This document shows positions 1-64,000 of a DNA stretch of 64,000 nt, piece by piece. The DNA is from Cyclobacteriaceae bacterium. GTDB taxonomy: Bacteria; Bacteroidota; Bacteroidia; Cytophagales; Cyclobacteriaceae. The position numbers and the translations under genes were made by a program. Position 1 is the stretch's first letter. Each line of letters starts with the position of its first letter. The notes beneath the pieces were generated by a model. That model was not told the DNA's origin. It did no database searches and saw only the letters and a list, made by a program, of their open reading frames with translations. The stretch lies in contig JANQKF010000032.1 of the NCBI GenBank assembly GCA_028281285.1, positions 1 through 64,000 of the forward strand, in the 5' to 3' direction.

Positions 1-415
1 ACCCTTCTCTACGTACGCCATAGGGGTTTATGCCAAATATTATGGCATTGGTATTGTCTTGGAATGGGTCAAACAAAACAGAGAAACTGTCATTGCCATC
101 TCCAAAAAAATCTCGTCTTAATGATGGGGTTACATATTCCCTATCGGGGTCGGGGTTTGCCATATATGCAGAAACATAAATATTCTGATCATCATACATG
201 ATTTTTGCCACTGTCGTATATTCCGCTAGAGAAGAATCATAGGGAAAGAATTGCATAAAATTAAAGGCTGAATCTGCCTCCAACCATTGTGGTTCATCGA
301 GTATTCCATCAATCTTGATGGGGCCACTAATCCTTTTGATCGTAATATTTTGAGCGGTAGCATTAAGCACCCCAAAAAATGCCAAAGCATAGAACAGCTT
401 GGTGAATTTATGCAT
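1..415 (-). CDS. DUF5916-type secreted protein, N-terminal part (runs off left edge)
   Basis: The minus strand is open from an ATG at 413-415 to the window edge (138 codons, no stop), so the C-terminus is missing. The product starts with a signal peptide (MHKFTKLFYALAFFGVLNATAQ) cut after TAQ. Next is a carbohydrate-binding family 9-like fold start: KRISGPIKIDGILDEPQW, then a YVSAYMANPDP strand and FGDGNDSFSVLFDPFQD. This pattern is typical of DUF5916 proteins, which join a CBM9-like N-domain to a large C-terminal region predicted to be an outer-membrane beta-barrel. Only the N-domain can be seen here. Export across the inner membrane is well supported; the molecular role is unknown for the family. 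Confidence 0.8.
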   Translation of the reverse strand, partial: MHKFTKLFYALAFFGVLNATAQNITIKRISGPIKIDGILDEPQWLEADSAFNFMQFFPYDSSLAEYTTVAKIMYDDQNIYVSAYMANPDPDREYVTPSLRRDFFGDGNDSFSVLFDPFQDNTNAIIFGINPYGVRREG

Positions 416-491
416 GGCTGCAAATGTAAGAGTTATACGCCAAGGAAGTTCTCAATTTATACCAGCGGACTATTACTTTCTTCAGCACTGT

Positions 492-2150
492 CTATTTTCC
501 AGGTAAAAAGTCAGGTGGATGCATCTCATCAAATTCTGTCATCTCCTGAAATTTTTTGGCCAAGAGTAGGATTACTTCTTCATCATATAAGTTTCCAATT
601 AAGGTAAAACTGGTTGGTCTGTTCCTTTTGTCCAAACCGGTGGGAACAGAAACGACCGGATGTCCTGTAAGATTGGTGATCATCAACTGACTTCCTCCAA
701 AAGTTGGTGAAATCAATATGTCCAGATCTTTCATAATTTCATGCATCTCATTAATTAATCGCCTTCGGTGACGGTTGGCTTGAAGATACTCTACCGCAGG
801 TATGAACCGACTTTGACGCAACGAATTGGCTCTTGATCCGGGATGTTGTTCCACCATGACGTCCACTCCCTTATCTCTTACTAAATCATCAAAGAAAGTG
901 CCTGCTTCAGCCCTAAGGATGATGTCAAATGCCTGAAAAGGGAACTCTTTTGGCAGGGAAACTTCCACCGGCTCAATGCCTATCCCATTAAGCTTCTCCA
1001 AGGCACTCCTCAGGTTATCGCCACTGGCCGTTTTGTCCCGATCTACGAATTCTTTTAGATAACCCACCCGGAGCTGGCTAAAATCCCTCGAGTCTCGAAA
1101 TCCAAAACTATAATCGCTGGTAGACGGATCTTTGGGATCGTTTCCATTGATCACACTAAAGACTATCGCACAGTCCTCAGCATTTCGACATAGCGGCCCT
1201 ACTTTGTCCATCGACCACGAAAGACTCATTACACCATGTCTACTGACACGACCATAAGTTGGCCTAAGTCCTGTAACACCATTACGCGTACTCGGAGAGG
1301 TAATCGAGCCAAGGGTCTCTGTCCCGAGTGAAAACGCAACTAAACCGGCAGATGTGGCGGAGCCGGAGCCAGCCGATGAGCCGCTCGCACCTTGAGTAAT
1401 GTCCCAAGGGTTCTTGGTTTTGCCATTAAACCACACATCACCTCTTGCTAAAGAACCGGAAACGAGTTTGGCTATCAAAACCGCACCGGCCGCCTCAAGT
1501 CGCTTTACAACAGTTGCAGTATACTCAATCTCTTGATTTTCATAGGGCTTTGCTCCCCAGGTTGTGTTATAGCCTTCAACGGCCATCAAATCCTTTACAC
1601 CATAAGGTATTCCATGAAGAATTCCTCGATACTGACCCGCAGCAATTTCCTGATCGGCTCGTCTGGCCTGTTCAAGGGCCAGGTTCTCAGTTAATGTGAT
1701 CACACTTTGAAGTACTCCATCATGTTTCTTGATCCTCGAGATGTACATTCGAGTCAATTCCTCCGAGCTCACCTTTTGGTTCTTTATCAATGAGGCGAGT
1801 TTGGGAATTGGGTAAAAAGCTAACTCTTCAAGATCAGAGGGCCTTTCTACTCCCTCCTCTACCTTCCAAATCGGTTTGGCCGCGTAGTATGGCTCCTCGA
1901 AACCACTTGGAATGGGATCGAAGACCATGGCAGGAAAGGTTTCCCTATCCACCGAAAACTTACGCATGGCTTCATAGCCGCGTCTGTTTCTTCTCAAGTA
2001 GTTATACATCGTGTCGATGTTGGCTTCCGAGAATTCAAGTCCAATCATTTTTTGAGCACCAGCGATATCGCTGGTGGTGAAACTCACATTGCTTGCAGTT
2101 TTGCAGCTTACTACAAACATTGCCAGACAGATACCCAGAAAATACTTCAT
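492..2150 (-). CDS. Amidase signature family lipoprotein
   Basis: The protein belongs to the amidase signature (Ser-cisSer-Lys) hydrolases, which cleave amide bonds. In the longest frame (start 2213) the triad is visible as K207 (GVKDL), cis-Ser S279 (GASGSSAGSG) and nucleophile S303 (TLGSITSPS). The 24-residue cis-Ser to nucleophile spacing matches fatty-acid amide hydrolase. I chose the Met at 2150 because it gives a compact signal peptide (MKYFLGICLAMFVVSC) with a lipobox ending at Cys; the Met at 2162 also works. An N-terminal extension of about 100 residues precedes the catalytic domain. The product is likely a periplasmic or surface lipoprotein; the substrate cannot be read from sequence. 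It is transcribed divergently from the AraC gene at 2330. Confidence 0.88.
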   Translation of the reverse strand: MKYFLGICLAMFVVSCKTASNVSFTTSDIAGAQKMIGLEFSEANIDTMYNYLRRNRRGYEAMRKFSVDRETFPAMVFDPIPSGFEEPYYAAKPIWKVEEGVERPSDLEELAFYPIPKLASLIKNQKVSSEELTRMYISRIKKHDGVLQSVITLTENLALEQARRADQEIAAGQYRGILHGIPYGVKDLMAVEGYNTTWGAKPYENQEIEYTATVVKRLEAAGAVLIAKLVSGSLARGDVWFNGKTKNPWDITQGASGSSAGSGSATSAGLVAFSLGTETLGSITSPSTRNGVTGLRPTYGRVSRHGVMSLSWSMDKVGPLCRNAEDCAIVFSVINGNDPKDPSTSDYSFGFRDSRDFSQLRVGYLKEFVDRDKTASGDNLRSALEKLNGIGIEPVEVSLPKEFPFQAFDIILRAEAGTFFDDLVRDKGVDVMVEQHPGSRANSLRQSRFIPAVEYLQANRHRRRLINEMHEIMKDLDILISPTFGGSQLMITNLTGHPVVSVPTGLDKRNRPTSFTLIGNLYDEEVILLLAKKFQEMTEFDEMHPPDFLPGK

Positions 2151-2329
2151 AACAGAATTCATAAGTGTTCTTTTGACCTCAGTTGATGGCCCAAAATGCT
2201 CAAAAATTGCCATAATAATAAACCATTGAAATAAATAAGAACGTGGTCAGAATGGTTCCTTGAATCAATCTAGAATAGAAATTTCGAACGACCTTAGATT
2301 TATCAAAATCAGAGCCTATTTTTACCAAA

Positions 2330-3451
2330 ATGGCATTGAATCTTTGGTCAGTTTTACTAATTGCTTCCGCATCCCAATGCGTTTTTCTAATAGCACTCTT
2401 TGCCATTCGACCTCCGGCAAATAGAAAAGCACTGTTGTTTCTTCTTCTTTTGATTTTAGTCCTTCTTGCCATCAATGTCAATAATATCTGGTATGCCTCC
2501 TATCTCTATAGAAACGGGTTAGGGATTGCGGGATTTGCAAGAGGAATGATCCTGCTTTTGGGACCATTATTTTTTCTTTATACAAAGGCGGTTATACGTC
2601 AGGACTTTAGTCTCAACTGGGCCCAATTGCTTCATCTCGTTCCTTTTTTAATAGCTTGGGTTTTGATCTATCAGCAGGATAGCCCAAACAATGCTGAGGA
2701 GGCGGTCATTGTACTAGACCGTTTTATGTCTGGTGAACTGCCCATAAGTACCTTATCTATTTCCAGGTTCATTCTCTATCCGGTTCATCTGGCCGTCTAT
2801 ATTTATCTAAGCAGACGGGAAATGCTCAGATCTTTACTTCTCGAGAGTAAGGATTTCCTGGTGTCTACCGAACTCCGGGTAAGCTGGTTGCAAAAGGCCA
2901 ATTGGACCTTAATCCTTATAGGAATTCAACAAGTAGGTTTCACCATTTACATGATCAGCGATGGACACTATACCATTGTGAGTAATTTTGTTCTAACCTT
3001 GTTGATTTCCGGGTTTGCCTACCTGATTGCTTATCAGACCATATTCAACTCGAACCAACTGCTTCCCGATTTTAGTGCCAGGTACAAATCGGTAAGAATC
3101 AAAGATGATACTCGTGAAGATCTACTTAAAGGTTTGGACAGACTGTTTGATCAAGAAAAGATATTCAGAAATCCGGATCTCAAAATTCAGGAGGTTGCTA
3201 ACCGGTTGAATACTTCCGCACACATTCTTTCCAATCTCATCAATACATCGAAGGGTAAGAGCTTTTTCGAGCTCCTTAATCACCATAGGATTGAAGAGTT
3301 CATTGCTATTGCTCAAAACGGGGAATATGCAAACTACTCAATCATGGGGATGGCCAATGAAGCGGGCTATAAAAGCAAATCTTCATTCAATACAGCCTTC
3401 AAAAAACATACGGGTGAAACCCCGAGCGAATACCTAAAAAATCGACCATAA
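2330..3451 (+). CDS. AraC family regulator with multi-TM N-terminal sensor half
   Basis: The first ~240 residues form about seven hydrophobic segments (LLFLLLLILVLLAI, ILLLGPLFFLYTKA, LHLVPFLIAWVLIY and others). This is followed by a cytosolic linker and a C-terminal AraC-type double helix-turn-helix (about residues 275-373) ending FKKHTGETPSEYLKN, the family signature. The layout (membrane sensor fused to HTH_18) is common in Bacteroidota and suggests a membrane-bound one-component regulator. The ligand is unknown. It sits head-to-head with the amidase and upstream of the pair at 3552 and 3920, any of which might be its targets. That link is inference. Confidence 0.9.
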   Translation: MALNLWSVLLIASASQCVFLIALFAIRPPANRKALLFLLLLILVLLAINVNNIWYASYLYRNGLGIAGFARGMILLLGPLFFLYTKAVIRQDFSLNWAQLLHLVPFLIAWVLIYQQDSPNNAEEAVIVLDRFMSGELPISTLSISRFILYPVHLAVYIYLSRREMLRSLLLESKDFLVSTELRVSWLQKANWTLILIGIQQVGFTIYMISDGHYTIVSNFVLTLLISGFAYLIAYQTIFNSNQLLPDFSARYKSVRIKDDTREDLLKGLDRLFDQEKIFRNPDLKIQEVANRLNTSAHILSNLINTSKGKSFFELLNHHRIEEFIAIAQNGEYANYSIMGMANEAGYKSKSSFNTAFKKHTGETPSEYLKNRP

Positions 3452-3551
3452 GTACCATTCTGGTTCGATTTTTAGAAAGTCGAACCTCTTGACTTGGAAT
3501 ATATTCTCCAAAGACGACTTATCACCGTAGGTTTGTACAAACGAATCGACT

Positions 3552-3920
3552 ATGGGATTTGCAGAAAAACAGATTTGGTTAAATGAAAAAAGGAGAAGCT
3601 TGTCTGAACCTGTGTTCGCGACTACATCCAAAGCCCATATTGAGACTGTAACAATGAAAGTGGTAAATGAAGGAATGACGCAAGTTGAGGAGTATTTGCT
3701 CGCAATGGTTAGTGAGTTTTGGAAACATCCTTTGCTCAATGACATCAAAGTAATGAAGTGCCCGGAAAACAATGAAATGCTAATTATTTCCAGCTGGCAA
3801 GACAGTCTCGATTCGGAAGAAAGTCCATTAAATCTTCGTGAAAACCTAAAGCCACTTATTGCCGAGGGGCTGATTTTAAAATTTGAGAACAATAGCAACA
3901 ACTACGTAATCATAGAGTAA
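3552..3920 (+). CDS. Hypothetical protein, 122 aa, coupled to the next gene
   Basis: I do not recognise this family. The product is soluble and moderately charged, with no signal peptide or TM segment. The middle looks alpha-helical and the C-terminus looks like beta strands (NEMLIISSWQ, LILKFENNSNNYVIIE). Its stop codon overlaps the ATG of the next gene (TAATG at 3918-3922), so the two are probably translated together. The reading frame is preferred over the opposite-strand ORF at 3434-3901 because of this coupling and the orientation of the flanking genes. An internal Met at residue 35 could also be the start. Confidence 0.6.
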   Translation: MGFAEKQIWLNEKRRSLSEPVFATTSKAHIETVTMKVVNEGMTQVEEYLLAMVSEFWKHPLLNDIKVMKCPENNEMLIISSWQDSLDSEESPLNLRENLKPLIAEGLILKFENNSNNYVIIE

Positions 3921-4849
3921 TGAAAGTGAATATTTTCAACCCAATCACCTTATTCTCACTGATAGCCATCTGTCTGGGAGTATCAACATCGCTGTGTGCC
4001 CAACAAGAAACCTGGAAAGGAACGTTGAGCCTCCCTCGAGGAGACCAGAAAGCTGAAACTACCTTGGATTTTGGTGACAGTACGGGTGTGTTTCAGTTAC
4101 CTGATTTGATCCCCGTTCCCTTACGAGTTACGAATGCCAGTAGGGTGAAAGATTCCGTCTTTTTCACAGTAGGGTTCAGATCAGGACCCACCCGATTCAA
4201 AGCCAGAATATCTGGCGACAAGATGGAAGGATTCATGTATAGCACGAGAGGCAATTCAAAGTTCTCAATGAACAAAACTGAAAACCCTCCAAGTATTTTT
4301 GGCCGACCAAAACCAGGACCAGAAGTTCCAATGGTCATCACAACTCACGCGAATACCAGCTCTGAAATAGAAGTAAAAGGACGATTGGAATCACTTTTGA
4401 AGAAGTATGATCTTGAAAAATACCTCTACACCAAGGAGGTAAAGATTCAGGACAACTCGATTCCTCATAGTCATCCGATACTCGTTTTGAACACAGACTA
4501 TGCCTCTGATGTGCATTTGTTAAGCACCTTTCTGCATGAACAGATGCATTGGTACACTCTTTCAAAAGAGTACGACAATAAGAAATTAGGAGAAGCAATC
4601 TTTACAAAATATCCAAAAGTTCCCGGACCTCTTCCTGAAGGAGCTGGAGATGAAAGAAGTACCTATTTGCACATCTTGGTATGTTATCTGGAATATCACA
4701 CGCTGGAACAAGTTGTAGGGCCTGAAAAAGCCAGAGCTCATATGGAATACATGGGCACGCAATATTACAAGTGGGTGTTTCAAACTGTTGTGAAGGACTA
4801 TGGCTACTTAAAAGAGTTAGTCGAAAGTATAGGTCTGCACTTTGACTAA
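3920..4849 (+). CDS. Secreted HExxH metallopeptidase-like protein
   Basis: A signal peptide (about residues 1-27, ending SLCAQ) leads into a beta-rich domain (28-120) similar in style to the small 'wrapped' domains found in many secreted Bacteroidota hydrolases. A C-terminal domain (150-309) contains HEQMH at H206-E207-H210, matching the zinc-protease HExxH core, and a downstream acidic helix (VCYLEYHTLEQV) that could supply a third ligand. No known peptidase family was recognised, so zinc binding is inferred from the motif. Translation is coupled to the 122-aa gene upstream. A weak hairpin follows it and separates it from the convergent hydrolase gene. Confidence 0.7.
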   Translation: MKVNIFNPITLFSLIAICLGVSTSLCAQQETWKGTLSLPRGDQKAETTLDFGDSTGVFQLPDLIPVPLRVTNASRVKDSVFFTVGFRSGPTRFKARISGDKMEGFMYSTRGNSKFSMNKTENPPSIFGRPKPGPEVPMVITTHANTSSEIEVKGRLESLLKKYDLEKYLYTKEVKIQDNSIPHSHPILVLNTDYASDVHLLSTFLHEQMHWYTLSKEYDNKKLGEAIFTKYPKVPGPLPEGAGDERSTYLHILVCYLEYHTLEQVVGPEKARAHMEYMGTQYYKWVFQTVVKDYGYLKELVESIGLHFD

Positions 4850-4864
4850 ATGTTCATTATGTGT

Positions 4865-4890
4865 CTCCGGCCCCATTCCCGGAGGCATGT
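4865..4890. terminator. Weak hairpin between convergent genes
   Basis: CTCCGG (4865-4870) pairs with CCGGAG (4879-4884) across an 8-nt loop and is followed by ATGTTTT. The stem is short and the T-run imperfect. Its place between two convergent stop codons supports a terminator role. Confidence 0.4.
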
Positions 4891-4892
4891 TT

Positions 4893-6368
4893 TCATCTCT
4901 TCATCAACTCTTTTAAAGTGAACATAAGTTCTGTGTAAGCTCCATTAAGCTTATTGCTCAAAAGAATTACAGTCAATCCTGAAGACTTGTCTACATTAAA
5001 CATGGTTCCAGCTCCAGGACCTTGCCCTCCATGTCCGAACCCTGATTGAAACCCATCATTGATTACAAACCCATAGCCATAAAGCATCCCTCCTCCATTC
5101 AAGACCGTCTGTTGTGAAGTTGCCATCTCGAAAGTCTCCTTCTTTAATAACTGGTGGTTCATCAAAGCATTTCGAAATTTGAGTAAATCACGACAAGTGG
5201 AATACCCCCCTCCTGCCGAACTACCCATTAGTCCGCCTCTTTCTTTTATCACTTCATCATTGCCAAGTTCAAGGTAGCCGACCGCAAACTTGTCTTCCTG
5301 ATTTCTTTGGTAATAGCCCGAATTCTCCATTTGTGCTGGACGAAAAATGTTTTGTTCAATGAAATCATAATAGCTTACGCCAGACACTGACTCTATGATC
5401 AGCCCCAACAGAATAAAGCCAGAATTACTATAAGAGCCTTGACTACCTGCAGGAGAAAAAACCAGCGGTTTACTGTGGATAAAAGGTAAATATTGTTGGT
5501 GAGTTGATACTTTGTCCCAATGCTTCTCAAATTCAGAATCCCAGAATTCACCTACCCCAGAGCCATGAGATAATAGATGAGCTACGGTAGTGTTTGAAGC
5601 AAACTCTTTATTAGGATAATCAGGCAGAAACTTTATTAGTGGATCACTCAGACTGAGTTTTCCTAACTCAAACAGCTGCAGGATTCCTACTGCTGTAAAC
5701 ATTTTGCCGGTTGATGCCAGATTAAAAGGAGTGTCTGAATTGATTTTTCTTCCTGTATCATGGTTTGCTATGCCGTATGTTTTCTCTACCAGTACTTGAT
5801 CGTGTTTAGCAATCAACAGGCTTCCTGACAGTCCATTCTCAGAGCCCAATTGTGTGGCATACTCATCTAATTGCTTTAGGACATTTGTGTCAATAAAATC
5901 TCCCGAACCAATATCAGATGGTGGAGCAGCCAGTACAATATTAATGCGCTCAGTTCTCAAGTCTCCGTCATTCTTGAATACAAGCTGGAAATTCCTCCAA
6001 TCACCTATTTTGGGGATGTTAACAATGACATGAACCGTGGAGTAGTTGTCACCCATTGTGAGCCTCACTTTTCCGGAATTCACAGGACCGAAATCCTCTC
6101 GAAACGAGCTGGTCCATTCATCTGCACTTTGCTCCGCAAAAATAGATCGACCCAATTCAAGTGCCCTGCTCTCATCATCCACGTTGAAGAGCTCTAACAA
6201 TTTCTCTCCCTTTTGCCTCAATTCGGCCTGAAGTCGCTCTTGAATCGATGGGTTACTTTTGTCAACCGTGAAACCTTGACCGAAGGTGCACTCCAACGTG
6301 AAAGAGAATAGACAAACGAAGCAAACCATGGCCCGTGAGTTAAACAGTGTTAAAGCTCTATTGATCAT
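4893..6368 (-). CDS. Serine hydrolase, class C beta-lactamase fold, secreted
   Basis: The penicillin-binding/beta-lactamase fold motifs are all present. In the longest frame (start 6443) they are S244-T-G-K247 (SxxK nucleophile), Y338-S-N340 (YxN) and H471-G-G (in place of KTG). The HGG variant is usual in esterase/peptidase-like relatives, so antibiotic hydrolysis is not implied. I start it at the Met at 6368, which gives a signal peptide ending LECTFGQ; the longer form begins with an unlikely basic stretch. Residues 60-190 form an extra N-terminal domain resembling the DUF3471/SnoaL-like add-ons of such proteins. It is divergent from the LytTR gene at 6497, with a 128-bp shared promoter region. 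Confidence 0.9.
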   Translation of the reverse strand: MINRALTLFNSRAMVCFVCLFSFTLECTFGQGFTVDKSNPSIQERLQAELRQKGEKLLELFNVDDESRALELGRSIFAEQSADEWTSSFREDFGPVNSGKVRLTMGDNYSTVHVIVNIPKIGDWRNFQLVFKNDGDLRTERINIVLAAPPSDIGSGDFIDTNVLKQLDEYATQLGSENGLSGSLLIAKHDQVLVEKTYGIANHDTGRKINSDTPFNLASTGKMFTAVGILQLFELGKLSLSDPLIKFLPDYPNKEFASNTTVAHLLSHGSGVGEFWDSEFEKHWDKVSTHQQYLPFIHSKPLVFSPAGSQGSYSNSGFILLGLIIESVSGVSYYDFIEQNIFRPAQMENSGYYQRNQEDKFAVGYLELGNDEVIKERGGLMGSSAGGGYSTCRDLLKFRNALMNHQLLKKETFEMATSQQTVLNGGGMLYGYGFVINDGFQSGFGHGGQGPGAGTMFNVDKSSGLTVILLSNKLNGAYTELMFTLKELMKR

Positions 6369-6496
6369 AATTGAAATCTGTCGATGTTTGTAGTGCACAA
6401 CAACGGGAAGTCTCTTTAACAAGGCCACGATTAGTCTCGCCATGTTCTGAACTTCCCGGTTTTTGGTGCGAACAGGTTTGATTTCGGGACTGAATT

Positions 6497-7279
6497 ATGA
6501 AGGTAGATTTCTGGTCGGTATTCAAATTGATGGCCATTTGGTCGTTCATCGTTCTTATTTCGTTTCTGTTACAAATCATATTTGATAAAGTCGAAATAGG
6601 AAAGCTCTCCATCAGGGAACAATTGAACACATTCGCTTATGGAGTTGCTATAATAATGGTTATTATGTTTTTGCATCGTCACCCTAAATTTCCAGACCTA
6701 TTTGACACCCGTTGGTTTGTTTTCCAACTCATCCTTGGACTTTTCAGCTATTTTGTTTTCGAAGGAATTTTCATTGAGTCCATCATTCTTCCGGCTGAAA
6801 ATGCGATGTTCACTGTCAAAGCATCGAGTCTTGGCAGTTCTTATATTGACAAAATACTTGGGAATGGTTTTGGCATCTATGCCATTACCATTGGAACATT
6901 TTCCGGACTGAACTACAAAAAAGAACAGATAGTCGGTAAGAAAAAATCAGAATTCCTGACGGAAATCAAAATTAAACTCAGAGAACGCACCTATTTCATT
7001 TCCACTGATTCAATATCCTATATCAAATCGGCAAATAATTACTGTGATATTCATACCAAGAATGGCGTTCACGTGATTCGAGAGACTATATCGGGATTGG
7101 AATCTGATTTGGACCCATTGGAATTCATGAGGATTCACCGATCAATTATAGTCAGAATCTCCTGCATTCAAGAGTTTTATTCAAAAGAGAGTGAAGTGAA
7201 GGTCCTTCTGAAGAATGGTGAAAAACTCAATGTAGGAAACACTTATAGGAAAGCATTTATGGCCAGGTTTGACATTTAG
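6497..7279 (+). CDS. Membrane-anchored LytTR transcription regulator
   Basis: The first ~135 residues hold about four hydrophobic segments (FKLMAIWSFIVLISFLLQII, FAYGVAIIMVIMF, FVFQLILGLFSYFVFEGIF, GNGFGIYAITIGTF). Residues ~155-260 are a LytTR DNA-binding domain with the usual landmarks: FISTDSISYIKSANNYCDIH, a TISGLE turn, FMRIHRSIIV and a C-terminal NVGNTYRKAF. There is no receiver domain, so the TM part is presumably the sensor. The neighbouring divergent serine hydrolase is the obvious candidate target, by position only. Confidence 0.9.
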   Translation: MKVDFWSVFKLMAIWSFIVLISFLLQIIFDKVEIGKLSIREQLNTFAYGVAIIMVIMFLHRHPKFPDLFDTRWFVFQLILGLFSYFVFEGIFIESIILPAENAMFTVKASSLGSSYIDKILGNGFGIYAITIGTFSGLNYKKEQIVGKKKSEFLTEIKIKLRERTYFISTDSISYIKSANNYCDIHTKNGVHVIRETISGLESDLDPLEFMRIHRSIIVRISCIQEFYSKESEVKVLLKNGEKLNVGNTYRKAFMARFDI

Positions 7280-7280
7280 T

Positions 7281-8147
7281 CTATTCATCCAGGCAACAGT
7301 GCTTATATTTTTCATTGCTCCCACATGGGCATTTCGAATTGCGTCCCAATTTGAGTGGTTTCTTTGGATTTCTTCCTAATATCTTATCCGGATTCTGATT
7401 AAAAACCATTGTCATCATTTGATAAAGATCCGGGTGTTTGTCTTTGAAGAGATGCGGTCGTTCAAAGAAATACTCTCCGGCTACTGCAAAAAACTCTCTT
7501 GAACTCGTTGCCGCATAGCCACGAATGTCTGACTTCCCTTGGTCAATATCCTGAATTTTGGATTTGATCAATTCTAACCAGGGCAAGACATAGCTTTGAC
7601 TTCTGAAAACAGGAGGTACTCCATCCACACTTCCACTTTCCTTGTCGTAAAGGTGGATGAACTCGTGAATACCGACATTCCTTTTATCCCTACTATTATC
7701 AAAACCTAAATGAAGGGCCTTTTTTGATAGTATCATTTTACCCTCCATGGTCCCATCTCCTACCATGCCATTGATAAAAACTTCGGGATCGTGATAGTTA
7801 AAGTTCCAATCAAAAGCTCTTGGGTATAGGATTACCTCATTAAGATGAGAATAGTGCCAGTGTGGAAAACCAAACAAGGGAATGACTGCACTACTGGCAA
7901 CTAAGAGTCGGTCTTCCAGTGATACCTGAACTTCGACACCGGTAATGCTTACAGTTCCCAAAAAGCCAGCAATATCATCTAGAAATTGCTCTTTTCCATT
8001 ATCGTCCAATGATCGAAAAAAGGACACTTTCTCATTGAGAATTGGTCGCCATTTAACAGGCGCTCCTTCAACTTTTTTCCCTACCCGATCTGACTTAAAC
8101 AGTAGGTAAACAATAAAGCCAGCCGCAAAAAGAAGAAAGACTACCAT
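7281..8147 (-). CDS. MtfA-type zinc peptidase with C-terminal SEC-C zinc motif
   Basis: The protein has an N-terminal TM helix (MVVFLLFAAGFIVYLLF). An MtfA-like core follows, with H161-E-F-I-H165 inside GIHEFIHLYDKE and the downstream EFFAVAGEYFFERP segment that holds the third zinc ligand in MtfA. E. coli MtfA is a cytosolic aminopeptidase that titrates the Mlc repressor. Here the last ~25 residues add a SEC-C motif (CPCGSNEKYKHCC; C273, C275, C284 or H283/C285), a small zinc finger known from SecA. The combination of TM anchor, MtfA and SEC-C is unusual. The start is the only Met before the TM helix. Confidence 0.88.
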   Translation of the reverse strand: MVVFLLFAAGFIVYLLFKSDRVGKKVEGAPVKWRPILNEKVSFFRSLDDNGKEQFLDDIAGFLGTVSITGVEVQVSLEDRLLVASSAVIPLFGFPHWHYSHLNEVILYPRAFDWNFNYHDPEVFINGMVGDGTMEGKMILSKKALHLGFDNSRDKRNVGIHEFIHLYDKESGSVDGVPPVFRSQSYVLPWLELIKSKIQDIDQGKSDIRGYAATSSREFFAVAGEYFFERPHLFKDKHPDLYQMMTMVFNQNPDKILGRNPKKPLKLGRNSKCPCGSNEKYKHCCLDE

Positions 8148-8187
8148 GACCGGCTAAATAACTAAAAGTCGTCCGGAAACCTTCCAA

Positions 8188-10794
8188 TTAATCGTTTTTT
8201 AAAGCATCCACGGGATTCATTGAGGCAGCACGATAGGTTACATAACTAGCGCTTGCAACAACCAAAACAATTATGGATAGTGAAGATACTATAAAGACAC
8301 CGGCTCCCACCGAAATCTTATCCGCGAATCCCCGAAGCCACCAGTTTGATAACCAAACTCCGGCCGGAATTGCAATCAACAAAGCCAGGCTAAGAAGTAC
8401 TAAAAAGTCTCTGGAAAGCAGGTTCAGGAGATTGGACAGATCACTTCCTAATACTTTGCGAATGGCAATTTCCTTTATTCTTTGCTTTGCCATATAAGTG
8501 GCCATACCAAAAATTCCGGATACTGTCAAAACGATGGAAACAATACAAAAGAACCACACTAATGAGCGCAGCCTGGATTCAGCCAAATACAGGTTTTCGA
8601 ATCGATCACTGAGAAATTCATATTCAATAGGCGGAAGGTCAGGGTAAATATCCCTGCTCAATCTTTCAATTCCATCCCTTACTGATTCTACAGAAGCAGG
8701 TTCAAATCGTACGGAAAGCCAGGAGTTTCGTCCTCGAGAACTGATCACTAATGGTTCTACTTCATGGTGCAACGACTGGAAGTTAAAATCCTTCACCACT
8801 CCTACGACCTTCCCTGTATCCCTACTCCACCTAATCATTTCATTGACAGGGTTTCTGTCTTGAAATATGAAATTGGCGGCAGATTCATTCAGTATATATT
8901 CAATTGGCGCATCTGGAGCGTTCTTGATAAAGTCTTTTCCATTAATAATTTCCAATCCGTAGGTGTTTACAAAGTCATCATCAGCCAACAAAATACGGGT
9001 AGTAACCGCATCTTCAGCTCCTATTTCCTGGACTCCCTCTACCATGATTCTAGTGCCAGGTACAGAAGACGAAACTGTTGTGGATTTCACTCCGGTCACC
9101 CTAAGCAGGGCATCATTAAATACATCAAACTTGCTGGAGAAACTATCATTGAGAGGTCCGCTTTCTACTGGAATTGAAATGATCTGATCTTTCTCAAATC
9201 CCAGGTTTTGTTCTTGTATATGAGTGAGTTGATTGTATATAACAAAGGAACTCACAACCAAGACTATAGAAATAACGAATTGTATGATTATCAAGCCCCG
9301 CCTTACCAAGCCGAGCTTTGATGTTCTCAAATGACTCATTCCTGTCTTCAGAACCTGAACCGGCTTGAACTTAGACAAAGACATAGCTGGGTATACGCCA
9401 CAAATCAATAGCAGTAGAAAAATCACCAAGATCAGGGGAATGAGAATTTCCGGACTTTCGAGAACGTTCAAAGGTAAGCTCAGGCCTGAAAAATTTCCAA
9501 AAACCGGAGTCGCGATTACTAATAGTAATAAGCAAAACAGGCCCGATAAACCAAGTAATAAGAGATTTTCTCCCAGGAATTGAATGGTTAGTTGTGTTCT
9601 GGAAGCTCCCACAGTCTTTCTCAAACCGACTTCCTTTGATCGATCAAAACCCTTCACAACAGAAAGGTTCACGAAATTGATACTGGAAATCAGAAGCACA
9701 AAAGCACCAACTGATAAGAGAATATAGACATAGCTCACATTTCCATTGTCAGCCAACTCTTTCTCATGATTGGTATGTAGGTGAATCTTTTGTATTGGAG
9801 TGAAAAACGGTTGTAAGTTGCCGGAACCTTGTGCATTGTAGCGCTCCTCATACTCATTGAGCAATATTTTGCTCATATTTTCCAAATCGGCACCATCCTT
9901 AACTCTTACATAAGTATAAGTGGCCCAATTCCTCCAGGCATTTCTGAACCGATCCCCAAAGACTTTAATTGGAAGAAGGAAATCAAATTGTAGATGAGAT
10001 TGTTCCGGAATGTCCTCAATTACAGCAGTCACTTGCCTTGGGCGACCTCGGTCAGTCTCCAGCTCAACCAGCTCTCCAATCGCATCGGTTCTTCCGAAAT
10101 ACTTTATAGCCAGTGTCTCGGTTAGAATTATCGCATTTATTGGATTCAGGGCCTTATCGAGGTCGCCTGATATGATCTTTACTTTAAAAAGATCAAAGAC
10201 TCCATCGTCTACGAAGAACCCGCGTTTTTCCATAAATATGTTGTCTTCATATTTTATCCAGGTATTGGATACTCTGAAGAATCGAGTCATGCTTTCCACC
10301 TCTGCAAAATTGTCCAGGGCGTATTGACCAAGTCCCATTGGTGTTGCCGCCCAAGGCTCGGTCCTTAATGAATGGCCTATTCGGTATACGTTTTGGGGTT
10401 CATCATGATAGGAATCATAATTCAATTCATACCTGGCATAAATGAAGGTGAGTAGAAAAATGCCAATACCGACTGTCAGATTGAGTATTCGGAGAAATGC
10501 CGAAAGTGGATCCTTCTTGAGGTTGCGATAAGTGAGTTTTAATATCTGTTTCATGGAAATATAGTTTGAGTTTTGACTTAGCTTTTCGTTTGATTTAAGG
10601 CGAAAGGACCTGAAATACCTGAGCACATCGATGCCATACATCAATCGAGCCCTACTGACCCCCTGTGTAGCTACTCGATGATAAAACCACTCGTGCAAAT
10701 CTCCCTGGACTTCCTCGAAGTACCGATCAGAGCAATACCATGACAATAGTCGGTCTGGCCATTTTGGGGGTCTAACGTTTTTCATCTTGCTCAT
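8188..10794 (-). CDS. FtsX/MacB-like ABC transporter permease with permease-prefix domain
   Basis: Residues 1-75 form a cytosolic 'permease prefix' domain (PPKWPDRLLSWYCSDRYFEE, GDLHEWFYHRV). Two MacB-type repeats follow. Each has one TM helix, a periplasmic core domain and three TM helices; the FtsX regions lie near residues 375-490 and 750-868, and the protein ends NPVDALKND. The repeat signatures VGLRKTVGASRTQL and IAIRKVLGSDLSNL mark the coupling helices that would contact an ATPase. No ATPase gene is nearby. It overlaps the PadR gene upstream by 4 bp (ATGA), so the two form one operon, and PadR probably controls it. Substrate unknown. Confidence 0.92.
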   Translation of the reverse strand: MSKMKNVRPPKWPDRLLSWYCSDRYFEEVQGDLHEWFYHRVATQGVSRARLMYGIDVLRYFRSFRLKSNEKLSQNSNYISMKQILKLTYRNLKKDPLSAFLRILNLTVGIGIFLLTFIYARYELNYDSYHDEPQNVYRIGHSLRTEPWAATPMGLGQYALDNFAEVESMTRFFRVSNTWIKYEDNIFMEKRGFFVDDGVFDLFKVKIISGDLDKALNPINAIILTETLAIKYFGRTDAIGELVELETDRGRPRQVTAVIEDIPEQSHLQFDFLLPIKVFGDRFRNAWRNWATYTYVRVKDGADLENMSKILLNEYEERYNAQGSGNLQPFFTPIQKIHLHTNHEKELADNGNVSYVYILLSVGAFVLLISSINFVNLSVVKGFDRSKEVGLRKTVGASRTQLTIQFLGENLLLLGLSGLFCLLLLVIATPVFGNFSGLSLPLNVLESPEILIPLILVIFLLLLICGVYPAMSLSKFKPVQVLKTGMSHLRTSKLGLVRRGLIIIQFVISIVLVVSSFVIYNQLTHIQEQNLGFEKDQIISIPVESGPLNDSFSSKFDVFNDALLRVTGVKSTTVSSSVPGTRIMVEGVQEIGAEDAVTTRILLADDDFVNTYGLEIINGKDFIKNAPDAPIEYILNESAANFIFQDRNPVNEMIRWSRDTGKVVGVVKDFNFQSLHHEVEPLVISSRGRNSWLSVRFEPASVESVRDGIERLSRDIYPDLPPIEYEFLSDRFENLYLAESRLRSLVWFFCIVSIVLTVSGIFGMATYMAKQRIKEIAIRKVLGSDLSNLLNLLSRDFLVLLSLALLIAIPAGVWLSNWWLRGFADKISVGAGVFIVSSLSIIVLVVASASYVTYRAASMNPVDALKND

Positions 10795-11117
10795 TCAAAG
10801 CTTGGTTTCGGTAGTTGCTCCCATATCCTGTTTCTCAATTCTCTCGACTGTTCTAAGGCCTGATAACCGGCCTTTAGAATTCGATAAAGGCGCTTTCGTC
10901 TTCCACCCCTCTCTTTGGTGGTACCTCCTACATAGGATTCCACGAAACCTTTTTTCTCCAAACGGTGCAAGGATGTATGTACAGTACTAAGCGTAATCGA
11001 CCTATCCGATTGTACTTGAATCTCTTTAGCAATAGTGACAGTGTAGGCGTTTCCGTCCAAAAGAGCCGTGGTTAAGAGGACTAGCTCCTCCAACTCACCC
11101 AGGTGTGTTCCTTTCAT
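10791..11117 (-). CDS. PadR family transcriptional regulator
   Basis: This 108-aa winged-helix protein shows the PadR core: LGELEELVLLTTALLDGNAY (helix 1), TVHTSLHRLEKKGFVES (recognition helix) and the wing GGRRKRLYRI. The short dimerisation tail fits the small (subfamily 2) PadR class. PadR proteins usually repress their own promoter and an adjacent transporter. The 4-bp overlap with the permease gene and the direct repeats just upstream (11126-11169) fit autoregulation. Confidence 0.93.
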   Translation of the reverse strand: MKGTHLGELEELVLLTTALLDGNAYTVTIAKEIQVQSDRSITLSTVHTSLHRLEKKGFVESYVGGTTKERGGRRKRLYRILKAGYQALEQSRELRNRIWEQLPKPSFE

Positions 11118-11125
11118 ATTTAATT

Positions 11126-11169
11126 CGTATATGTAAGACTAATATAATAGTCGTAAATGTAAGACTAAT
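11126..11169 (-). promoter_or_regulatory. Putative PadR operator: two 18-bp direct repeats
   Basis: CGTATATGTAAGACTAAT (11126-11143) and CGTAAATGTAAGACTAAT (11152-11169) differ at one base and are 26 bp apart start to start. The spacer region also forms the palindrome GACTA-ATATAA-TAGTC. The block begins 9 bp upstream of the padR start codon, so a protein bound here would cover the promoter. The repeats are seen directly; PadR binding is inferred. Confidence 0.55.
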
Positions 11170-11276
11170 GGTTGCACAGATGGTTACAGATTATTTTAGA
11201 TTTTTTTTGACCTAATATTTAGGGGTTATTCTGATTGAATAATCTTATCTTGATCAAAATCTAAACTCAACTTTTT

Positions 11277-11807
11277 ATGATCACTATCATCCTTTACAGC
11301 TTTGCTGGTATTGTCGTTTTGATTCTTCTTATCGGATTTGCTTCCCCACGGGTTGCTAAAATGGAACGCTCAACTACCATCAATGCATCACCAGAGAAAA
11401 TCTGGCCCTATTTGAACAACCTCAGGAGTTTTGTCGAGAATTGGTCTCCCTGGACTGAAAAAGATCCAAATGCAGAACATGTCTACAATGACATTTCAGA
11501 AGGTGTTGGAGCACATTATTCCTGGAAAGGGGAAAAAAAGAAAGTTGGTGAGGGTTCAATGGAAATAAAGACCAGCGAGCCTATGAATTTGATCAAAGTA
11601 CATCTAGAGTTCAAAGGGCGTGGTGATGCCATGGCCGGTTGGATACTCAGAGATAATGGTGATGGTTCGTGTCAGGTAACCTGGGACTTTGAATCAGATA
11701 ATGGAATGAACCCCATGGCTCGACTTTTTGGCCGAATGATGGACAAATTCCTTGGTCCGGACTACGAAAATGGGCTTAGCAAGTTAAAGGCTGTATGTGA
11801 GGCTTAG
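11277..11807 (+). CDS. SRPBCC (START-like) family protein with N-terminal TM helix
   Basis: A hydrophobic N-terminus (IITIILYSFAGIVVLILLIGF) is followed by a polyketide cyclase/dehydrase-type SRPBCC fold. Visible landmarks are the first strand MERSTTINASPEKIWPYLNN, the ENWSPWTEKDPN loop and a C-terminal amphipathic helix (DYENGLSKLKAV). SRPBCC domains bind hydrophobic ligands in a deep cavity; the ligand here cannot be told. It stands alone between two minus-strand transcription units. The length (176 aa) is normal for the family plus an anchor. Confidence 0.85.
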   Translation: MITIILYSFAGIVVLILLIGFASPRVAKMERSTTINASPEKIWPYLNNLRSFVENWSPWTEKDPNAEHVYNDISEGVGAHYSWKGEKKKVGEGSMEIKTSEPMNLIKVHLEFKGRGDAMAGWILRDNGDGSCQVTWDFESDNGMNPMARLFGRMMDKFLGPDYENGLSKLKAVCEA

Positions 11808-11839
11808 ACAAGACTTCACCGACTCAACTGAAAGCCTCG

Positions 11840-14251
11840 TCATTCCCTATTCAGGATTCTGGCGGGGTTTAATTTTGCCACCTTCAGAATCGAACGGATG
11901 GTCGTTCCGAACGCCAAAATAATGCTCAGCACAAACGCCAACAATGGAGACCACCACAGGAAGTCTATTCGGAATGCGAAACCATTAAGCCAATCATTAG
12001 CAATGAAATAGATAATGGGGATTGCGATTGCATTTCCAATGATCGCAAGCTTCAAAAATTTACCAAAGAATAGGTAGACTACATTCAATACTGAAGATCC
12101 GAGCACTTTTCGTACGGCCATTTCCTTTTGTCGCTGTTGTGCCATAAATGACACCAATCCTAACAATCCAAGCATTGAAATGAAAATAGCTAACAACACA
12201 AATAAATTGAAGGCCTTTTTAAACTCGCTTTCCCCCGTGTGCCTTGCTTTCAGTTGATCCTCTATATCTGTCCAATCGAAGGGTAATCTTGGAAAATGCT
12301 CTTCAAACTCAGTCTGTATTAATCCAAGGTTTTCTTCTCGATTTTCACCTCTTGTACGAACGAATACATATTTGAGCCCCATGTAATTTTGGATATAGGC
12401 AGTCGGTTTGATAGGTTCCCTTAGAGATTCCTGATGGAAGTCCTCGACCACTCCAATTACCTGAAGCGTATCGAGGTTTGAAAACCATATTCGCTTATTC
12501 AATGCTTCTTCTGCACTAGAAAAGCCATAAACGCCCAAGGCCTTTTCGTTAAGTATAACAGATCTTGTTTCTGAAAGTTGGCGGAAATTACGACCAGAAA
12601 TAAACTTCAAATCGTAGGTGTCCGCGTAATCCTTGTCTACCACGAGTTTAAAGACCATTCCTCCATTCACATCACTGTTCGTACCAATTAATGTCGAACC
12701 ACCTCTCCAATTCACCTGCTCCCCCGGGGCATCAGAAGCATAAGACACATTGATAATAGCGCCATGATTGAGAAGGTCGTTCTTGAAATTATTCAGATCG
12801 CTGTAAAAGGTCTGGTAATCATTTGTGAAATTTGGTACTCCTACAATAATCAGATCATCTGTATTAATTCCCGTAGGACGGTTTTCCATTTCTGTGAGTT
12901 GTTGATGGATGACTAAAGCCCCAACAATCAGACCGGCAGAAGCCATGAACTGCCAAGTCACAATTACCTTTCTCAATTTTCCTGACGATTGGACATTCAC
13001 GGACCTCAAAGCACTTATTGGCTTGAAATCAGAAATGACCAAGGCCGGATAAAAGCCAGCCAATACTGAACTCAATAGCCACAAGAGAACCATTTCGATC
13101 CAGAAAGAAGTAGAATTGAAATAATTCGTTGAGAAATCCAGTCCTGTATAGGTGCTCAAAGGGTTTGCTACCCAATTGACAATCAAAAGAGCCAATAGTA
13201 GGCTAATCAAGTTCATTACAAAGGATTCCATTAAAAACTGAAGCCTCAGTAGTGATTTATTTGATCCTAATGTTTTGCGAATGCCTACCTCCTTGCCCCG
13301 ATCTCTGGCATGTGCGGTATAAAGATTCACATAATTGATCATAGCTATCAGAAGAACGAGAAAGGAAATTATCAATAAGAAAGTGACCACCTGATTGTCT
13401 CCGTTCTGTTCCAGTTCCTGGTTGATATGAGATTTAAGGTGAATATCGGTGATTGGTATGACCCCAAAGTTCACTTCCACTTTTGAGTTAGTCTGAGGTC
13501 TGTATTTGGCTATTAATTTGGGAAATTGATTCTCAATATCTTCAATCGAAGAACCCGCGCTCTTTTTGAAATAAGTATTGAAATCAAAGAATCGCCAGTT
13601 TGTATCAAATTCTGCTTCCCAGGGAATCTCAAGAGTGGACAGAGAAAGGAGAACCTCACCATGAAAATGTGAATCCGGTCGCGACTCGAATAGTCCTGTG
13701 ACTAAATAGTCGGCTTCTCCATTCACAGATTCCAGCTTAATTGTCTTGCCAATTGGGTCTTCATCACCAAAGACAATCGAAGCCATATTGATAGAAAGAA
13801 CCACTTTATTGAGGCCTTCCAGACAGTTATCAATATTTCCCTCAACCAGTGGGTAGGAAAACACCTTGAAAAAGGAACTCTCAGTATATTGGATTTCCTT
13901 CGTTCTGAGCATTTTGTCACCATACCTGATAATTCCTCCACCATCATACCCCGGCACTATCCGCACCGCAGTTTCCACTTGAGGTAATTCCGATACCAAA
14001 GTTGGCCCAACACCTCCAAAGACTGAGGCCCCTACATATGTAGGTTTCCCTTCAGGGGTGTATTCAAGGTTTAGGCGATATATGTCCGCGTAACGATCAT
14101 GAAATTGGTCGAAGCTCAGTTCATAGCTCGCGTGATTATACATGAGAATAAAAGCGGCTATACCAATGGACAGTCCAAAGATGTTGAGAATATAGAACTT
14201 GGGTTTCCGAAGAATCTGTCGGAAAATGGTAATAAGAAAGTTTTTAAGCAT
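11840..14251 (-). CDS. FtsX/MacB-like ABC transporter permease
   Basis: The protein has two MacB/FtsX repeats, without the prefix domain of the PadR-linked paralogues. The first TM follows the start closely (RKPKFYILNIFGLSIGIAAF). The coupling signatures are VGIRKTLGSNKSLL and MAVRKVLGSSVLNV, and the C-terminus is LNPARILNRE. I start it at 14251 (MLKNFLITIFRQIL), as paralogues start directly before the QILRKP-type segment; the longer frame begins at 14290. No regulator or ATPase gene adjoins it. It likely sits in the inner membrane and works in export or mechanotransmission like MacB/LolCE, with substrate unknown. Confidence 0.9.
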   Translation of the reverse strand: MLKNFLITIFRQILRKPKFYILNIFGLSIGIAAFILMYNHASYELSFDQFHDRYADIYRLNLEYTPEGKPTYVGASVFGGVGPTLVSELPQVETAVRIVPGYDGGGIIRYGDKMLRTKEIQYTESSFFKVFSYPLVEGNIDNCLEGLNKVVLSINMASIVFGDEDPIGKTIKLESVNGEADYLVTGLFESRPDSHFHGEVLLSLSTLEIPWEAEFDTNWRFFDFNTYFKKSAGSSIEDIENQFPKLIAKYRPQTNSKVEVNFGVIPITDIHLKSHINQELEQNGDNQVVTFLLIISFLVLLIAMINYVNLYTAHARDRGKEVGIRKTLGSNKSLLRLQFLMESFVMNLISLLLALLIVNWVANPLSTYTGLDFSTNYFNSTSFWIEMVLLWLLSSVLAGFYPALVISDFKPISALRSVNVQSSGKLRKVIVTWQFMASAGLIVGALVIHQQLTEMENRPTGINTDDLIIVGVPNFTNDYQTFYSDLNNFKNDLLNHGAIINVSYASDAPGEQVNWRGGSTLIGTNSDVNGGMVFKLVVDKDYADTYDLKFISGRNFRQLSETRSVILNEKALGVYGFSSAEEALNKRIWFSNLDTLQVIGVVEDFHQESLREPIKPTAYIQNYMGLKYVFVRTRGENREENLGLIQTEFEEHFPRLPFDWTDIEDQLKARHTGESEFKKAFNLFVLLAIFISMLGLLGLVSFMAQQRQKEMAVRKVLGSSVLNVVYLFFGKFLKLAIIGNAIAIPIIYFIANDWLNGFAFRIDFLWWSPLLAFVLSIILAFGTTIRSILKVAKLNPARILNRE

Positions 14252-14380
14252 GACTAAAAGTTCTTGACTTAAGTAAGTTTTGCATACCAACCCTTTATTT
14301 AAATAGAGTTAATTAACCTTTCTTTTGAATTAATTAATTCAGATTGAAAAAGATCGAATGGAGCAAATCAGAGTAGTTTT

Positions 14381-14407
14381 TTTGATAAGAAGACTTCACT
14401 ATATTTG
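14381..14407 (+). promoter_or_regulatory. Candidate Bacteroidota-type promoter
   Basis: TTTG (14381-14384) and TATATTTG (14400-14407) match the -33 TTTG and -7 TAnnTTTG boxes known from Bacteroides and Flavobacterium. The 15-nt gap is shorter than the usual 17-23. The -7 box lies 24 bp before the ATG at 14432, leaving a short leader. Confidence 0.35.
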
Positions 14408-14431
14408 ACGCTCATTTCAACCGAATCAACC

Positions 14432-15298
14432 ATGAGACTAAGGCAACTTTCTAGGAAACTGGAGGTAAATCCCGATAAAATCATCCGCTTATTATCGGAA
14501 GCCGGACATGAGTTGGAAAACGATGCGAACAGCAAGCTTTCGGAGGAACAGGTTGAGATTATCCACGCCTATTTTAGCACTGCAGACGAATTCGGAGATC
14601 CGATTGAGAAAACAGAAGAAGAAACTCAAGAAGAAAGTACTGAGGCCTCTGAAGAAGAGGTAAATCAGGAAATGGAAGTACCTCTTGCTCCACCAGCCGA
14701 TATCACTAATCAGGTTTCCGATTCACACAGAGAAAAAGCCATCGAGTTGACCGAAACACCATCCACTGGTCGCTTGTTCAAAGCGATTGAAGATGAAGAA
14801 GAAGACCCTTCCGTTGAATTCATCAAAGCGCCTAAGGTTGAATTGGAAGGTCTTAAGGTAGTGGGTAAAATTGATCTTCCCGAACCTAAACAACCTGAAC
14901 CGAAAGTGGAACCTGAAGAAGATGACCAAAGGGTAGACTTCAAAAAGGACAAACAAAACCGAAGAAGCCGGTCGAATCAAAGGGGCAACCAAAACAAAGG
15001 GAGAAAGCATCGATTAAACCCTGTTGAATATCAGAGGCGAAAAGAAGAACGCGAAACCGAGAGAAAAAAGAGAGAGAAAGCCCGAAAAATCAAGGAAAAA
15101 AAGAAGCAGCACTACATAAGTCAGGTCAAAGCCAAACCCGCTGCGAAGAAGAAAGTGAAAAAGATCATTGAAGAAGAGGTATCTTCAGAAGCTCCAATCT
15201 TGTACCAAAGCAAGACACCGAAGTCGAAAGAAGTCAAAAAGAAAAATCCTCTAAGAAGGTTCTGGGGATGGTTGAATGGGGAATATGATAATTTTTAG
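14432..15298 (+). CDS. Highly charged protein with IF-2 N-domain-like start
   Basis: The first ~50 residues (MRLRQLSRKLEVNPDKIIRL ... LSEEQVEIIHAYF) resemble the small helical N-terminal domain of translation initiation factor IF-2. The rest looks disordered. An acidic Glu-rich tract (roughly residues 55-85) is followed by mixed segments, then a strongly basic part with RRSRSNQRGNQNKGRKHR and many RKKREK-type repeats. No GTPase domain is present, so this is not IF-2 itself. The ATG at 14432 is preferred over the TTG at 14405 because the domain begins exactly there. The basic tail suggests nucleic acid or ribosome contact, which is inference. Confidence 0.75.
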   Translation: MRLRQLSRKLEVNPDKIIRLLSEAGHELENDANSKLSEEQVEIIHAYFSTADEFGDPIEKTEEETQEESTEASEEEVNQEMEVPLAPPADITNQVSDSHREKAIELTETPSTGRLFKAIEDEEEDPSVEFIKAPKVELEGLKVVGKIDLPEPKQPEPKVEPEEDDQRVDFKKDKQNRRSRSNQRGNQNKGRKHRLNPVEYQRRKEERETERKKREKARKIKEKKKQHYISQVKAKPAAKKKVKKIIEEEVSSEAPILYQSKTPKSKEVKKKNPLRRFWGWLNGEYDNF

Positions 15299-15299
15299 T

Positions 15300-15470
15300 C
15301 TAGCGTTTGGGGCAGCTTTTGCACATTTTCTTACCCTTCTTCTTAAACTTTTTGCAGCATTTTTTGAACATGCACTCATCACGATTGATTAGTGATTTCT
15401 CAGAGTCGAGGAAGGTCTCATCATAGTCGGATTGATCGTGAGAAAATTCGGTGAATATCCAGTCGGACAA
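15300..15470 (-). CDS. Small Cys/Lys-rich protein, 56 aa
   Basis: A minus-strand frame from a TTG at 15468-15470 to a TAG at 15300-15302 encodes an acidic front half (SDWIFTEFSHDQSDYDETF) and a Cys/Lys-rich tail (DECMFKKCCKKFKKKGKKM, CKSCPKR). Five cysteines lie in the last 26 residues, which suggests metal or redox binding. No ATG occurs in frame before the Cys region, so a TTG start is assumed. The frame is open only back to a TAA at about 15480, consistent with a short gene. It is convergent with the IF-2N-like gene, the two stop codons being one base apart. The split composition argues against chance; homologues are needed to settle it. Confidence 0.45.
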   Translation of the reverse strand: MSDWIFTEFSHDQSDYDETFLDSEKSLINRDECMFKKCCKKFKKKGKKMCKSCPKR

Positions 15471-15657
15471 TGCTTGTTCTTATTTAGACTAATTATTGAT
15501 AGTGCAAATTAAAAACTCAAAATGTCCCTAAACAAGTGAATCGCACAAAAAATCTTTTCTTTGTTCAATGAGGTCATCTCAACAACAAAATTGTGGCTTC
15601 GTATATCCTTTGCCTAAAAGATTCGTTACTGGTCTTAACAACACCACAAAAGGGTCA

Positions 15658-17016
15658 ATGATCAAACGCAACATTATCAGCTGCCTGACTATCATTATTG
15701 TCGGGTCGGTTTTCTTCTCGTGTGAGGAAGAAAAAGTTCCTAAAGCTTTTTACCCAAGAAATGACCATGAGGCCTATGAACATTCCCTCGAGGAGGCCAA
15801 TTTACTTGAAACAGCGCTTGGAAAAGAATGGAAACAATCTGCGGAAAGTAGTCTTCAGTCCCCTATTTCCGTGAATGCTCCCTATGAAGAAGCTTTCTAC
15901 CTTGATCCCAATGAGGCAGATGCCCTAGGCTACCGGTTTGAGGCTAAACGAGGACAAAAGATTCAAGTTTCGGTAAGCAAAGAGTCGCAAGAAGACTTAA
16001 AGCTATTCATCGACCTATATCGCATCGAGGAATCCAAACCACTAAGGCATGTAGCCACGGCAGACAAGGAAGAACTCATTTTAGGGTTTGAGCCAAGAAG
16101 AGATGCGGAATATGTTCTCCGGTTTCAGCCCGAATTATTGCGGGGCGGTAAGTTCAAGGTGACTATCGAAAAAGTAGCGACACTTAAATTCCCGGTTGCA
16201 GGGAAAACCGCCAGGGCGATTGGAAGTTTCTGGGGTGACCCTCGGGACGGTGGGCGAAGAAAACATGAAGGCGTGGATATTTTCGCGAGGCGTGGCACCC
16301 CTGTGGTAGCCCCTACAAAAGGCTATGTACGATTTGTGGGAGAAAGAGGTATTGGCGGGAAAGTGGTTTGGCTATACGATTCCGATCGAGGAAACAGTTT
16401 GTATTTTGCGCATTTGAACTCGCTCATTGCCAAACAAGGAACTTATGTCGAACCTGGAGATACTCTCGGCACTGTCGGAAACACAGGTAACGCGAGATTT
16501 ACCCCCTCACACCTCCACTTCGGAGTGTACCGTAATGGAGCTGTTAATCCCTACCATTATTTGAAAGAGCCTCCGGGCAAGGTAAAGCATGTAAGAGGGA
16601 GCTTGAACCTCATGGGGGAATATGTCCGGCTCAGTCGTAATACTCAGCTGCGGGAGAGTATGGCGGGAAGATACTATTCGACATCACTTTCCAGAAATGA
16701 AATCATGAAGGTGGTTGGGATGAATAACGACTTTTACAGAGTAAAATTGATCGATGGAGAATTTGGCTATGTGCCCAAGTCGAGGATTGAGTCCATTCAA
16801 CGTCCGTTGGAAGTGCTACGCGTGCAAGTTGACGGTGACATCACAAAGTTCCCCGATAATGACTCTATTTGGCGATACGTGGAGCAAGGCGAGCGGTTAT
16901 CAATACTGGGTAAACACGACAACTATTGGTTTGTAAAAAATGATTCCGGTGAACTAGGTTGGATAAGTGATGATCAAAAAACAGCCAGAAAACGATTGAG
17001 AGTTGATCCTGACTAG
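15658..17016 (+). CDS. M23 family metallopeptidase lipoprotein with C-terminal SH3-like repeats
   Basis: Starting at 15658 gives a lipoprotein signal (MIKRNIISCLTIIIVGSVFFSC); the frame is open further upstream but lacks signal character there. Counting from this start, the LytM/M23 zinc site is H203xxxD207 (HEGVDIF) and H285-L-H287 (PSHLHFG), with H252 in AHLNSL. The catalytic set is complete, so it is predicted to be active on peptidoglycan cross-links. Before it is a beta-rich domain of about 140 residues, and after it come two SH3-like units (near 325-380 and 385-450). It shares a CTAG double stop with the convergent XdhC gene. Confidence 0.92.
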   Translation: MIKRNIISCLTIIIVGSVFFSCEEEKVPKAFYPRNDHEAYEHSLEEANLLETALGKEWKQSAESSLQSPISVNAPYEEAFYLDPNEADALGYRFEAKRGQKIQVSVSKESQEDLKLFIDLYRIEESKPLRHVATADKEELILGFEPRRDAEYVLRFQPELLRGGKFKVTIEKVATLKFPVAGKTARAIGSFWGDPRDGGRRKHEGVDIFARRGTPVVAPTKGYVRFVGERGIGGKVVWLYDSDRGNSLYFAHLNSLIAKQGTYVEPGDTLGTVGNTGNARFTPSHLHFGVYRNGAVNPYHYLKEPPGKVKHVRGSLNLMGEYVRLSRNTQLRESMAGRYYSTSLSRNEIMKVVGMNNDFYRVKLIDGEFGYVPKSRIESIQRPLEVLRVQVDGDITKFPDNDSIWRYVEQGERLSILGKHDNYWFVKNDSGELGWISDDQKTARKRLRVDPD

Positions 17017-18008
17017 TGGTTTTTCTCCTTGATCACCTCCCCCATTATACTTAAGGCGATTTCTTTTGCCGTGTGAGAGCCGATATCCAATCCAATTGGA
17101 GCCTTAATTCTTTCGATTGAATCTTGAACAAAACCATAGCCTGTTAGTCTGGCTACACGCTTGGCATGGGTCTTTTTACTTCCCAAAGCACCAATGTACC
17201 TTACAGGTCGATCCAAGACAATCTTTAAGGCCTCATCATCGATCTTCGGATCATGTGAGAGAATGACGATATATGTATTTAGGTCAAGATCAAAGTCGTT
17301 AAGCACTTCCTGAGGCCAGTTCACGAGTAATCGATCCGGTTGAACTTTATATCCCGTTTTTTTAGCGAAAGTATCCCTCGGATCGATCACAATGGTTTCA
17401 AAATCATACATTGAAGCCAGTTCTATCAACTCAACGCTAATATGTGCTGATCCGATAAGGATCATTTTAGGTTTGCTTGGGAAGGAGTGAATAAAGAACT
17501 TTCCATCACCATCTTGTCCTGATCTTGCCTTAAAAAGATAATCATAGGCCATAGCTTTTACCTCAGGTTGCAAAGGCTTTCCTACCGATTCGGCATCCAT
17601 ATCCTGGGCTGTGCTCAGACCTTCGGGCAGGGACCTGACCACGACTACACCCTTATTTTCCTTCATTCGTTCGGTCATAAATGTCCAGATGACCGGATCA
17701 AAGCTTGGAGTAATCAAAATCTCAATAGCACCGCCACAGCTCAGTCCTAACTCCCAGGCTTCCTCATCAGCAACTCCGAAATTGGCTATTTCGGATTGTC
17801 CTGACTCTAATACACTCAAGGCTTTTGCTACCACGGCATTTTCCACACAACCACCGCTTACTGAACCATACATTTGACCATCCTCGGTCACCACTAATGC
17901 TGATCCGACAGGTCGTGGAGACGATCGCCAAGTACCAATTACCGTACATAGTGCAAAAGGAGTCCCCTTTTGATTCAATTCCTGTATTTGGTCTATTACA
18001 TCCAGCAT
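17013..18008 (-). CDS. XdhC/CoxI family protein
   Basis: The N-terminal XdhC domain carries FALCTVIGTWRSSPRPVGSA and YGSVSGGCVENAVV. The C-terminal Rossmann-like domain carries MILIGSAHISVELIEL, VIDPRDTFAKKTGY and GALGSKKTHAKRVARL. XdhC proteins bind molybdenum cofactor, help sulfurate it, and insert it into xanthine-dehydrogenase-type enzymes. The divergent position next to moaA-moeA-moaC fits this role. No molybdoenzyme gene is in the window. The start is ATG at 18006-18008. Confidence 0.93.
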   Translation of the reverse strand: MLDVIDQIQELNQKGTPFALCTVIGTWRSSPRPVGSALVVTEDGQMYGSVSGGCVENAVVAKALSVLESGQSEIANFGVADEEAWELGLSCGGAIEILITPSFDPVIWTFMTERMKENKGVVVVRSLPEGLSTAQDMDAESVGKPLQPEVKAMAYDYLFKARSGQDGDGKFFIHSFPSKPKMILIGSAHISVELIELASMYDFETIVIDPRDTFAKKTGYKVQPDRLLVNWPQEVLNDFDLDLNTYIVILSHDPKIDDEALKIVLDRPVRYIGALGSKKTHAKRVARLTGYGFVQDSIERIKAPIGLDIGSHTAKEIALSIMGEVIKEKNH

Positions 18009-18062
18009 TTCAGCAATGTTATGGCGATTAAGAATTAAAGTGTATTAATTTGCCGTTCACAA

Positions 18063-18112
18063 GTCATCTTGAACTTGATTCGGGATCTCAGAGTTATAAA
18101 CTGATAATGACC
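18063..18112. repeat. Remnant of palindromic repeat (family A) upstream of moaA
   Basis: Bases 18063-18088 match the reverse complement of the right arm of the repeat at 20838-20906 at 21 of 26 positions (core TGAACTTG). The opposite arm here is strongly decayed (ATAATGACC near 18106). It lies in the intergenic region between xdhC and moaA. Confidence 0.5.
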
Positions 18113-18143
18113 ATTTGATCAAACAGGTTTAAATATAGTACTC

Positions 18144-19130
18144 TTGCTTTACGATAACCACGGAAGACAATTAAGATATTTAAGATTAGCAGTGACCGAC
18201 CGCTGCAATCTCAGATGCTTTTATTGTATGCCCGAAGAAGGCTTGAACTTCAGCAAGAGGTCTCAACTTTTAAGCTATGAAGAGTTGCATCGACTTGTAT
18301 CCATATTATCGGAGCTTGGTATTTCCAAAGTGCGCATCACAGGTGGTGAACCTTTTGTCCGGAAAGACATTATCCCCTTTATGGAGCAACTGACTAAGAT
18401 TGAGGGCATTGAGGCATTGAGTATTACGACCAATGGCACAGATCTGGTACGACATATTCCCGCTTTAAAAGCAATGGGAATTCGGTCGGTCAATTTAAGC
18501 CTGGATTCTCTCAATAAGAATCGTTTTCACAAAATCACCAGACGTGACGAATTCGAAGAAGTAATGAACTCTTACCAAGCCCTGATCGGAAGTGGAATTA
18601 CTACCAAAATCAATGCTGTTGTCATGGAAGAACATAATTTGGAAGACATCTACCTCATGTGCGAATTGACCCAAAATGATCCTGTTAGTGTTCGTTTCAT
18701 AGAGGAAATGCCCTTCAATGGAGGTAGTAAAGGATACACGCCAATAAAATGGAATAAGGGCAGGATTCTCCAACATATTAAGGAAGCATTTCCCAATCTT
18801 GTGAAATTGGAAGATGAAGAAAGTTCGACTTCCATTAACTATAAGATCCCAGGAGCAAAAGGCGCAATTGGAATTATCCCTGCATACACTCGTACAATAT
18901 GCGGTTCATGTGATCGAATCAGACTCACACCTAAAGGAGAATTGATGACCTGTTTATACCAAGCGAAAGGATTTAGCTTTCGCGACTTTATGCGTGAAGG
19001 TGTGTCGGACCAGGAAATTAAAAACCAGTTTTTGAAATTATTTGCGAACAGAGCAAAAGATGGTTTTGAAGCTGAAGCCATTTCGAACAAGAATGGCTCA
19101 CTTCAATCAATGGCTACAATAGGCGGTTAA
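18144..19130 (+). CDS. moaA: GTP 3',8-cyclase MoaA
   Basis: MoaA is the radical-SAM enzyme that, with MoaC, turns GTP into cyclic pyranopterin monophosphate in molybdenum cofactor synthesis. The radical-SAM cluster cysteines are C21-x3-C25-x2-C28 (TDRCNLRCFYC). The second 4Fe-4S cluster uses C253, C256 and C270 (CGSCDRIRL ... MTC). The protein ends in the conserved Gly-Gly tail. The start is a TTG at 18144: the encoded MLYDNHGRQ matches the usual beginning of MoaA, and no ATG is available. It heads a moaA-moeA-moaC operon; moaD, moaE and moaB are not in the window. Confidence 0.96.
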   Translation: MLYDNHGRQLRYLRLAVTDRCNLRCFYCMPEEGLNFSKRSQLLSYEELHRLVSILSELGISKVRITGGEPFVRKDIIPFMEQLTKIEGIEALSITTNGTDLVRHIPALKAMGIRSVNLSLDSLNKNRFHKITRRDEFEEVMNSYQALIGSGITTKINAVVMEEHNLEDIYLMCELTQNDPVSVRFIEEMPFNGGSKGYTPIKWNKGRILQHIKEAFPNLVKLEDEESSTSINYKIPGAKGAIGIIPAYTRTICGSCDRIRLTPKGELMTCLYQAKGFSFRDFMREGVSDQEIKNQFLKLFANRAKDGFEAEAISNKNGSLQSMATIGG

Positions 19131-19134
19131 ACAA

Positions 19135-20343
19135 ATGGAATTTATTTCATCCCAGGAAGCACTAGATATTATTGCGGATCACAAGATTCAACTTGGCAGC
19201 AAAAAGGTCAATCTTCAGGAGGCCTATGGAAAGGTATTAAATGAGGACATTTATGCCGACCGTGACTTCCCTCCCTTTGACCGTGTCACTATGGACGGCA
19301 TTGCAATTCGCTTTTCGACTTATGAAAATGGCCAACGAACATTCGCCATTGAAAAGACGATTGCAGCGGGTATGCCCAAGTCAATGCTTGATGACTCCCA
19401 TAAATGTGTTCAGATCATGACGGGTGCTATTATGCCCGATGGTGCTGATACAGTAATTCGTTATGAGGACATTACCATAGAGGAAAATACGGCCAGGGTC
19501 AATACAGACAGTCTTAAACCTCAACAAAACGTACATTTCAAGGGCATCGACAGAAATGCAGGGGACGTTGTCCTTTACAAAGGTACGCTGCTGGGTGCTC
19601 CCGAGATGAACATTGCTGCAGCGGTAGGGAAAGATGAATTGAATGTATTGACTCCACCAAAAGCGATGATTGTGACTACTGGTGATGAATTGGTTGCGAT
19701 TCATGAGACTCCTAAGGAACATCAGATCAGGCGATCGGGCAACTACGGAATTCGCGCTTTGGTTGAAAACTGGGGGATACAAACCGAAATGCTCCATCTG
19801 GATGATGACAAAAAGCTAATGTCAGATGCCCTTTCGGCAGTATTAAAGAATTATGACCTGGTACTCCTTACAGGAGGCGTCTCGAAGGGTAAGTTCGATT
19901 ACCTTCCGGATGTCTTGGAGGAATTGGGAGTGGAAAAGCATTTCCATAAGGTAAAACAGCGGCCGGGAAAACCATTTTGGTTTGGACAAGCTCCAAACGG
20001 ATCTGTCGTCTTTGCACTACCGGGAAACCCCGTGTCTTCATTCATGTGTACAGCAGTTTATGTCAGGGCCTGGTTGGCCAAAAGTCTAGACTTGAAAACG
20101 AATAACATGTTTGCTCGGTTGACGGAAGATGTCAGTTTCCCCAGGCCACTCACCTATTTTATGGAGTGTTCTGCATCGTTTTCGGATGACGGCATTGTTC
20201 TGGCTACTCCTTCCTTGGGCAATGGATCAGGGGATTTTGCCAATATGGTAAGCGCCAACGGGTTTATTGTATTGCCGCCTGAAAAAGATATATTCAAAGC
20301 AGGAGAAGTTTATCCATTCATCAGTTATCGAAATCACTTCTAA
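19135..20343 (+). CDS. moeA: Molybdopterin molybdenumtransferase MoeA
   Basis: MoeA inserts molybdate into adenylylated molybdopterin. Domain markers appear in order: EAYGKVLNEDI and DRVTMDGIAI (N-terminal domain), MTGAIMPDGADTVI, then the MoCF-binding region with VTTGDEL, LTGGVSKGKFDYLP and RPGKPFWFG, and LPGNPVSSFM. The length of 402 aa is normal. It starts 4 bp after moaA and its stop overlaps the moaC ATG (TAATG), so the three genes are translationally linked. Confidence 0.95.
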   Translation: MEFISSQEALDIIADHKIQLGSKKVNLQEAYGKVLNEDIYADRDFPPFDRVTMDGIAIRFSTYENGQRTFAIEKTIAAGMPKSMLDDSHKCVQIMTGAIMPDGADTVIRYEDITIEENTARVNTDSLKPQQNVHFKGIDRNAGDVVLYKGTLLGAPEMNIAAAVGKDELNVLTPPKAMIVTTGDELVAIHETPKEHQIRRSGNYGIRALVENWGIQTEMLHLDDDKKLMSDALSAVLKNYDLVLLTGGVSKGKFDYLPDVLEELGVEKHFHKVKQRPGKPFWFGQAPNGSVVFALPGNPVSSFMCTAVYVRAWLAKSLDLKTNNMFARLTEDVSFPRPLTYFMECSASFSDDGIVLATPSLGNGSGDFANMVSANGFIVLPPEKDIFKAGEVYPFISYRNHF

Positions 20344-20819
20344 TGAACAGACTCACACATATTGATAAAGATAACCCGTCTATGGTGGATGTTGGTGACA
20401 AAGAGGTCACTACACGAACAGCGATTGCGTGTTGTAAAGTTGAACTTCCTGAAGAGATTCAGCAGTTTGTCCAAGACGGTGAAATAAAAACATTAAAGGG
20501 CCCTGTATTCCAAACGGCTATTATTGCTGGAGTTCAAGCGGCAAAAAGAACCTCAGAGCTCATCCCTTTATGCCATAACCTATTCTTAAGCAAAGTGAAA
20601 ATTGACATAACCCTGGTGGAGTCATCCACTGTTGAGATTCTTTGTGAAGCCAAAACAAAAGGCAAAACAGGTGTGGAAATGGAAGCGCTTACCGGAGCCT
20701 CAGTAGCAGCACTTACGATCTATGACATGTGCAAGGCCCTCTCCCATAATATCATCATCAAAGAGACCCGTCTTATCAAAAAGACCGGTGGTAAAAGTGA
20801 TTTTGAAAATCATGAATAA
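20343..20819 (+). CDS. moaC: Cyclic pyranopterin monophosphate synthase MoaC
   Basis: MoaC rearranges the MoaA product 3',8-cyclo-GTP to cyclic pyranopterin monophosphate. Family signatures are MVDVGDKEVTTRTA near the N-terminus, SELIPLCHNLFLSK (active-site His), TGVEMEALTGASVAALTIYD and DMCKA. The length of 158 aa is standard. The start overlaps the moeA stop by one base. A palindromic repeat follows directly, then the propeller gene at 20901. Confidence 0.96.
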   Translation: MNRLTHIDKDNPSMVDVGDKEVTTRTAIACCKVELPEEIQQFVQDGEIKTLKGPVFQTAIIAGVQAAKRTSELIPLCHNLFLSKVKIDITLVESSTVEILCEAKTKGKTGVEMEALTGASVAALTIYDMCKALSHNIIIKETRLIKKTGGKSDFENHE

Positions 20820-20837
20820 GCTCCAGACGAAAACGAA

Positions 20838-20906
20838 GGTCATCCTGAATCCATTTGAGGATGTCTTCACATGTTCTGTAGATTCTGAAACAAGTTCAGA
20901 ATGACA
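20838..20906. repeat. Palindromic repeat (family A) spanning the start of the next gene
   Basis: An imperfect inverted repeat: the left arm 20838-20864 (GGTCATCCTGAATCC...) and right arm 20880-20906 (...AAGTTCAGAATGACA) pair at about 18 of 27 positions across a 15-bp loop. A related copy lies upstream of moaA. Similar 'TCATTCTGAA...TTCAGAATGA' intergenic palindromes are common as dispersed repeats in Bacteroidota genomes. The ATG of the propeller gene (20901) lies inside the right arm. Confidence 0.65.
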
Positions 20907-21971
20907 GAGAGATTGCGACTTATTGCCGGATCTGACAAAGGCCTTCTTGTCTATGAACGTGCCAATTCTCGATGGGAGTTGAAAGACATCCACTTCATCG
21001 GCATGCCAATTGCCTATTTCCATCACGATGAGAGAAACGGAAGCTGGTGGGTAGCCATTAATCATAAGCATTGGGGACCTAAGCTCTATCGGTCATTGGA
21101 TGAGGGAGAAACGTTTAAGGAATTCGAAACACCAAAATTCAATCCTAATTCTGCATATTCTCTAAAATCAATTTGGACGATCAGTCATGCAGCAAATGAC
21201 GACCCAAACAAATTCTACATTGGTGTTGAGCCCGCGGCTCTTTTTGTTACAGTGGATGATGGAAAATCATTCACCGAACTTCAAGGGCTTTCATCACATC
21301 CCAGTAGATCTACCTGGCAAGGCGGTGGCAAGGGATCTTCAAGCCCATTTCTCCATACCATAGTCGTTCATCCTGACGATGCTAGTCATTTGATCGTTGG
21401 AATCAGCTGTGCAGGTGTATTTCAATCTTTAGACAATGGAGGGAGTTGGGAGCCTACGAATCAAGGCTTAGAAGCCTTTTATTTACCAAATTCATCCGTG
21501 CCTGTAGGTCATGATCCACACAGCATCAAAATTCCGGCTTGCAATACTGAGGTAGTTTGGCAACAGAATCACTGCGGGATTTATCGCTCTAGAGACAGAG
21601 GACAATCTTGGACCAACGTCAGTGCTCCTGATGGTCGACCCTCCTATGGATTTTCATTAGTCATAGCTGATGCGAACGATCAGGTAGCCTGGGTGATTCC
21701 TGCGCAAAGTGATCACCTCAGGATTCCACATCAAAACAAGTTAGCGGTTTACAAGACAGAAGATGCTGGGAAATCCTGGATTCCGCAGAGAAGCGGGTTG
21801 CCCCAAAATGGTGCATTTGATCTTGTGTTAAGAGCTGGCTTCGATGGTAAAAACGACCACTTAGCTTTTGGAACAAATAATGGCAACCTTTACTATTCTG
21901 CCAATGCAGGAGAAGACTGGGAAGTTATCAGTCAGAACCTGAGTGCCATCAGGTCTGTCAGGATCATTTGA
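20901..21971 (+). CDS. Cytosolic WD40/YVTN/BNR-like beta-propeller protein
   Basis: BNR-type (Asp-box) repeats are clear: LYRSLDEGETFKEF, LFVTVDDGKSFTEL, FQSLDNGGSWEPT, IYRSRDRGQSWTNV, VYKTEDAGKSWIPQ and LYYSANAGEDWEVI. This makes a beta-propeller of the sortilin/sialidase-like class. There is no signal peptide, unlike the two large propellers at 29772 and 32493. Catalytic sialidase residues are not evident, so naming it a glycosidase would be unsafe. The only early ATG lies inside a palindromic repeat; TTG at codon 5 is an alternative start. It may be co-transcribed with moaA-moeA-moaC. Function unknown. Confidence 0.82.
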   Translation: MTERLRLIAGSDKGLLVYERANSRWELKDIHFIGMPIAYFHHDERNGSWWVAINHKHWGPKLYRSLDEGETFKEFETPKFNPNSAYSLKSIWTISHAANDDPNKFYIGVEPAALFVTVDDGKSFTELQGLSSHPSRSTWQGGGKGSSSPFLHTIVVHPDDASHLIVGISCAGVFQSLDNGGSWEPTNQGLEAFYLPNSSVPVGHDPHSIKIPACNTEVVWQQNHCGIYRSRDRGQSWTNVSAPDGRPSYGFSLVIADANDQVAWVIPAQSDHLRIPHQNKLAVYKTEDAGKSWIPQRSGLPQNGAFDLVLRAGFDGKNDHLAFGTNNGNLYYSANAGEDWEVISQNLSAIRSVRII

Positions 21972-24581
21972 TCACTCCTCGGCCAATGTCTCTACTGGAT
22001 TGACCAAAACCGCTCTGCGACTGGAAAGAAAAATCGTAATGGCAGTAATAGCAACCAGGATTCCCGTAGTTAATAGGAAGGGTTTTGCATTCAATTCAAT
22101 GCGATACGGAAATTGCATGAGCCATTCCCTGGCCAGATAAACCCCTATAGAAAAAGACAAGAGGCATGCTAAACCGAAAAGTACGTCAAACTCTCGGAAG
22201 ATCAGATTGAGTACATCACGATAAGAAGCCCCCAATACTTTTCTGATTCCAATCTCCTTGATTCTGAACTTGACAGTGTAGTTAACCAAGGCAAAGAGCC
22301 CCAAAATAGCCAGTAACATGGCGATAGAGGAAAATGTAGAGAGTAAACTTCTTAGCTGTGATTCATCTTCATACGATCGCTGAATTGCCTCTTCGAGATA
22401 AAACCCATCAAAAGGCTGGACTTTGTCAAATTCCGACCATAAGGCTGCCAATTCGTTGGCGCTCGCCACTAAGTCTCCCGGGGCCATTTTCACAGCCAGA
22501 AAATTGGCCCAGTCGTCATTGATTCGGATTAGTAACGGTCCCATTTTATGGAACAAGCTGGCAAAATGAAAGTCATCAATCACTCCGATCACAGGCCTGT
22601 CTTCGATGCCCAACTCTTGCCAATTTCCGTTTTCAAATAGCCTCACCGCATCTTCATTGATGAGGAAGGCGTTTGAATCCGAATGAATCTCAGGATCATA
22701 ATTTCTCCCCTCTTTCAACTTAATGTCAAACGTTTTCAGGAAATCGAAATCGACTGAAAGCATGTTCATAGGTGTGTCCTCAGTATCATCACCAATCGTA
22801 AATCTTCCAAAAACAGTCTTTTCACCGACCACATCTGACACCGTGCTGGCACCTAGAAATCGGGGTGACTGTAGCAGACGTTGTTTGAAAGCCGTTATAT
22901 TATCCTTCACCGAACTGCCTTTAATTGGAATCATGAAGACCTCTTCCATATCAAACTTCAATTCCTTGTTGATCAACAGGCTGTATTGATTGTTTATGAT
23001 CAGCGTAAAAAAGATCATCAGACTGGAAATGGTAAATTGAAGCACAACCAACGATTTTCTAACCAACGGACTTTTGAATTTACCCCTTGCAAGTACTCCC
23101 AGCCTTGGACCCATTATATTGACTAGGGCGACCGCATGTAGTGCTGGATAAATTCCTGCCAACAATATGATCGTCAAGACAGAAGCCAAATAGATCAAAC
23201 AGGCTTTAAAAGTAAATAGATCTCCAACCAGCAGGTTCGTTTCAAGTAGTTGATTGAAGTAAGGCAGCAACACAATCGACAATGCCATAGAGCAAATAAA
23301 TGCAAATAGGACCAACATGCCCGATTCAAGCATAATCTGAGCAATTAATTGCCATTTTGAAGCTCCAAAAATTCGCTTCACAGATAGTTCTTTCAGTCGT
23401 TCGGTCGATTGGGAGGTGGACACATTAATGAAGTTAATCGAGGCAATCAGCAAGATTACCACTCCTGCAATGAGATATAGTCTCAGGTCTGAACCCTTTC
23501 GATTAGGTTGTATCTCCCCATTCAAGTCAGAACCCAGGTGAATATCTCCTAAGCGTTGAATATCATAACCCGCAACATGAGTGTAGTTCTCAGGAAGATG
23601 GCGGTCCTTTAGCTCAGTCAAGAGCCCTCTGAAGACGCTTTCATCTATATCTTCGGGCATCAACATGTAAGTATGCACTGCAGTCCAGTACCATCCATTA
23701 TGAGGAAAGGTATTGCCGGTAGCTCGAAAAATGTCTTCAATATTTTGCAGCGCTGCCAAGGCATTAAAAGTGAAATGTGCCTTATCGCTGGGATTTTTAG
23801 CAACACCAGTCACGGTGAAAGGCATCTTGCCTTCCAGCCAAATTAGCTGATTCATAGGGTCAGCATTCCCGAAATATTTCTGACTCAGTCGCTCCGTAAT
23901 CACAATGGAACCTGGATTTTTTAATGCTTCAGTCGGATTACCCTGAATCAAGTCGTAGGTGAAAATATCGAAGAAACTTGAGTCGGTAAAGAACAGCTTG
24001 TCTTCATAAAAAGCTTCTTTCCCTTCACCTAACGAGAGGAACGGGACTTTACGAAAGGTTTGATACAACCGGGTTTGTATCACCTCAGGGTAGTCGTTTT
24101 GCAAAGTGGGCCCAAGCGGAAAGGGCGTCAACGCAAGGCCATAGGTTTGTCCCTCGCTAATGCCCGTTTGCGTGATGCGATAAATTTGATCACCCCTTTT
24201 ATGAAAATCGTCAAAATGGCTTTCGTTTTCATAAAAATTGAAAAAAAGGATAAAGCAGGTAAGCCCTATCGTAAAGCCCAATAGGTTGATTCCGGTTATA
24301 AACTTTCTCTTCTTCAGATTTCTAAATCCATTGAAAGAAGCATTCATCAGGTTCAGGCTTCTGGAAGACGAATATTCAACGTAGTCTTTTTTCATATTAA
24401 GCTCATTGATAGAACGAATGGCATCAAACAGGTACATGAATCGTGCGATAATCGCATTGCGCTGCCTCAAGCGCTCATAGAAAAATTCATGTAAATCACC
24501 GATGACCTCATCGATGTACTCATCGTTGCAATACCATTCTAAAAGATGATCAACCCATTTGGGTGGATGTATATTATTCAT
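21972..24581 (-). CDS. FtsX/MacB-like ABC transporter permease with permease-prefix domain
   Basis: The architecture is the same as the 8188-10794 paralogue: prefix domain (PPKWVDHLLEWYCNDEYIDE, GDLHEFFYERL), TM1 near residue 110 (FITGINLLGFTIGLTCFILF), a periplasmic domain and repeated FtsX cores. The coupling motifs are LSVKRIFGASKWQL and IGIRKVLGASYRDV. The C-terminus reads NPVETLAEE. It overlaps the PadR gene by 4 bp and ends back to back with the propeller gene at 21971. The first coupling motif is more diverged (VKRIFGAS instead of IRKTLGAS). No ATPase is adjacent. Confidence 0.92.
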   Translation of the reverse strand: MNNIHPPKWVDHLLEWYCNDEYIDEVIGDLHEFFYERLRQRNAIIARFMYLFDAIRSINELNMKKDYVEYSSSRSLNLMNASFNGFRNLKKRKFITGINLLGFTIGLTCFILFFNFYENESHFDDFHKRGDQIYRITQTGISEGQTYGLALTPFPLGPTLQNDYPEVIQTRLYQTFRKVPFLSLGEGKEAFYEDKLFFTDSSFFDIFTYDLIQGNPTEALKNPGSIVITERLSQKYFGNADPMNQLIWLEGKMPFTVTGVAKNPSDKAHFTFNALAALQNIEDIFRATGNTFPHNGWYWTAVHTYMLMPEDIDESVFRGLLTELKDRHLPENYTHVAGYDIQRLGDIHLGSDLNGEIQPNRKGSDLRLYLIAGVVILLIASINFINVSTSQSTERLKELSVKRIFGASKWQLIAQIMLESGMLVLFAFICSMALSIVLLPYFNQLLETNLLVGDLFTFKACLIYLASVLTIILLAGIYPALHAVALVNIMGPRLGVLARGKFKSPLVRKSLVVLQFTISSLMIFFTLIINNQYSLLINKELKFDMEEVFMIPIKGSSVKDNITAFKQRLLQSPRFLGASTVSDVVGEKTVFGRFTIGDDTEDTPMNMLSVDFDFLKTFDIKLKEGRNYDPEIHSDSNAFLINEDAVRLFENGNWQELGIEDRPVIGVIDDFHFASLFHKMGPLLIRINDDWANFLAVKMAPGDLVASANELAALWSEFDKVQPFDGFYLEEAIQRSYEDESQLRSLLSTFSSIAMLLAILGLFALVNYTVKFRIKEIGIRKVLGASYRDVLNLIFREFDVLFGLACLLSFSIGVYLAREWLMQFPYRIELNAKPFLLTTGILVAITAITIFLSSRRAVLVNPVETLAEE

Positions 24582-24901
24582 AGTCGTTGACCGATTACTT
24601 CATATAAAGACTGTCGTGCTGTTTTCAGCTGTGAAATGGCTTCTAACCCAGAATCCGTCACCTGGTAAATGCGCTTTCTTCTGCCACCTCTTTCTTTGGT
24701 AATTCCACCCTGACTGGATTTGAGGTAGCCCTTTTTCTCCAATCTTCGCAAAGAGGTGTGTATAGCAGGAATAGAAATACCTTTCTTGAAATGTTTGACA
24801 TATTCCGCAGCTATGGATACTCCATACGTTCCCTCCTTCTCACTTGCTACTATCAGCAATATTAGCTCTTCAAGATGACCTATGGTATTTACTGAATTCA
24901 T
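24578..24901 (-). CDS. PadR family transcriptional regulator
   Basis: This 107-aa winged-helix protein is a close relative of the PadR at 10791. It has GHLEELILLIVASEKEGTYG, AIHTSLRRLEKKGYLKS and wing GGRRKRIYQVT. The ATGA overlap with the permease start mirrors the other pair exactly, so a padR-permease unit has been duplicated or acquired twice. The upstream AT-rich region shares a motif with the other padR promoter. Confidence 0.93.
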   Translation of the reverse strand: MNSVNTIGHLEELILLIVASEKEGTYGVSIAAEYVKHFKKGISIPAIHTSLRRLEKKGYLKSSQGGITKERGGRRKRIYQVTDSGLEAISQLKTARQSLYEVIGQRL

Positions 24902-24916
24902 ATTTAATAAATATTT

Positions 24917-24940
24917 GTCTTATATATAAACGATATACGA
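24917..24940 (-). promoter_or_regulatory. Putative operator upstream of second padR
   Basis: GTCTTATATATAAACGA (24917-24933, plus strand) resembles GTCTTACATATACGA read on the minus strand at the first padR operator. Half-sites of CGATATACGA type follow. It begins 16 bp upstream of the padR start codon. The similarity is seen by eye; binding is inferred. Confidence 0.35.
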
Positions 24941-25084
24941 TTGGAATTGGAAATTGTTGTATGGTTTTAAATTAATCTTCGTGTGCCTACCAATCCTTCA
25001 CAAAATCTTCACTCTTCCATGTAGGACTGATCTATTCTAATCGGCAGTTTCAACCTTGAGCGCAAGCTCATTCAAAAACTTAAA

Positions 25085-26146
25085 ATGAATTACATGGAAA
25101 TGAAAACACTCAAACAGTTTACATCGATTGGTGCCTTAACCTTGCTCTCGCTGCTGGTTACAAGACCGATCAATGCCCAGGGAAAGTTAGACTTGGGAAA
25201 TCGATACCAAATCAATAAGGACGGATCATTTATTCAGTTCAAAACCACCATGGCAGGTTTTCCCGTGATCAGGGGTTCAATAAGTACCTACCAGGCAACG
25301 ATCTACTATGATCCAAATGATGTATCAAAGTCCTCTGCTACACTGAGAATAGGATCTGATGGTTTTACCACTTCTCATGACAAACGGGATATTGAACTTC
25401 AGGGAGCAGCCTTCCTGAATACCGCCAAGTTTCCAGCTATTTGGTTTCAGGGGGACAAAGTAAAGGAGACTGCCGGTGGCTTTGATCTGACTGGAAACTT
25501 GAACATTAAGAACATTGTGAAAGAAGTCACGATTAATATGAATAAACCAACGGTAATGCGGGGAGCCATGAATGGTCAGGATATGATGATGGCGTCAGGC
25601 ACTCTGAAATTCAATCGCAAAGACTTTGACCTAGGCACATCCGGGCCATGGGGTGCAAATCCTATGCTAGGCAATGAAGTCGAAATCGAATTCAATTTCA
25701 TGGGCTTCAGCTATACACTACAATATCTCAAAGGACTTTATGTCAAGCAGGTTAATGGGCGTGATCATGCTGTTGGTGCCGTATATAGGGAAACAAAAGC
25801 GAATGGGCTTCAGAAAGGTATGGCAAAATTCGAGGCACTAATGAAGGATAAGGCTTACTCTGGAGACAATTGGTTAAGCAATGCAGCCAACATTGGTTGG
25901 ATTCTATTAGTAGATAAAATGGGTAAGGAAGCGGTAGCTTTTTTCGAAATGGCACTCAAACAGAACCCGAACCATACAGTATCTCTGTTGAGAATTGGTG
26001 ATGCCTATACGGTAGCCGGACAATATGATTACGCACTCCGGCATTTCAAAAAAGAGCGTTCACTACCTGCAAGGGCAAGGTTTACCCATATTCCCGAGAT
26101 GATCAAAAAGCTTGGAGGAGACTTTACTCTTAAAAACATGAAATAA
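25085..26146 (+). CDS. YceI-like lipocalin domain fused to C-terminal TPR-like helices, secreted
   Basis: A signal peptide ends in RPINAQ (the Met at 25100 may be the true start). Residues ~36-210 match the YceI domain: SFIQFKTTMAGFPVIRGSIS, the HDKRDIELQGAAFLNTAKFP motif and LNIKNIVKEVTI. YceI proteins bind isoprenoid or amphiphilic ligands in a lipocalin-like barrel. The last ~110 residues contain TPR-like helices (AVAFFEMALKQNPNHTVSLL, GDAYTVAGQYDYALRHFK), an addition not usual for YceI. The gene is monocistronic and convergent with 26248, with a strong terminator between. Confidence 0.85.
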   Translation: MNYMEMKTLKQFTSIGALTLLSLLVTRPINAQGKLDLGNRYQINKDGSFIQFKTTMAGFPVIRGSISTYQATIYYDPNDVSKSSATLRIGSDGFTTSHDKRDIELQGAAFLNTAKFPAIWFQGDKVKETAGGFDLTGNLNIKNIVKEVTINMNKPTVMRGAMNGQDMMMASGTLKFNRKDFDLGTSGPWGANPMLGNEVEIEFNFMGFSYTLQYLKGLYVKQVNGRDHAVGAVYRETKANGLQKGMAKFEALMKDKAYSGDNWLSNAANIGWILLVDKMGKEAVAFFEMALKQNPNHTVSLLRIGDAYTVAGQYDYALRHFKKERSLPARARFTHIPEMIKKLGGDFTLKNMK

Positions 26147-26206
26147 AAGAATCTTGATTACTTCCTTTTTTGGATTCTTAAGGTTGTTGGAGAATCTGAT
26201 TGGATT

Positions 26207-26235
26207 GAAAAGGGTGCTTAATTGGTACCCTTTTC
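26207..26235. terminator. Bidirectional intrinsic terminator
   Basis: GAAAAGGGT (26207-26215) pairs with ACCCTTTTC (26227-26235) over an 11-nt loop. The A-rich 5' arm and T-rich 3' arm can serve both convergent genes. Confidence 0.7.
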
Positions 26236-26247
26236 AAATTTAAACAG

Positions 26248-28305
26248 CTACTGCTCCTTTAGAAGCATGATATCCGAATCGTTATGGTCGATCTGTGTAA
26301 ATAATAGTTCGGTACCGTCTACTGACAAACTCATTACATTCCCAATTCTTGGAATTCGAGCTCTCGGTTGAAAAACCATAGAGCTTTCACCTGAGCCCTC
26401 ATCATAAAACTCAATTCTTCTGGATTGTGCATTGAAATAGTAAACACCCTTTTCAGTGGGGTAAAATGCACCCCAATTACGAGGATGAAATTCGGTAAGG
26501 ATTTGTTTTTCCAAACCGGTGTCTATTTCAAATCTCCATAATCCCATTTTTTCTTTCTTAACATAATAAATGACTGATTTTTTGCTGTTTAGCTTTGGCC
26601 CATAAACATTTCCTTCAATTATTTTTTCAGGCTCTTCACCTACCCTCATTCTGCAAATAGACCAACTTCTCTCATGGTTTAAACCAAAATAGATGTTACC
26701 ATTTGCATCGATGGAAGGTGCATGTTCATCCTTGTTTTCGGTTTCAGTCAAGTTTTCGGGTATTCCTCCCCTGGCATCAACTTGATAGATATCGGACTGA
26801 CCATTCTCGAAGCCCTGAAAGAAGATCTTACTATCATCAGGAGACCATACCGGAGTGGTCAAATATTGTCCGGTGAAATTGGTAATTGGTACTGCCTGAG
26901 AACCATCACGGTTTACTACCCATATTTGGAAAACACCATCTTTGGAAGATGTGTATGCCACTTTTGAACCGTCATTCGAAATCGCAGGATTCAATTCCAG
27001 GTCATTTGAGGCCTTCCACGGCTTGGCTTCTTGACTCTTTAAGTCATAGCTCCATATATTCACGTTGTCCTTCATCTTCGCATAGATCATCTGTCCATTG
27101 CTACTAACACGGGGCATTACCATTTGATAATCTCCCGCTGGCATCAAGGAAGTGTTTCCACTAGTCAAATTCACCTCCCAAAGCTTATAGAGTCCACTCT
27201 GATCGGAACCAAAAACCAGGGATTTTCCATCACTCGTCCAGTCAAAACCGTTGATCGAATTATGTTCAAAGGTGATTTGCTCGGGTTCCTCCGATTGAAG
27301 GTCAAACACCCATAGGTACATGCTTACGGAATTCCTTTCACGAATGAATCCTAACTTTGAGCCATCCGGAGAAAAGGTTGGATGAATGTCACCGTTGTTG
27401 CCAATTTCAGGAGCTGTAAGCCATCTGGTCTCACCATTCTCCAATGAGATCAAAACTAATTGGAGTGGTTGCCCAGGCCCTTTGCGCGTATTAAATGCCA
27501 ACCATTTTTCGTCAGGGGAAACATCGAAATTTCCAGAGCTATACGTTGGGCCTGACAGGATTCTCACTTCCTCCCCACCTGTAACAGGCTTCTTATATAT
27601 TGTGCTGCCCCCGCCTTCATATCGTAAATAATACAAGTAATTTCCATCTGCAGACCAAACCGCCCTTAAGTCCGTTGCGGGGTTATCTGTAATTCTTAAT
27701 ACAGTCTCGGTACCAATCAGTTTTGTATAGATATCCCAGTTATCATCCGACTCACCTCTCCAGCCATAGGCGACAAACCTTCCATCAGGTGATATAGACG
27801 GCCAATACTCTGAATTGGAATAATTAGCAACAGGAATCGGGTTATAGATCTTATTGACAGAAATAGGAAGAAAAATACTTCGCATAGCAAAGGCACCCAA
27901 CACCACTAGTAATATCACAGTACCTATTGTTATCACCGGCTTTTTAGACAACCGGATAGTGAAAGAGTCTCGCTCTTTCTCTTGAACCGATTCGACCGTT
28001 GCAATCAGTCGATAACCAGTTTTGCTGATGGTTTCGATATACACAGGAGAAGAAGTGTTGTCGTCAAGTAATTTCCGTAAAGAAGAAATGGCGCGTGTAA
28101 GTACATTCTCCGTAACGATTACTTCGGCCCAGACAGTGTCTCGCAATTCATCCTTGGTGACTACTCGACCAGCCTTAGAGGCTAATAATTGCAGAACAGC
28201 CATTAATTGAGGTTCAAGTCTCCGAACTTCATCATTTCTTGAAATCCGTTGTAAAGAAGGTTCTACCAGCCAGTCACCAATATGGAATGATTCCTTGGTC
28301 ATCAT
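26248..28305 (-). CDS. CadC-like membrane regulator: winged helix, TM helix, TolB-type propeller
   Basis: Residues 5-110 are an OmpR/PhoB-type winged helix (LEPQLMAVLQLLASKAGRVV, NVLTRAISSLRKLLDD, YIETISKTGYRL). A single TM helix lies at ~125-148 (VITIGTVILLVVLGAFAM). The periplasmic part (~150-685) is made of WD40/TolB-like PD40 repeats (WPSISPDGRFVAYGW, HPTFSPDGSKLGFI, TPVWSPDDSKIFFQGF). This is a one-component sensor like CadC or ToxR, with a propeller as the sensing domain. Signal and targets are unknown. It is divergent from nudC, with 155 bp between. Confidence 0.92.
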   Translation of the reverse strand: MMTKESFHIGDWLVEPSLQRISRNDEVRRLEPQLMAVLQLLASKAGRVVTKDELRDTVWAEVIVTENVLTRAISSLRKLLDDNTSSPVYIETISKTGYRLIATVESVQEKERDSFTIRLSKKPVITIGTVILLVVLGAFAMRSIFLPISVNKIYNPIPVANYSNSEYWPSISPDGRFVAYGWRGESDDNWDIYTKLIGTETVLRITDNPATDLRAVWSADGNYLYYLRYEGGGSTIYKKPVTGGEEVRILSGPTYSSGNFDVSPDEKWLAFNTRKGPGQPLQLVLISLENGETRWLTAPEIGNNGDIHPTFSPDGSKLGFIRERNSVSMYLWVFDLQSEEPEQITFEHNSINGFDWTSDGKSLVFGSDQSGLYKLWEVNLTSGNTSLMPAGDYQMVMPRVSSNGQMIYAKMKDNVNIWSYDLKSQEAKPWKASNDLELNPAISNDGSKVAYTSSKDGVFQIWVVNRDGSQAVPITNFTGQYLTTPVWSPDDSKIFFQGFENGQSDIYQVDARGGIPENLTETENKDEHAPSIDANGNIYFGLNHERSWSICRMRVGEEPEKIIEGNVYGPKLNSKKSVIYYVKKEKMGLWRFEIDTGLEKQILTEFHPRNWGAFYPTEKGVYYFNAQSRRIEFYDEGSGESSMVFQPRARIPRIGNVMSLSVDGTELLFTQIDHNDSDIMLLKEQ

Positions 28306-28460
28306 CTACAATATACTTAAATCAAAAGCCAGGGTAATTGGGCTAAGTTCTAAGAACGGCAAAGCGTTCAATTTTGATACTGAAGAAAATATGAGATAAT
28401 CCTGAAGAAACCGAATGTACCAGCATTGCTACACAAATTTGACTTGTTAAGTTTACGTCA

Positions 28461-29408
28461 ATGGATTTTGAAACGCTTTTCTATGCCGAGGACATTTTGG
28501 ACAGAAATCATCTTATTAGAAAGAATGAGACGATCATAAGAGCACACCTAAAGGCCCACAATGCGCAATTCATTGTTCATTGGCAAGGCAAACACCTCTT
28601 CTATAATCATGAAAAAGAAGTTCAGGCTTATTTCGGTGGAAAAGAGCTTAGTTCTTTAGCCAAAGACAACCTCACTTTATTCTTGGGCATTCATGAAGAT
28701 CGACCAGTATTTGGGGTCGACTTTAATCATTCTAGTCAGCCGGAAATTTATGACCCTGAAACCAACCCGATATTTGAAGAGATCAGAAGCCATGCCGGAC
28801 AATTAGATAATAAGCAGGCGACCCTCCTGGCCTATTCCAAAGCGATGTTCACCTGGCATCAGAATCATCAATACTGTGGACGATGCGGGTCTCTGACCAA
28901 AAGTGCCTCGGCAGGGCATGAACGTCAATGCCAGAATCGAGCTTGTGGAGCCACGCATTTTCCCAGAATCGATCCAGCCGTTATAGTGCTTGTTCATCGC
29001 GCTTTTGAAGATGGTATTAATCGCTGTTTACTGGCCAGACACAAACGAAGTGGACCGGGGAGATATTCAACCCTCGCTGGTTTCGCGGAACCGGGAGAAA
29101 CGCTGGAGATGACCGTAAAAAGAGAAATGTTCGAGGAAGCAGGAATCCAAGTCGACAATATCCACTATGTCGCTTCTCAACCATGGCCGTTCCCGTCTAG
29201 TATAATGATAGGATTCTTTGCTGAAGCTCTGAATTCCAATTTACTATTGGATCAGGACGAACTCAAAGAAGCACATTGGTTTACCGCTAATGAGTTAAGG
29301 GATAAGTCGGAGTCAGGAGAAATGGTATTGTCGGGTGTAGATTCGATTGCCAATTTCCTAATCAGACACTGGATGAAATCAGAAGGAGTCGATATTCAAA
29401 AACCATGA
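28461..29408 (+). CDS. nudC: NAD(+)/NADH diphosphatase NudC
   Basis: NudC hydrolyses NADH to NMNH and AMP and can remove NAD caps from RNA. The zinc ribbon is C139-x2-C142 ... C157-x4-C162. The Nudix box runs from G207 (GFAEPGETLEMTVKREMFEE then AG). The NADH-pyrophosphatase signature SQPWPFPSS lies at about 239-247. The length (315 aa) fits the family. Its last bases overlap the ATG of the next gene (ATGA), so the small downstream protein is co-translated. Confidence 0.95.
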   Translation: MDFETLFYAEDILDRNHLIRKNETIIRAHLKAHNAQFIVHWQGKHLFYNHEKEVQAYFGGKELSSLAKDNLTLFLGIHEDRPVFGVDFNHSSQPEIYDPETNPIFEEIRSHAGQLDNKQATLLAYSKAMFTWHQNHQYCGRCGSLTKSASAGHERQCQNRACGATHFPRIDPAVIVLVHRAFEDGINRCLLARHKRSGPGRYSTLAGFAEPGETLEMTVKREMFEEAGIQVDNIHYVASQPWPFPSSIMIGFFAEALNSNLLLDQDELKEAHWFTANELRDKSESGEMVLSGVDSIANFLIRHWMKSEGVDIQKP

Positions 29409-29743
29409 TTGATTATCACAATCGTAAATTCCGCCCCACTAGTAACTCCGAAAATGGAGAAGTCGACAATGACATGGTCTTTCATTATCAACAAGATGGA
29501 AAGGTTCTGACTTGTTCCTACTCAGGAAATAAGATCGAGAAAGGCCATTTAATTGGGCTGGTTGATGAAAATGGAAACATCAAAGTGAATTATCATCAGA
29601 TCAACATCAATGGGGAAATTATAACCGGAACTTGTATTTCCAAACCTGAGTTGATGACAAATGGAAAAATCAGGCTATACGAGTCTTGGCAATGGACTTC
29701 AGGTGATCTATCAAAAGGTGAGTCAATCTTAGAAGAGATTTAA
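29405..29743 (+). CDS. Small conserved protein often labelled 'n-acetylglutamate synthase'
   Basis: This 112-aa soluble protein is predicted to be mostly beta strands, with YHNRKFRPTSNSENGE at the start, HLIGLVDENGNI in the middle and the conserved end RLYESWQWTSGDLSKGES. I recognise the family as a common small Bacteroidota/Firmicutes protein that databases call n-acetylglutamate synthase. It has no GNAT acetyltransferase motif, so that name is doubtful. The 4-bp overlap with nudC suggests joint expression. Function unknown. Confidence 0.75.
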   Translation: MIDYHNRKFRPTSNSENGEVDNDMVFHYQQDGKVLTCSYSGNKIEKGHLIGLVDENGNIKVNYHQININGEIITGTCISKPELMTNGKIRLYESWQWTSGDLSKGESILEEI

Positions 29744-29771
29744 CTAAATTAATCGCTTTCACAATTTCATA

Positions 29772-32366
29772 ATGAAGCGATTTAGCCAAACTCTTTTCCT
29801 CCTGACATTGATTTCAGTCATCCTACATGGGCAGCAACCTGCCTCTCCTCTCCTTTCTTCGTTTGAGGAATACAAGCAAATGAAGGCGTCTACCCAATTT
29901 GGGGTGGACTGGATTCCAATAGGACCAACGATCAACTCAGCACGAGCTGATGCAATCCAGGTGGATATTCATAACCCAGGCACCATGTATCTGGCATTCG
30001 GTTCAGGAAATCTTTGGAAGACGGTCAACAACGGGCTTACCTGGAAACCTATTTTTGAAGATCAACCGGCATTAGGTATCGGTGATATAGCTCTTGCCCC
30101 TTCCAATTCCAATATTCTCTATTTAGGAACTGGGGAAAGCCTCAAAAAACCCAGAAACTTCACTATGCCGGGAACGGGTGTTTATCGATCAGATGATGCC
30201 GGAGAATCCTGGAAACATTTAGGATTAGAAGATTCATGGCATATTGGAGAAATCGCGATTCACCCCGAGAATCCTGATATCGCCCTTGTGGCAGTCCTGG
30301 GCCAATTTTGGTCAAATAATTCTAATCGTGGAGTTTATCGAACGGAAGATGGCGGGGCGACCTGGAGCCATGTGTTGTACATCAATGACCAAACAGGGGC
30401 CAATGATATCGTCATCTCTCCTTCTAATCCAGACATTGTGTATGCTTCCATGTGGCAGCACAGCCCCGAGGTTCACGGTAAAAACAGTGGAGTATATCGT
30501 AGTGAAGATGGTGGGAAAACCTGGACCAAGGCCCATTCAGGAATGCCTGAAGATGAAAATGTCGGAAGAATTGGATTGGCAGTGTCCTATGCAAATCCAA
30601 ATAAGGTCTATGCACTAATGGATCATCGTAACCGCTCTCAGGGTCAAGGAGCGGCAAAAGTCTTCCAGAGTCTTGATGGAGGGAAAAGCTGGAAAAAAAC
30701 CCATGACAACGAATTGATGTTTTTCTCTGTTATAGGCTGGTATTTCTCGGATTTGTATGTTAATCCTCAAAACGATGATGAAATCTACGGATTAGGGGTC
30801 CGAATCGCCCATAGTACAGACGGTGGAAAGACATTCGATTATGTTGGAGGAGATGTATATCACCTTTTCCCAAGCGCGGCTGATCCTCTTCATCTCGATA
30901 TGTGCGAGCTTTGGATCAACCCTACCAACCCAGATCACATGGCAGTCGCCAACGATGGAGGATTATATACAACATACGATAAGGGAAAAAACTGGACTCA
31001 TCACAACAACCTTCCGACAGGTGAATTCTATGACATTGCTTTAAGCAATGAGGAACCCTATCAGATTTACGGAGGAGTACAAGACGATGCCACCGTTTAC
31101 GGCCCGGCAAAGGAATACCATCCGATGTATCACAAGGATTGGAAGTACCTTTGGGTGGACGCTTGGAGTGGTGGTGATGGCTGTGTGACTTGTGTCGATC
31201 CCGATGATCCCAATACAGTCTATTTTAGTATGCAGAATGGAGCTGCAAGGAGAAGGGACATGACCACCGGTTGGTCCAAATCCATTCGCCCAAGACTTCC
31301 GGAAGGTCATGAAGGTGAATTGAATTATAATTTCATAACCCCCTATTTCATATCTCCGCATGATTCAAAGACACTCTACCATGGTGGTAATTACTTGATG
31401 AAGAGTAAAAATCGTGGTGATAACTGGGAAGTGATCAGTCCTGATTTGGCACAATCGTCAAACAAGGAAAAAAACTCGGTAGCTGCAGGAGCAATTGCGG
31501 AATCCCCTTTAAAAAAGGGATTATTATATCTGGGAACTGATAAAGGAGCTTTCTGGACTTCACTGGATGATGGGAAGAACTGGACCGAGTACTCAACCGG
31601 TCTACCCAATAATTACATCAGGAGTATCGCTCCATCACAATTCGTGAAATCAAGGGTGTATATCACATTATCAGGAATGAACTATGATGACCTCAACAAC
31701 TACATCTTTGTCTCTGAAGATTATGGAAAAACCTGGACATCGATTTCGGGCAACCTCCCTAACGAAACAGCCAATGTGATTATCGAAGATCCAACAAATA
31801 GGGATATTCTTTATGCGGGCTTATATCGTGGAGTCTACATATCAATGAACAGAGGAGAAACTTGGTCATTGTTAGGGACAAATATGCCGGCAGTTAGCAT
31901 TGGGGACCTGGCCATTGACGCCAAGACCTTGGATTTAGTAGTTGGCACACATGGTAGAGGAATTTATAAAACCAATTTGAAGCCTATCCAGCAAATGTCT
32001 CTTATCAATAGAACCGAACCTTATCTCTTTTCTCTCCCTTCATTTAAGAGACCGCGATTCAGAGATACTCACCGCGATCCGGATTACGAGACTTTAAGCA
32101 AAAGCACAATCAGTTTTTATTTACCCAATGAGGCTAAGGTAGAACTGAAGATTTTGAAAGGTGATGAAGAAATCTGGAAAAAGGAGTTGGAGGGTCATAC
32201 CGGACTTAACGAATATCGATGGGACCTCATCACAAACAAGGTAGAGAGTGATCAACCCTATTTCATTCATTACAATCAGTTCATTCGAGCGGGAAAATAC
32301 CAATTGCATTGGAGCGTGAATGGTAAAGAAATTGATACTCGCAAGATAGAAATAAATAATTATTGA
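29772..32366 (+). CDS. Secreted sortilin/VPS10-like BNR propeller protein
   Basis: A signal peptide ends SVILHGQ. Many Asp-box repeats follow (LWKTVNNGLTWKPIF, VYRSDDAGESWKHL, VYRTEDGGATWSHV, VYRSEDGGKTWTKA, VFQSLDGGKSWKKT, FVSEDYGKTWTSI), forming one or two large propellers through about residue 730. The last ~110 residues form a beta-sandwich-like end (KVELKILKGDEEIW). Many databases call such proteins glycosyl hydrolases, but no catalytic acid pair is apparent. It probably acts in the periplasm or outside the cell. It is followed by a larger paralogue. Confidence 0.88.
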   Translation: MKRFSQTLFLLTLISVILHGQQPASPLLSSFEEYKQMKASTQFGVDWIPIGPTINSARADAIQVDIHNPGTMYLAFGSGNLWKTVNNGLTWKPIFEDQPALGIGDIALAPSNSNILYLGTGESLKKPRNFTMPGTGVYRSDDAGESWKHLGLEDSWHIGEIAIHPENPDIALVAVLGQFWSNNSNRGVYRTEDGGATWSHVLYINDQTGANDIVISPSNPDIVYASMWQHSPEVHGKNSGVYRSEDGGKTWTKAHSGMPEDENVGRIGLAVSYANPNKVYALMDHRNRSQGQGAAKVFQSLDGGKSWKKTHDNELMFFSVIGWYFSDLYVNPQNDDEIYGLGVRIAHSTDGGKTFDYVGGDVYHLFPSAADPLHLDMCELWINPTNPDHMAVANDGGLYTTYDKGKNWTHHNNLPTGEFYDIALSNEEPYQIYGGVQDDATVYGPAKEYHPMYHKDWKYLWVDAWSGGDGCVTCVDPDDPNTVYFSMQNGAARRRDMTTGWSKSIRPRLPEGHEGELNYNFITPYFISPHDSKTLYHGGNYLMKSKNRGDNWEVISPDLAQSSNKEKNSVAAGAIAESPLKKGLLYLGTDKGAFWTSLDDGKNWTEYSTGLPNNYIRSIAPSQFVKSRVYITLSGMNYDDLNNYIFVSEDYGKTWTSISGNLPNETANVIIEDPTNRDILYAGLYRGVYISMNRGETWSLLGTNMPAVSIGDLAIDAKTLDLVVGTHGRGIYKTNLKPIQQMSLINRTEPYLFSLPSFKRPRFRDTHRDPDYETLSKSTISFYLPNEAKVELKILKGDEEIWKKELEGHTGLNEYRWDLITNKVESDQPYFIHYNQFIRAGKYQLHWSVNGKEIDTRKIEINNY

Positions 32367-32492
32367 TATTTATATATGTTGTTTATTTCATGTAATTAAT
32401 TCTGACCACTCACATTCCCTATTTTCCATTACATGAAACTGTCGCTGACGGGTTTTAATATTTGCTCTAATTTCCTTCAAACACTTATTGCA

Positions 32493-35400
32493 ATGAAGAA
32501 GCTCTCCTTGACACTCTTATCACTTCTCCTGATTGTTACTATTTCATTCTCTCAGGATATTCTGAACAACAATTACAAGTCGCACAACTTTCGATTCATC
32601 GGACCTGAAGGAAATCGAGCAATTGCTGTAATTGGCGAACCCGGCAATCCAATGGTGGGCTATATTGGGGCTGCGTCAGGAGGTTTATGGAAAACGGAAG
32701 ATGGAGGAATTCGTTGGAGGCCAATCTTTGATAACCAAGACATTTCATCAATTGGATCCATCGATTTAGCTCCTTCTGACCCAAACAAAGTTTGGGTTGG
32801 AACGGGTGAAACTTTCGTAATCCGGCCTGCACATGCGATGGGCAACGGTATCTACTACTCACCAGATGCCGGTAAAACCTGGGAACACAAAGGGCTCGAA
32901 AAAACCGGGCGAATTGGGAGAGTAATCGTTCATCCTACAAACCCTGATATTGTCTATGCAGCCGCATTAGGTCATACCTACGGCCCGCAGCCGGATCGTG
33001 GAGTGTACCGGACTAAAGATGGTGGAGATACCTGGGAGAAGATATTATTCATTGATGAAGGAACCGGGGCTTCGGACTTGGCCATTGATCCGAACGACCC
33101 CAATATAGTCTATGCCGCGATGTGGTCGGTACATATCAACACATGGGGTTTGAATTCTGGAGGAAATGGAAGTGGCATCTACAAGTCCACTGATGGTGGA
33201 GACACCTGGGAGCCTTTAAACAAATACGGTATCAAGTTCGGTGAAGAAAGGCCGGTGGGTAAAACCTCTGTGGCCGTTTCCCACAGTGATCCCAATGTCA
33301 TCTATGCGCTTTTTGAAGCTGAGAGCCCTGAGGTATGGCGCTCCGGAGATAAAGGAATGAGTTGGGAACTGATGAGCCAGGAACACGATTGGAATGAGCG
33401 GGCTCCGTACTATACACGATTGAGAGTTAATACGGGTGATCCCAACGAAATTTATTCGATGTCAGTAAGGTTTGTTCATTCATTAGATGGTGGAAAAACA
33501 AGAAATCGCAGACCTCCCAGAGGAGGCGGTGACAACCATGATATTTGGATAGATCCGACTAATCCTGATCGCATGATGGTGGCTCATGATGGTGGAGTAA
33601 GTATCAGCATGAACCATGGTCGATCGTTTCAACGAGTAGTTTTACCAATTGCACAGATGTATCATGTTTCTGTAGATGATCAAATTCCCTACAATGTATT
33701 TGGCAACAGACAGGACGGTTGGTCCTATATGGGTCCAAGTAATAGTCTGCAGGGCTATATTCCATTAGGTCTTTGGAAAGGTGTTGGAGGCTGCGAAAGT
33801 GGTTTTGCCCAGGCTGACCCCAATGACAATAACATTGTATGGTCCGGCTGCTATGACGGTGGTCTCGAACGTCACGATTTGAGGACAGGACATTCAAGAG
33901 AAGTTCGTGTCTGGCCGGAAGCAGGTTACGGATGGGCTCCTGCCGATATGAAGTATCGTTGGCATTGGAATTTTCCATTGAGCTTTTCTCCTCACACGAA
34001 GCATCGTGTTTATGTGGGTAGCCAATTTGTGCACGCCTCTGACGATGGTGGTCAGAGCTGGCAACTACTTAGTCCTGACTTGACCCTGAATGATAAATCA
34101 CACCAACAAAGTTCCGGAGGTGTAGCCATTGATAACCTCATGACTTTTGACGGTTCTACGCTTTTTGCCATCGAAGAATCTCCGCTTCAAGCCGGTTTGA
34201 TCTGGGTGGGTACAAATGATGGCCAGGTACAACTGACCTCAAATAACGGAGAGAGTTGGACGAACCTCACTGCAAATATTCCTGATCTTCCTGAATGGGG
34301 CACCATCGCCAATATTGAACCGTCTCGTTATGATGCAGCAACAGCCTATATCTCGGTAGACCTTCACCAGATGGGGGATTTTGATCCATATATTTATAAG
34401 ACCACCGACTATGGCCAAACCTGGAACAAGATTTCCAATACAATTCCGAAATCAGAATCGAGTTTTGTACATGTGGTGAAAGAAGACCCTAAGAGAAAGG
34501 GAATGCTCTATGCAGGAATTGACAAAGGAATCTATGTGAGCTATGATGATGGTGACACATGGAACAGACTAAGAAACAACCTTCCTCCTGCCCCGGTTTA
34601 TTGGCTCGAAATCCAGGAACGCTTTGACGATTTAGTGGTGGGAACTTATGGTCGGGGCTATTATATCCTTGATGATGTTTCAGCCATTAGAAATGGTGAT
34701 AAACTGGGAAGTCAGGTTCAACTGTTCAAGCCAAGAGATGCCTGGAGATTCAACAATAAGGAGAGTATCAAGACCGATGGATTCAGTATGAATTCAGGGC
34801 AAAACCCTCCATATGGAGCGATTATCAATTATTATATACCTGAAAAGGCAGAGGAAGCCAAGATCGAGATCTATGATAAAAGCAATGGCGACCTTGTTAG
34901 AACTTTAAATGCTCGAACCGGTGCCGGTGTCAACAGAACGGTCTGGAACCTCAGATATGAGTCTACGTTCAGGCCTCAATTGCGTGTTCAACCTCCGGGA
35001 AGACCATGGGTACAATTAAATGGAGAAGGTTGGAGACCCTTGGTTACCTGGGACTTGGACTTAATGGCAGGACAATTTGGGCCGAGAGTAGTCCCTGGCA
35101 CCTATACCGCCAAACTAATTGTCGATGGGCAAGAATTCAGCCAGGATTTTGAGGTATTGAAGGACCCATTGTCTGAAGGAACAAAAGCAGACATCCAGGC
35201 CCAGGTAGGTTTTGCGTTGGAACTCAGAGATGCCATGAACATTGCGGTGAATAGCATCAACAAGGTTGAAATCCTTAGAAAGGAACTTGAAGAGATAATC
35301 GCTGAAGACACGGATAGAAGAACGCAAAGAGAAGCAGTAAGACTAAAAGCTGTTGCTGAAGATATAGCCAGCAAGCTCTATGACATTCATTTGACAGGCG

Positions 35401-35657
35401 CACGAGAAGATGCATTCCGCTCTCCCATGAAGCTCTACGGACGTTTGAGTGCGTTGGCCAGCGACATCAACGGTAGTGGTATCGACTTTAAACCTACCAA
35501 TCAGCAAGGCGAAGTAAAGGAAGTGCTAAGCGAACGACTTGAAAATGTGGTGAAGCAATTCCAAAAAGTACAAGACGAAGATATTCAGGCATTCAATAAA
35601 GCGCTACAGAGAAAGAACAGACAAATTGTATTGGAGAAGGTAGATAAAGGCAATTGA
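32493..35657 (+). CDS. Large secreted sortilin/VPS10-like BNR propeller protein
   Basis: The Met at 32493 gives a good signal peptide (MKKLSLTLLSLLLIVTISFS); the frame is open back to 32433. Asp-box repeats include LWKTEDGGIRWRPI, IYYSPDAGKTWEHK, VYRTKDGGDTWEKI, IYKSTDGGDTWEPL, HASDDGGQSWQLL and YKTTDYGQTWNKI. After the propellers come a FlgD-like sandwich (KIEIYDKSNGDLVRTL, AGVNRTVWNLRYES) and a helical tail of about 140 residues (EGTKADIQAQ, ELRDAMNIAVNSINKVEI) that the upstream paralogue lacks. It likely forms a surface or periplasmic pair with it. Enzymatic role not shown. Confidence 0.88.
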   Translation: MKKLSLTLLSLLLIVTISFSQDILNNNYKSHNFRFIGPEGNRAIAVIGEPGNPMVGYIGAASGGLWKTEDGGIRWRPIFDNQDISSIGSIDLAPSDPNKVWVGTGETFVIRPAHAMGNGIYYSPDAGKTWEHKGLEKTGRIGRVIVHPTNPDIVYAAALGHTYGPQPDRGVYRTKDGGDTWEKILFIDEGTGASDLAIDPNDPNIVYAAMWSVHINTWGLNSGGNGSGIYKSTDGGDTWEPLNKYGIKFGEERPVGKTSVAVSHSDPNVIYALFEAESPEVWRSGDKGMSWELMSQEHDWNERAPYYTRLRVNTGDPNEIYSMSVRFVHSLDGGKTRNRRPPRGGGDNHDIWIDPTNPDRMMVAHDGGVSISMNHGRSFQRVVLPIAQMYHVSVDDQIPYNVFGNRQDGWSYMGPSNSLQGYIPLGLWKGVGGCESGFAQADPNDNNIVWSGCYDGGLERHDLRTGHSREVRVWPEAGYGWAPADMKYRWHWNFPLSFSPHTKHRVYVGSQFVHASDDGGQSWQLLSPDLTLNDKSHQQSSGGVAIDNLMTFDGSTLFAIEESPLQAGLIWVGTNDGQVQLTSNNGESWTNLTANIPDLPEWGTIANIEPSRYDAATAYISVDLHQMGDFDPYIYKTTDYGQTWNKISNTIPKSESSFVHVVKEDPKRKGMLYAGIDKGIYVSYDDGDTWNRLRNNLPPAPVYWLEIQERFDDLVVGTYGRGYYILDDVSAIRNGDKLGSQVQLFKPRDAWRFNNKESIKTDGFSMNSGQNPPYGAIINYYIPEKAEEAKIEIYDKSNGDLVRTLNARTGAGVNRTVWNLRYESTFRPQLRVQPPGRPWVQLNGEGWRPLVTWDLDLMAGQFGPRVVPGTYTAKLIVDGQEFSQDFEVLKDPLSEGTKADIQAQVGFALELRDAMNIAVNSINKVEILRKELEEIIAEDTDRRTQREAVRLKAVAEDIASKLYDIHLTGAREDAFRSPMKLYGRLSALASDINGSGIDFKPTNQQGEVKEVLSERLENVVKQFQKVQDEDIQAFNKALQRKNRQIVLEKVDKGN

Positions 35658-35710
35658 TTTTTGGACAGCAATGCCTCACACAAACATGTGATTGAATAAG
35701 GTCTTTTGGC

Positions 35711-35774
35711 CTGTCGGTTTTATTAGCCTCTGAAGAAGCAGAAGAGGTAACTTTTTAGACTAATAAACCGACAG
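35711..35774 (+). other. Long hairpin just upstream of a lipoprotein gene
   Basis: CTGTCGGTTTTATTAG (35711-35726) is complementary to CTAATAAACCGACAG (35760-35774) with one bulged base. Inside, CCTCT (35727-35731) pairs with AGAGG (35743-35747). The 3' arm ends 6 bp before the ATG at 35781, so the hairpin would lie in the mRNA leader or terminate transcription from the propeller gene upstream. No T-run follows it. Confidence 0.65.
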
Positions 35775-35780
35775 ATTTTA

Positions 35781-36947
35781 ATGAAAAACCTTCTTTTAAA
35801 GGGTGTATTGCTTTGTGCGACTTTCGCCCTAATACTACTTGTTTCATGTGGTTCGGACGATTCACCGGCCGAACTATCTCGTATTTCAATCACTTCCTCC
35901 AATGGAGACCGGCTTGATTTAAATACCACCACTAGCCTTTCGGTCAATGGGTTTGATGCTTCTAATAATCCATTGAATGTTACTGCAACCATTCAATGGT
36001 CAGCCAGCAACAACAATGTGAGCGTTGACCAAAATGGTATGGTAACTGCACTCGCAGTTGGCACATCTACCGTTACTGCCACAGCTGAAACAATTGTAGC
36101 TAATTTTGAAATTACAGTCTGGGACAGCTCAGCTCCGCGAACGGAGATTTACGTAAGTGATGTAGGTTTCCCCATAGCTCAAGGTACTTTCCGGATTATG
36201 AAATATGATGAAAATGGAGAAAATGGAGAAGTATTTGCTACTGAACGAGTCAACGCTCCACAGGATATCGTATTTCTGGAAGAACAGAACGTGGTGTTGA
36301 TCTCAAATTTCAATTCGAATACAATAACCAAGCACAATATCAACACCGGTGACTTTATCGAAAATTTTGCCACAGGACTTAATCAACCAACTAGAATGCG
36401 TATTGGAGCTGATGGACTGCTCTATGTATTGCAGTGGTCGGGAAGTGGCAAGGTCATCCGTTACCAGCTAGATGGTACGCGAGTCGATAACTTTACCGAT
36501 ACAGGAGTTTTCCAAAGCATTGGTATGGACTGGGACGATGAAGGAAATTTTTACGTGTCATCATTCAATAATGGAAATGGTGGATCTGTAAGAAAGTTTG
36601 ACAAAGACGGTAATAACCTGGGGTTATTTATCAGTTCTGGTCTTACGGGGCCAACTGACATATGGTTTGACAGCAATGGTAATCTTTGGGCTAATGATTG
36701 GCAAGCCGGTTCGATTAAGCGTTTTGGTCCGACCGGAAACTCTCTTGGTGTAATTACCGGTGGTCTAAGTCAGAATGAGGGTGTGGCCTTTCTACCCAAT
36801 GGTAATATGTTGATTGGTAATGGTGGTCAGGGCAATGGTTCGATCAAAATGTATACCCCAACAGGGACCTTTATTCGGGATTTGGTCCGTGCGGGAACAA
36901 GTGAGTTACGCACACCGAATGCGGTTACCGTGAGGAATGTGAATTAA
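35781..36947 (+). CDS. Lipoprotein with BIG2 Ig-like domain and NHL/SMP-30-type propeller
   Basis: The lipoprotein signal ends ALILLVSCGSDD. Residues ~33-113 are a bacterial Ig-like (BIG2) domain (ISITSSNGDRLDLNTT ... VSVDQNGMVTALAVGTSTVT). Residues ~120-388 form an NHL/SMP-30-like six-blade propeller with repeats such as LNQPTRMRIGADGLLYVLQW, IGMDWDDEGNFYVSSF, TDIWFDSNGNLWANDW and EGVAFLPNGNMLIGNG. It is probably anchored in the periplasm or outer membrane and binds a ligand or a partner; no catalytic residues were recognised. A long hairpin precedes it and a palindromic repeat follows. Confidence 0.87.
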   Translation: MKNLLLKGVLLCATFALILLVSCGSDDSPAELSRISITSSNGDRLDLNTTTSLSVNGFDASNNPLNVTATIQWSASNNNVSVDQNGMVTALAVGTSTVTATAETIVANFEITVWDSSAPRTEIYVSDVGFPIAQGTFRIMKYDENGENGEVFATERVNAPQDIVFLEEQNVVLISNFNSNTITKHNINTGDFIENFATGLNQPTRMRIGADGLLYVLQWSGSGKVIRYQLDGTRVDNFTDTGVFQSIGMDWDDEGNFYVSSFNNGNGGSVRKFDKDGNNLGLFISSGLTGPTDIWFDSNGNLWANDWQAGSIKRFGPTGNSLGVITGGLSQNEGVAFLPNGNMLIGNGGQGNGSIKMYTPTGTFIRDLVRAGTSELRTPNAVTVRNVN

Positions 36948-36949
36948 TG

Positions 36950-37035
36950 TCGTCACTTCGAACAGAGTGAGAAGTCTCCTTGTTCCTTATCCGAGAAACT
37001 ATTGAGGAGATTTCTCGCGACACTCGAAATGACGT
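36950..37035. repeat. Palindromic repeat (family B) between convergent genes
   Basis: The left arm CGTCACTTCGAACAGAGTGA (36951 on) and right arm (TTTCTCGCGACACTCGAAAT then GACG, to 37035) pair over about 30 bp with roughly three quarters of positions matching and GGAGA/TCTCC inner arms. The 'GTCATTTCGAGTG...GAGAAATCTCC' palindrome type is widespread between genes in Bacteroidota. It may also help end transcription of the two convergent genes. Confidence 0.65.
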
Positions 37036-37051
37036 TTAACTGTATCGATGA

Positions 37052-39298
37052 TCAGTGTTTCTGATCTGTTTCTACGTCCTTGTCCTTTTCCTCCTTGTCT
37101 TCAGGAAAGAAGTACTTCTTGTAGAACTCGAACATACGATTCCATTGGTCGTGGTAATCATTCTCGTCACTTGCCCAACCTGCGCCATGTCCACCATTCA
37201 TATAGTTCACCCAAGTCACGTCTTTGCCAAGTCGCCTCATGGCATAGTACATTTCGCGCGTGTTGGTCCCCGGCACGTTCCAATCTCCTTCGCCAGTCAA
37301 TAATAAGTGGGGCGTTTTAATACGATCGGCATAAAGCACTGCCGTGGTCTGGAAGTATTTGAGAGGTTCATCCCAGAATTGTCCTCCTATTCTATCCTGA
37401 CCCACTTCAGCAGCGGCATAGTTTCTTGTACCAATCTTAGGACTGTCTCCAAGGAATGAAATGATATTCACTTTACCTGAAATATTGATGGCAGCAGCAA
37501 AACGATCCGTTTGAGTGATTATCAATGAAGTGGCATACCCTCCATAGCTGGTGCCATGGATTCCTACTTTATCATTGTCGACCTTACCTTCTTCCACAAG
37601 TTTATTCACTGCTGAAGTCACACCTTTCATCCATGCTTCTCCGGGATAACCCTGCTCCAAATCAACCGAAGGCCGTAACCCAAAATACCCTTGGTTGGCA
37701 ATTAAATTCATCGATGAGCGATATCCATTGTTGAAGAAGCGCTCGTACACCTCCACAACAAGTGGGTATTTCTTATTGGGATCATAATCTACTGGATAAT
37801 AAAGAATCCCTTTCAACTCCTTTCCATCGACATTTCTATAGGTAATAAGTTCAGATTTGGTCCATTTCTTATTCATTACCCAATCGTTCAAGTTGGTAAG
37901 GCGTTTTGGCGATTCGAATTCCAAATTGTTTAAATACACCTCATTAGGGTGGTCACCATCTGAGAAGTTATAAGTTACCTTATCGCTGTTTTTTGCAAAC
38001 CTCCAGGAGGTATAAAAACTCGAATCAGTCATCAAGTCTTCAAACTCACCAGATCCGATATTATACCGCTGGATGCCCCTGTTCCATTTTTCTTTGTCGG
38101 AGTATGAAACATAGAGATAATTACCATCTTTCGACCATTTTACCACATTTCGGTTCGGCAAAGCTTCTTTTTCTTCTTTGTCTTCAGGCAGTTCAAATAT
38201 GAGTTTGAGGTCACTTCCATCAGCGTTGATTGTCCACCACCCTTTCTTGGAGCTTAGCAATAACGTGTTGCCACCTGAATGCCAGCGCATCATGGAAAAC
38301 TTGACAGCTTTCTTCTTCTCATCATCTTCAAAAGCTAAATCTTTGGTGAGATTCTTGGCCTCAGCATTATAATTACCAATGTTGTTTACATATACATTCC
38401 CTGAATCCACGTAGGCGTAGTTCATGCCTGACGCATCCCACCAGAAATTTCTTCTCTTCTCATTACGCTTATAGATTATGGTAGCGGAATCTAATGTGGA
38501 CAAATCGATAAACGAGGCTTGATATTCAGCACCGTCACGTCTGGTGTAAGAGGTTTTTGTTCGGAATGCCTCATTATAAGACAGGTACCGACCATTCTCA
38601 CTCACTCTAAGGCCTCCATAAGGTCCTTCTTCCAGAACATTGGTCACTTTGCCGTTGGTCGGATCCAACATTACCACTTCTACCATCGAAGAATTGAGTC
38701 CGATCTTATCCCATTTCAAAAAGTCCTTACTTCCGTCATACACTACTATTGGTCCTTCGGTCGCCTCCTTATAATCGGCCATAGCCTTATCCATCCACCC
38801 TTTTTTGCGCATTCCAATCACCAACTTGTCACCCATCGCAGAATAGTTGATGCCAAAATTGGCAGCTATCACGCGATCATCCTTAATTTTCACATAACGC
38901 ACCTTCTTATCGGAAATATCATAATATGCCAACACCATTTTGTCATTCTTCTGCTCGAAGAAAATCAGGCGGTCGTTGCCGGGCCACCAGGTCAGGTTAT
39001 TCACCCGGACCTTTTCGTCAAACACATTCATTTTTGTTCCTTCCTTTGTGTCATAAATCACAAGTTCACCGGCTCTGACATTCAAATAGCTGGGATCCCT
39101 GAACCGAAAATGATCCGTACCAAAGCGAGCTCTTGTATCGGCAATAATACCGGCCAGATACCTCCCATCATCAGAAAGGGTTTGGCTACCGAGAGATTTG
39201 ATATTTATGGCGTCAGATACCGTAAATGGTGTTTTCTGGGCATAGATTGAACCACAGACCAGAAGGGCCAGGAATGAAATAAGGACAGTATTTTTCAT
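37052..39298 (-). CDS. S9 family prolyl oligopeptidase-like peptidase, secreted
   Basis: The Met at 39298 starts a signal peptide ending GSIYAQ. A seven-blade propeller domain (about residues 25-490) precedes an alpha/beta hydrolase domain. Counting from that Met, the triad is S584 (GIHGTSYGGYAT), D672 (GEGDWNVP) and H704 (NGGHGAGW). The S9 group includes dipeptidyl and acylaminoacyl peptidases that trim short peptides in the periplasm. All catalytic residues are present. The start at 39379 is rejected because it would put a second hydrophobic stretch in front of the signal peptide. A Lys/Glu-rich tail ends the protein. Confidence 0.92.
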   Translation of the reverse strand: MKNTVLISFLALLVCGSIYAQKTPFTVSDAINIKSLGSQTLSDDGRYLAGIIADTRARFGTDHFRFRDPSYLNVRAGELVIYDTKEGTKMNVFDEKVRVNNLTWWPGNDRLIFFEQKNDKMVLAYYDISDKKVRYVKIKDDRVIAANFGINYSAMGDKLVIGMRKKGWMDKAMADYKEATEGPIVVYDGSKDFLKWDKIGLNSSMVEVVMLDPTNGKVTNVLEEGPYGGLRVSENGRYLSYNEAFRTKTSYTRRDGAEYQASFIDLSTLDSATIIYKRNEKRRNFWWDASGMNYAYVDSGNVYVNNIGNYNAEAKNLTKDLAFEDDEKKKAVKFSMMRWHSGGNTLLLSSKKGWWTINADGSDLKLIFELPEDKEEKEALPNRNVVKWSKDGNYLYVSYSDKEKWNRGIQRYNIGSGEFEDLMTDSSFYTSWRFAKNSDKVTYNFSDGDHPNEVYLNNLEFESPKRLTNLNDWVMNKKWTKSELITYRNVDGKELKGILYYPVDYDPNKKYPLVVEVYERFFNNGYRSSMNLIANQGYFGLRPSVDLEQGYPGEAWMKGVTSAVNKLVEEGKVDNDKVGIHGTSYGGYATSLIITQTDRFAAAINISGKVNIISFLGDSPKIGTRNYAAAEVGQDRIGGQFWDEPLKYFQTTAVLYADRIKTPHLLLTGEGDWNVPGTNTREMYYAMRRLGKDVTWVNYMNGGHGAGWASDENDYHDQWNRMFEFYKKYFFPEDKEEKDKDVETDQKH

Positions 39299-39443
39299 GA
39301 TTAAGTCATTTGAAGCAATTGAATGTACTGAGAAGCTGTTTAAAATGATAAACCAGATGTGACCAATGGTTCCAAACAATTAAAGAAAAGGTAATCCAAG
39401 ATTGTAGGCTTTTTAGTAAGCTTGTATCTCAAAGACTTTCGAT

Positions 39444-40223
39444 ATGGTTAAAATCTACTCCGTTTTTCTCTCCTTATTTCTAGTAACAGGAAATGTTGCC
39501 CACAAGGAATACCGTTGGGGTCAGATAGGACATCGAGCAATCGGGCATATTGCCGATGGCATGTTGACTAAAAAGGCACGCAAAAATGTAAGACGTGTGC
39601 TTGGCAATGAAACTCTCGCTGAGGTAAGTACTTGGATGGATGAAGTGCGCTCGGACCGTTCCTTTGACTATGCAGTAACCTGGCATTATGCTACCATACC
39701 GGATGGTGAAACCTATGAAACAGCTGAAAAACAGCGAAATGGAGACGTAATATGGGCAATCGAAACGATCATTTCGGAATTAAAAGCTGGGGATCTGTCC
39801 CCAGCGAATGAAGCCATCAAACTTAAGTTTTTGGTGCACCTGGTAGGTGACATTCATCAACCTCTTCATGTTGGTAATGGGACAGACAGAGGAGGAAACG
39901 ATGTAAAAGTGCAATGGTTTGGCACTAACACCAATATTCACAGCGTATGGGATACGCGAATGATTGATGGCAAACAATATAGTTATACGGAGTTTGCAAA
40001 AAGAGTGAATCATGCCACCAAAACGGAGATAAAAGAATTACAGGCAGCCACGGTAAGGGATTGGGCAATGGAGTCAATGAAATACAGAAACCAGGCTTAT
40101 AATCTTCCCGAGAATGGTCGAATTAGTTATAGGTACAGCTATGAGAATTTCTCTCTTGTTGAACAGCGAATTAAGGAAGCCGGCATTCGTCTAGCCGGGG
40201 TGATCAATGATATTTACAAATGA
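39444..40223 (+). CDS. S1/P1 nuclease family protein, secreted
   Basis: All nine zinc ligands of P1 nuclease can be assigned: W25, H30, D66, H81, H132, D136, H142, H166 and D170 (key segments YRWGQIGHRAIGHIA, VHLVGDIHQPLHVG, NIHSVWDTRM). In P1 the first ligand is the N-terminal Trp of the mature protein. Here cleavage just before W25 would expose it, after a signal peptide (IYSVFLSLFLVTGNVA). Such enzymes degrade single-stranded DNA and RNA and release 3'-phosphates, suggesting nucleotide scavenging. The stop codon directly abuts the stop of the convergent gene at 40224. Confidence 0.93.
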   Translation: MVKIYSVFLSLFLVTGNVAHKEYRWGQIGHRAIGHIADGMLTKKARKNVRRVLGNETLAEVSTWMDEVRSDRSFDYAVTWHYATIPDGETYETAEKQRNGDVIWAIETIISELKAGDLSPANEAIKLKFLVHLVGDIHQPLHVGNGTDRGGNDVKVQWFGTNTNIHSVWDTRMIDGKQYSYTEFAKRVNHATKTEIKELQAATVRDWAMESMKYRNQAYNLPENGRISYRYSYENFSLVEQRIKEAGIRLAGVINDIYK

Positions 40224-40637
40224 TTACTCACGCTGTTTTTTAAGCCAGTTTTGAGCTCTTTCAATACTCTTAAATGCCTTATATTCAATGTCTTGAGAAT
40301 TCAAACTTGAAGTAATTTTATCAACTTTCCTTTGATCTGCTACGGTAAGGTGAGCATAATAATCCAAGCCAAGGCTGCTAAGCTCTTCCATCATGGTTGA
40401 TACCGTCCAGTATTTTGCTCTATGATACTCCCCTTTTACGTCCCGGGTATCATTGATCAGTTTTTTCACACCGGATATCTTGAAAAGTTCGAGGAATGAA
40501 TCACCTGCTTTCTGGATGTCATCCAACGTGAGATTCCCTGTTAATCGAACATAAATCCACTGATCTATCGGGTTGAACTCGGCCTCATAAAATATCTCGC
40601 CCTCTCTGTTTCTAATCGACTGCTTCATCTCTGCCAA
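40224..40637 (-). CDS. STAS/SpoIIAA-like domain protein
   Basis: This 137-aa soluble protein shows the pattern of an SpoIIAA-like STAS fold: IYVRLTGNLTLDDIQKAGDS, a central KKLINDTRDVKGE strand-turn and a long last helix (YKAFKSIERAQNWLKKQ). Family members in Bacteroidota are small single-domain proteins of unknown role. It is flanked by the nuclease gene (tail to tail) and the terminator of the AIM24 operon, so it is probably its own transcription unit. Confidence 0.7.
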   Translation of the reverse strand: MAEMKQSIRNREGEIFYEAEFNPIDQWIYVRLTGNLTLDDIQKAGDSFLELFKISGVKKLINDTRDVKGEYHRAKYWTVSTMMEELSSLGLDYYAHLTVADQRKVDKITSSLNSQDIEYKAFKSIERAQNWLKKQRE

Positions 40638-40695
40638 CTGCTTAGTCTCTTAACACAATTTCTGTAAAAAAGATTTGTCATTTTGAGAAAATCCT

Positions 40696-40725
40696 AAAAA
40701 AACCGCTCTGAACTAAAGAGCGGTT
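40696..40725 (-). terminator. Intrinsic terminator of the AIM24 operon
   Basis: Read on the minus strand: AACCGCTCT, loop TTAGTTC, AGAGCGGTT, then a run of T (plus-strand As at 40696-40702). A 9-bp stem with U-tract, 22 bp after the stop of the gene at 40748. Confidence 0.85.
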
Positions 40726-40747
40726 GACAATTGTGCTTAGCACCATT

Positions 40748-41539
40748 TCATCGATCTCCGTCAATGAGTCTCCCCAGGCCTCCTAAGACAGAGCCCTCTC
40801 CTTGAGAGGAGCCACCATGCCTTGGTGCATGTGCAATAATTCGATCAGCCAATCTTGAGAATGGCAAGCTTTGCAGGTAGACCGTTCCATGTCCTCTTAA
40901 GGTGGCTAAAAACAACCCCTCTCCTCCGAAGAACATTGACTTAAGATTACCGGCTCTTTGAATATCATAATCGATCCCTCCTGAGAACCCCACGATACAT
41001 CCGGTATCAACCCTAAGGGTTTCACCATTGAGCTCCCGCTTTACAACAGTGCCGCCAGCGTGTAAAAATGCCATTCCATCACCCACAAGCTTTTGCAATA
41101 TGAACCCCTCACCACCAAAAAATCCAGCTCCAAGTCTTCTATTAAACGCTATTGAGACTTTGGTACCTAAAGCGGCACAGAGGAATGCATCCTTCTGACA
41201 GATGATCTCGTGGCCAATCGCATTGAGGTCAACTGGAACTATTTTACCGGGATATGGCGCAGCAAAAGTCACCTTACGTTTACCATGACCATGATTGGTA
41301 AAATGCGTCATAAAGATGGATTCACCTGTAAGTGCTCGCTTTCCCACATCAAGGAGTTTCCCAAAAACTCCCTTATTGGGCTCCGAGCCATCACCCATTT
41401 TGGCCTGGAAATCGATATTTTCCTCCATCCAGTTCATTGCGCCCGCTTCAGCAATTACCGTTTCATGTGGATCTAACTCCACTTCAACCATTTGCATGTC
41501 ATCACCATGCAATTCATAATCTATTTCGTGTGATCTCAT
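40748..41539 (-). CDS. AIM24 / TIGR00266 family protein
   Basis: The whole length (263 aa) matches the AIM24-like family: [20 protein letters not shown] at the start, [68 protein letters not shown] and [20 protein letters not shown]. The fold is a trimeric double-stranded beta-helix-like module. The biochemical role in bacteria is unknown. It overlaps the SnoaL-like gene by 4 bp and is the last gene of a three-gene operon ending at a strong terminator. Confidence 0.93.
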
Positions 41540-42096
41540 TTCCTCTTATTCTTCTTTCGTTTTTTTCTCTCCTTGTTATTTAAATATTGTTTAGGAATGG
41601 GAAGAGCTTCTGTCTCTCCCATCCACACTATATTCACAATCCACCACCTCGTGTCATCACTTATCAATTGAATGCTATTAATCCCCCGGGCAAACGGGTC
41701 TTTATCTTCCAGAGTTCTCCTGGAATCGTAGGTGCTAAATATATGCGTTATAGTGCCATATTGCTCAACGATACGGTGAGTTTCTATCTCGAAGAACCCA
41801 TTCTTTTCCAGGTTTGCTCCGGCTGTCTCAACGTATTGATCGACCGTCCAAACTCTTCTTTGTAGTTTGCCATTCTCGTCCTTCCAGGTTGGAATTAATT
41901 TGGCTTCGTCAGCAAACAAGGAGCGCATGCGATCCCAATCTCTTTTTTCTCCGGCAGGTCCGGAAATGACATCATATAAAGCGGCAATGATGTTATCCAG
42001 GGAACTGACGTCATCCGGTTTTGGAGTTGGAATATTCTGAGCGATTAACCCAGTGGTAATGATTCCTAAGATCAGCGTTGAAAAATATCGTTTCAT
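41536..42096 (-). CDS. SnoaL/NTF2-like secreted protein
   Basis: A signal peptide ([20 protein letters not shown]) precedes an NTF2-like fold: [35 protein letters not shown], and final strands [21 protein letters not shown] very basic tail ([14 protein letters not shown]) ends it. These proteins form a cone-shaped pocket for small molecules; no catalytic residues stand out. It overlaps both neighbours by 4 bp (sterol desaturase upstream, AIM24 downstream). Confidence 0.85.
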
Positions 42097-42998
42097 TGAT
42101 TGATTTGTTTTTTTCTGAAAAACCCGTGACTAATTTGACTCATAAATCGTTTAGGAAAACTGGCTATTCCAGGGAACCCCAATCTAATATCTTTACCGCT
42201 ATACGGAATATAGGCCGTACGGAATAGGTAATCCCACAGACTCAAGGTCAATCCAAAATTCACACCTTTCTCTCTGCCTTCTGGCAAGTCATGTGCATGA
42301 TGCCACATATGCATATTAGGGTTATTGAAAATATACTTGAATGGCCCCAGATTCACCTTGATATTTGCGTGGTTCCAATGCCCAACTGCCAATGTAAACA
42401 TGTGAACGAAGAAAAAATCATCAATCCCAAATCCAATCATAGCCAGTGGAATGTATTCCAACGTTCGGTACACAATCGTCTCCATCCAGTGGTACCTAAG
42501 GTGAGCGGCAAACCCCATTTGCTCCACAGAGTGATGAACCTTGTGGTACTCCCAAAGAAACGGCACAGCGTGTAACAATCGATGTACCCACCACTGGACA
42601 AAATCTCTAACCACAAACAGTAAAAGCAACTGAGTCCATACCGGCCAACTACCCACTTCAAGAGCTACTGTATTTGTTAAGCCAATAGTAGCCAAGAGAT
42701 CGTTGAACCAATTGACCACAACGTTGGACAAAGCGTTGAATACGATCAAAGAAAACAGAAAGAAGTTGAAGAACATATAAAAGGCATCTAGCCAGAAGTC
42801 CTTTCTAAATTTAGGTTGATTTTTTCTCCACGGTCTGAGCCATTCCCAAGCAAAAAAGAAAATCGAAATACCCACCAGAGCCCAAAAGTAGTTTTGCCAC
42901 CAAGGCTTATATGAATACTGAAAAGTGATTTCCTGCCACAGGTAATTAGCATAACCAGAATATGCTTCTTTAATGATTTGCCAGTAATCCATTATCAC
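42093..42998 (-). CDS. Sterol desaturase / fatty acid hydroxylase family membrane protein
   Basis: The di-iron histidine clusters are complete: WVHRLLHAV, EYHKVHHSV, RYHWMET and MHMWHHAHD. Several TM segments surround them (WALVGISIFFFAWEWL, FYMFFNFFLFSLIVF, WTQLLLLFVVRDFV). Enzymes of this family use oxygen to hydroxylate or desaturate lipids in the membrane. The substrate cannot be read; bacterial members act on hopanoids, carotenoids or fatty acids. It is the first gene of the operon with the SnoaL-like and AIM24 genes. Confidence 0.93.
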   Translation of the reverse strand: MIMDYWQIIKEAYSGYANYLWQEITFQYSYKPWWQNYFWALVGISIFFFAWEWLRPWRKNQPKFRKDFWLDAFYMFFNFFLFSLIVFNALSNVVVNWFNDLLATIGLTNTVALEVGSWPVWTQLLLLFVVRDFVQWWVHRLLHAVPFLWEYHKVHHSVEQMGFAAHLRYHWMETIVYRTLEYIPLAMIGFGIDDFFFVHMFTLAVGHWNHANIKVNLGPFKYIFNNPNMHMWHHAHDLPEGREKGVNFGLTLSLWDYLFRTAYIPYSGKDIRLGFPGIASFPKRFMSQISHGFFRKKQINQ

Positions 42999-43129
42999 TC
43001 GTCAAATTAGCAGTTTTCCCCTTACCATTGATATAAGCATCTGCCCTTTATAAGAATATCAACTTTCATCCATAACTTATGAGGTTTTGTTTCAGGTCTT
43101 AGTTTAGACACTACCTAATACCAAATTAT

Positions 43130-45592
43130 ATGACCAACTTATTGAAAGGGGGTTCCTATCTCCTAGTTGTAATCGCTTTACTCTTCGGTACAATTGATGC
43201 AGAAGCACAGCGAAAAAGAAGGAATAACAAAAAAGAAGAAGAACCCCCTGCTGAAAAGGCGAAAAAGAAAGAAAAGACCTACGAATCAGTTATCAAAGGA
43301 CTGGATCTGGACGAAGGACTGTTCAAGGTGTATCAGAATGACGAAAAAGTGATGTATGAAATTCCTAAAACAGAATTAGGAAAAGACATGCTGTTGATTA
43401 CTCGAGTTGTTGCGGTTCCGGAAAATTTCAATGGATTCCGTCCCAGCGGCTCCAAGATGGTAGAACAGGTAGTCCGTTGGGAAAAAGTGAAAGGAAACAT
43501 TCACCTAACCAAAGTCTCGTTCAACAATGTGGCTGACAGTACTGATGCCATCTTCGAATCAGTCAAGAATAATAACTTTGCTCCGATTATTGGGTCATTC
43601 AAAGTTGAGGGCCAGCCGAAAGATTCTGCATCCTATCTGATCAACGTTACCAACTTCTTTAAGCAGGATACCAAAGCCATAAGTGCCCTTCCCTCCTTCT
43701 TTAGAACACAATACCAGGTTAGAAGACTGGACGCGTCCAAGAGCTACATAGAATCGACAAAGAGCTTTCCCATCAACATTGAGGTAAGGCAGGTAATGAC
43801 TTATGATGCAGGCAGGCCACCCTCAAGTTCAAATACGGGCTTAATTTCCATGAAAGTAAGCCAGTCGATGATCAAATTACCCGAGGATAAAATGGTACCC
43901 AGATTTCAAGATGATCGGGTGGGTTATTTTTCTTTGAGAAATATCAACTATAGTTCGAATGAGCTTAAGGGGGATCAGGAAACGTTTATTCGTAGATGGC
44001 GACTTGTGCCGAAGGATCCTGCGGCTTATGCAAGAGGAGAACTAGTCGAACCGGTGAAGCCTATTGTATACTATCTTGATCCAGCTACTCCCGAAAAGTT
44101 CAGAAAGTGGTTCAAAATGGGTATCGAAGATTGGCAAGTGGCCTTTGAAACAGCCGGATTTAAAAATGCCATCATCGCCAAGGAGCCACCATCGCCAGAG
44201 GAAGATCCGGATTGGAGTCCAGAGGATGCCCGATATTCTACCGTGAGATATATTGCGAGTATGGTCCGAAATGCTGTGGGGCCGAGTACATCTGATCCTC
44301 GTACGGGTGAGATTATTGAGAGTGATATCATTTGGTTTCACAATCATTTAAGATCATACCGAAACTGGTATATGATTCAGACTGGCGGTTCTAATCCGAA
44401 AGCGCGAACGTTGAACACCCCTGAAGAAGAAATTGGGGAAATGATGCGGCAGGTAATAGCTCATGAAATTGGACATGCCTTGGGCCTTCCACATAATATG
44501 AAGTCCTCGTCTGCGTATCCGGTTGACTCTCTGAGGAGCCCAACATTCACTTCTGAGTATGGTGTGGCCCCAACAATTATGGACTATGCCAGAGTAAACT
44601 ATATCGCCCAGGAAGGTGATGGTGTCCAGCGATACATTCGTAAAATCGGACCTTACGATAAGTATTCCATCAATTGGGGTTACAGGTATCTGGGAGCTCA
44701 ATCTCCCGAGCAGGAAAGAGCTACTTTGAACCAGTGGATACTGGATGCTGCGAACGATCGTATGTTGCGATTCGGGGGTGGAAGTGCTGCTAATCCCGAA
44801 GAGCAAACAGAAGACTTAGGTGATAATTCGATGAAAGCCAGTACTTACGGCATGATTAATATCATGAAAGTGATCCCTAACCTATTGGATTGGACCACCA
44901 AGGACGGTGAGGATTATACAGACGCTCAAGAAATTTATGGAGAGACAGTCTTTCAATGGAGACGATTTGTAGGCCATGTGATTACAAACATTGGTGGTAT
45001 CACAGAGAACTTAAAAACTTCCGACCAAGCAGGTGCTGTCTATGAAGTAGTTCCCGAAAGCCAGCAGATCGAAGCTATGAAATGGCTTCAGGAATATGCA
45101 TTCAGCACACCGGAATGGCTACTTAATAAAGACGTCTTGAGCAAAATTCAGGAATATGGTGCCGTAGAGAGAATTCGCAGCACCCAAGCTTCCTATGTCA
45201 ATCGAACTTTAGACCCTACGCGTATGCAGCGCTTAATTGAGGCGCAAGCTTTCAAAGGAACAAATACTTACACCATCTACCAGTTCTTGGGTGATATGAG
45301 AAAAGGATTGTTCTCTGAATTGAGTAGTAGGCAGGCAATTGACACTTACCGCAGAAACATTCAACGTGCCTTTGTGACTCGTCTCGAATTCCTCATGACC
45401 AATGAGGCCTCGCGGTTCCAAAGTGCACAGGTGAATATTGGTCAGTCCGATATCAGACCAGCGATAAAGGCTGAACTGAAAGCACTAAACAGGCAGATTC
45501 GATCAGCGCTTTCAGGATACAGCAATCGAGCCAGTCGAGTTCATCTTGAGGACCTTCTGGACAGAATAGACGATATTCTAAACCCCAATTAA
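43130..45592 (+). CDS. Secreted zinc metalloprotease, DUF5117/DUF5118 type
   Basis: A signal peptide ends DAEAQ and is followed by a Lys/Glu-rich linker (residues 28-50). A DUF5118/DUF5117-like N-terminal region leads to a metzincin-type site H445-E446-x2-H449-x5-H455 (HEIGHALGLPHN) with a Met-turn candidate (TIMDYARVNY) about 45 residues later. The C-terminal ~280 residues are helical. Such 800-aa proteases are typical exported enzymes of Bacteroidota. All catalytic residues are present. It is monocistronic, with a strong terminator 19 bp after the stop. Confidence 0.93.
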   Translation: MTNLLKGGSYLLVVIALLFGTIDAEAQRKRRNNKKEEEPPAEKAKKKEKTYESVIKGLDLDEGLFKVYQNDEKVMYEIPKTELGKDMLLITRVVAVPENFNGFRPSGSKMVEQVVRWEKVKGNIHLTKVSFNNVADSTDAIFESVKNNNFAPIIGSFKVEGQPKDSASYLINVTNFFKQDTKAISALPSFFRTQYQVRRLDASKSYIESTKSFPINIEVRQVMTYDAGRPPSSSNTGLISMKVSQSMIKLPEDKMVPRFQDDRVGYFSLRNINYSSNELKGDQETFIRRWRLVPKDPAAYARGELVEPVKPIVYYLDPATPEKFRKWFKMGIEDWQVAFETAGFKNAIIAKEPPSPEEDPDWSPEDARYSTVRYIASMVRNAVGPSTSDPRTGEIIESDIIWFHNHLRSYRNWYMIQTGGSNPKARTLNTPEEEIGEMMRQVIAHEIGHALGLPHNMKSSSAYPVDSLRSPTFTSEYGVAPTIMDYARVNYIAQEGDGVQRYIRKIGPYDKYSINWGYRYLGAQSPEQERATLNQWILDAANDRMLRFGGGSAANPEEQTEDLGDNSMKASTYGMINIMKVIPNLLDWTTKDGEDYTDAQEIYGETVFQWRRFVGHVITNIGGITENLKTSDQAGAVYEVVPESQQIEAMKWLQEYAFSTPEWLLNKDVLSKIQEYGAVERIRSTQASYVNRTLDPTRMQRLIEAQAFKGTNTYTIYQFLGDMRKGLFSELSSRQAIDTYRRNIQRAFVTRLEFLMTNEASRFQSAQVNIGQSDIRPAIKAELKALNRQIRSALSGYSNRASRVHLEDLLDRIDDILNPN

Positions 45593-45610
45593 GTAGGGTT
45601 TTAAAAACGG

Positions 45611-45637
45611 AAAGGGCCCCTTACGGGCCCTTTTTTT
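45611..45637 (+). terminator. Intrinsic terminator after the metalloprotease gene
   Basis: AAAGGGCCC (45611-45619), loop CTTAC, GGGCCC and a run of seven T. A strong GC stem with U-tract. Confidence 0.9.
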
Positions 45638-45641
45638 ATCC

Positions 45642-45737
45642 ACAGAAGTCTTCTAACCGTACTTCTGTCCTCAACTTATTTTAATTTCCCTAAAACAATC
45701 AATTAAGTACTCAAGGGACTCCAAGGAATCCCTTGAG
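45642..45737. other. Two further hairpins in the 277-bp gap between convergent operons
   Basis: ACAGAAGT/ACTTCTGT (45642-45649 with 45661-45668) and CTCAAGGGA/TCCCTTGAG (45710-45718 with 45729-45737) are perfect stems of 8 and 9 bp. Neither is followed by a good T-run. The rest of the gap (45738-45869) shows no recognisable feature. Confidence 0.4.
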
Positions 45738-45869
45738 AGCACCCATTTTACTGACCAAACACTACTGCGTTCTCAACCGTAGTATCAATTCTTACCCCAA
45801 TTACTTGAGAAACTTTGAGAGTTGTTTGGTGCAATTTATGCCCGCAAATGAAGTGTTAATAAGTGTGGC

Positions 45870-46640
45870 TTACAGATTGATGTCCGTGGCATTATTCCAG
45901 TTCTTCAACACTTGCATAAGGTTGTCTTTTTTTCTCACAGAGACCGGAAGAATACCTCCATTATCCATAACGACCATACCCCCCTCACTCCGTTCGAATC
46001 TTTTAATGTGGTTGACATTGACCAGATATGAATGATGTGTCCTGATGAATTGTTCGGGATCAAGAAGGCTTTCGTAAAATTTGAGGTTTTTCGATACGAG
46101 AATTTCCGAGCCATCCTCGAGAACAAATCGGGTATAACTACCTTCAGCACAGCACCATAAGATTTCTGAAATTCTGATAAGATAAATGCTTTCCGAATCA
46201 CTAAGAACAATCTTTGCGTCTGGGTCTTTCTTTTGACTCATATATTGTTCCAAGACATCAATTTGCTGCTGCAGATGATTCGCGCTTTTACTCATTTCTG
46301 CTTTACCAACTGCCCGAACAAGGTCATCCGGATCTACCGGTTTCAGTAGGAAGTCCAAGGCGCTACATCGAAACGCATCGACTGCATATTTATCATGGGC
46401 AGTGATGAATATAACATGACCGTGAATTCTTGGGTAAGATCGAACAAGATCAATTCCCGTTCCATCGTCCATCTCGATATCCAGAAAAATAACCTCGGGT
46501 TGATACTTTTCAATCAAATCTCTCCCGGAGCTACAACTCTCAGCCTCTCCTACTATGGAAATTGTAGGGCAATAGAGCTCAAGAAGCCCCACGAGTGAAG
46601 CCCTCACTTTTGGTTCGTTATCAATAATCACTGCTCTCAT
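45870..46640 (-). CDS. LytTR family response regulator
   Basis: The N-terminal receiver domain has the acidic start (MRAVIIDNEP), phospho-acceptor D54 (VIFLDIEMDDGTGID), and the conserved Lys in LLKPVDPDDL. The C-terminal LytTR domain has YLIRISEILWCCAEGSYTRF, FIRTHHSYLVNVNHIKRF and VRKKDNLMQVLKNW. It overlaps the histidine kinase gene by 4 bp, so this is a LytS/LytR-type two-component pair. Target genes are unknown. Confidence 0.95.
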   Translation of the reverse strand: MRAVIIDNEPKVRASLVGLLELYCPTISIVGEAESCSSGRDLIEKYQPEVIFLDIEMDDGTGIDLVRSYPRIHGHVIFITAHDKYAVDAFRCSALDFLLKPVDPDDLVRAVGKAEMSKSANHLQQQIDVLEQYMSQKKDPDAKIVLSDSESIYLIRISEILWCCAEGSYTRFVLEDGSEILVSKNLKFYESLLDPEQFIRTHHSYLVNVNHIKRFERSEGGMVVMDNGGILPVSVRKKDNLMQVLKNWNNATDINL

Positions 46641-48550
46641 AAACTAAATTCGATTGGCATTTCAAATCTCACCTCGGTACCTATAATCACTTGCTCGTGA
46701 TTCAATCGATCCTTGATTTCGAATGTGACTTTCTTTTTCATGAGTTTTCTTAAAACCTCTATGCGGTCATAGGTGATCTTGGTAGCCAGGGATTCGTGCT
46801 CTTTGCGCTTATCCATTTGCAATGATCGGGATACTCCTATTCCATTGTCCTGAACACTAAAATGCAAATTATCGCCATTCTGGTAGAAATTGATTTCGAT
46901 CATGCCGTCCTTAATCTCGGAAATCCCATGCTCCAATGAGTTTTCAATAAACGGTTGTGCAAACATTGGGGGAAAGAGAATTTCCTCAGGATCTGCTTCG
47001 GTGTTTATATCAATTCTATAATCGAAACCATTATCGAACCTGAGTTTTTGAAGATCCAGGTAGTGTCTGAGTGTTGACACCTCATCCGCAAGTGAAACCA
47101 CATCCTTTCGGCTGTTTTCCAAAATTCTCCGCATTAGCTTGGCAAATTTCGACAAGTACTCAAGCGCATTTGCCCCCTCTCCTTTATTAATCAGAAAGAG
47201 TTGAATTGATGAAAGCGCATTGAACAGGAAATGTGGATTGAGCTGAGATCTAAGCAACTCGTGAACCGCCTTTTGACGGCCCATTGTTTCTCGTTCGACT
47301 TTGCGTTTCAGGAGTATGTAGATTAAGCAAACTGTTACTGCGAGAAATAAAATGACGGCCACGAACATCAAATTGCGAAATTGTTGTTTCAGCTCAGATT
47401 CGGCTTGAATCTCCTCGAGTGCCGAAATCTTCTCCTCTTTCTGCCGTGTTTCGTATTGAGTGGTCAATCGATCGAGGATTCGATTCGATTCTGCCTTGAA
47501 TACCGTATCCTGATAAAGGTTCAACTCCTTTTGATAGTCAAGTGCTTCCTGGTACTTTTTCTCACCTTCCGTAAGTTCCACCATCCATTCCAAGATTTCA
47601 AGTTGATGGTTTGGGCCTTTGAATTCCTTGGTGAGCTTAGCACTTAACTTAGCGCTCTCAAGCGCTTCATTATATCTATTCAGTGCCGCCTGAGCCTTAC
47701 TTCGGTATAGATAAGAAGTTGCCATAAATCCCAGTTCGCCCAGTGGCTCAACAAGTGATTGGAGTTGTTTTGAATATCGAATGGCCTCATGATACCGGCC
47801 TACCAAACAGGTACCCATCGTAAGGGTATTAAGTGATTGATAAATACCACGTACGTCATCAATCCTAACGGCTATATCATAAGAGGGACGGGCATAATAC
47901 AGACATGAATCACCTTGGTCTAATCTAGCATGCGCCAGAGCCAGATTGCCCATGACTAACTGAATTTGCAACGAGTCACCTCCAGCTTCAGCCAGATGGA
48001 GAGCCTTACTGTAATAATTCTTGGAATCCTCGTAACGATTCAAATTGGCATATGAGACTGCAATAGCATTTATTGAGGTGGCTTCAAGACGTTTATCTCC
48101 TAACTCCAGCGCAAGATCTAGTGATTTCCTAAAATATACGATGGATGAATCATACCAATACATCCGATGGTACAAATTGCCGACCAAGTAAGTAAACCGC
48201 GTGTAATAGGTGGAATCACTCTCAGCCAATGAAAACCGTCTGGCTTCCTCAAGAGTTCTTTCTGCCTTTTCGTACTCGTCTTTGTACTTATGAAAATTGA
48301 ACCTGGCATTTCTGGCTTTGTAGAAGGCATTTTTCTCACCTGAATTAAGGGCCAGATCAGCAAGTGAGTCTATGGTCTTAACGTAACTGAAATACGACTG
48401 ATCATTCTGTATTGTATCAAAGTAATTGTAGGTGTAAAGAAGCTTGTTCATTGAATCGACCGCACTTTCAATCCTAGATTCTTGGGCCTGGATGTACTCT
48501 GCTGAGAGGAAAAAAAGAAGACAACTGCCTAAATGTATGGATCTGAGCAT
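46637..48550 (-). CDS. LytS-type sensor histidine kinase with periplasmic TPR domain
   Basis: The Met at 48550 starts a signal peptide ending AEYIQAQ. Residues ~25-375 are TPR repeats (ATSINAIAVSYANLNRYEDS, ALNRYNEALESAKLSAKL), followed by a coiled coil and one TM helix (FVAVILFLAVTVCLIYILL). The kinase core has the His_kinase box RSQLNPHFLFNALSSIQLFL and the HATPase N- and G-boxes (FIENSLEHGI, VQDNGIGVSRS). The TPR part probably sits in the periplasm and senses protein or peptide ligands, an inference from layout. It is the partner of the LytTR regulator at 45870. Confidence 0.93.
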   Translation of the reverse strand: MLRSIHLGSCLLFFLSAEYIQAQESRIESAVDSMNKLLYTYNYFDTIQNDQSYFSYVKTIDSLADLALNSGEKNAFYKARNARFNFHKYKDEYEKAERTLEEARRFSLAESDSTYYTRFTYLVGNLYHRMYWYDSSIVYFRKSLDLALELGDKRLEATSINAIAVSYANLNRYEDSKNYYSKALHLAEAGGDSLQIQLVMGNLALAHARLDQGDSCLYYARPSYDIAVRIDDVRGIYQSLNTLTMGTCLVGRYHEAIRYSKQLQSLVEPLGELGFMATSYLYRSKAQAALNRYNEALESAKLSAKLTKEFKGPNHQLEILEWMVELTEGEKKYQEALDYQKELNLYQDTVFKAESNRILDRLTTQYETRQKEEKISALEEIQAESELKQQFRNLMFVAVILFLAVTVCLIYILLKRKVERETMGRQKAVHELLRSQLNPHFLFNALSSIQLFLINKGEGANALEYLSKFAKLMRRILENSRKDVVSLADEVSTLRHYLDLQKLRFDNGFDYRIDINTEADPEEILFPPMFAQPFIENSLEHGISEIKDGMIEINFYQNGDNLHFSVQDNGIGVSRSLQMDKRKEHESLATKITYDRIEVLRKLMKKKVTFEIKDRLNHEQVIIGTEVRFEMPIEFSL

Positions 48551-48776
48551 AGTTAGTATTTTGGTTAGTAGCAAGTTACGACAAACGGTATACACCCATT
48601 CCTACAGAAGACCCGAATTGATAACTGTAAGGATTCAATTGACAGCTGTATCGCCTTGTGACCGTTCTAATTACCCCAAATCTTACTAATCAACCATTCT
48701 CATATTTGGCATTGAATTCAATAACCCTTTAGATTATATTACAGAGTTAAATTTTAAAGAACCCAAACGCTTAAGA

Positions 48777-50489
48777 ATGAAGTTACTTCGAAAAACATTT
48801 TTTCGTCTGACACTAATTCTTCCCCTGTTGTCATTAACTCTGGTCAGTTCTGCCCAAAGTGATCCAACAGGCAAATCCGCGGCTACACGAACCTATGCAA
48901 TCACCAATGCAAGCATCGTGCAATCCCCGGGGAATGTAGTGGAAGGAGGTACAATCGTTATAAAAAATGGCCTTATAAATGCCGTTGGAACGAATGTCAA
49001 TGTGCCAGACGATGCCCAAGTATTGGATGGAACAGGAATGTATGTATATGCTGGATTTATTGATGGCATGTCTAACACTGCCGCAAAACGTCCAAAGGCG
49101 ATGGAAAGACCAAGCAATCTCTTTACTCCTGACCCTCCTAATGACTATGCTGGGATTACTCCCGAACATCACGTGGTGAGTCAGATCGATATTGGATCAA
49201 GTAGTATTGATGGCATGAGAAAAGCAGGTTTTACAATTTCTCATACTGTGCCCTATGGAAGAATGCTTCCTGGTTCAGGTGCCTTAGTACTTTTAGCTGA
49301 TCGAGATCATGCAGATGAAATGATGTTACAGGAAAACGTTTCCATGTTCACGCAATTTGTTGGCGCACCTGGCTCCTATCCTGGCAACGTACTCGGAATC
49401 ATGGCAAAATGGAGAGACCTCTACAGGAATGCTGTGAATGCCAAGCAACATCACGAAATGTATACTGAAGACCCCAGCGGTTTGGAAAGACCATCTCAGG
49501 ACCGCGTATTGGAAGCTTACTTTCCCGTGGTGGCCGGAACAAAGCCTGTATTTTACAACTCATCTACCTTATTGTTAGCTCAACGAGCTATGAGACTTCA
49601 GAAAGACCTTGGTTTTGCTAAGCTGGCCGTAGCCAACCTGAAAGAAGCCTGGGATTTGATTGATGATTTCCAAAATAACAATGCCATGCTCTTTATGTCA
49701 ATGGACTTGCCAGATGAGCCTAAAGACGGCAAAGATGATGATAAATCGGATGAAGTGAAGCGTCTTGAAGAGCGTAGAATGGAGTTTTACAAAAAGTATG
49801 TTGAACAATATGCAGCACTGCAAAGCGCAGGAATTAAATTCGGATTCTCCACTATGGGAACACGTGCCAACAAAGTGAAGACCAACGTCATGACTATGAT
49901 CGAGAATGGCCTCAGTGAAGATGCTGCACTTGCCGCACTTACTACCAATCCTGCAGAATTGTTGGGAATTGATAAGGTAGCAGGTACACTTGATGCGGGT
50001 AAGCTTGCCAATGTGGTGGTTTCAACCGGACCCTTCTTTGAAAAGAAATCTCAAGTTAAGTATGTCTTTGTAGACGGAGACAAATACGAATATGAGGTCA
50101 AGGAGTCGAAAAAGAAGGATGACTCTGCCGAAGAAGCCGCCCCTGCTGCTTCAGCTGAAGGTGGTGATGCTCTTGTGGGCACCTGGACTTATAGTCTAAA
50201 CACCCCACAAGGAGAACAAGGTGGGAAAATGATCATCAAAAAGAATGGCGATTCGTACGAAGGAACCCTGACTAGTGATGATGGAAGCCCGGACAACGAT
50301 ATGAGAAACGTCAGTTTCAGAGATGGCACACTGGCCTTTGACTTCAGCATTGACGCAGGAGGACAGGCACTTGACATTGTGGTAACCGGTAAGGTTGAAG
50401 GAAAAGAATACGATGCCACAGCTACAGTAAATTTTGGAGGACAAGAGTTCGCTATGGAGTGGACAGCCTCAAAAGATGACGGTAAATAA
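48777..50489 (+). CDS. Amidohydrolase-fold protein lacking the HxH metal motif, with extra C-terminal domain
   Basis: A signal peptide ends TLVSSAQ. The amidohydrolase frame is clear (VIKNGLINAVGTNVNVPDDA at the start, ALTTNPAELLGIDKVAGTLD and KLANVVVSTGPFF at the end). However, the usual GFIDAHSH is GFIDGMSN, and other metal ligands are not evident, so hydrolase activity is doubtful. After about residue 460 there is a beta-rich domain of about 100 residues (GTWTYSLNTPQGEQGGKMII ... FAMEWTASKDD) absent from the two genes downstream. It heads a tight three-gene cluster. Confidence 0.88.
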   Translation: MKLLRKTFFRLTLILPLLSLTLVSSAQSDPTGKSAATRTYAITNASIVQSPGNVVEGGTIVIKNGLINAVGTNVNVPDDAQVLDGTGMYVYAGFIDGMSNTAAKRPKAMERPSNLFTPDPPNDYAGITPEHHVVSQIDIGSSSIDGMRKAGFTISHTVPYGRMLPGSGALVLLADRDHADEMMLQENVSMFTQFVGAPGSYPGNVLGIMAKWRDLYRNAVNAKQHHEMYTEDPSGLERPSQDRVLEAYFPVVAGTKPVFYNSSTLLLAQRAMRLQKDLGFAKLAVANLKEAWDLIDDFQNNNAMLFMSMDLPDEPKDGKDDDKSDEVKRLEERRMEFYKKYVEQYAALQSAGIKFGFSTMGTRANKVKTNVMTMIENGLSEDAALAALTTNPAELLGIDKVAGTLDAGKLANVVVSTGPFFEKKSQVKYVFVDGDKYEYEVKESKKKDDSAEEAAPAASAEGGDALVGTWTYSLNTPQGEQGGKMIIKKNGDSYEGTLTSDDGSPDNDMRNVSFRDGTLAFDFSIDAGGQALDIVVTGKVEGKEYDATATVNFGGQEFAMEWTASKDDGK

Positions 50490-50497
50490 GAACAGAT

Positions 50498-51871
50498 ATG
50501 AAAAGAAATATAATAATAATCGGCCTTTTGTTTCTTGCTGCCTCTTTTGCTCAGGCACAAGTTCAAAAGGGAGACGTGCTCATTAAGAACGGGACCGTCA
50601 TTACGATAACCAACGGAACTCTTGAGAACACGGATATTCTCGTAAGAGATGGAAAGATTCAGAGAATAGGCAAAGACCTCAGAACACCAAGAGGTGTTGA
50701 AGAGGTCGATGCAACCGGCATGTTTGTAATGCCGGGTATCATTGATGCACACTCTCATATTGCAGGTAGTGCAATCAATGAAGGAACAAGTCAGGTAACT
50801 TCTGAAGTAAGCATGGAAGATGTGGTAAATCCGCTTGATATATCCATCTATCGCGCACTTGCAGGTGGTGTTACATCCATTCACCTGATGCATGGGTCTG
50901 CCAACGTAATTGGTGGACAAAATGAGACCATGAAGCTACGATATGGAGCTTCCAACCCCGATGATCTAAGGTTCGAAGGTGCTCCCAGAACAATCAAGTT
51001 TGCTCTAGGTGAAAATCCTACCAGAGGTGCAAGAGCAAGAGGTATTCAGCCTCAGAGTAGAATGGGTATTGAAGCCATGATTCGAAACTCATTCTCTGAT
51101 GCCCTTAATTATAAGGCAGAGTGGGAAGCTTACAGAGCAGACAAGAATCCAAGAAAAGTTGCCCCTAAGTACAGCCTTAGAATGCAAACTCTGGTTGATA
51201 TTCTCAATGGTGACATCATTGTTCACTGTCACTCCTACAGAGCGGATGAGATTTATATGCTGTTGAAGGTGTTTGCCGATTTTGGTATTCCAAAAATCAC
51301 CTTCCAGCATGCTAATGAAGCCTATAAGGTAGCTCCGGAGCTCGCAGAATTTGGGGCTTATGCCTCCGTTTTTGCAGATTGGTGGGCCTATAAATTGGAA
51401 GTTTACTATTCCACTGCTTACAACGCAGCCATTCTTACTCAAAATGGTGTGTTGACATCAATCAATTCTGATTCCGGAGAGTTAATTCGTCATCTCTTCC
51501 ATGAGGCCGCCAAGACTCAAAAATATGGTAACATGACAGACGATGAAGCGTTGGCTATGATCACACTTAATCCTGCCAAGCAATTAGGTATTGATAATAG
51601 AGTTGGATCAATCGAAACTGGAAAAGATGCAGATATCGCCATTTTTGACAAGCACCCCCTATCGGTGTATGCCATTCCTCAGATGACTTTTGTTGATGGG
51701 GTTAAGTACTTTGACAGAGCAACTGACAAAGCTGATCAGCGAATCTACATTAATCCTGAGAGTTCTATCGAGGAGGTTCAGCTTTTCGATTTCCACGATA
51801 CGCATCTATGCATGGAAGGTGTGGAGATTGCTCATGTATTTGGTCTTGGTAATTTTAGGAGACATAACTAG
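50498..51871 (+). CDS. Amidohydrolase family protein with intact metal site
   Basis: A signal peptide ends ASFAQAQ. Metal-binding residues are present: H85 and H87 (GIIDAHSHIAG), K167 in IKFALGENP, H243 and H245 (IIVHCHSYRADE), H271 (ITFQHANEAYK) and D325 (SINSDSGEL). The family is imidazolonepropionase/adeninase-like in style, but the substrate is unknown. Eight bases separate it from the gene before it and eight from the one after. It is the only member of the trio with a full site and so probably the catalytic one. Confidence 0.92.
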   Translation: MKRNIIIIGLLFLAASFAQAQVQKGDVLIKNGTVITITNGTLENTDILVRDGKIQRIGKDLRTPRGVEEVDATGMFVMPGIIDAHSHIAGSAINEGTSQVTSEVSMEDVVNPLDISIYRALAGGVTSIHLMHGSANVIGGQNETMKLRYGASNPDDLRFEGAPRTIKFALGENPTRGARARGIQPQSRMGIEAMIRNSFSDALNYKAEWEAYRADKNPRKVAPKYSLRMQTLVDILNGDIIVHCHSYRADEIYMLLKVFADFGIPKITFQHANEAYKVAPELAEFGAYASVFADWWAYKLEVYYSTAYNAAILTQNGVLTSINSDSGELIRHLFHEAAKTQKYGNMTDDEALAMITLNPAKQLGIDNRVGSIETGKDADIAIFDKHPLSVYAIPQMTFVDGVKYFDRATDKADQRIYINPESSIEEVQLFDFHDTHLCMEGVEIAHVFGLGNFRRHN

Positions 51872-51879
51872 AAATCGGT

Positions 51880-53205
51880 ATGAAAAAGTTATTCACATTA
51901 TTTCTAGCGTTCACCTTAATTCCTCTACTCTCTTTCGGACAAGAGGATGATGAGGTGATGAAAGCCAGAAGCGGCAAATTTGCGCTGACAAATGCCAAAA
52001 TCTTCACCGTAACAAACGGTGTGATTGAGAATGGCACCATCATAATCAACAATGGGGTCATTGAAGCAGTAGGTGCCAATGTAACCATTCCGAATGATGC
52101 CGAAGTATTCGATTATGCAGGCAGAGAGATCTATCCGGGTATGATTGATTCTGGTACACAGTTGGGGCTCATTGAAATCGGAAGTATTCGAGAATCTCAG
52201 GATTCACGAGAGTTTGGAGCCATTACTCCTCAAATGGAAGCACTGACTGCTGTTAATCCCAATGCAGTGGCTATTCCGGTGACAAGAGTAAGTGGTGTAA
52301 CCACAGTACTTACCATGCCACAAGGTGGTATCCTTCCGGGAACTGCCGCCACAATCAACTTATTCGGTTATACTCCGGATCAGATGTATGCAGGTAATCG
52401 AGCTATGGTGATGAATTTCCCTTCTTCTGCGCGAAGAGGACGTAGAAGACGTCAATCTCCTGAAGAGGCTGAGAAGGCACGCCAGAGAGCTCTTAAGAGC
52501 GTCAACGAAGCTTGGGACAAGGCTGAAGTATATGCCAAGATCAAAGATTCGGAAGATGCCCGCTACTATCCTGAAATGGAGGCTTTAGTGAGAGTGATCA
52601 ATGGTGAATTGCCATTGTATATCGAGGTAAATGCTGCTAAGGACATCATTAGCGCTATCGATTGGGTGAAAGACAGAGGTTATGAAAGAGTGGTGTTTAC
52701 AGGTGTAGCCGAAGGCTGGAGAGTAGCTGATGAGATCGCTGCATCTGGCATTCCTGTTATTACAGGACCGGTTCAAGCTATACCAACCAGGCAGTCCGAT
52801 AGTTATGACGCTGCTTATGCCAACCCGGGAGCCATGCAGAAAGCCGGTGTGAAAGTGGCCATTCGCTCAGGAGATACTGAAAACTCCAGAAACCTCCCCT
52901 ACCATGCTGGATTTGCTGCAGCGTACGGAATGGGACGAGAGGAAGCGTTAAAGGCAATCACAATCAATGCTGCTGAAATCATGGGTGTGGCAGATCAAAT
53001 CGGATCGATTGAAGTTGGAAAGAAGGCGAATATTTTCGTAGCCACAGGTGATCCGTTTGAAACATCGTCTAAGGTTATTGACCTCTATATTGATGGATAC
53101 AAAATCCCTATGACGAGTCGTCAGATCAGGTTGTATGATGAGTTCCTTAACAGAACTCCTTCATTGAAGAAAACCGACCCTGCCATTCAGATCAAGAAAA
53201 AATAG
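51880..53205 (+). CDS. Amidohydrolase-fold protein with degenerate metal site
   Basis: A signal peptide ends LLSFGQ. The fold is shown by IIINNGVIEAVGANVTIPND, EEALKAITINAAEIMGVADQ and GSIEVGKKANIFVATGDPF. The metal motif is lost: PGMIDSGTQLGL stands where PGxIDxHxH is expected, and the mid-protein HxH and His positions are IEVNAAKD and TGVAEGW. It is likely a non-catalytic partner of the 50498 enzyme. A strong terminator follows 24 bp after the stop and closes the operon. Confidence 0.9.
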   Translation: MKKLFTLFLAFTLIPLLSFGQEDDEVMKARSGKFALTNAKIFTVTNGVIENGTIIINNGVIEAVGANVTIPNDAEVFDYAGREIYPGMIDSGTQLGLIEIGSIRESQDSREFGAITPQMEALTAVNPNAVAIPVTRVSGVTTVLTMPQGGILPGTAATINLFGYTPDQMYAGNRAMVMNFPSSARRGRRRRQSPEEAEKARQRALKSVNEAWDKAEVYAKIKDSEDARYYPEMEALVRVINGELPLYIEVNAAKDIISAIDWVKDRGYERVVFTGVAEGWRVADEIAASGIPVITGPVQAIPTRQSDSYDAAYANPGAMQKAGVKVAIRSGDTENSRNLPYHAGFAAAYGMGREEALKAITINAAEIMGVADQIGSIEVGKKANIFVATGDPFETSSKVIDLYIDGYKIPMTSRQIRLYDEFLNRTPSLKKTDPAIQIKKK

Positions 53206-53228
53206 TTACCTAATCAACCTCAATACGG

Positions 53229-53258
53229 AAAGGCGATTCAAATTTGAGTCGCCTTTTA
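53229..53258 (+). terminator. Intrinsic terminator of the amidohydrolase operon
   Basis: AAAGGCGATTCAAA pairs with TTTGAGTCGCCTTT with one T-G pair, followed by TATT. It isolates the downstream ATPase-nuclease module from the operon. Confidence 0.8.
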
Positions 53259-53383
53259 TTGTCTTGCTAAAATCAAATAATTACATTGTATAATTCATTT
53301 ATTGAAATCTAAGACATGCAATCATTTGATGGCTTTCAGTTATCATGTTTACCAAGATTTCATCAAAAGAACTCGTATCATAA

Positions 53384-54751
53384 GTGGAAGAGCGTTTAAA
53401 CTTCTTTGAAGCCAGGTGGAAGAACTTTAAGAATTTTAAAGACACTGGCTGGATCAAAATCAAGCCAATAACAATTATTCTTGGCCCCAACAATGTGGGG
53501 AAAACAAATTTCATTGCCCCATTTCTTCTGATGAATCAAACCTTAACTTCTCGAGATACTCGGACACCTCTCATTCTGAAAGGAGATGTCTACGATGGTG
53601 GAAGTTATCGAGAAATTGTGAATGACTACGATTCAGAAAAGGACGTCTTTTTTGGTTTCAGATACGGAACTCACAAAACCGATAAGGAATTGGAGGAAGT
53701 TGGTGAGTATCCGCCTGGATCGTTCGAAATCACATTCGGCTTGGGAGAAGAAGGTAATAAGCGGATGGTCTTAAAGAAAACAACCGTGTATGACATCTAC
53801 CTCAGGAGGTTTTTCGAAATCAGCAAGGGTAAAAGAAAGGGATATAACTATAGTGGTTTAGGGAAAAATAGTATTTCAAAAGAAGAACTTAAAGCTATAA
53901 GAACAAGTATCCCAATTAACTTTGTTTTCTCCCCCAACTCCGTCCTCTACAACTATGACAGTACAGAAGTTGAAGATGAAAGAGAGCAAGATGATGACGT
54001 GGGATTTTCCAAAGGCTTTTCTAACATTCTGTCAGCCCTCTCCTTTAATTATACCATGTCTAGAAAATACTTAGGAGACTTAAGCTTCATTGGCCCATTA
54101 AGGGAGCATCCACGAAGAGTATATGAAATAACAAATGAAACCTACAATACGGTTGGTACGCATGGGGAGAATATGGCAAACCTGTTGAATAAAATTGGAG
54201 ATAAACAAGAAGTGCTCGATTCATGGGTCAAAAAATTTGGATTTGGTGATTGCCTCAAAATGGAAAATCTCGATAGCAATTTGTATGCCATTGGATTCGG
54301 TAAATCTAACTCTGAAAGATACACAACTATAGCAAATTCTGGCTTTGGGGCATCTCAAGTATTGCCCCTTATGGTGCAGGCTCTGATTTCTACTGAAGGA
54401 AGTCTTACCATTGCAGAACAACCGGAAATTCACCTAAACCCAAAGCTACAATCCACCCTTGCCGACCTTTTCGTATATATGGCTAATAACAATCAAAAAA
54501 TCATTGTCGAATCTCATAGCGAGCATATGATGTTGAGGCTAAGACGATTGATAGCCGACAAATCCATATCAGCTGATAATGTTGCAGTTTATTTTGTTGA
54601 TCAAAAGGAGGAACAAGCTAATATTAGAGAAATCAAAATCGAAGACGATGGTCATATAGAGTCACATGAATGGCCTCCCAATTTTTTCGATGATGCTCTC
54701 ACTGAATCAATGGCACTAGCAAATGAACAGTTTAAAAGAAACAATGCCTAA
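53384..54751 (+). CDS. AAA/ABC-type ATPase, DUF3696-like, first gene of a putative defence module
   Basis: Walker A is G34-PNNVGK-T41. A signature-like GFGASQVLPLM comes late, Walker B and D-loop are LTIAEQPEIHLNPKLQ, and the H-loop is VESHSEHMMLRLRRL. This is the SMC/RecF/OLD-like layout with a long helical insert. The C-terminus (GHIESHEWPPNFFDDALTES) resembles the DUF3696 end. Translation starts at a GTG directly after an in-frame TAA, and the expected N-terminus (FFEARWKNFKNF) follows. No nuclease (TOPRIM) domain is fused, unlike OLD proteins. The PIN-like gene follows after 5 bp. It is likely cytosolic and may sense infection or DNA, which is inference. Confidence 0.87.
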   Translation: MEERLNFFEARWKNFKNFKDTGWIKIKPITIILGPNNVGKTNFIAPFLLMNQTLTSRDTRTPLILKGDVYDGGSYREIVNDYDSEKDVFFGFRYGTHKTDKELEEVGEYPPGSFEITFGLGEEGNKRMVLKKTTVYDIYLRRFFEISKGKRKGYNYSGLGKNSISKEELKAIRTSIPINFVFSPNSVLYNYDSTEVEDEREQDDDVGFSKGFSNILSALSFNYTMSRKYLGDLSFIGPLREHPRRVYEITNETYNTVGTHGENMANLLNKIGDKQEVLDSWVKKFGFGDCLKMENLDSNLYAIGFGKSNSERYTTIANSGFGASQVLPLMVQALISTEGSLTIAEQPEIHLNPKLQSTLADLFVYMANNNQKIIVESHSEHMMLRLRRLIADKSISADNVAVYFVDQKEEQANIREIKIEDDGHIESHEWPPNFFDDALTESMALANEQFKRNNA

Positions 54752-54756
54752 GAAGT

Positions 54757-55236
54757 ATGGCTTTGGAGGATATAACTATAGATACAAATGTTCTGGAACA
54801 CGCCAATAATACCCAAGAAGAAAGATGCGCAAGTTCTATTGAGCTAATCAATTACCTCCTGACCTCATCGGAACTCCTATGCTTAGATCATCAACCAAGT
54901 CGTGAATTCAAGATTGAAAACAGCATTATTTGGAATGAATATACGTCTAGACTAACTCCAGGAATGCTAGGCCATACTTTCATTACCAGGGTATTATCAC
55001 AAAAAAGAATTAAGCCAGTATCTCGAAATGTAAATCAGAAAGCTAGAAATTCATTTAGACAAAACGTTAAAAAGCCAGTGGATATCGTGTTTCTGAAAGT
55101 GGCATTTAATTCAAATAGCAAGATTCTGGTATCCCATGATTTTGAGGATTTTCAAATACATAAACGAGAATTGTTCAACACCCAACTAAACATTCAAATT
55201 CTTGTGGCCCAAGAAGTGACAGCATTGGTCTCATAA
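54757..55236 (+). CDS. PIN-like nuclease, second gene of the putative defence module
   Basis: The acidic residues of a PIN domain are found in order: D9 (ITIDTNVLEHA), E50 (HQPSREFK), D109 (KPVDIVFLKVA) and D128 (KILVSHDFEDF), with the expected strand-helix pattern around them. PIN domains are metal-dependent ribonucleases, often toxins. The protein is 159 aa, close to a single PIN domain. I assign it by motif only. It begins 5 bp after the ATPase stop, so the two are one operon. The hand-counted GC in sampled lines is 35-38%, lower than a line in the preceding amidohydrolase gene (48%). Confidence 0.68.
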   Translation: MALEDITIDTNVLEHANNTQEERCASSIELINYLLTSSELLCLDHQPSREFKIENSIIWNEYTSRLTPGMLGHTFITRVLSQKRIKPVSRNVNQKARNSFRQNVKKPVDIVFLKVAFNSNSKILVSHDFEDFQIHKRELFNTQLNIQILVAQEVTALVS

Positions 55237-55341
55237 CAGCTGGACTAAAAGGAATTTAATCACTCGAAATCCTCTCTTTTCATTTTTTGACGACCGGGTC
55301 AACTTCGTTTCCGTATATTTCATTTTGAACTCAATTCATTA

Positions 55342-56334
55342 ATGGGAACCCGAGACCTCTTTTTGATCATCTGCAGCATCGGTGCAGTACAAAGTCTCTT
55401 TTGGGGGATTTACCTGATTGTATTTGACAAAAGAAGTCTATCCACCAAATTACTGGCTGGTTTCTTCCTGGCATTGGCTATTCGCATTATTAAATCCACA
55501 CTGTGGCTCTTTTATGATGAAGTACATTTGATCATTCTTAATCTGGGCTTTGCCGCGCACCTGGCCATAGGTCCATTTTTGTTGCTCTATCTAAGAAGCC
55601 TGGAAAGGGAATTTGAAATGAGGAAGTTGTATTTCCTTCATTTTATCCCGGTTGTTGCCGTACTTACCTTGAGCACAGTACTTCAGTTGGAAACATTCTG
55701 GAATATTGGTGGCTATACCATCCTGGCCGCACAATCGGTGGTTTACTTCTTATTTGCTGCTTACTGGTTTTGGAATAACAGAGGCCAATTCACGAAAAAG
55801 GAAATGGAATGGTCTACTCTCTTACTGATCGGAACCGGGATGGTGCTGGGTGCTTATTTCACCAACTATATCTCAGGACCACTTTTTTATGCTGTTGTCA
55901 TCTACATCTTCAGTTTTTACCTACTTAAGAACCTCACAGCATTATTTGGAAAAACGAAGAAATACAAAAACATCAACCTCTCAAAGTCCCGATACCAGGA
56001 GTATGGTAATAAGATCAAGTCTCATATAGACGACAATACGCCCTATTTGGACCACGACTATACTTTAGGCTCGCTCTCTGAAGACTTAAACATCCCTAAA
56101 CACCTGCTTAGCAATGTGTTTAGCGAAGAGTTGGGAATGAGCTTCACCGACTTTATGAACTCGAGGCGAATTGAAATTGCCAAAGAGAAGCTAATCAACG
56201 AGTCCCACCTTACTGTTTCAAGTATCGCCTATGACTCGGGCTTTAATACACTCTCTTCTTTTAACCAAGCCTTTAAGAAGTTTGTCAAGACCACCCCTTC
56301 CAAGTTCAGAGAAAGCGCCAAAGCCTCTGCTTAA
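55342..56334 (+). CDS. AraC family regulator with multi-TM N-terminal sensor half
   Basis: About seven hydrophobic segments occupy residues 1-205 (LFLIICSIGAVQSLFWGIYL, LLAGFFLALAIRII, LAIGPFLLLYL, AVVIYIFSFYLLKNLTALF). The C-terminal ~100 residues are the AraC double HTH (LSNVFSEELGMSFTDFMNSR, IAYDSGFNTLSSFNQAFKKF, TTPSKFRES). It is the same design as the regulator at 2330. It may control the membrane protein and aldo-keto reductase downstream or the ATPase-PIN module upstream; neither is proven. Confidence 0.9.
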   Translation: MGTRDLFLIICSIGAVQSLFWGIYLIVFDKRSLSTKLLAGFFLALAIRIIKSTLWLFYDEVHLIILNLGFAAHLAIGPFLLLYLRSLEREFEMRKLYFLHFIPVVAVLTLSTVLQLETFWNIGGYTILAAQSVVYFLFAAYWFWNNRGQFTKKEMEWSTLLLIGTGMVLGAYFTNYISGPLFYAVVIYIFSFYLLKNLTALFGKTKKYKNINLSKSRYQEYGNKIKSHIDDNTPYLDHDYTLGSLSEDLNIPKHLLSNVFSEELGMSFTDFMNSRRIEIAKEKLINESHLTVSSIAYDSGFNTLSSFNQAFKKFVKTTPSKFRESAKASA

Positions 56335-56405
56335 TTAATCCCTCACTGCCATTAATAAAGTTCTATCGTAATTATTCCATTTGATACCTTCTTTATTTCA
56401 TCAAA

Positions 56406-57527
56406 ATGGAGACGAAGAACATTCAAAAGTGCTCAACTTCACTATTCTTCCTTTTAGCAGCGTTACAAATCCTGCGTGGGTTACGAGATGTTTTCGCGCT
56501 CGAAATTGGCCTGGAACGTCTTGAATTTCTGATTTCAGGCTCCTTTGTAACAGTCACAATACTAAGTTTGATCTCAACAAGACTACGAATTTCAGATAGG
56601 CAGTGGTTAAGTGCTTTGTCTGGATTTTTGATTTTAGGTCTTCTTGTTTCAATTCAGCAATCTCTTTATGAGTTCGCATATATACTGATCGGTGGGTTCA
56701 GTCTGATTCTAATTTCTCAACTCTGGAAAACGATTTCCGGCACTACTAAAAGTAAATCAAAGCGATCGTACATGTCAGTTGCCATATGGGGAAGCCTTGG
56801 AGCAATTACAGGTCCTTTCCTCCTGATTATGCTACTGCCAATCCTTGGACATAAAGGTCTGATTGTGATGGCTTTACTCTTCCTGGTATTATCCTTACTA
56901 GTGATTCTGAATACAAGACCAATCACCCGGTTCGCGGATGTCTTTCCAAAAAGCGAAAAGCCGAAAACAAATGGTTTATGGTTGTCGACATTCGTATTTG
57001 GTTATGCGCTTCTTTCCACCTTTATCTACGTCAAACAGCTTGAAATTATCGACTCTTATACCGCTTCACCTGTTGTCAGAACGTACCTTTTTGCATTGAG
57101 GGATCTCATCATCGGATTTGTGCTGATAATACTCCAAATCTATATTTCCCGGTACAAAGTCAATTTCGACACGAAACCCATGACCTTCATGCCAATACTG
57201 ACCTTCTTTGGAATCATTGTAATCAGTTTGATTCCTACGATAAGTGTCCTGATAGTGAGTATTGTTCTTTTGAAATCTTACAATTATGCGCTAGTGAGAC
57301 CATCGAGAGAACTATATTCAGCAGTCTCACCATCAATTCTGAATTACAAGAACGGTATCGATTCTATAATTTATCGATCTGGTGATTTGGTCGCGATTTG
57401 GCTGATCACAACATTCAATCTTACGAACAAATCAATCATCTGGCTTGCATTAGGAATTTTGCCGATTGTCTTGCTCTGGTATCTGTCAGGTAAAAAAATT
57501 GAAGTACATTTAAATAGAATATCATGA
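56406..57527 (+). CDS. Polytopic membrane protein resembling ATP/ADP-carrier-like MFS proteins
   Basis: About ten to twelve TM segments fill the 373 residues (FLLAALQILRGLRDVFAL, MSVAIWGSLGAITGPFLLIM, WLALGILPIVLLWYL). Near residue 305-335 the stretch RPSRELYSAVSPSILNYKNG then IDSIIYRSGDL resembles a motif of the NTP/NDP exchange (ATP:ADP antiporter, TlcC-type) family, where REL(Y/F)TVVS and the (V/I)YR(G/S)GD box are characteristic. The N-terminal half fits this less well, so the substrate is open. It overlaps the aldo-keto reductase start by 4 bp. Confidence 0.75.
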   Translation: METKNIQKCSTSLFFLLAALQILRGLRDVFALEIGLERLEFLISGSFVTVTILSLISTRLRISDRQWLSALSGFLILGLLVSIQQSLYEFAYILIGGFSLILISQLWKTISGTTKSKSKRSYMSVAIWGSLGAITGPFLLIMLLPILGHKGLIVMALLFLVLSLLVILNTRPITRFADVFPKSEKPKTNGLWLSTFVFGYALLSTFIYVKQLEIIDSYTASPVVRTYLFALRDLIIGFVLIILQIYISRYKVNFDTKPMTFMPILTFFGIIVISLIPTISVLIVSIVLLKSYNYALVRPSRELYSAVSPSILNYKNGIDSIIYRSGDLVAIWLITTFNLTNKSIIWLALGILPIVLLWYLSGKKIEVHLNRIS

Positions 57528-58432
57528 ATAGAAGAAAATCACTTAAGTTACTGTCAACCATACCATTAGTGTCGTTGATTAGACCTGATTATTCAATATT
57601 CGAAGAGGCTAAAATACTGAAGAGATTGATTCCAGGAAGTAATGTTTCCATTCCTGTTGTGGGACTTGGCACTTGGCAAACTTTTGATGTGGGCAACAAT
57701 CAAAAAGAAAGAACGGTAAGAAGGCAGGTACTATCAAAACTTGTAGAATTGGGTGGTAGTGTGGTTGACTCATCCCCTATGTATGGTAGCTCGGAACAAG
57801 TGGTTGGTGACCTAGCCACTTCTTTAAAGATCAATGAAAAGCTCTTTATGGCTACCAAAGTCTGGGTTTCAGGAAGAGATGCAGGTATTCGTCAGATGAA
57901 GTCCTCAATAAAGAAGATGCAAAAGCCGGTGATCGACCTCATGCAAATTCACAACCTGGTCGACTGGAAAACACATATAAAGACACTCCAACAATGGAAG
58001 GAAGAGGGAAAAGTTCGCTTTATCGGCATCACACACTATGTAGAAAGTGCCTATGATCGAATGGAACAAATCATGAAGAATTATCCTGTCGATTTCATTC
58101 AACTCAACTATTCAATACTCAGTAGAACGGCAGAACGAAGCATTCTCCCATTGGCAAAAGAGAAAGGGATAGCCGTGTTGATCAATCAACCCTATGAAAG
58201 TGGTAGCCTTTTCAGAAAGGTTCGTGACCAGGAACTTCCCGAATGGACAAAGGAATTCGGTTGCAAGAGCTGGGGACAGTTTTTTTTGAAATACATTTTG
58301 TCCAACGATGCAGTTACTTGTGTAATTCCAGGCACATCAAAGCCACATCATTTAGTGGATAATCTTGGCGCTGCATTCGGTAGGATGCCGTCAGAAGAAG
58401 AAAGAAGAAAGATGGTTCAGCTTCTCTCCTGA
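57524..58432 (+). CDS. Aldo/keto reductase
   Basis: The family catalytic tetrad is intact: D82 (VVDSSPMYG), Y87, K112 (ATKVW) and H143 (LMQIHNL). The TIM-barrel C-terminus shows CVIPGTSKPHHLVDNLGAAF, part of the NADPH-binding site. The N-terminus (MNRRKSLKLLSTIPL) looks like a twin-arginine signal with RRKSLK, suggesting folded export with cofactor. This would be unusual for an AKR but occurs in some Bacteroidota members. Co-translated with the upstream membrane protein. Substrate unknown. Confidence 0.9.
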   Translation: MNRRKSLKLLSTIPLVSLIRPDYSIFEEAKILKRLIPGSNVSIPVVGLGTWQTFDVGNNQKERTVRRQVLSKLVELGGSVVDSSPMYGSSEQVVGDLATSLKINEKLFMATKVWVSGRDAGIRQMKSSIKKMQKPVIDLMQIHNLVDWKTHIKTLQQWKEEGKVRFIGITHYVESAYDRMEQIMKNYPVDFIQLNYSILSRTAERSILPLAKEKGIAVLINQPYESGSLFRKVRDQELPEWTKEFGCKSWGQFFLKYILSNDAVTCVIPGTSKPHHLVDNLGAAFGRMPSEEERRKMVQLLS

Positions 58433-58510
58433 TTGATCATTAGATTTCTTGTCGAAGATTCAACTATTTTTGCAAAATCATTGTTACCCTCTTCGATCAG
58501 GGAATTTAAG

Positions 58511-59710
58511 ATGGCAAAACGAGTAGTTGTAGGACTTTCCGGTGGAGTAGATTCAAGCGTGACTGCGCACTTGTTGCTGGAGCAGGGTTATGAGGTAATC
58601 GGCATGTTCATGCGGAATTGGGTAGATGATTCAGTGATCATCTCTGATGAATGTCCATGGGTAGAAGACAGTAATGATGCGTTAGCCGTTGCAGAAAAGC
58701 TCGGTATTCCCTTTCACGTCATTGATTTGAGCGCACAATATAAGGAGCGCATCGTGGACTATATGTTTGCAGAATATGAAAAAGGTCGCACGCCAAACCC
58801 TGATATACTGTGTAATAGAGAAGTCAAATTTGATATCTTCTTAAATGCTGCGCTTAAGCTCAAGGCCGATTTCGTGGCAACAGGCCATTACTGTCAAAAA
58901 GAGACTATTGAAGTGAATGGAAAGCCGGTTCATCGTCTATTGGCCGGTGCAGATAACAATAAGGATCAGAGCTATTTTTTGTGTCAACTGAATCAGGAAC
59001 AGCTTTCCAAAGCACTTTTTCCAATTGGACATTTACAGAAGTCTCAGGTCAGAGAAATCGCCAGGGAAGCCGGTCTTGCAACTGCTGAGAAGAAGGATTC
59101 TCAGGGGCTTTGTTTTATTGGAAAAGTGCGACTCCCAGACTTTCTGCAGCAGCAACTGGCTCCGAAAAAAGGAGAAATCAGAGAACTATCTATTGAGGCC
59201 GAAAATTTTTCAGATTTCAATCAGGAGGTTGAAGCTTTCAACAACAAGAAAGAAGAACTCGATTTTCTTACCAAGCCTTATAGCTATACTCCCACTGATG
59301 GCAAACTGGTGGGCGAACACAATGGTGCACATTACTACACTATAGGACAGCGAAAGGGACTCGGTGTCGGAGGTACTCCCGAGCCATTATTTGTCATCGA
59401 AAAAGACACAAGCACTAATACGATCTACACAGGGCAAGGTGAAAACCATCCCGGATTGCTTCGCAAAGGGCTTTTCGTTGAGCCGGATGATATTCATTGG
59501 GTACGTCCCGATTTGCAATTGAAAGAAGGTGAATCACGAATATACAAAGCTCGAATCCGGTATCGACAGTCCCTGGTTGGGGCGGAACTCTTTATGCAGT
59601 CGAATGGCCTTTATATCATCTTTGATGAGCATCAGCGCGGAATTGCTCCCGGGCAGTTTGTGGCATGGTATGAAGGTGAAGAACTGATTGGTTCCGGTGA
59701 AATTGCCTGA
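58511..59710 (+). CDS. mnmA: tRNA 2-thiouridylase MnmA
   Basis: MnmA makes 2-thiouridine at wobble position 34 of tRNA Lys, Glu and Gln. From the Met at 58511 the PP-loop is S10-GGVDSS ([13 protein letters not shown]). The two catalytic cysteines are C101 ([12 protein letters not shown]) and C201 ([14 protein letters not shown]). Further landmarks are ATGHYC, KDQSYFL and [15 protein letters not shown]. The upstream extension from 58433 has no family match, so I reject that start. A hairpin follows the gene. Confidence 0.96.
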
Positions 59711-59720
59711 TCTTGATTTG

Positions 59721-59748
59721 ATTGAGGGTAACCTCAATTAAACCTTTT
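59721..59748 (+). terminator. Hairpin terminator candidate after mnmA
   Basis: ATTGAGG (59721-59727), loop GTAA, CCTCAAT (59732-59738), then a T-rich stretch after a short A/C gap. The stem is 7 bp. Confidence 0.45.
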
Positions 59749-59782
59749 GTTTTTATCATAGTCTTAGGTTTCAAATCTACTT

Positions 59783-60178
59783 ATGAAGATGAAAAGAAAA
59801 TTAATTCTACTGTGTCTGCTGCTATTTGTTGGTGTAATGTATGCAGAGGCACAACGAGGTCAGCGAGGACAGCGACCTGACCCGAAAGAACAGGCAAATA
59901 ATACTGCCGATACCTGGCAGGAGGAATTCGGACTCTCCGATGAACAAAGGACAAAGGTGTATGATTTACTTCTGGAAACGTCTGAGCAACGTATGGAAAA
60001 GATGCAGGAGCTAAGAGCCAGCGGTGATCGTGAAGGTATGCGTGACGCCATAATGGAAATCCAGGAAGAAATGGAGGAAAAACTCAAGAAGATTCTTACG
60101 GATACACAATGGCCGCTTTATGAAAAGTGGAAGAAAGAAAATCCACCGCGAGGTCGAAGAGGCGGTGGAGGACAATAG
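59783..60178 (+). CDS. Small secreted Spy/CpxP-like helical protein
   Basis: A signal peptide (about residues 1-23, ending AEAQ) precedes an Arg/Gly-rich stretch (RGQRGQRP). The mature part is a helical bundle of LTxxQ style (FGLSDEQRTKVYDLLLETSE, EGMRDAIMEIQEEMEEKLKK, TDTQWPLYEKW), ending RGRRGGGGQ. The pattern resembles Spy/CpxP-type periplasmic chaperone or stress proteins; the short LTxxQ motif match is loose. Function is inferred at most. A bidirectional terminator follows. Confidence 0.75.
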   Translation: MKMKRKLILLCLLLFVGVMYAEAQRGQRGQRPDPKEQANNTADTWQEEFGLSDEQRTKVYDLLLETSEQRMEKMQELRASGDREGMRDAIMEIQEEMEEKLKKILTDTQWPLYEKWKKENPPRGRRGGGGQ

Positions 60179-60200
60179 TCTGTCTGTAGAGTGTTGTTCT

Positions 60201-60228
60201 AAACGACCCAGCCTCCCCGGGTCGTTTT
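60201..60228. terminator. Bidirectional intrinsic terminator
   Basis: AAACGACCC (60201-60209), loop, GGGTCGTTT (60219-60227) with A/T flanks on both sides, lying between convergent genes. Confidence 0.85.
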
Positions 60229-60231
60229 CAT

Positions 60232-62688
60232 TTATTCATACCTCAATGCCTTAATCGGATTCTGATTTGCCGCCTTGATTGACTGCAACGAAATGGTGGT
60301 CAAAGCAATTCCCAGAAGTACTATTAAAGGAACAACAAATAAGATCCAATTTATTTCGATTCGATAGGCATATCCATTCAACCATTCTCTAATGCCAAAG
60401 AAGCTGACCGGCAGCGCCACCAAAATTGCGATTAAAATAAGGGACAAGAAATTTCTCACAAAAAGCATTACAATGGCCGGAGGTTCTGCGCCCAGAACTT
60501 TTCTGATCCCTATCTCTTTAATTCTCTGCTGAATTTCAAAAAGTACCAATCCAAATAACCCCAATATGGAAATGAAAATGGCTAATGCGGAAAACGTGGT
60601 AAACACTTGACCAAATTGTTGATCGGATTTGTATTGCTCGTTGAAATGATCATCCAGAAAGTAGTAATCAAAATCGCTGGATGGATATACGTTTTGGTAG
60701 GCAGACCGAATGTCAGAAACCAAATCCTTATATGACCGAATTGGATCGTTTCCACTATTTATTTTAATGGAAGTATAATTCGAGTCTACCCCCTTTTTAT
60801 CAAAGAAGAGTACTGTCGGATCAATTGCCCTCTTCAATGAGTGGTGATTGTAGTTATTGATCACCCCAACTATGGTGAAGATCCTTCCCCACCTATTTAC
60901 TTTTTTATTGATCGCCTCTTCATTACTCATAAAACCAAAGATTTCTCTAACTCTTTCATTGATTATAATTCCATTGTACAGGTTTCGCGCATCTTCAAAT
61001 TTTACTTCAAACTCATCGTTGAACGCTCTGCCTGCGAGAATTTGCAAGCCAAATGTTGGAATAAACTCCTCATCAACCTTATAGCTGTAAAAGTTATTCC
61101 CCTTTCCCTGTTCAGTCTCAACTGCAAACATTCCCGTAGTCGTACTCATGTCGGTTGTCCCTTGACCGAATATCGTTCCCGAATATGAGATTGACCGCAC
61201 TCTTGGAATCTTCCTCAATTCTGCTTTGAAACTCGACCGAAGCTCAGTCTGTTTATTCTCATTACCAAGAACAATCGGGGCTTTGATCACTATCGTTTGA
61301 TCAATATCTATTCCGAGCTCCTGGGAACGCATATGATTAATTTGCTTGTAGATTGTAATTGTACCTACAAGTAGAATCATGGTCATTGTGAACTGAAAAA
61401 CAACGAGTCCTTTCCGCAACAACATTCCTTTTTTTGAATCCTTAAACCTTCCTGTAAGTACTGTTAGTGGTTTAAAATTGGCCAATACCAGAGCTGGATA
61501 AGTCCCCGCCACTATGGCTCCGATCAAAAAAACACTCAAGAGCAGAATAAGCAGGTTCAGATCATCAAAAACCTTGAAATCAAGTTGAAGTCCTGAGACT
61601 TTATTATACGCAGGAAGAACTCCCTGAATGCATGTAAATGTGAGAATTAAAGCGAAAAAATTAATCAAAAAAGATTCGGTAAGGAATTGCCTAAATAATG
61701 CCAATTTACTTGAGCCAAGGACTTTTCTCACTCCCACTTCCTTTCCTCTATCAAGTGCCCTGGCTGTAGCCAGGTTGATGTAATTAACCCAAGCAATAAT
61801 CATCACGAATGCTGCTACAATCAATAAAGTATTCACGATCTGATCGCTGCCATTAGCTTCAGCCTCGAAAGTTTTGTCCGATTTTAAATGGATATCGGTG
61901 AGTTTCTGAACCTCCAACCGATTCGTCCTTTCACTACTCGTTCTCTCGAGATATGCTTTGTTGAGTCTGCTTTCAAAATCTCCTTCAAGAAGTTTGTCGG
62001 TATTCGCAAGGACATAAATGTATTCGTTGTTACTACTCCAATTCTCATATGTCCACTTTAATCGCGTAATACCTGTTTCATAAGATATTAAAATATCAAA
62101 CTTGAGGTGGGCATTTAAGGGAACGTCTTTCACCACACCGGATACCATTAGGTTCACCTGTTCTCCATCAATCACCACTTTAATGAACTCGCCCATAGGG
62201 TCTTCATCACCAAAGTATTTTTCCGCAGCGGTTTCTGAAATGACCGCCATATCCGGGCCATTCAGAGCAGACTGTTTATTGCCACTAATGAAATCCCAAT
62301 CAAAAAGTGTAAGCCATCCTGAATTGACAAAGTAAGCCCTATCTTCATTAAACGACCGTTGGTTACGTGAGAAGAGCAATCTTCCCCAATGTCTTGCCAT
62401 GGCATATTCCTCGATTTCAGGAAAAACCTCTTTGGCCATTAAACCAGCTCCGGGATATATCTCAGCATCTTGAACACTAACCCCATCATCTCCATGATAG
62501 ATTACAGAAAGCCTATAAATTTCATCAGCATTGGAATGAAAGCGGTCGTAACTCAATTCATATCTTGCATAAATTAAAATTAGCATTGAAACGGTCATTC
62601 CTACCGTTAGCCCGAGGACATTAATTAAGGTAAACGTGATCCTTTTCTTAAAATTCCGAATAGCAATAAGAACGTTTCGCATCCACAT
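60232..62688 (-). CDS. FtsX/MacB-like ABC transporter permease (tandem copy 1)
   Basis: The 818-aa protein has two MacB/FtsX repeats and no prefix domain. TM1 follows the start (FTLINVLGLTVGMTVSMLIL). Coupling motifs are VGVRKVLGSSKLAL and IGIRKVLGAEPPAI, and the end is NPIKALRYE. A second start two codons in (MRNVLIAIRNFKK) is equally plausible. Two bases separate it from a very similar gene upstream, pointing to tandem duplication. No ATPase or regulator is in the part visible here. Confidence 0.92.
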   Translation of the reverse strand: MWMRNVLIAIRNFKKRITFTLINVLGLTVGMTVSMLILIYARYELSYDRFHSNADEIYRLSVIYHGDDGVSVQDAEIYPGAGLMAKEVFPEIEEYAMARHWGRLLFSRNQRSFNEDRAYFVNSGWLTLFDWDFISGNKQSALNGPDMAVISETAAEKYFGDEDPMGEFIKVVIDGEQVNLMVSGVVKDVPLNAHLKFDILISYETGITRLKWTYENWSSNNEYIYVLANTDKLLEGDFESRLNKAYLERTSSERTNRLEVQKLTDIHLKSDKTFEAEANGSDQIVNTLLIVAAFVMIIAWVNYINLATARALDRGKEVGVRKVLGSSKLALFRQFLTESFLINFFALILTFTCIQGVLPAYNKVSGLQLDFKVFDDLNLLILLLSVFLIGAIVAGTYPALVLANFKPLTVLTGRFKDSKKGMLLRKGLVVFQFTMTMILLVGTITIYKQINHMRSQELGIDIDQTIVIKAPIVLGNENKQTELRSSFKAELRKIPRVRSISYSGTIFGQGTTDMSTTTGMFAVETEQGKGNNFYSYKVDEEFIPTFGLQILAGRAFNDEFEVKFEDARNLYNGIIINERVREIFGFMSNEEAINKKVNRWGRIFTIVGVINNYNHHSLKRAIDPTVLFFDKKGVDSNYTSIKINSGNDPIRSYKDLVSDIRSAYQNVYPSSDFDYYFLDDHFNEQYKSDQQFGQVFTTFSALAIFISILGLFGLVLFEIQQRIKEIGIRKVLGAEPPAIVMLFVRNFLSLILIAILVALPVSFFGIREWLNGYAYRIEINWILFVVPLIVLLGIALTTISLQSIKAANQNPIKALRYE

Positions 62689-62690
62689 AG

Positions 62691-64000
62691 TTATTCGTAC
62701 CTAAGCGCCTTTACGGGATTCTCATTAGCAGTTTTAATCGATTGCAAAACGATCGTAATTAAGGCAACCGATAATAAGACAATAGCCGGTATTAAGAACA
62801 TGTACCATGTCATATCAATGCGATTGGCATAGCCGTCCAACCACTTATTTGCTCCGAAAAAGGCCAATGGTAATGCAATGATAATCGAAATGGCAATCAG
62901 CTTCATGAAGTTTGAAGACATCAAACGAATGATATTAGCCGAAGTGGCGCCTAGCACTTTGCGAATGCCTATTTCTTTGATTCGCTGTTGCATCTCATAG
63001 AGCCCCAGCCCAAAAAGTCCAAGGATGGAGATGAATATCGATAAGCCCGAGAAAGTAGTAAATACAAACCCAAATTGTTGATCAGCCCGATATTGAGCAT
63101 CGAATTGCTCGTCTAAGAAGAAGTAATCGAAATCGCTACTTGGGTATACAGAAGTGTACAATTCTCTTATTTCATCTATCACGGCCTTATAATCACCATC
63201 TCCGGCATTTATCTTAAACGAGTAGTAATCACTACCAGCACCACTTGCATTCAAGAAAAGCACCATAGGTTCGACAGCGGTTTTCAAAGAATTATGATTA
63301 TAATCTTCAAAAACACCAACGACTGTATACTGATCACCACTCCCCCATGAAATTTTTTCTCCGATGGCTGCCTCGTTGGTAGCAAAGCCAAACTTCTTAC
63401 GGGCGGTTTCATTAATCAACATCATCATGTACCACTCTTGATCTTCCTGTTTAAATCCGGAGTGCTTGGTTAGATCGAAATTCTCACCGGCTGCCATTCC
63501 TAGCTGAAATGCCGGAACGAAATCAGAATCAACTCTGAAATTCGAAAAGTTGATACCAACACCAATATCAGTGCTTACCGCTCGCAATCCCGTGGTTGTA
63601 CTCATATCTCCAGTGCCTTGACCAAACACTGTCTCAGAAAATGTGACATGAGTAATTTTGCTGCTTCGCAATGCCTCGGTTTTCAAAACTCGCTGTTTTT
63701 CGATCCTTGCATCTCTATTCTCAGCCACTAAGGGAGCCCTCAAGACAATGGTTTGATCAATGTTCACTCCCAGTTCCTGACTTCTCATAAAGTTCACTTG
63801 TTTGTAGACAGTGATAGTGCCTACCAACAAAAGCATTGTGGCCGTAAACTGGAATACCACCAGGCTCTTTCGGAGAAATCGGCCTTGGGATGAATTTCGG
63901 AGCTTACCGCTCAGCACGGTCATGATCTTATAATTCGAAAGAATCAGAGAAGGATAAAAACCTGATGCAAAAGAACCCACAACAAACAATGCCATGAGCT
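62691..64000 (-). CDS. FtsX/MacB-like ABC transporter permease (tandem copy 2, runs off right edge)
   Basis: The reading frame is open to the window edge, so the N-terminal half is missing; the Met near 63995 is internal. The visible part starts in the middle TM region (LFVVGSFASGFYPSLILSNY). It contains the periplasmic domain and the second FtsX core with IGIRKVLGATSANI, ending NPVKALRYE. It aligns almost position by position with 60232-62688 (for example the DMSTTTG and YPSSDFDYFFLDE segments), so the two are recent paralogues in one operon. Confidence 0.9.
   Translation of the reverse strand, partial: LMALFVVGSFASGFYPSLILSNYKIMTVLSGKLRNSSQGRFLRKSLVVFQFTATMLLLVGTITVYKQVNFMRSQELGVNIDQTIVLRAPLVAENRDARIEKQRVLKTEALRSSKITHVTFSETVFGQGTGDMSTTTGLRAVSTDIGVGINFSNFRVDSDFVPAFQLGMAAGENFDLTKHSGFKQEDQEWYMMMLINETARKKFGFATNEAAIGEKISWGSGDQYTVVGVFEDYNHNSLKTAVEPMVLFLNASGAGSDYYSFKINAGDGDYKAVIDEIRELYTSVYPSSDFDYFFLDEQFDAQYRADQQFGFVFTTFSGLSIFISILGLFGLGLYEMQQRIKEIGIRKVLGATSANIIRLMSSNFMKLIAISIIIALPLAFFGANKWLDGYANRIDMTWYMFLIPAIVLLSVALITIVLQSIKTANENPVKALRYE

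Follow-up and report, generated by a model that had tools for sequence, protein, structure and literature searches.

A putative ATPase–PIN nuclease gene pair from a Cyclobacteriaceae bacterium, a divergent relative of the candidate defence system HEC-03

Several described systems join an ATPase of the ABC or SMC/OLD type to a nuclease. Septu, Gabija and retron-associated systems use ATPases with partners or fused domains that are HNH, Toprim or helicase, not PIN. In PARIS, according to the accessible parts of the source, the ATPase AriA sequesters AriB, a tRNase that is released by a phage trigger, and VapC is a PIN enzyme that cuts tRNA (PMC12409363). PrrC and RloC also couple an ABC ATPase to a ribonuclease, within single polypeptides; PrrC is kept inactive by the type I restriction-modification (R-M) enzyme to which it is linked, and its damage is countered by phage repair enzymes (PMC2610378, available in part). 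The ATPase plus PIN architecture itself is already listed in PADLOC 2.0 (2023) as the candidate defence system HEC-03, comprising a PIN-like protein (HEC-03A) and an ATPase (HEC-03B). HEC stands for 'Hma-embedded candidates', several of which, HEC-06 among them, protect in assays (accessible sections of PMC12988326). The part of PMC13356809 available to us names HEC-03 and gives nothing more, and a literature search, with subscription papers mostly outside it, found no HEC-03 mechanism or experimental status. In the accessible text on DefensePredictor (PMC13092281), other validated PIN systems (DS-3 and DS-5) are described without an ATPase of the type studied here.

Here we describe a pair of genes in the window, the whole 64,000-nucleotide stretch of Cyclobacteriaceae DNA analysed, that are predicted to encode such an ATPase and a PIN protein. 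The reading we favour, with moderate confidence, is that they form a two-gene phage or mobile-element defence module of the HEC-03 kind, from a divergent clade, in which the ATPase would gate a PIN ribonuclease; the pair is real and the module probably functional. The initial annotation had proposed a candidate undescribed system, a novelty that the PADLOC entry removes; ATPase–PIN pairs from other loci match both HEC-03 models. The features are as follows (all on the + strand).

53228..53257, +, hairpin of 13 pairs followed by a T-rich run, resembling a terminator, between the amidohydrolase gene and the pair; consensus match only
53384..54751, +, ABC/SMC-OLD-type ATPase with AAA_15/AAA_21 and C-terminal DUF3696, 455 aa, GTG start; from Pfam and the model
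53483..53506, +, Walker A of the ATPase, GPNNVGKT, residues 34–41
54341..54358, +, ABC signature-like motif of the ATPase, GFGASQ, residues 320–325
54416..54436, +, Walker B region of the ATPase, EQPEIHL, residues 345–351 (EQPE 345–348), with Q after the Walker-B acid
54509..54526, +, H-loop of the ATPase, ESHSEH, residues 376–381
54757..55236, +, putative PIN-domain ribonuclease, 159 aa, ATG start; from the model and conserved acids D9/E61/D109/D128
54781 (D9), 54937 (E61), 55081 (D109) and 55138 (D128), +, conserved acids of the PIN protein in an alignment of 49 homologs

The open reading frames agree with the initial annotation in giving a 455-aa gene, a 5-bp gap and a 159-aa gene on the same strand, and the GTG start read for the pair sets an ATPase N terminus equal in length to those of two close relatives (loci L089 and L169). 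Low GC content is also upheld (38.8% for the ATPase gene, 36.0% for the PIN gene and 38.1% for the pair, with a window mean of 42.3%); a value as low as that of the pair occurs in 1.3% of equal-sized sliding blocks, counting those that overlie the pair itself. The 48% quoted earlier for the amidohydrolase came from one line only, the whole gene being at 45.6%. The upstream terminator, called strong in that annotation, is less certain: the hairpin exists, but because shuffled regions yield 1.8 on average (s.d. 1.4) against the one found, it is no strong evidence.

Pfam assigns the ATPase, above cut-off, to AAA_15 (3e-20), AAA_21 (2e-14) and DUF3696 (8e-11). Walker A and the H-loop are intact, as had been claimed; Walker B is so with the caveat of a Q right after its acid (54416–54427). 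This Q is the norm among these ATPases, being found in 109 of 133 (the window protein included), and may indicate slow hydrolysis, with the protein serving as a switch instead of a motor. The ATPase model (pLDDT 79.8) matches SMC heads, Rad50, GajA, PtuA and retron Eco8, and AriA is absent from the first 50 structural matches listed; the sequence profile leads to OLD, retron and Septu ATPases and to Rad50, and weakly to AriA. The ATPase fold is thereby related, as an SMC/OLD type, to those of Septu, Gabija and retrons. Among PADLOC models, matches were obtained with NsnB (1e-60), PDC-M55A (7e-56) and, over the full length, HEC-03B (3e-55), whereas two AriA models scored 2e-24 and 8e-13, far below NsnB and HEC-03B. 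The pair resembles PARIS in combining a putative ABC ATPase sensor with a small nuclease; it differs in that AriB is a Toprim effector, whereas the partner here models as PIN. From PrrC and RloC it differs in having two proteins, a PIN fold and another set of catalytic residues than their triad.

The AlphaFold model of the small protein is PIN-like (pLDDT 93.8, pTM 0.89), so the initial annotation's refuting case of a small protein with no PIN fold in structure prediction does not apply. Among PDB entries it is matched foremost by VapBC complexes and by other PIN proteins, and it is closest to VapC toxins, VapC21 being one of the top matches. By sequence the assignment is weak: PIN_3 appears at E 0.098, under the Pfam cut-off; 8 of 16 PIN partners scanned have a Pfam PIN-family match, all under the curated cut-off; and the PIN-family profile searched against PDB sequences gave VapC only at E 1.8, with no significant PIN match. 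A de novo repeat protein recovered in that last search (E 2.5e-4) was taken as spurious. The modelled fold carries acids D, E, D and D in PIN order, and in 49 aligned homologs D9 is conserved in 49, E61 in 46, D109 in 49 and D128 in 46. D9, D109 and D128 are those named in the initial annotation; its E50 was rejected as a catalytic acid and replaced by E61, because the E50 column is a gap in 45/49 homologs and E in 1/49. Two PIN relatives, L150:3548-4045 (a Bathyarchaeota metagenome-assembled genome, MAG) and L155:7342-7728 (a Dehalococcoidia MAG), have Q in place of E61 and a changed D128, and their nuclease is possibly inactive for that reason.

The small protein shares its PIN fold with VapC, but its partner is a 455-aa ATPase, and the list of open reading frames of at least 60 aa holds no other + strand frame between 54757 and 55342 that could be a small antitoxin. 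A PIN fold is not proof that RNA is the substrate. The ATPase matches to SMC heads, Rad50, GajA and PtuA, and the top Foldseek row for the PIN model, a chain of a Cas9-PcrIIC1-DNA complex, would suit a system like Mre11–Rad50, Gabija or Septu, in which the Rad50/SMC-like ATPase recognises ends or structures in DNA and the PIN protein is the DNA cutter. We nevertheless regard such a DNA-directed system as improbable, given that the titled matches of the PIN model are mostly VapC, protein-only RNase P (HARP) and mRNA-decay PIN proteins and that relatives recurrently carry an RNA ligase as third gene. Fold matches are not confined to nucleases, since two of them are RohQ cyclodehydratase.

Comparison with HEC-03 points to kinship at a distance. 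HEC-03A is matched by five of the six PIN partners first scanned (the exception being L013), for HEC-03B three relatives' ATPases score 1e-110 or better, and the range is 2e-81 to 5e-138 in the four core-clade members tested whose ATPase is full-length, compared with the 3e-55 of the window protein. Against the PADLOC models the window PIN gives nothing up to E 10, and the PINs of L089 and L090 have no HEC-03A match up to the same limit. That these PINs are therefore unrelated to HEC-03A was a reading overturned by a comparison of profiles: window-clade PINs against HEC-03A-type PINs gave a score of 46 (E 8e-7 for a single comparison), whereas the best of 60 column shuffles gave 21 (E 0.014), which indicates distant homology. 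In a quick maximum-likelihood tree with long branches (133 ATPases, L169 left out), the window ATPase forms a separate clade with L089 and L090 (100% SH-aLRT), outside an HEC-03 core of 86 rows (97%) that are all PIN-paired; PIN partners also occur outside this core at L150/L155 and L030/L059. On this sequence evidence the window pair is best described as a divergent relative of HEC-03. It shares the order of a DUF3696-type ATPase followed by a PIN of about 160–177 aa, the same four acids and related PIN profiles; it differs in its separate ATPase clade, in a PIN that HEC-03A misses and that has about 9 extra residues before E61, and in having no ligase. The divergent clade also reveals what a current defence-finding model overlooks.

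The co-occurrence that the initial annotation had suggested checking is found in other genomes. The closest ATPase relatives recovered, L169 (56% identity; viral contig), L089 (55%; Lacihabitans soyangensis) and L090 (54%; Cyclobacteriaceae MAG), each have a homologous PIN directly downstream, with 35% (L089) and 44% (L090) identity to the window PIN. When the 4704 ORFs from 140 loci were screened with an HMM built from the window, L089 and L090 PINs, nine matched (E ≤ 0.01), two of them the HMM's own members, and all nine are adjacent to the ATPase. Queried by itself, the window PIN retrieved no relatives from 394 other genomes of the phylum, from the genome_contigs set or from plasmids; PIN relatives surfaced only through ATPase searches. 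From at least 492 related genome_contigs stretches, the 80 most similar to the window ATPase were kept; 72 of them have a PIN beside the ATPase, a count that uses a wider limit and takes in seven ligase loci with an earlier PIN ORF start. This sample favours paired loci, the query alignment having been built from PIN-paired ATPases. The other eight lack a PIN, one of them for want of room. Outside this selected set pairing is rarer: a search of the order gave an ATPase match (E ≤ 1e-20) in 26/291 genomes, the window's own included, with a PIN in 7 of 25 non-self loci, and a search of the phylum gave a PIN in 12 of the 29 non-self loci returned, one locus being common to both searches. No PIN was detected for 40 of the 133 ATPases in the tree.

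The DUF3696-family ATPase appears, from these neighbourhoods, to be a shared ATPase with exchangeable partners. Matches to it occurred in 48 plasmid records, and six places were inspected; plasmids of Azotobacter, Aeromonas (two) and Rhodococcus carry ATPase, PIN and RNA ligase genes consecutively, whereas Nonomuraea and Acetobacter plasmids and the phage P2-EC5 record have a second gene other than PIN. Other second genes also follow DUF3696-family ATPases at L005, L006, L025, L026, L028, L037 and L038, NsnC-like at L005 and unnamed at the rest. The window ATPase used alone found nothing in viral_contigs; an alignment query did find relatives there, and of 80 loci kept from 149, five have a neighbour that matches PIN strongly (E < 1e-30), a ligase being present as well in three of the five, and six have a weaker match.

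Several relatives lie in defence-rich or mobile settings. The L089 pair follows type I restriction genes (N6_Mtase, Methylase_S and HSDR), recalling the linkage of PrrC to a type I R-M enzyme, and precedes Abi_alpha; the L169 pair lies just after a Resolvase gene and near a fragment of a phage integrase. A set of 109 proteins (out of 168) encoded near relatives, drawn from 28 of 44 long-flanked loci, matches 109 PADLOC families at E ≤ 1e-20 and 100 control ORFs match 5, figures that count families, not proteins, with controls taken from the window and same-genus stretches and not from the relatives' genomes. Neighbour clusters named by eye include N6-methylase-like proteins in six loci and specificity-like subunits in three. 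At L090:5252-5965 a 237-aa protein is encoded just upstream of the ATPase; by eye it was suspected to be a class III nucleotide cyclase, a suspicion dropped when Pfam gave no match.

That some relatives sit on plasmids and viral contigs, that the two genes abut or overlap in relatives, and that VapC toxins lead the structural matches of the PIN would all be compatible with a toxin–antitoxin-like addiction module, in which the PIN protein is a toxin that the ATPase neutralises, and the pair persists by stabilising mobile DNA, phage defence being incidental or absent. This we judge unlikely: the ATPase belongs to the SMC/OLD family that includes the Gabija, Septu and retron ATPases, it is roughly threefold larger than the PIN, and defence genes are among the neighbours of some relatives. 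Addiction and defence readings overlap, PARIS AriA itself having been deposited as 'AriA antitoxin'.

A recurrent third gene bears on what an ATPase-gated PIN nuclease of the defence type might do. A ligase match was found in 41 of the 72 PIN loci from the best 80 genome_contigs stretches (for example, L109 and L134) and in nine of the 12 phylum loci with a PIN, and in none of those from the order search; at L032, L033, L034 and L036 the RNA-ligase gene comes after an HEC-03-type pair. The third gene is Pfam RNA_ligase (PF09414) in both cases scanned, and the KxDG motif is present in 53/53 ligases with E < 1e-10 over all loci. The match at L168 is weak (E 0.0014), and L104, L135 and L143 have a ligase-like gene of a different subtype downstream of PIN (E about 1e-12 to the ligase HMM). 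PADLOC had no model for the single ligase submitted to it. No ligase match lies beside the pair at L089, L090 or L169, and a PF09414 search of the window genome came back empty at E ≤ 0.001. The ends left by metal-dependent PIN enzymes are generally considered to be 5'-phosphate and 3'-hydroxyl, and a ligase of this type can seal such ends directly. Kinases and phosphoesterases that heal RNA ends occur together with ATP-grasp ligases if the ends made by an RNase, above all a metal-independent one, are unusable (accessible sections of PMC7824862), and no recurrent kinase was seen by eye among the 14 largest neighbour clusters listed. A neighbouring ligase suggests that the broken RNA can be joined again. 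It is phage enzymes that mend the damage done by PrrC, whereas these HEC-03-type relatives carry a ligase in their own operon.

In the mechanism we propose, by analogy with PARIS or PrrC, the ABC ATPase would restrain or position the PIN nuclease and serve as a sensor, in line with the earlier suggestion that on sensing a phage signal it releases or activates the nuclease. The trigger would probably be a phage product, or interference with another defence such as restriction; the triggered ATPase would then let the PIN ribonuclease cleave an RNA, tRNA and rRNA being the most plausible targets, and translation would halt. In relatives, the operon RNA ligase could rejoin the cut without end-healing enzymes; the window version would lack this built-in reversal, its genome having no PF09414 ligase. 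More speculatively, and with considerable doubt on our part, the wider group might represent a widespread, reversible RNA-cutting immunity, in which an ABC ATPase gates a PIN ribonuclease acting on an essential RNA, the operon ligase reseals that RNA in many lineages after the threat, and the window clade is a ligase-free, irreversible offshoot. If the proposed mechanism holds, ATPase-gated immunity would gain a PIN ribonuclease arm beside those of PARIS (Toprim) and Septu (HNH), and the HEC-03-type operons that bring an RNA ligase of their own would bear directly on whether the host itself can undo bacterial RNA-cutting immunity. The ligase-bearing operons are a more interesting lead than the window pair.

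A housekeeping module for RNA processing or repair, with no role in conflict, could also be read from the RNA ligase genes beside relatives and from the presence of protein-only RNase P among the fold matches. We find this highly improbable: some plasmids and viral contigs carry the pair, its distribution in the order is patchy (ATPase in 26/291 genomes, PIN beside 7/25 non-self), and tblastn located neither gene at the site of the pair in 12 same-genus genomes. That absence from the site makes the window pair, as a candidate defence module, most likely a lineage-specific insertion. Its surroundings hold no recognisable defence island, a point against the defence reading; the genes around it, named by eye, code for amidohydrolases, an AraC-type regulator, a transporter, an aldo-keto reductase and mnmA. 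The nearest same-genus genome has homologs of the AraC-type regulator (72%), the transporter (39%) and the aldo-keto reductase (67%) but no pair. The segment from amidohydrolase to mnmA (53206-58432) is a variable spot: in 5 of the 12 same-genus genomes these genes are close together, with mnmA directly after the amidohydrolase gene in three and a gap of less than 0.9 kb in two more.
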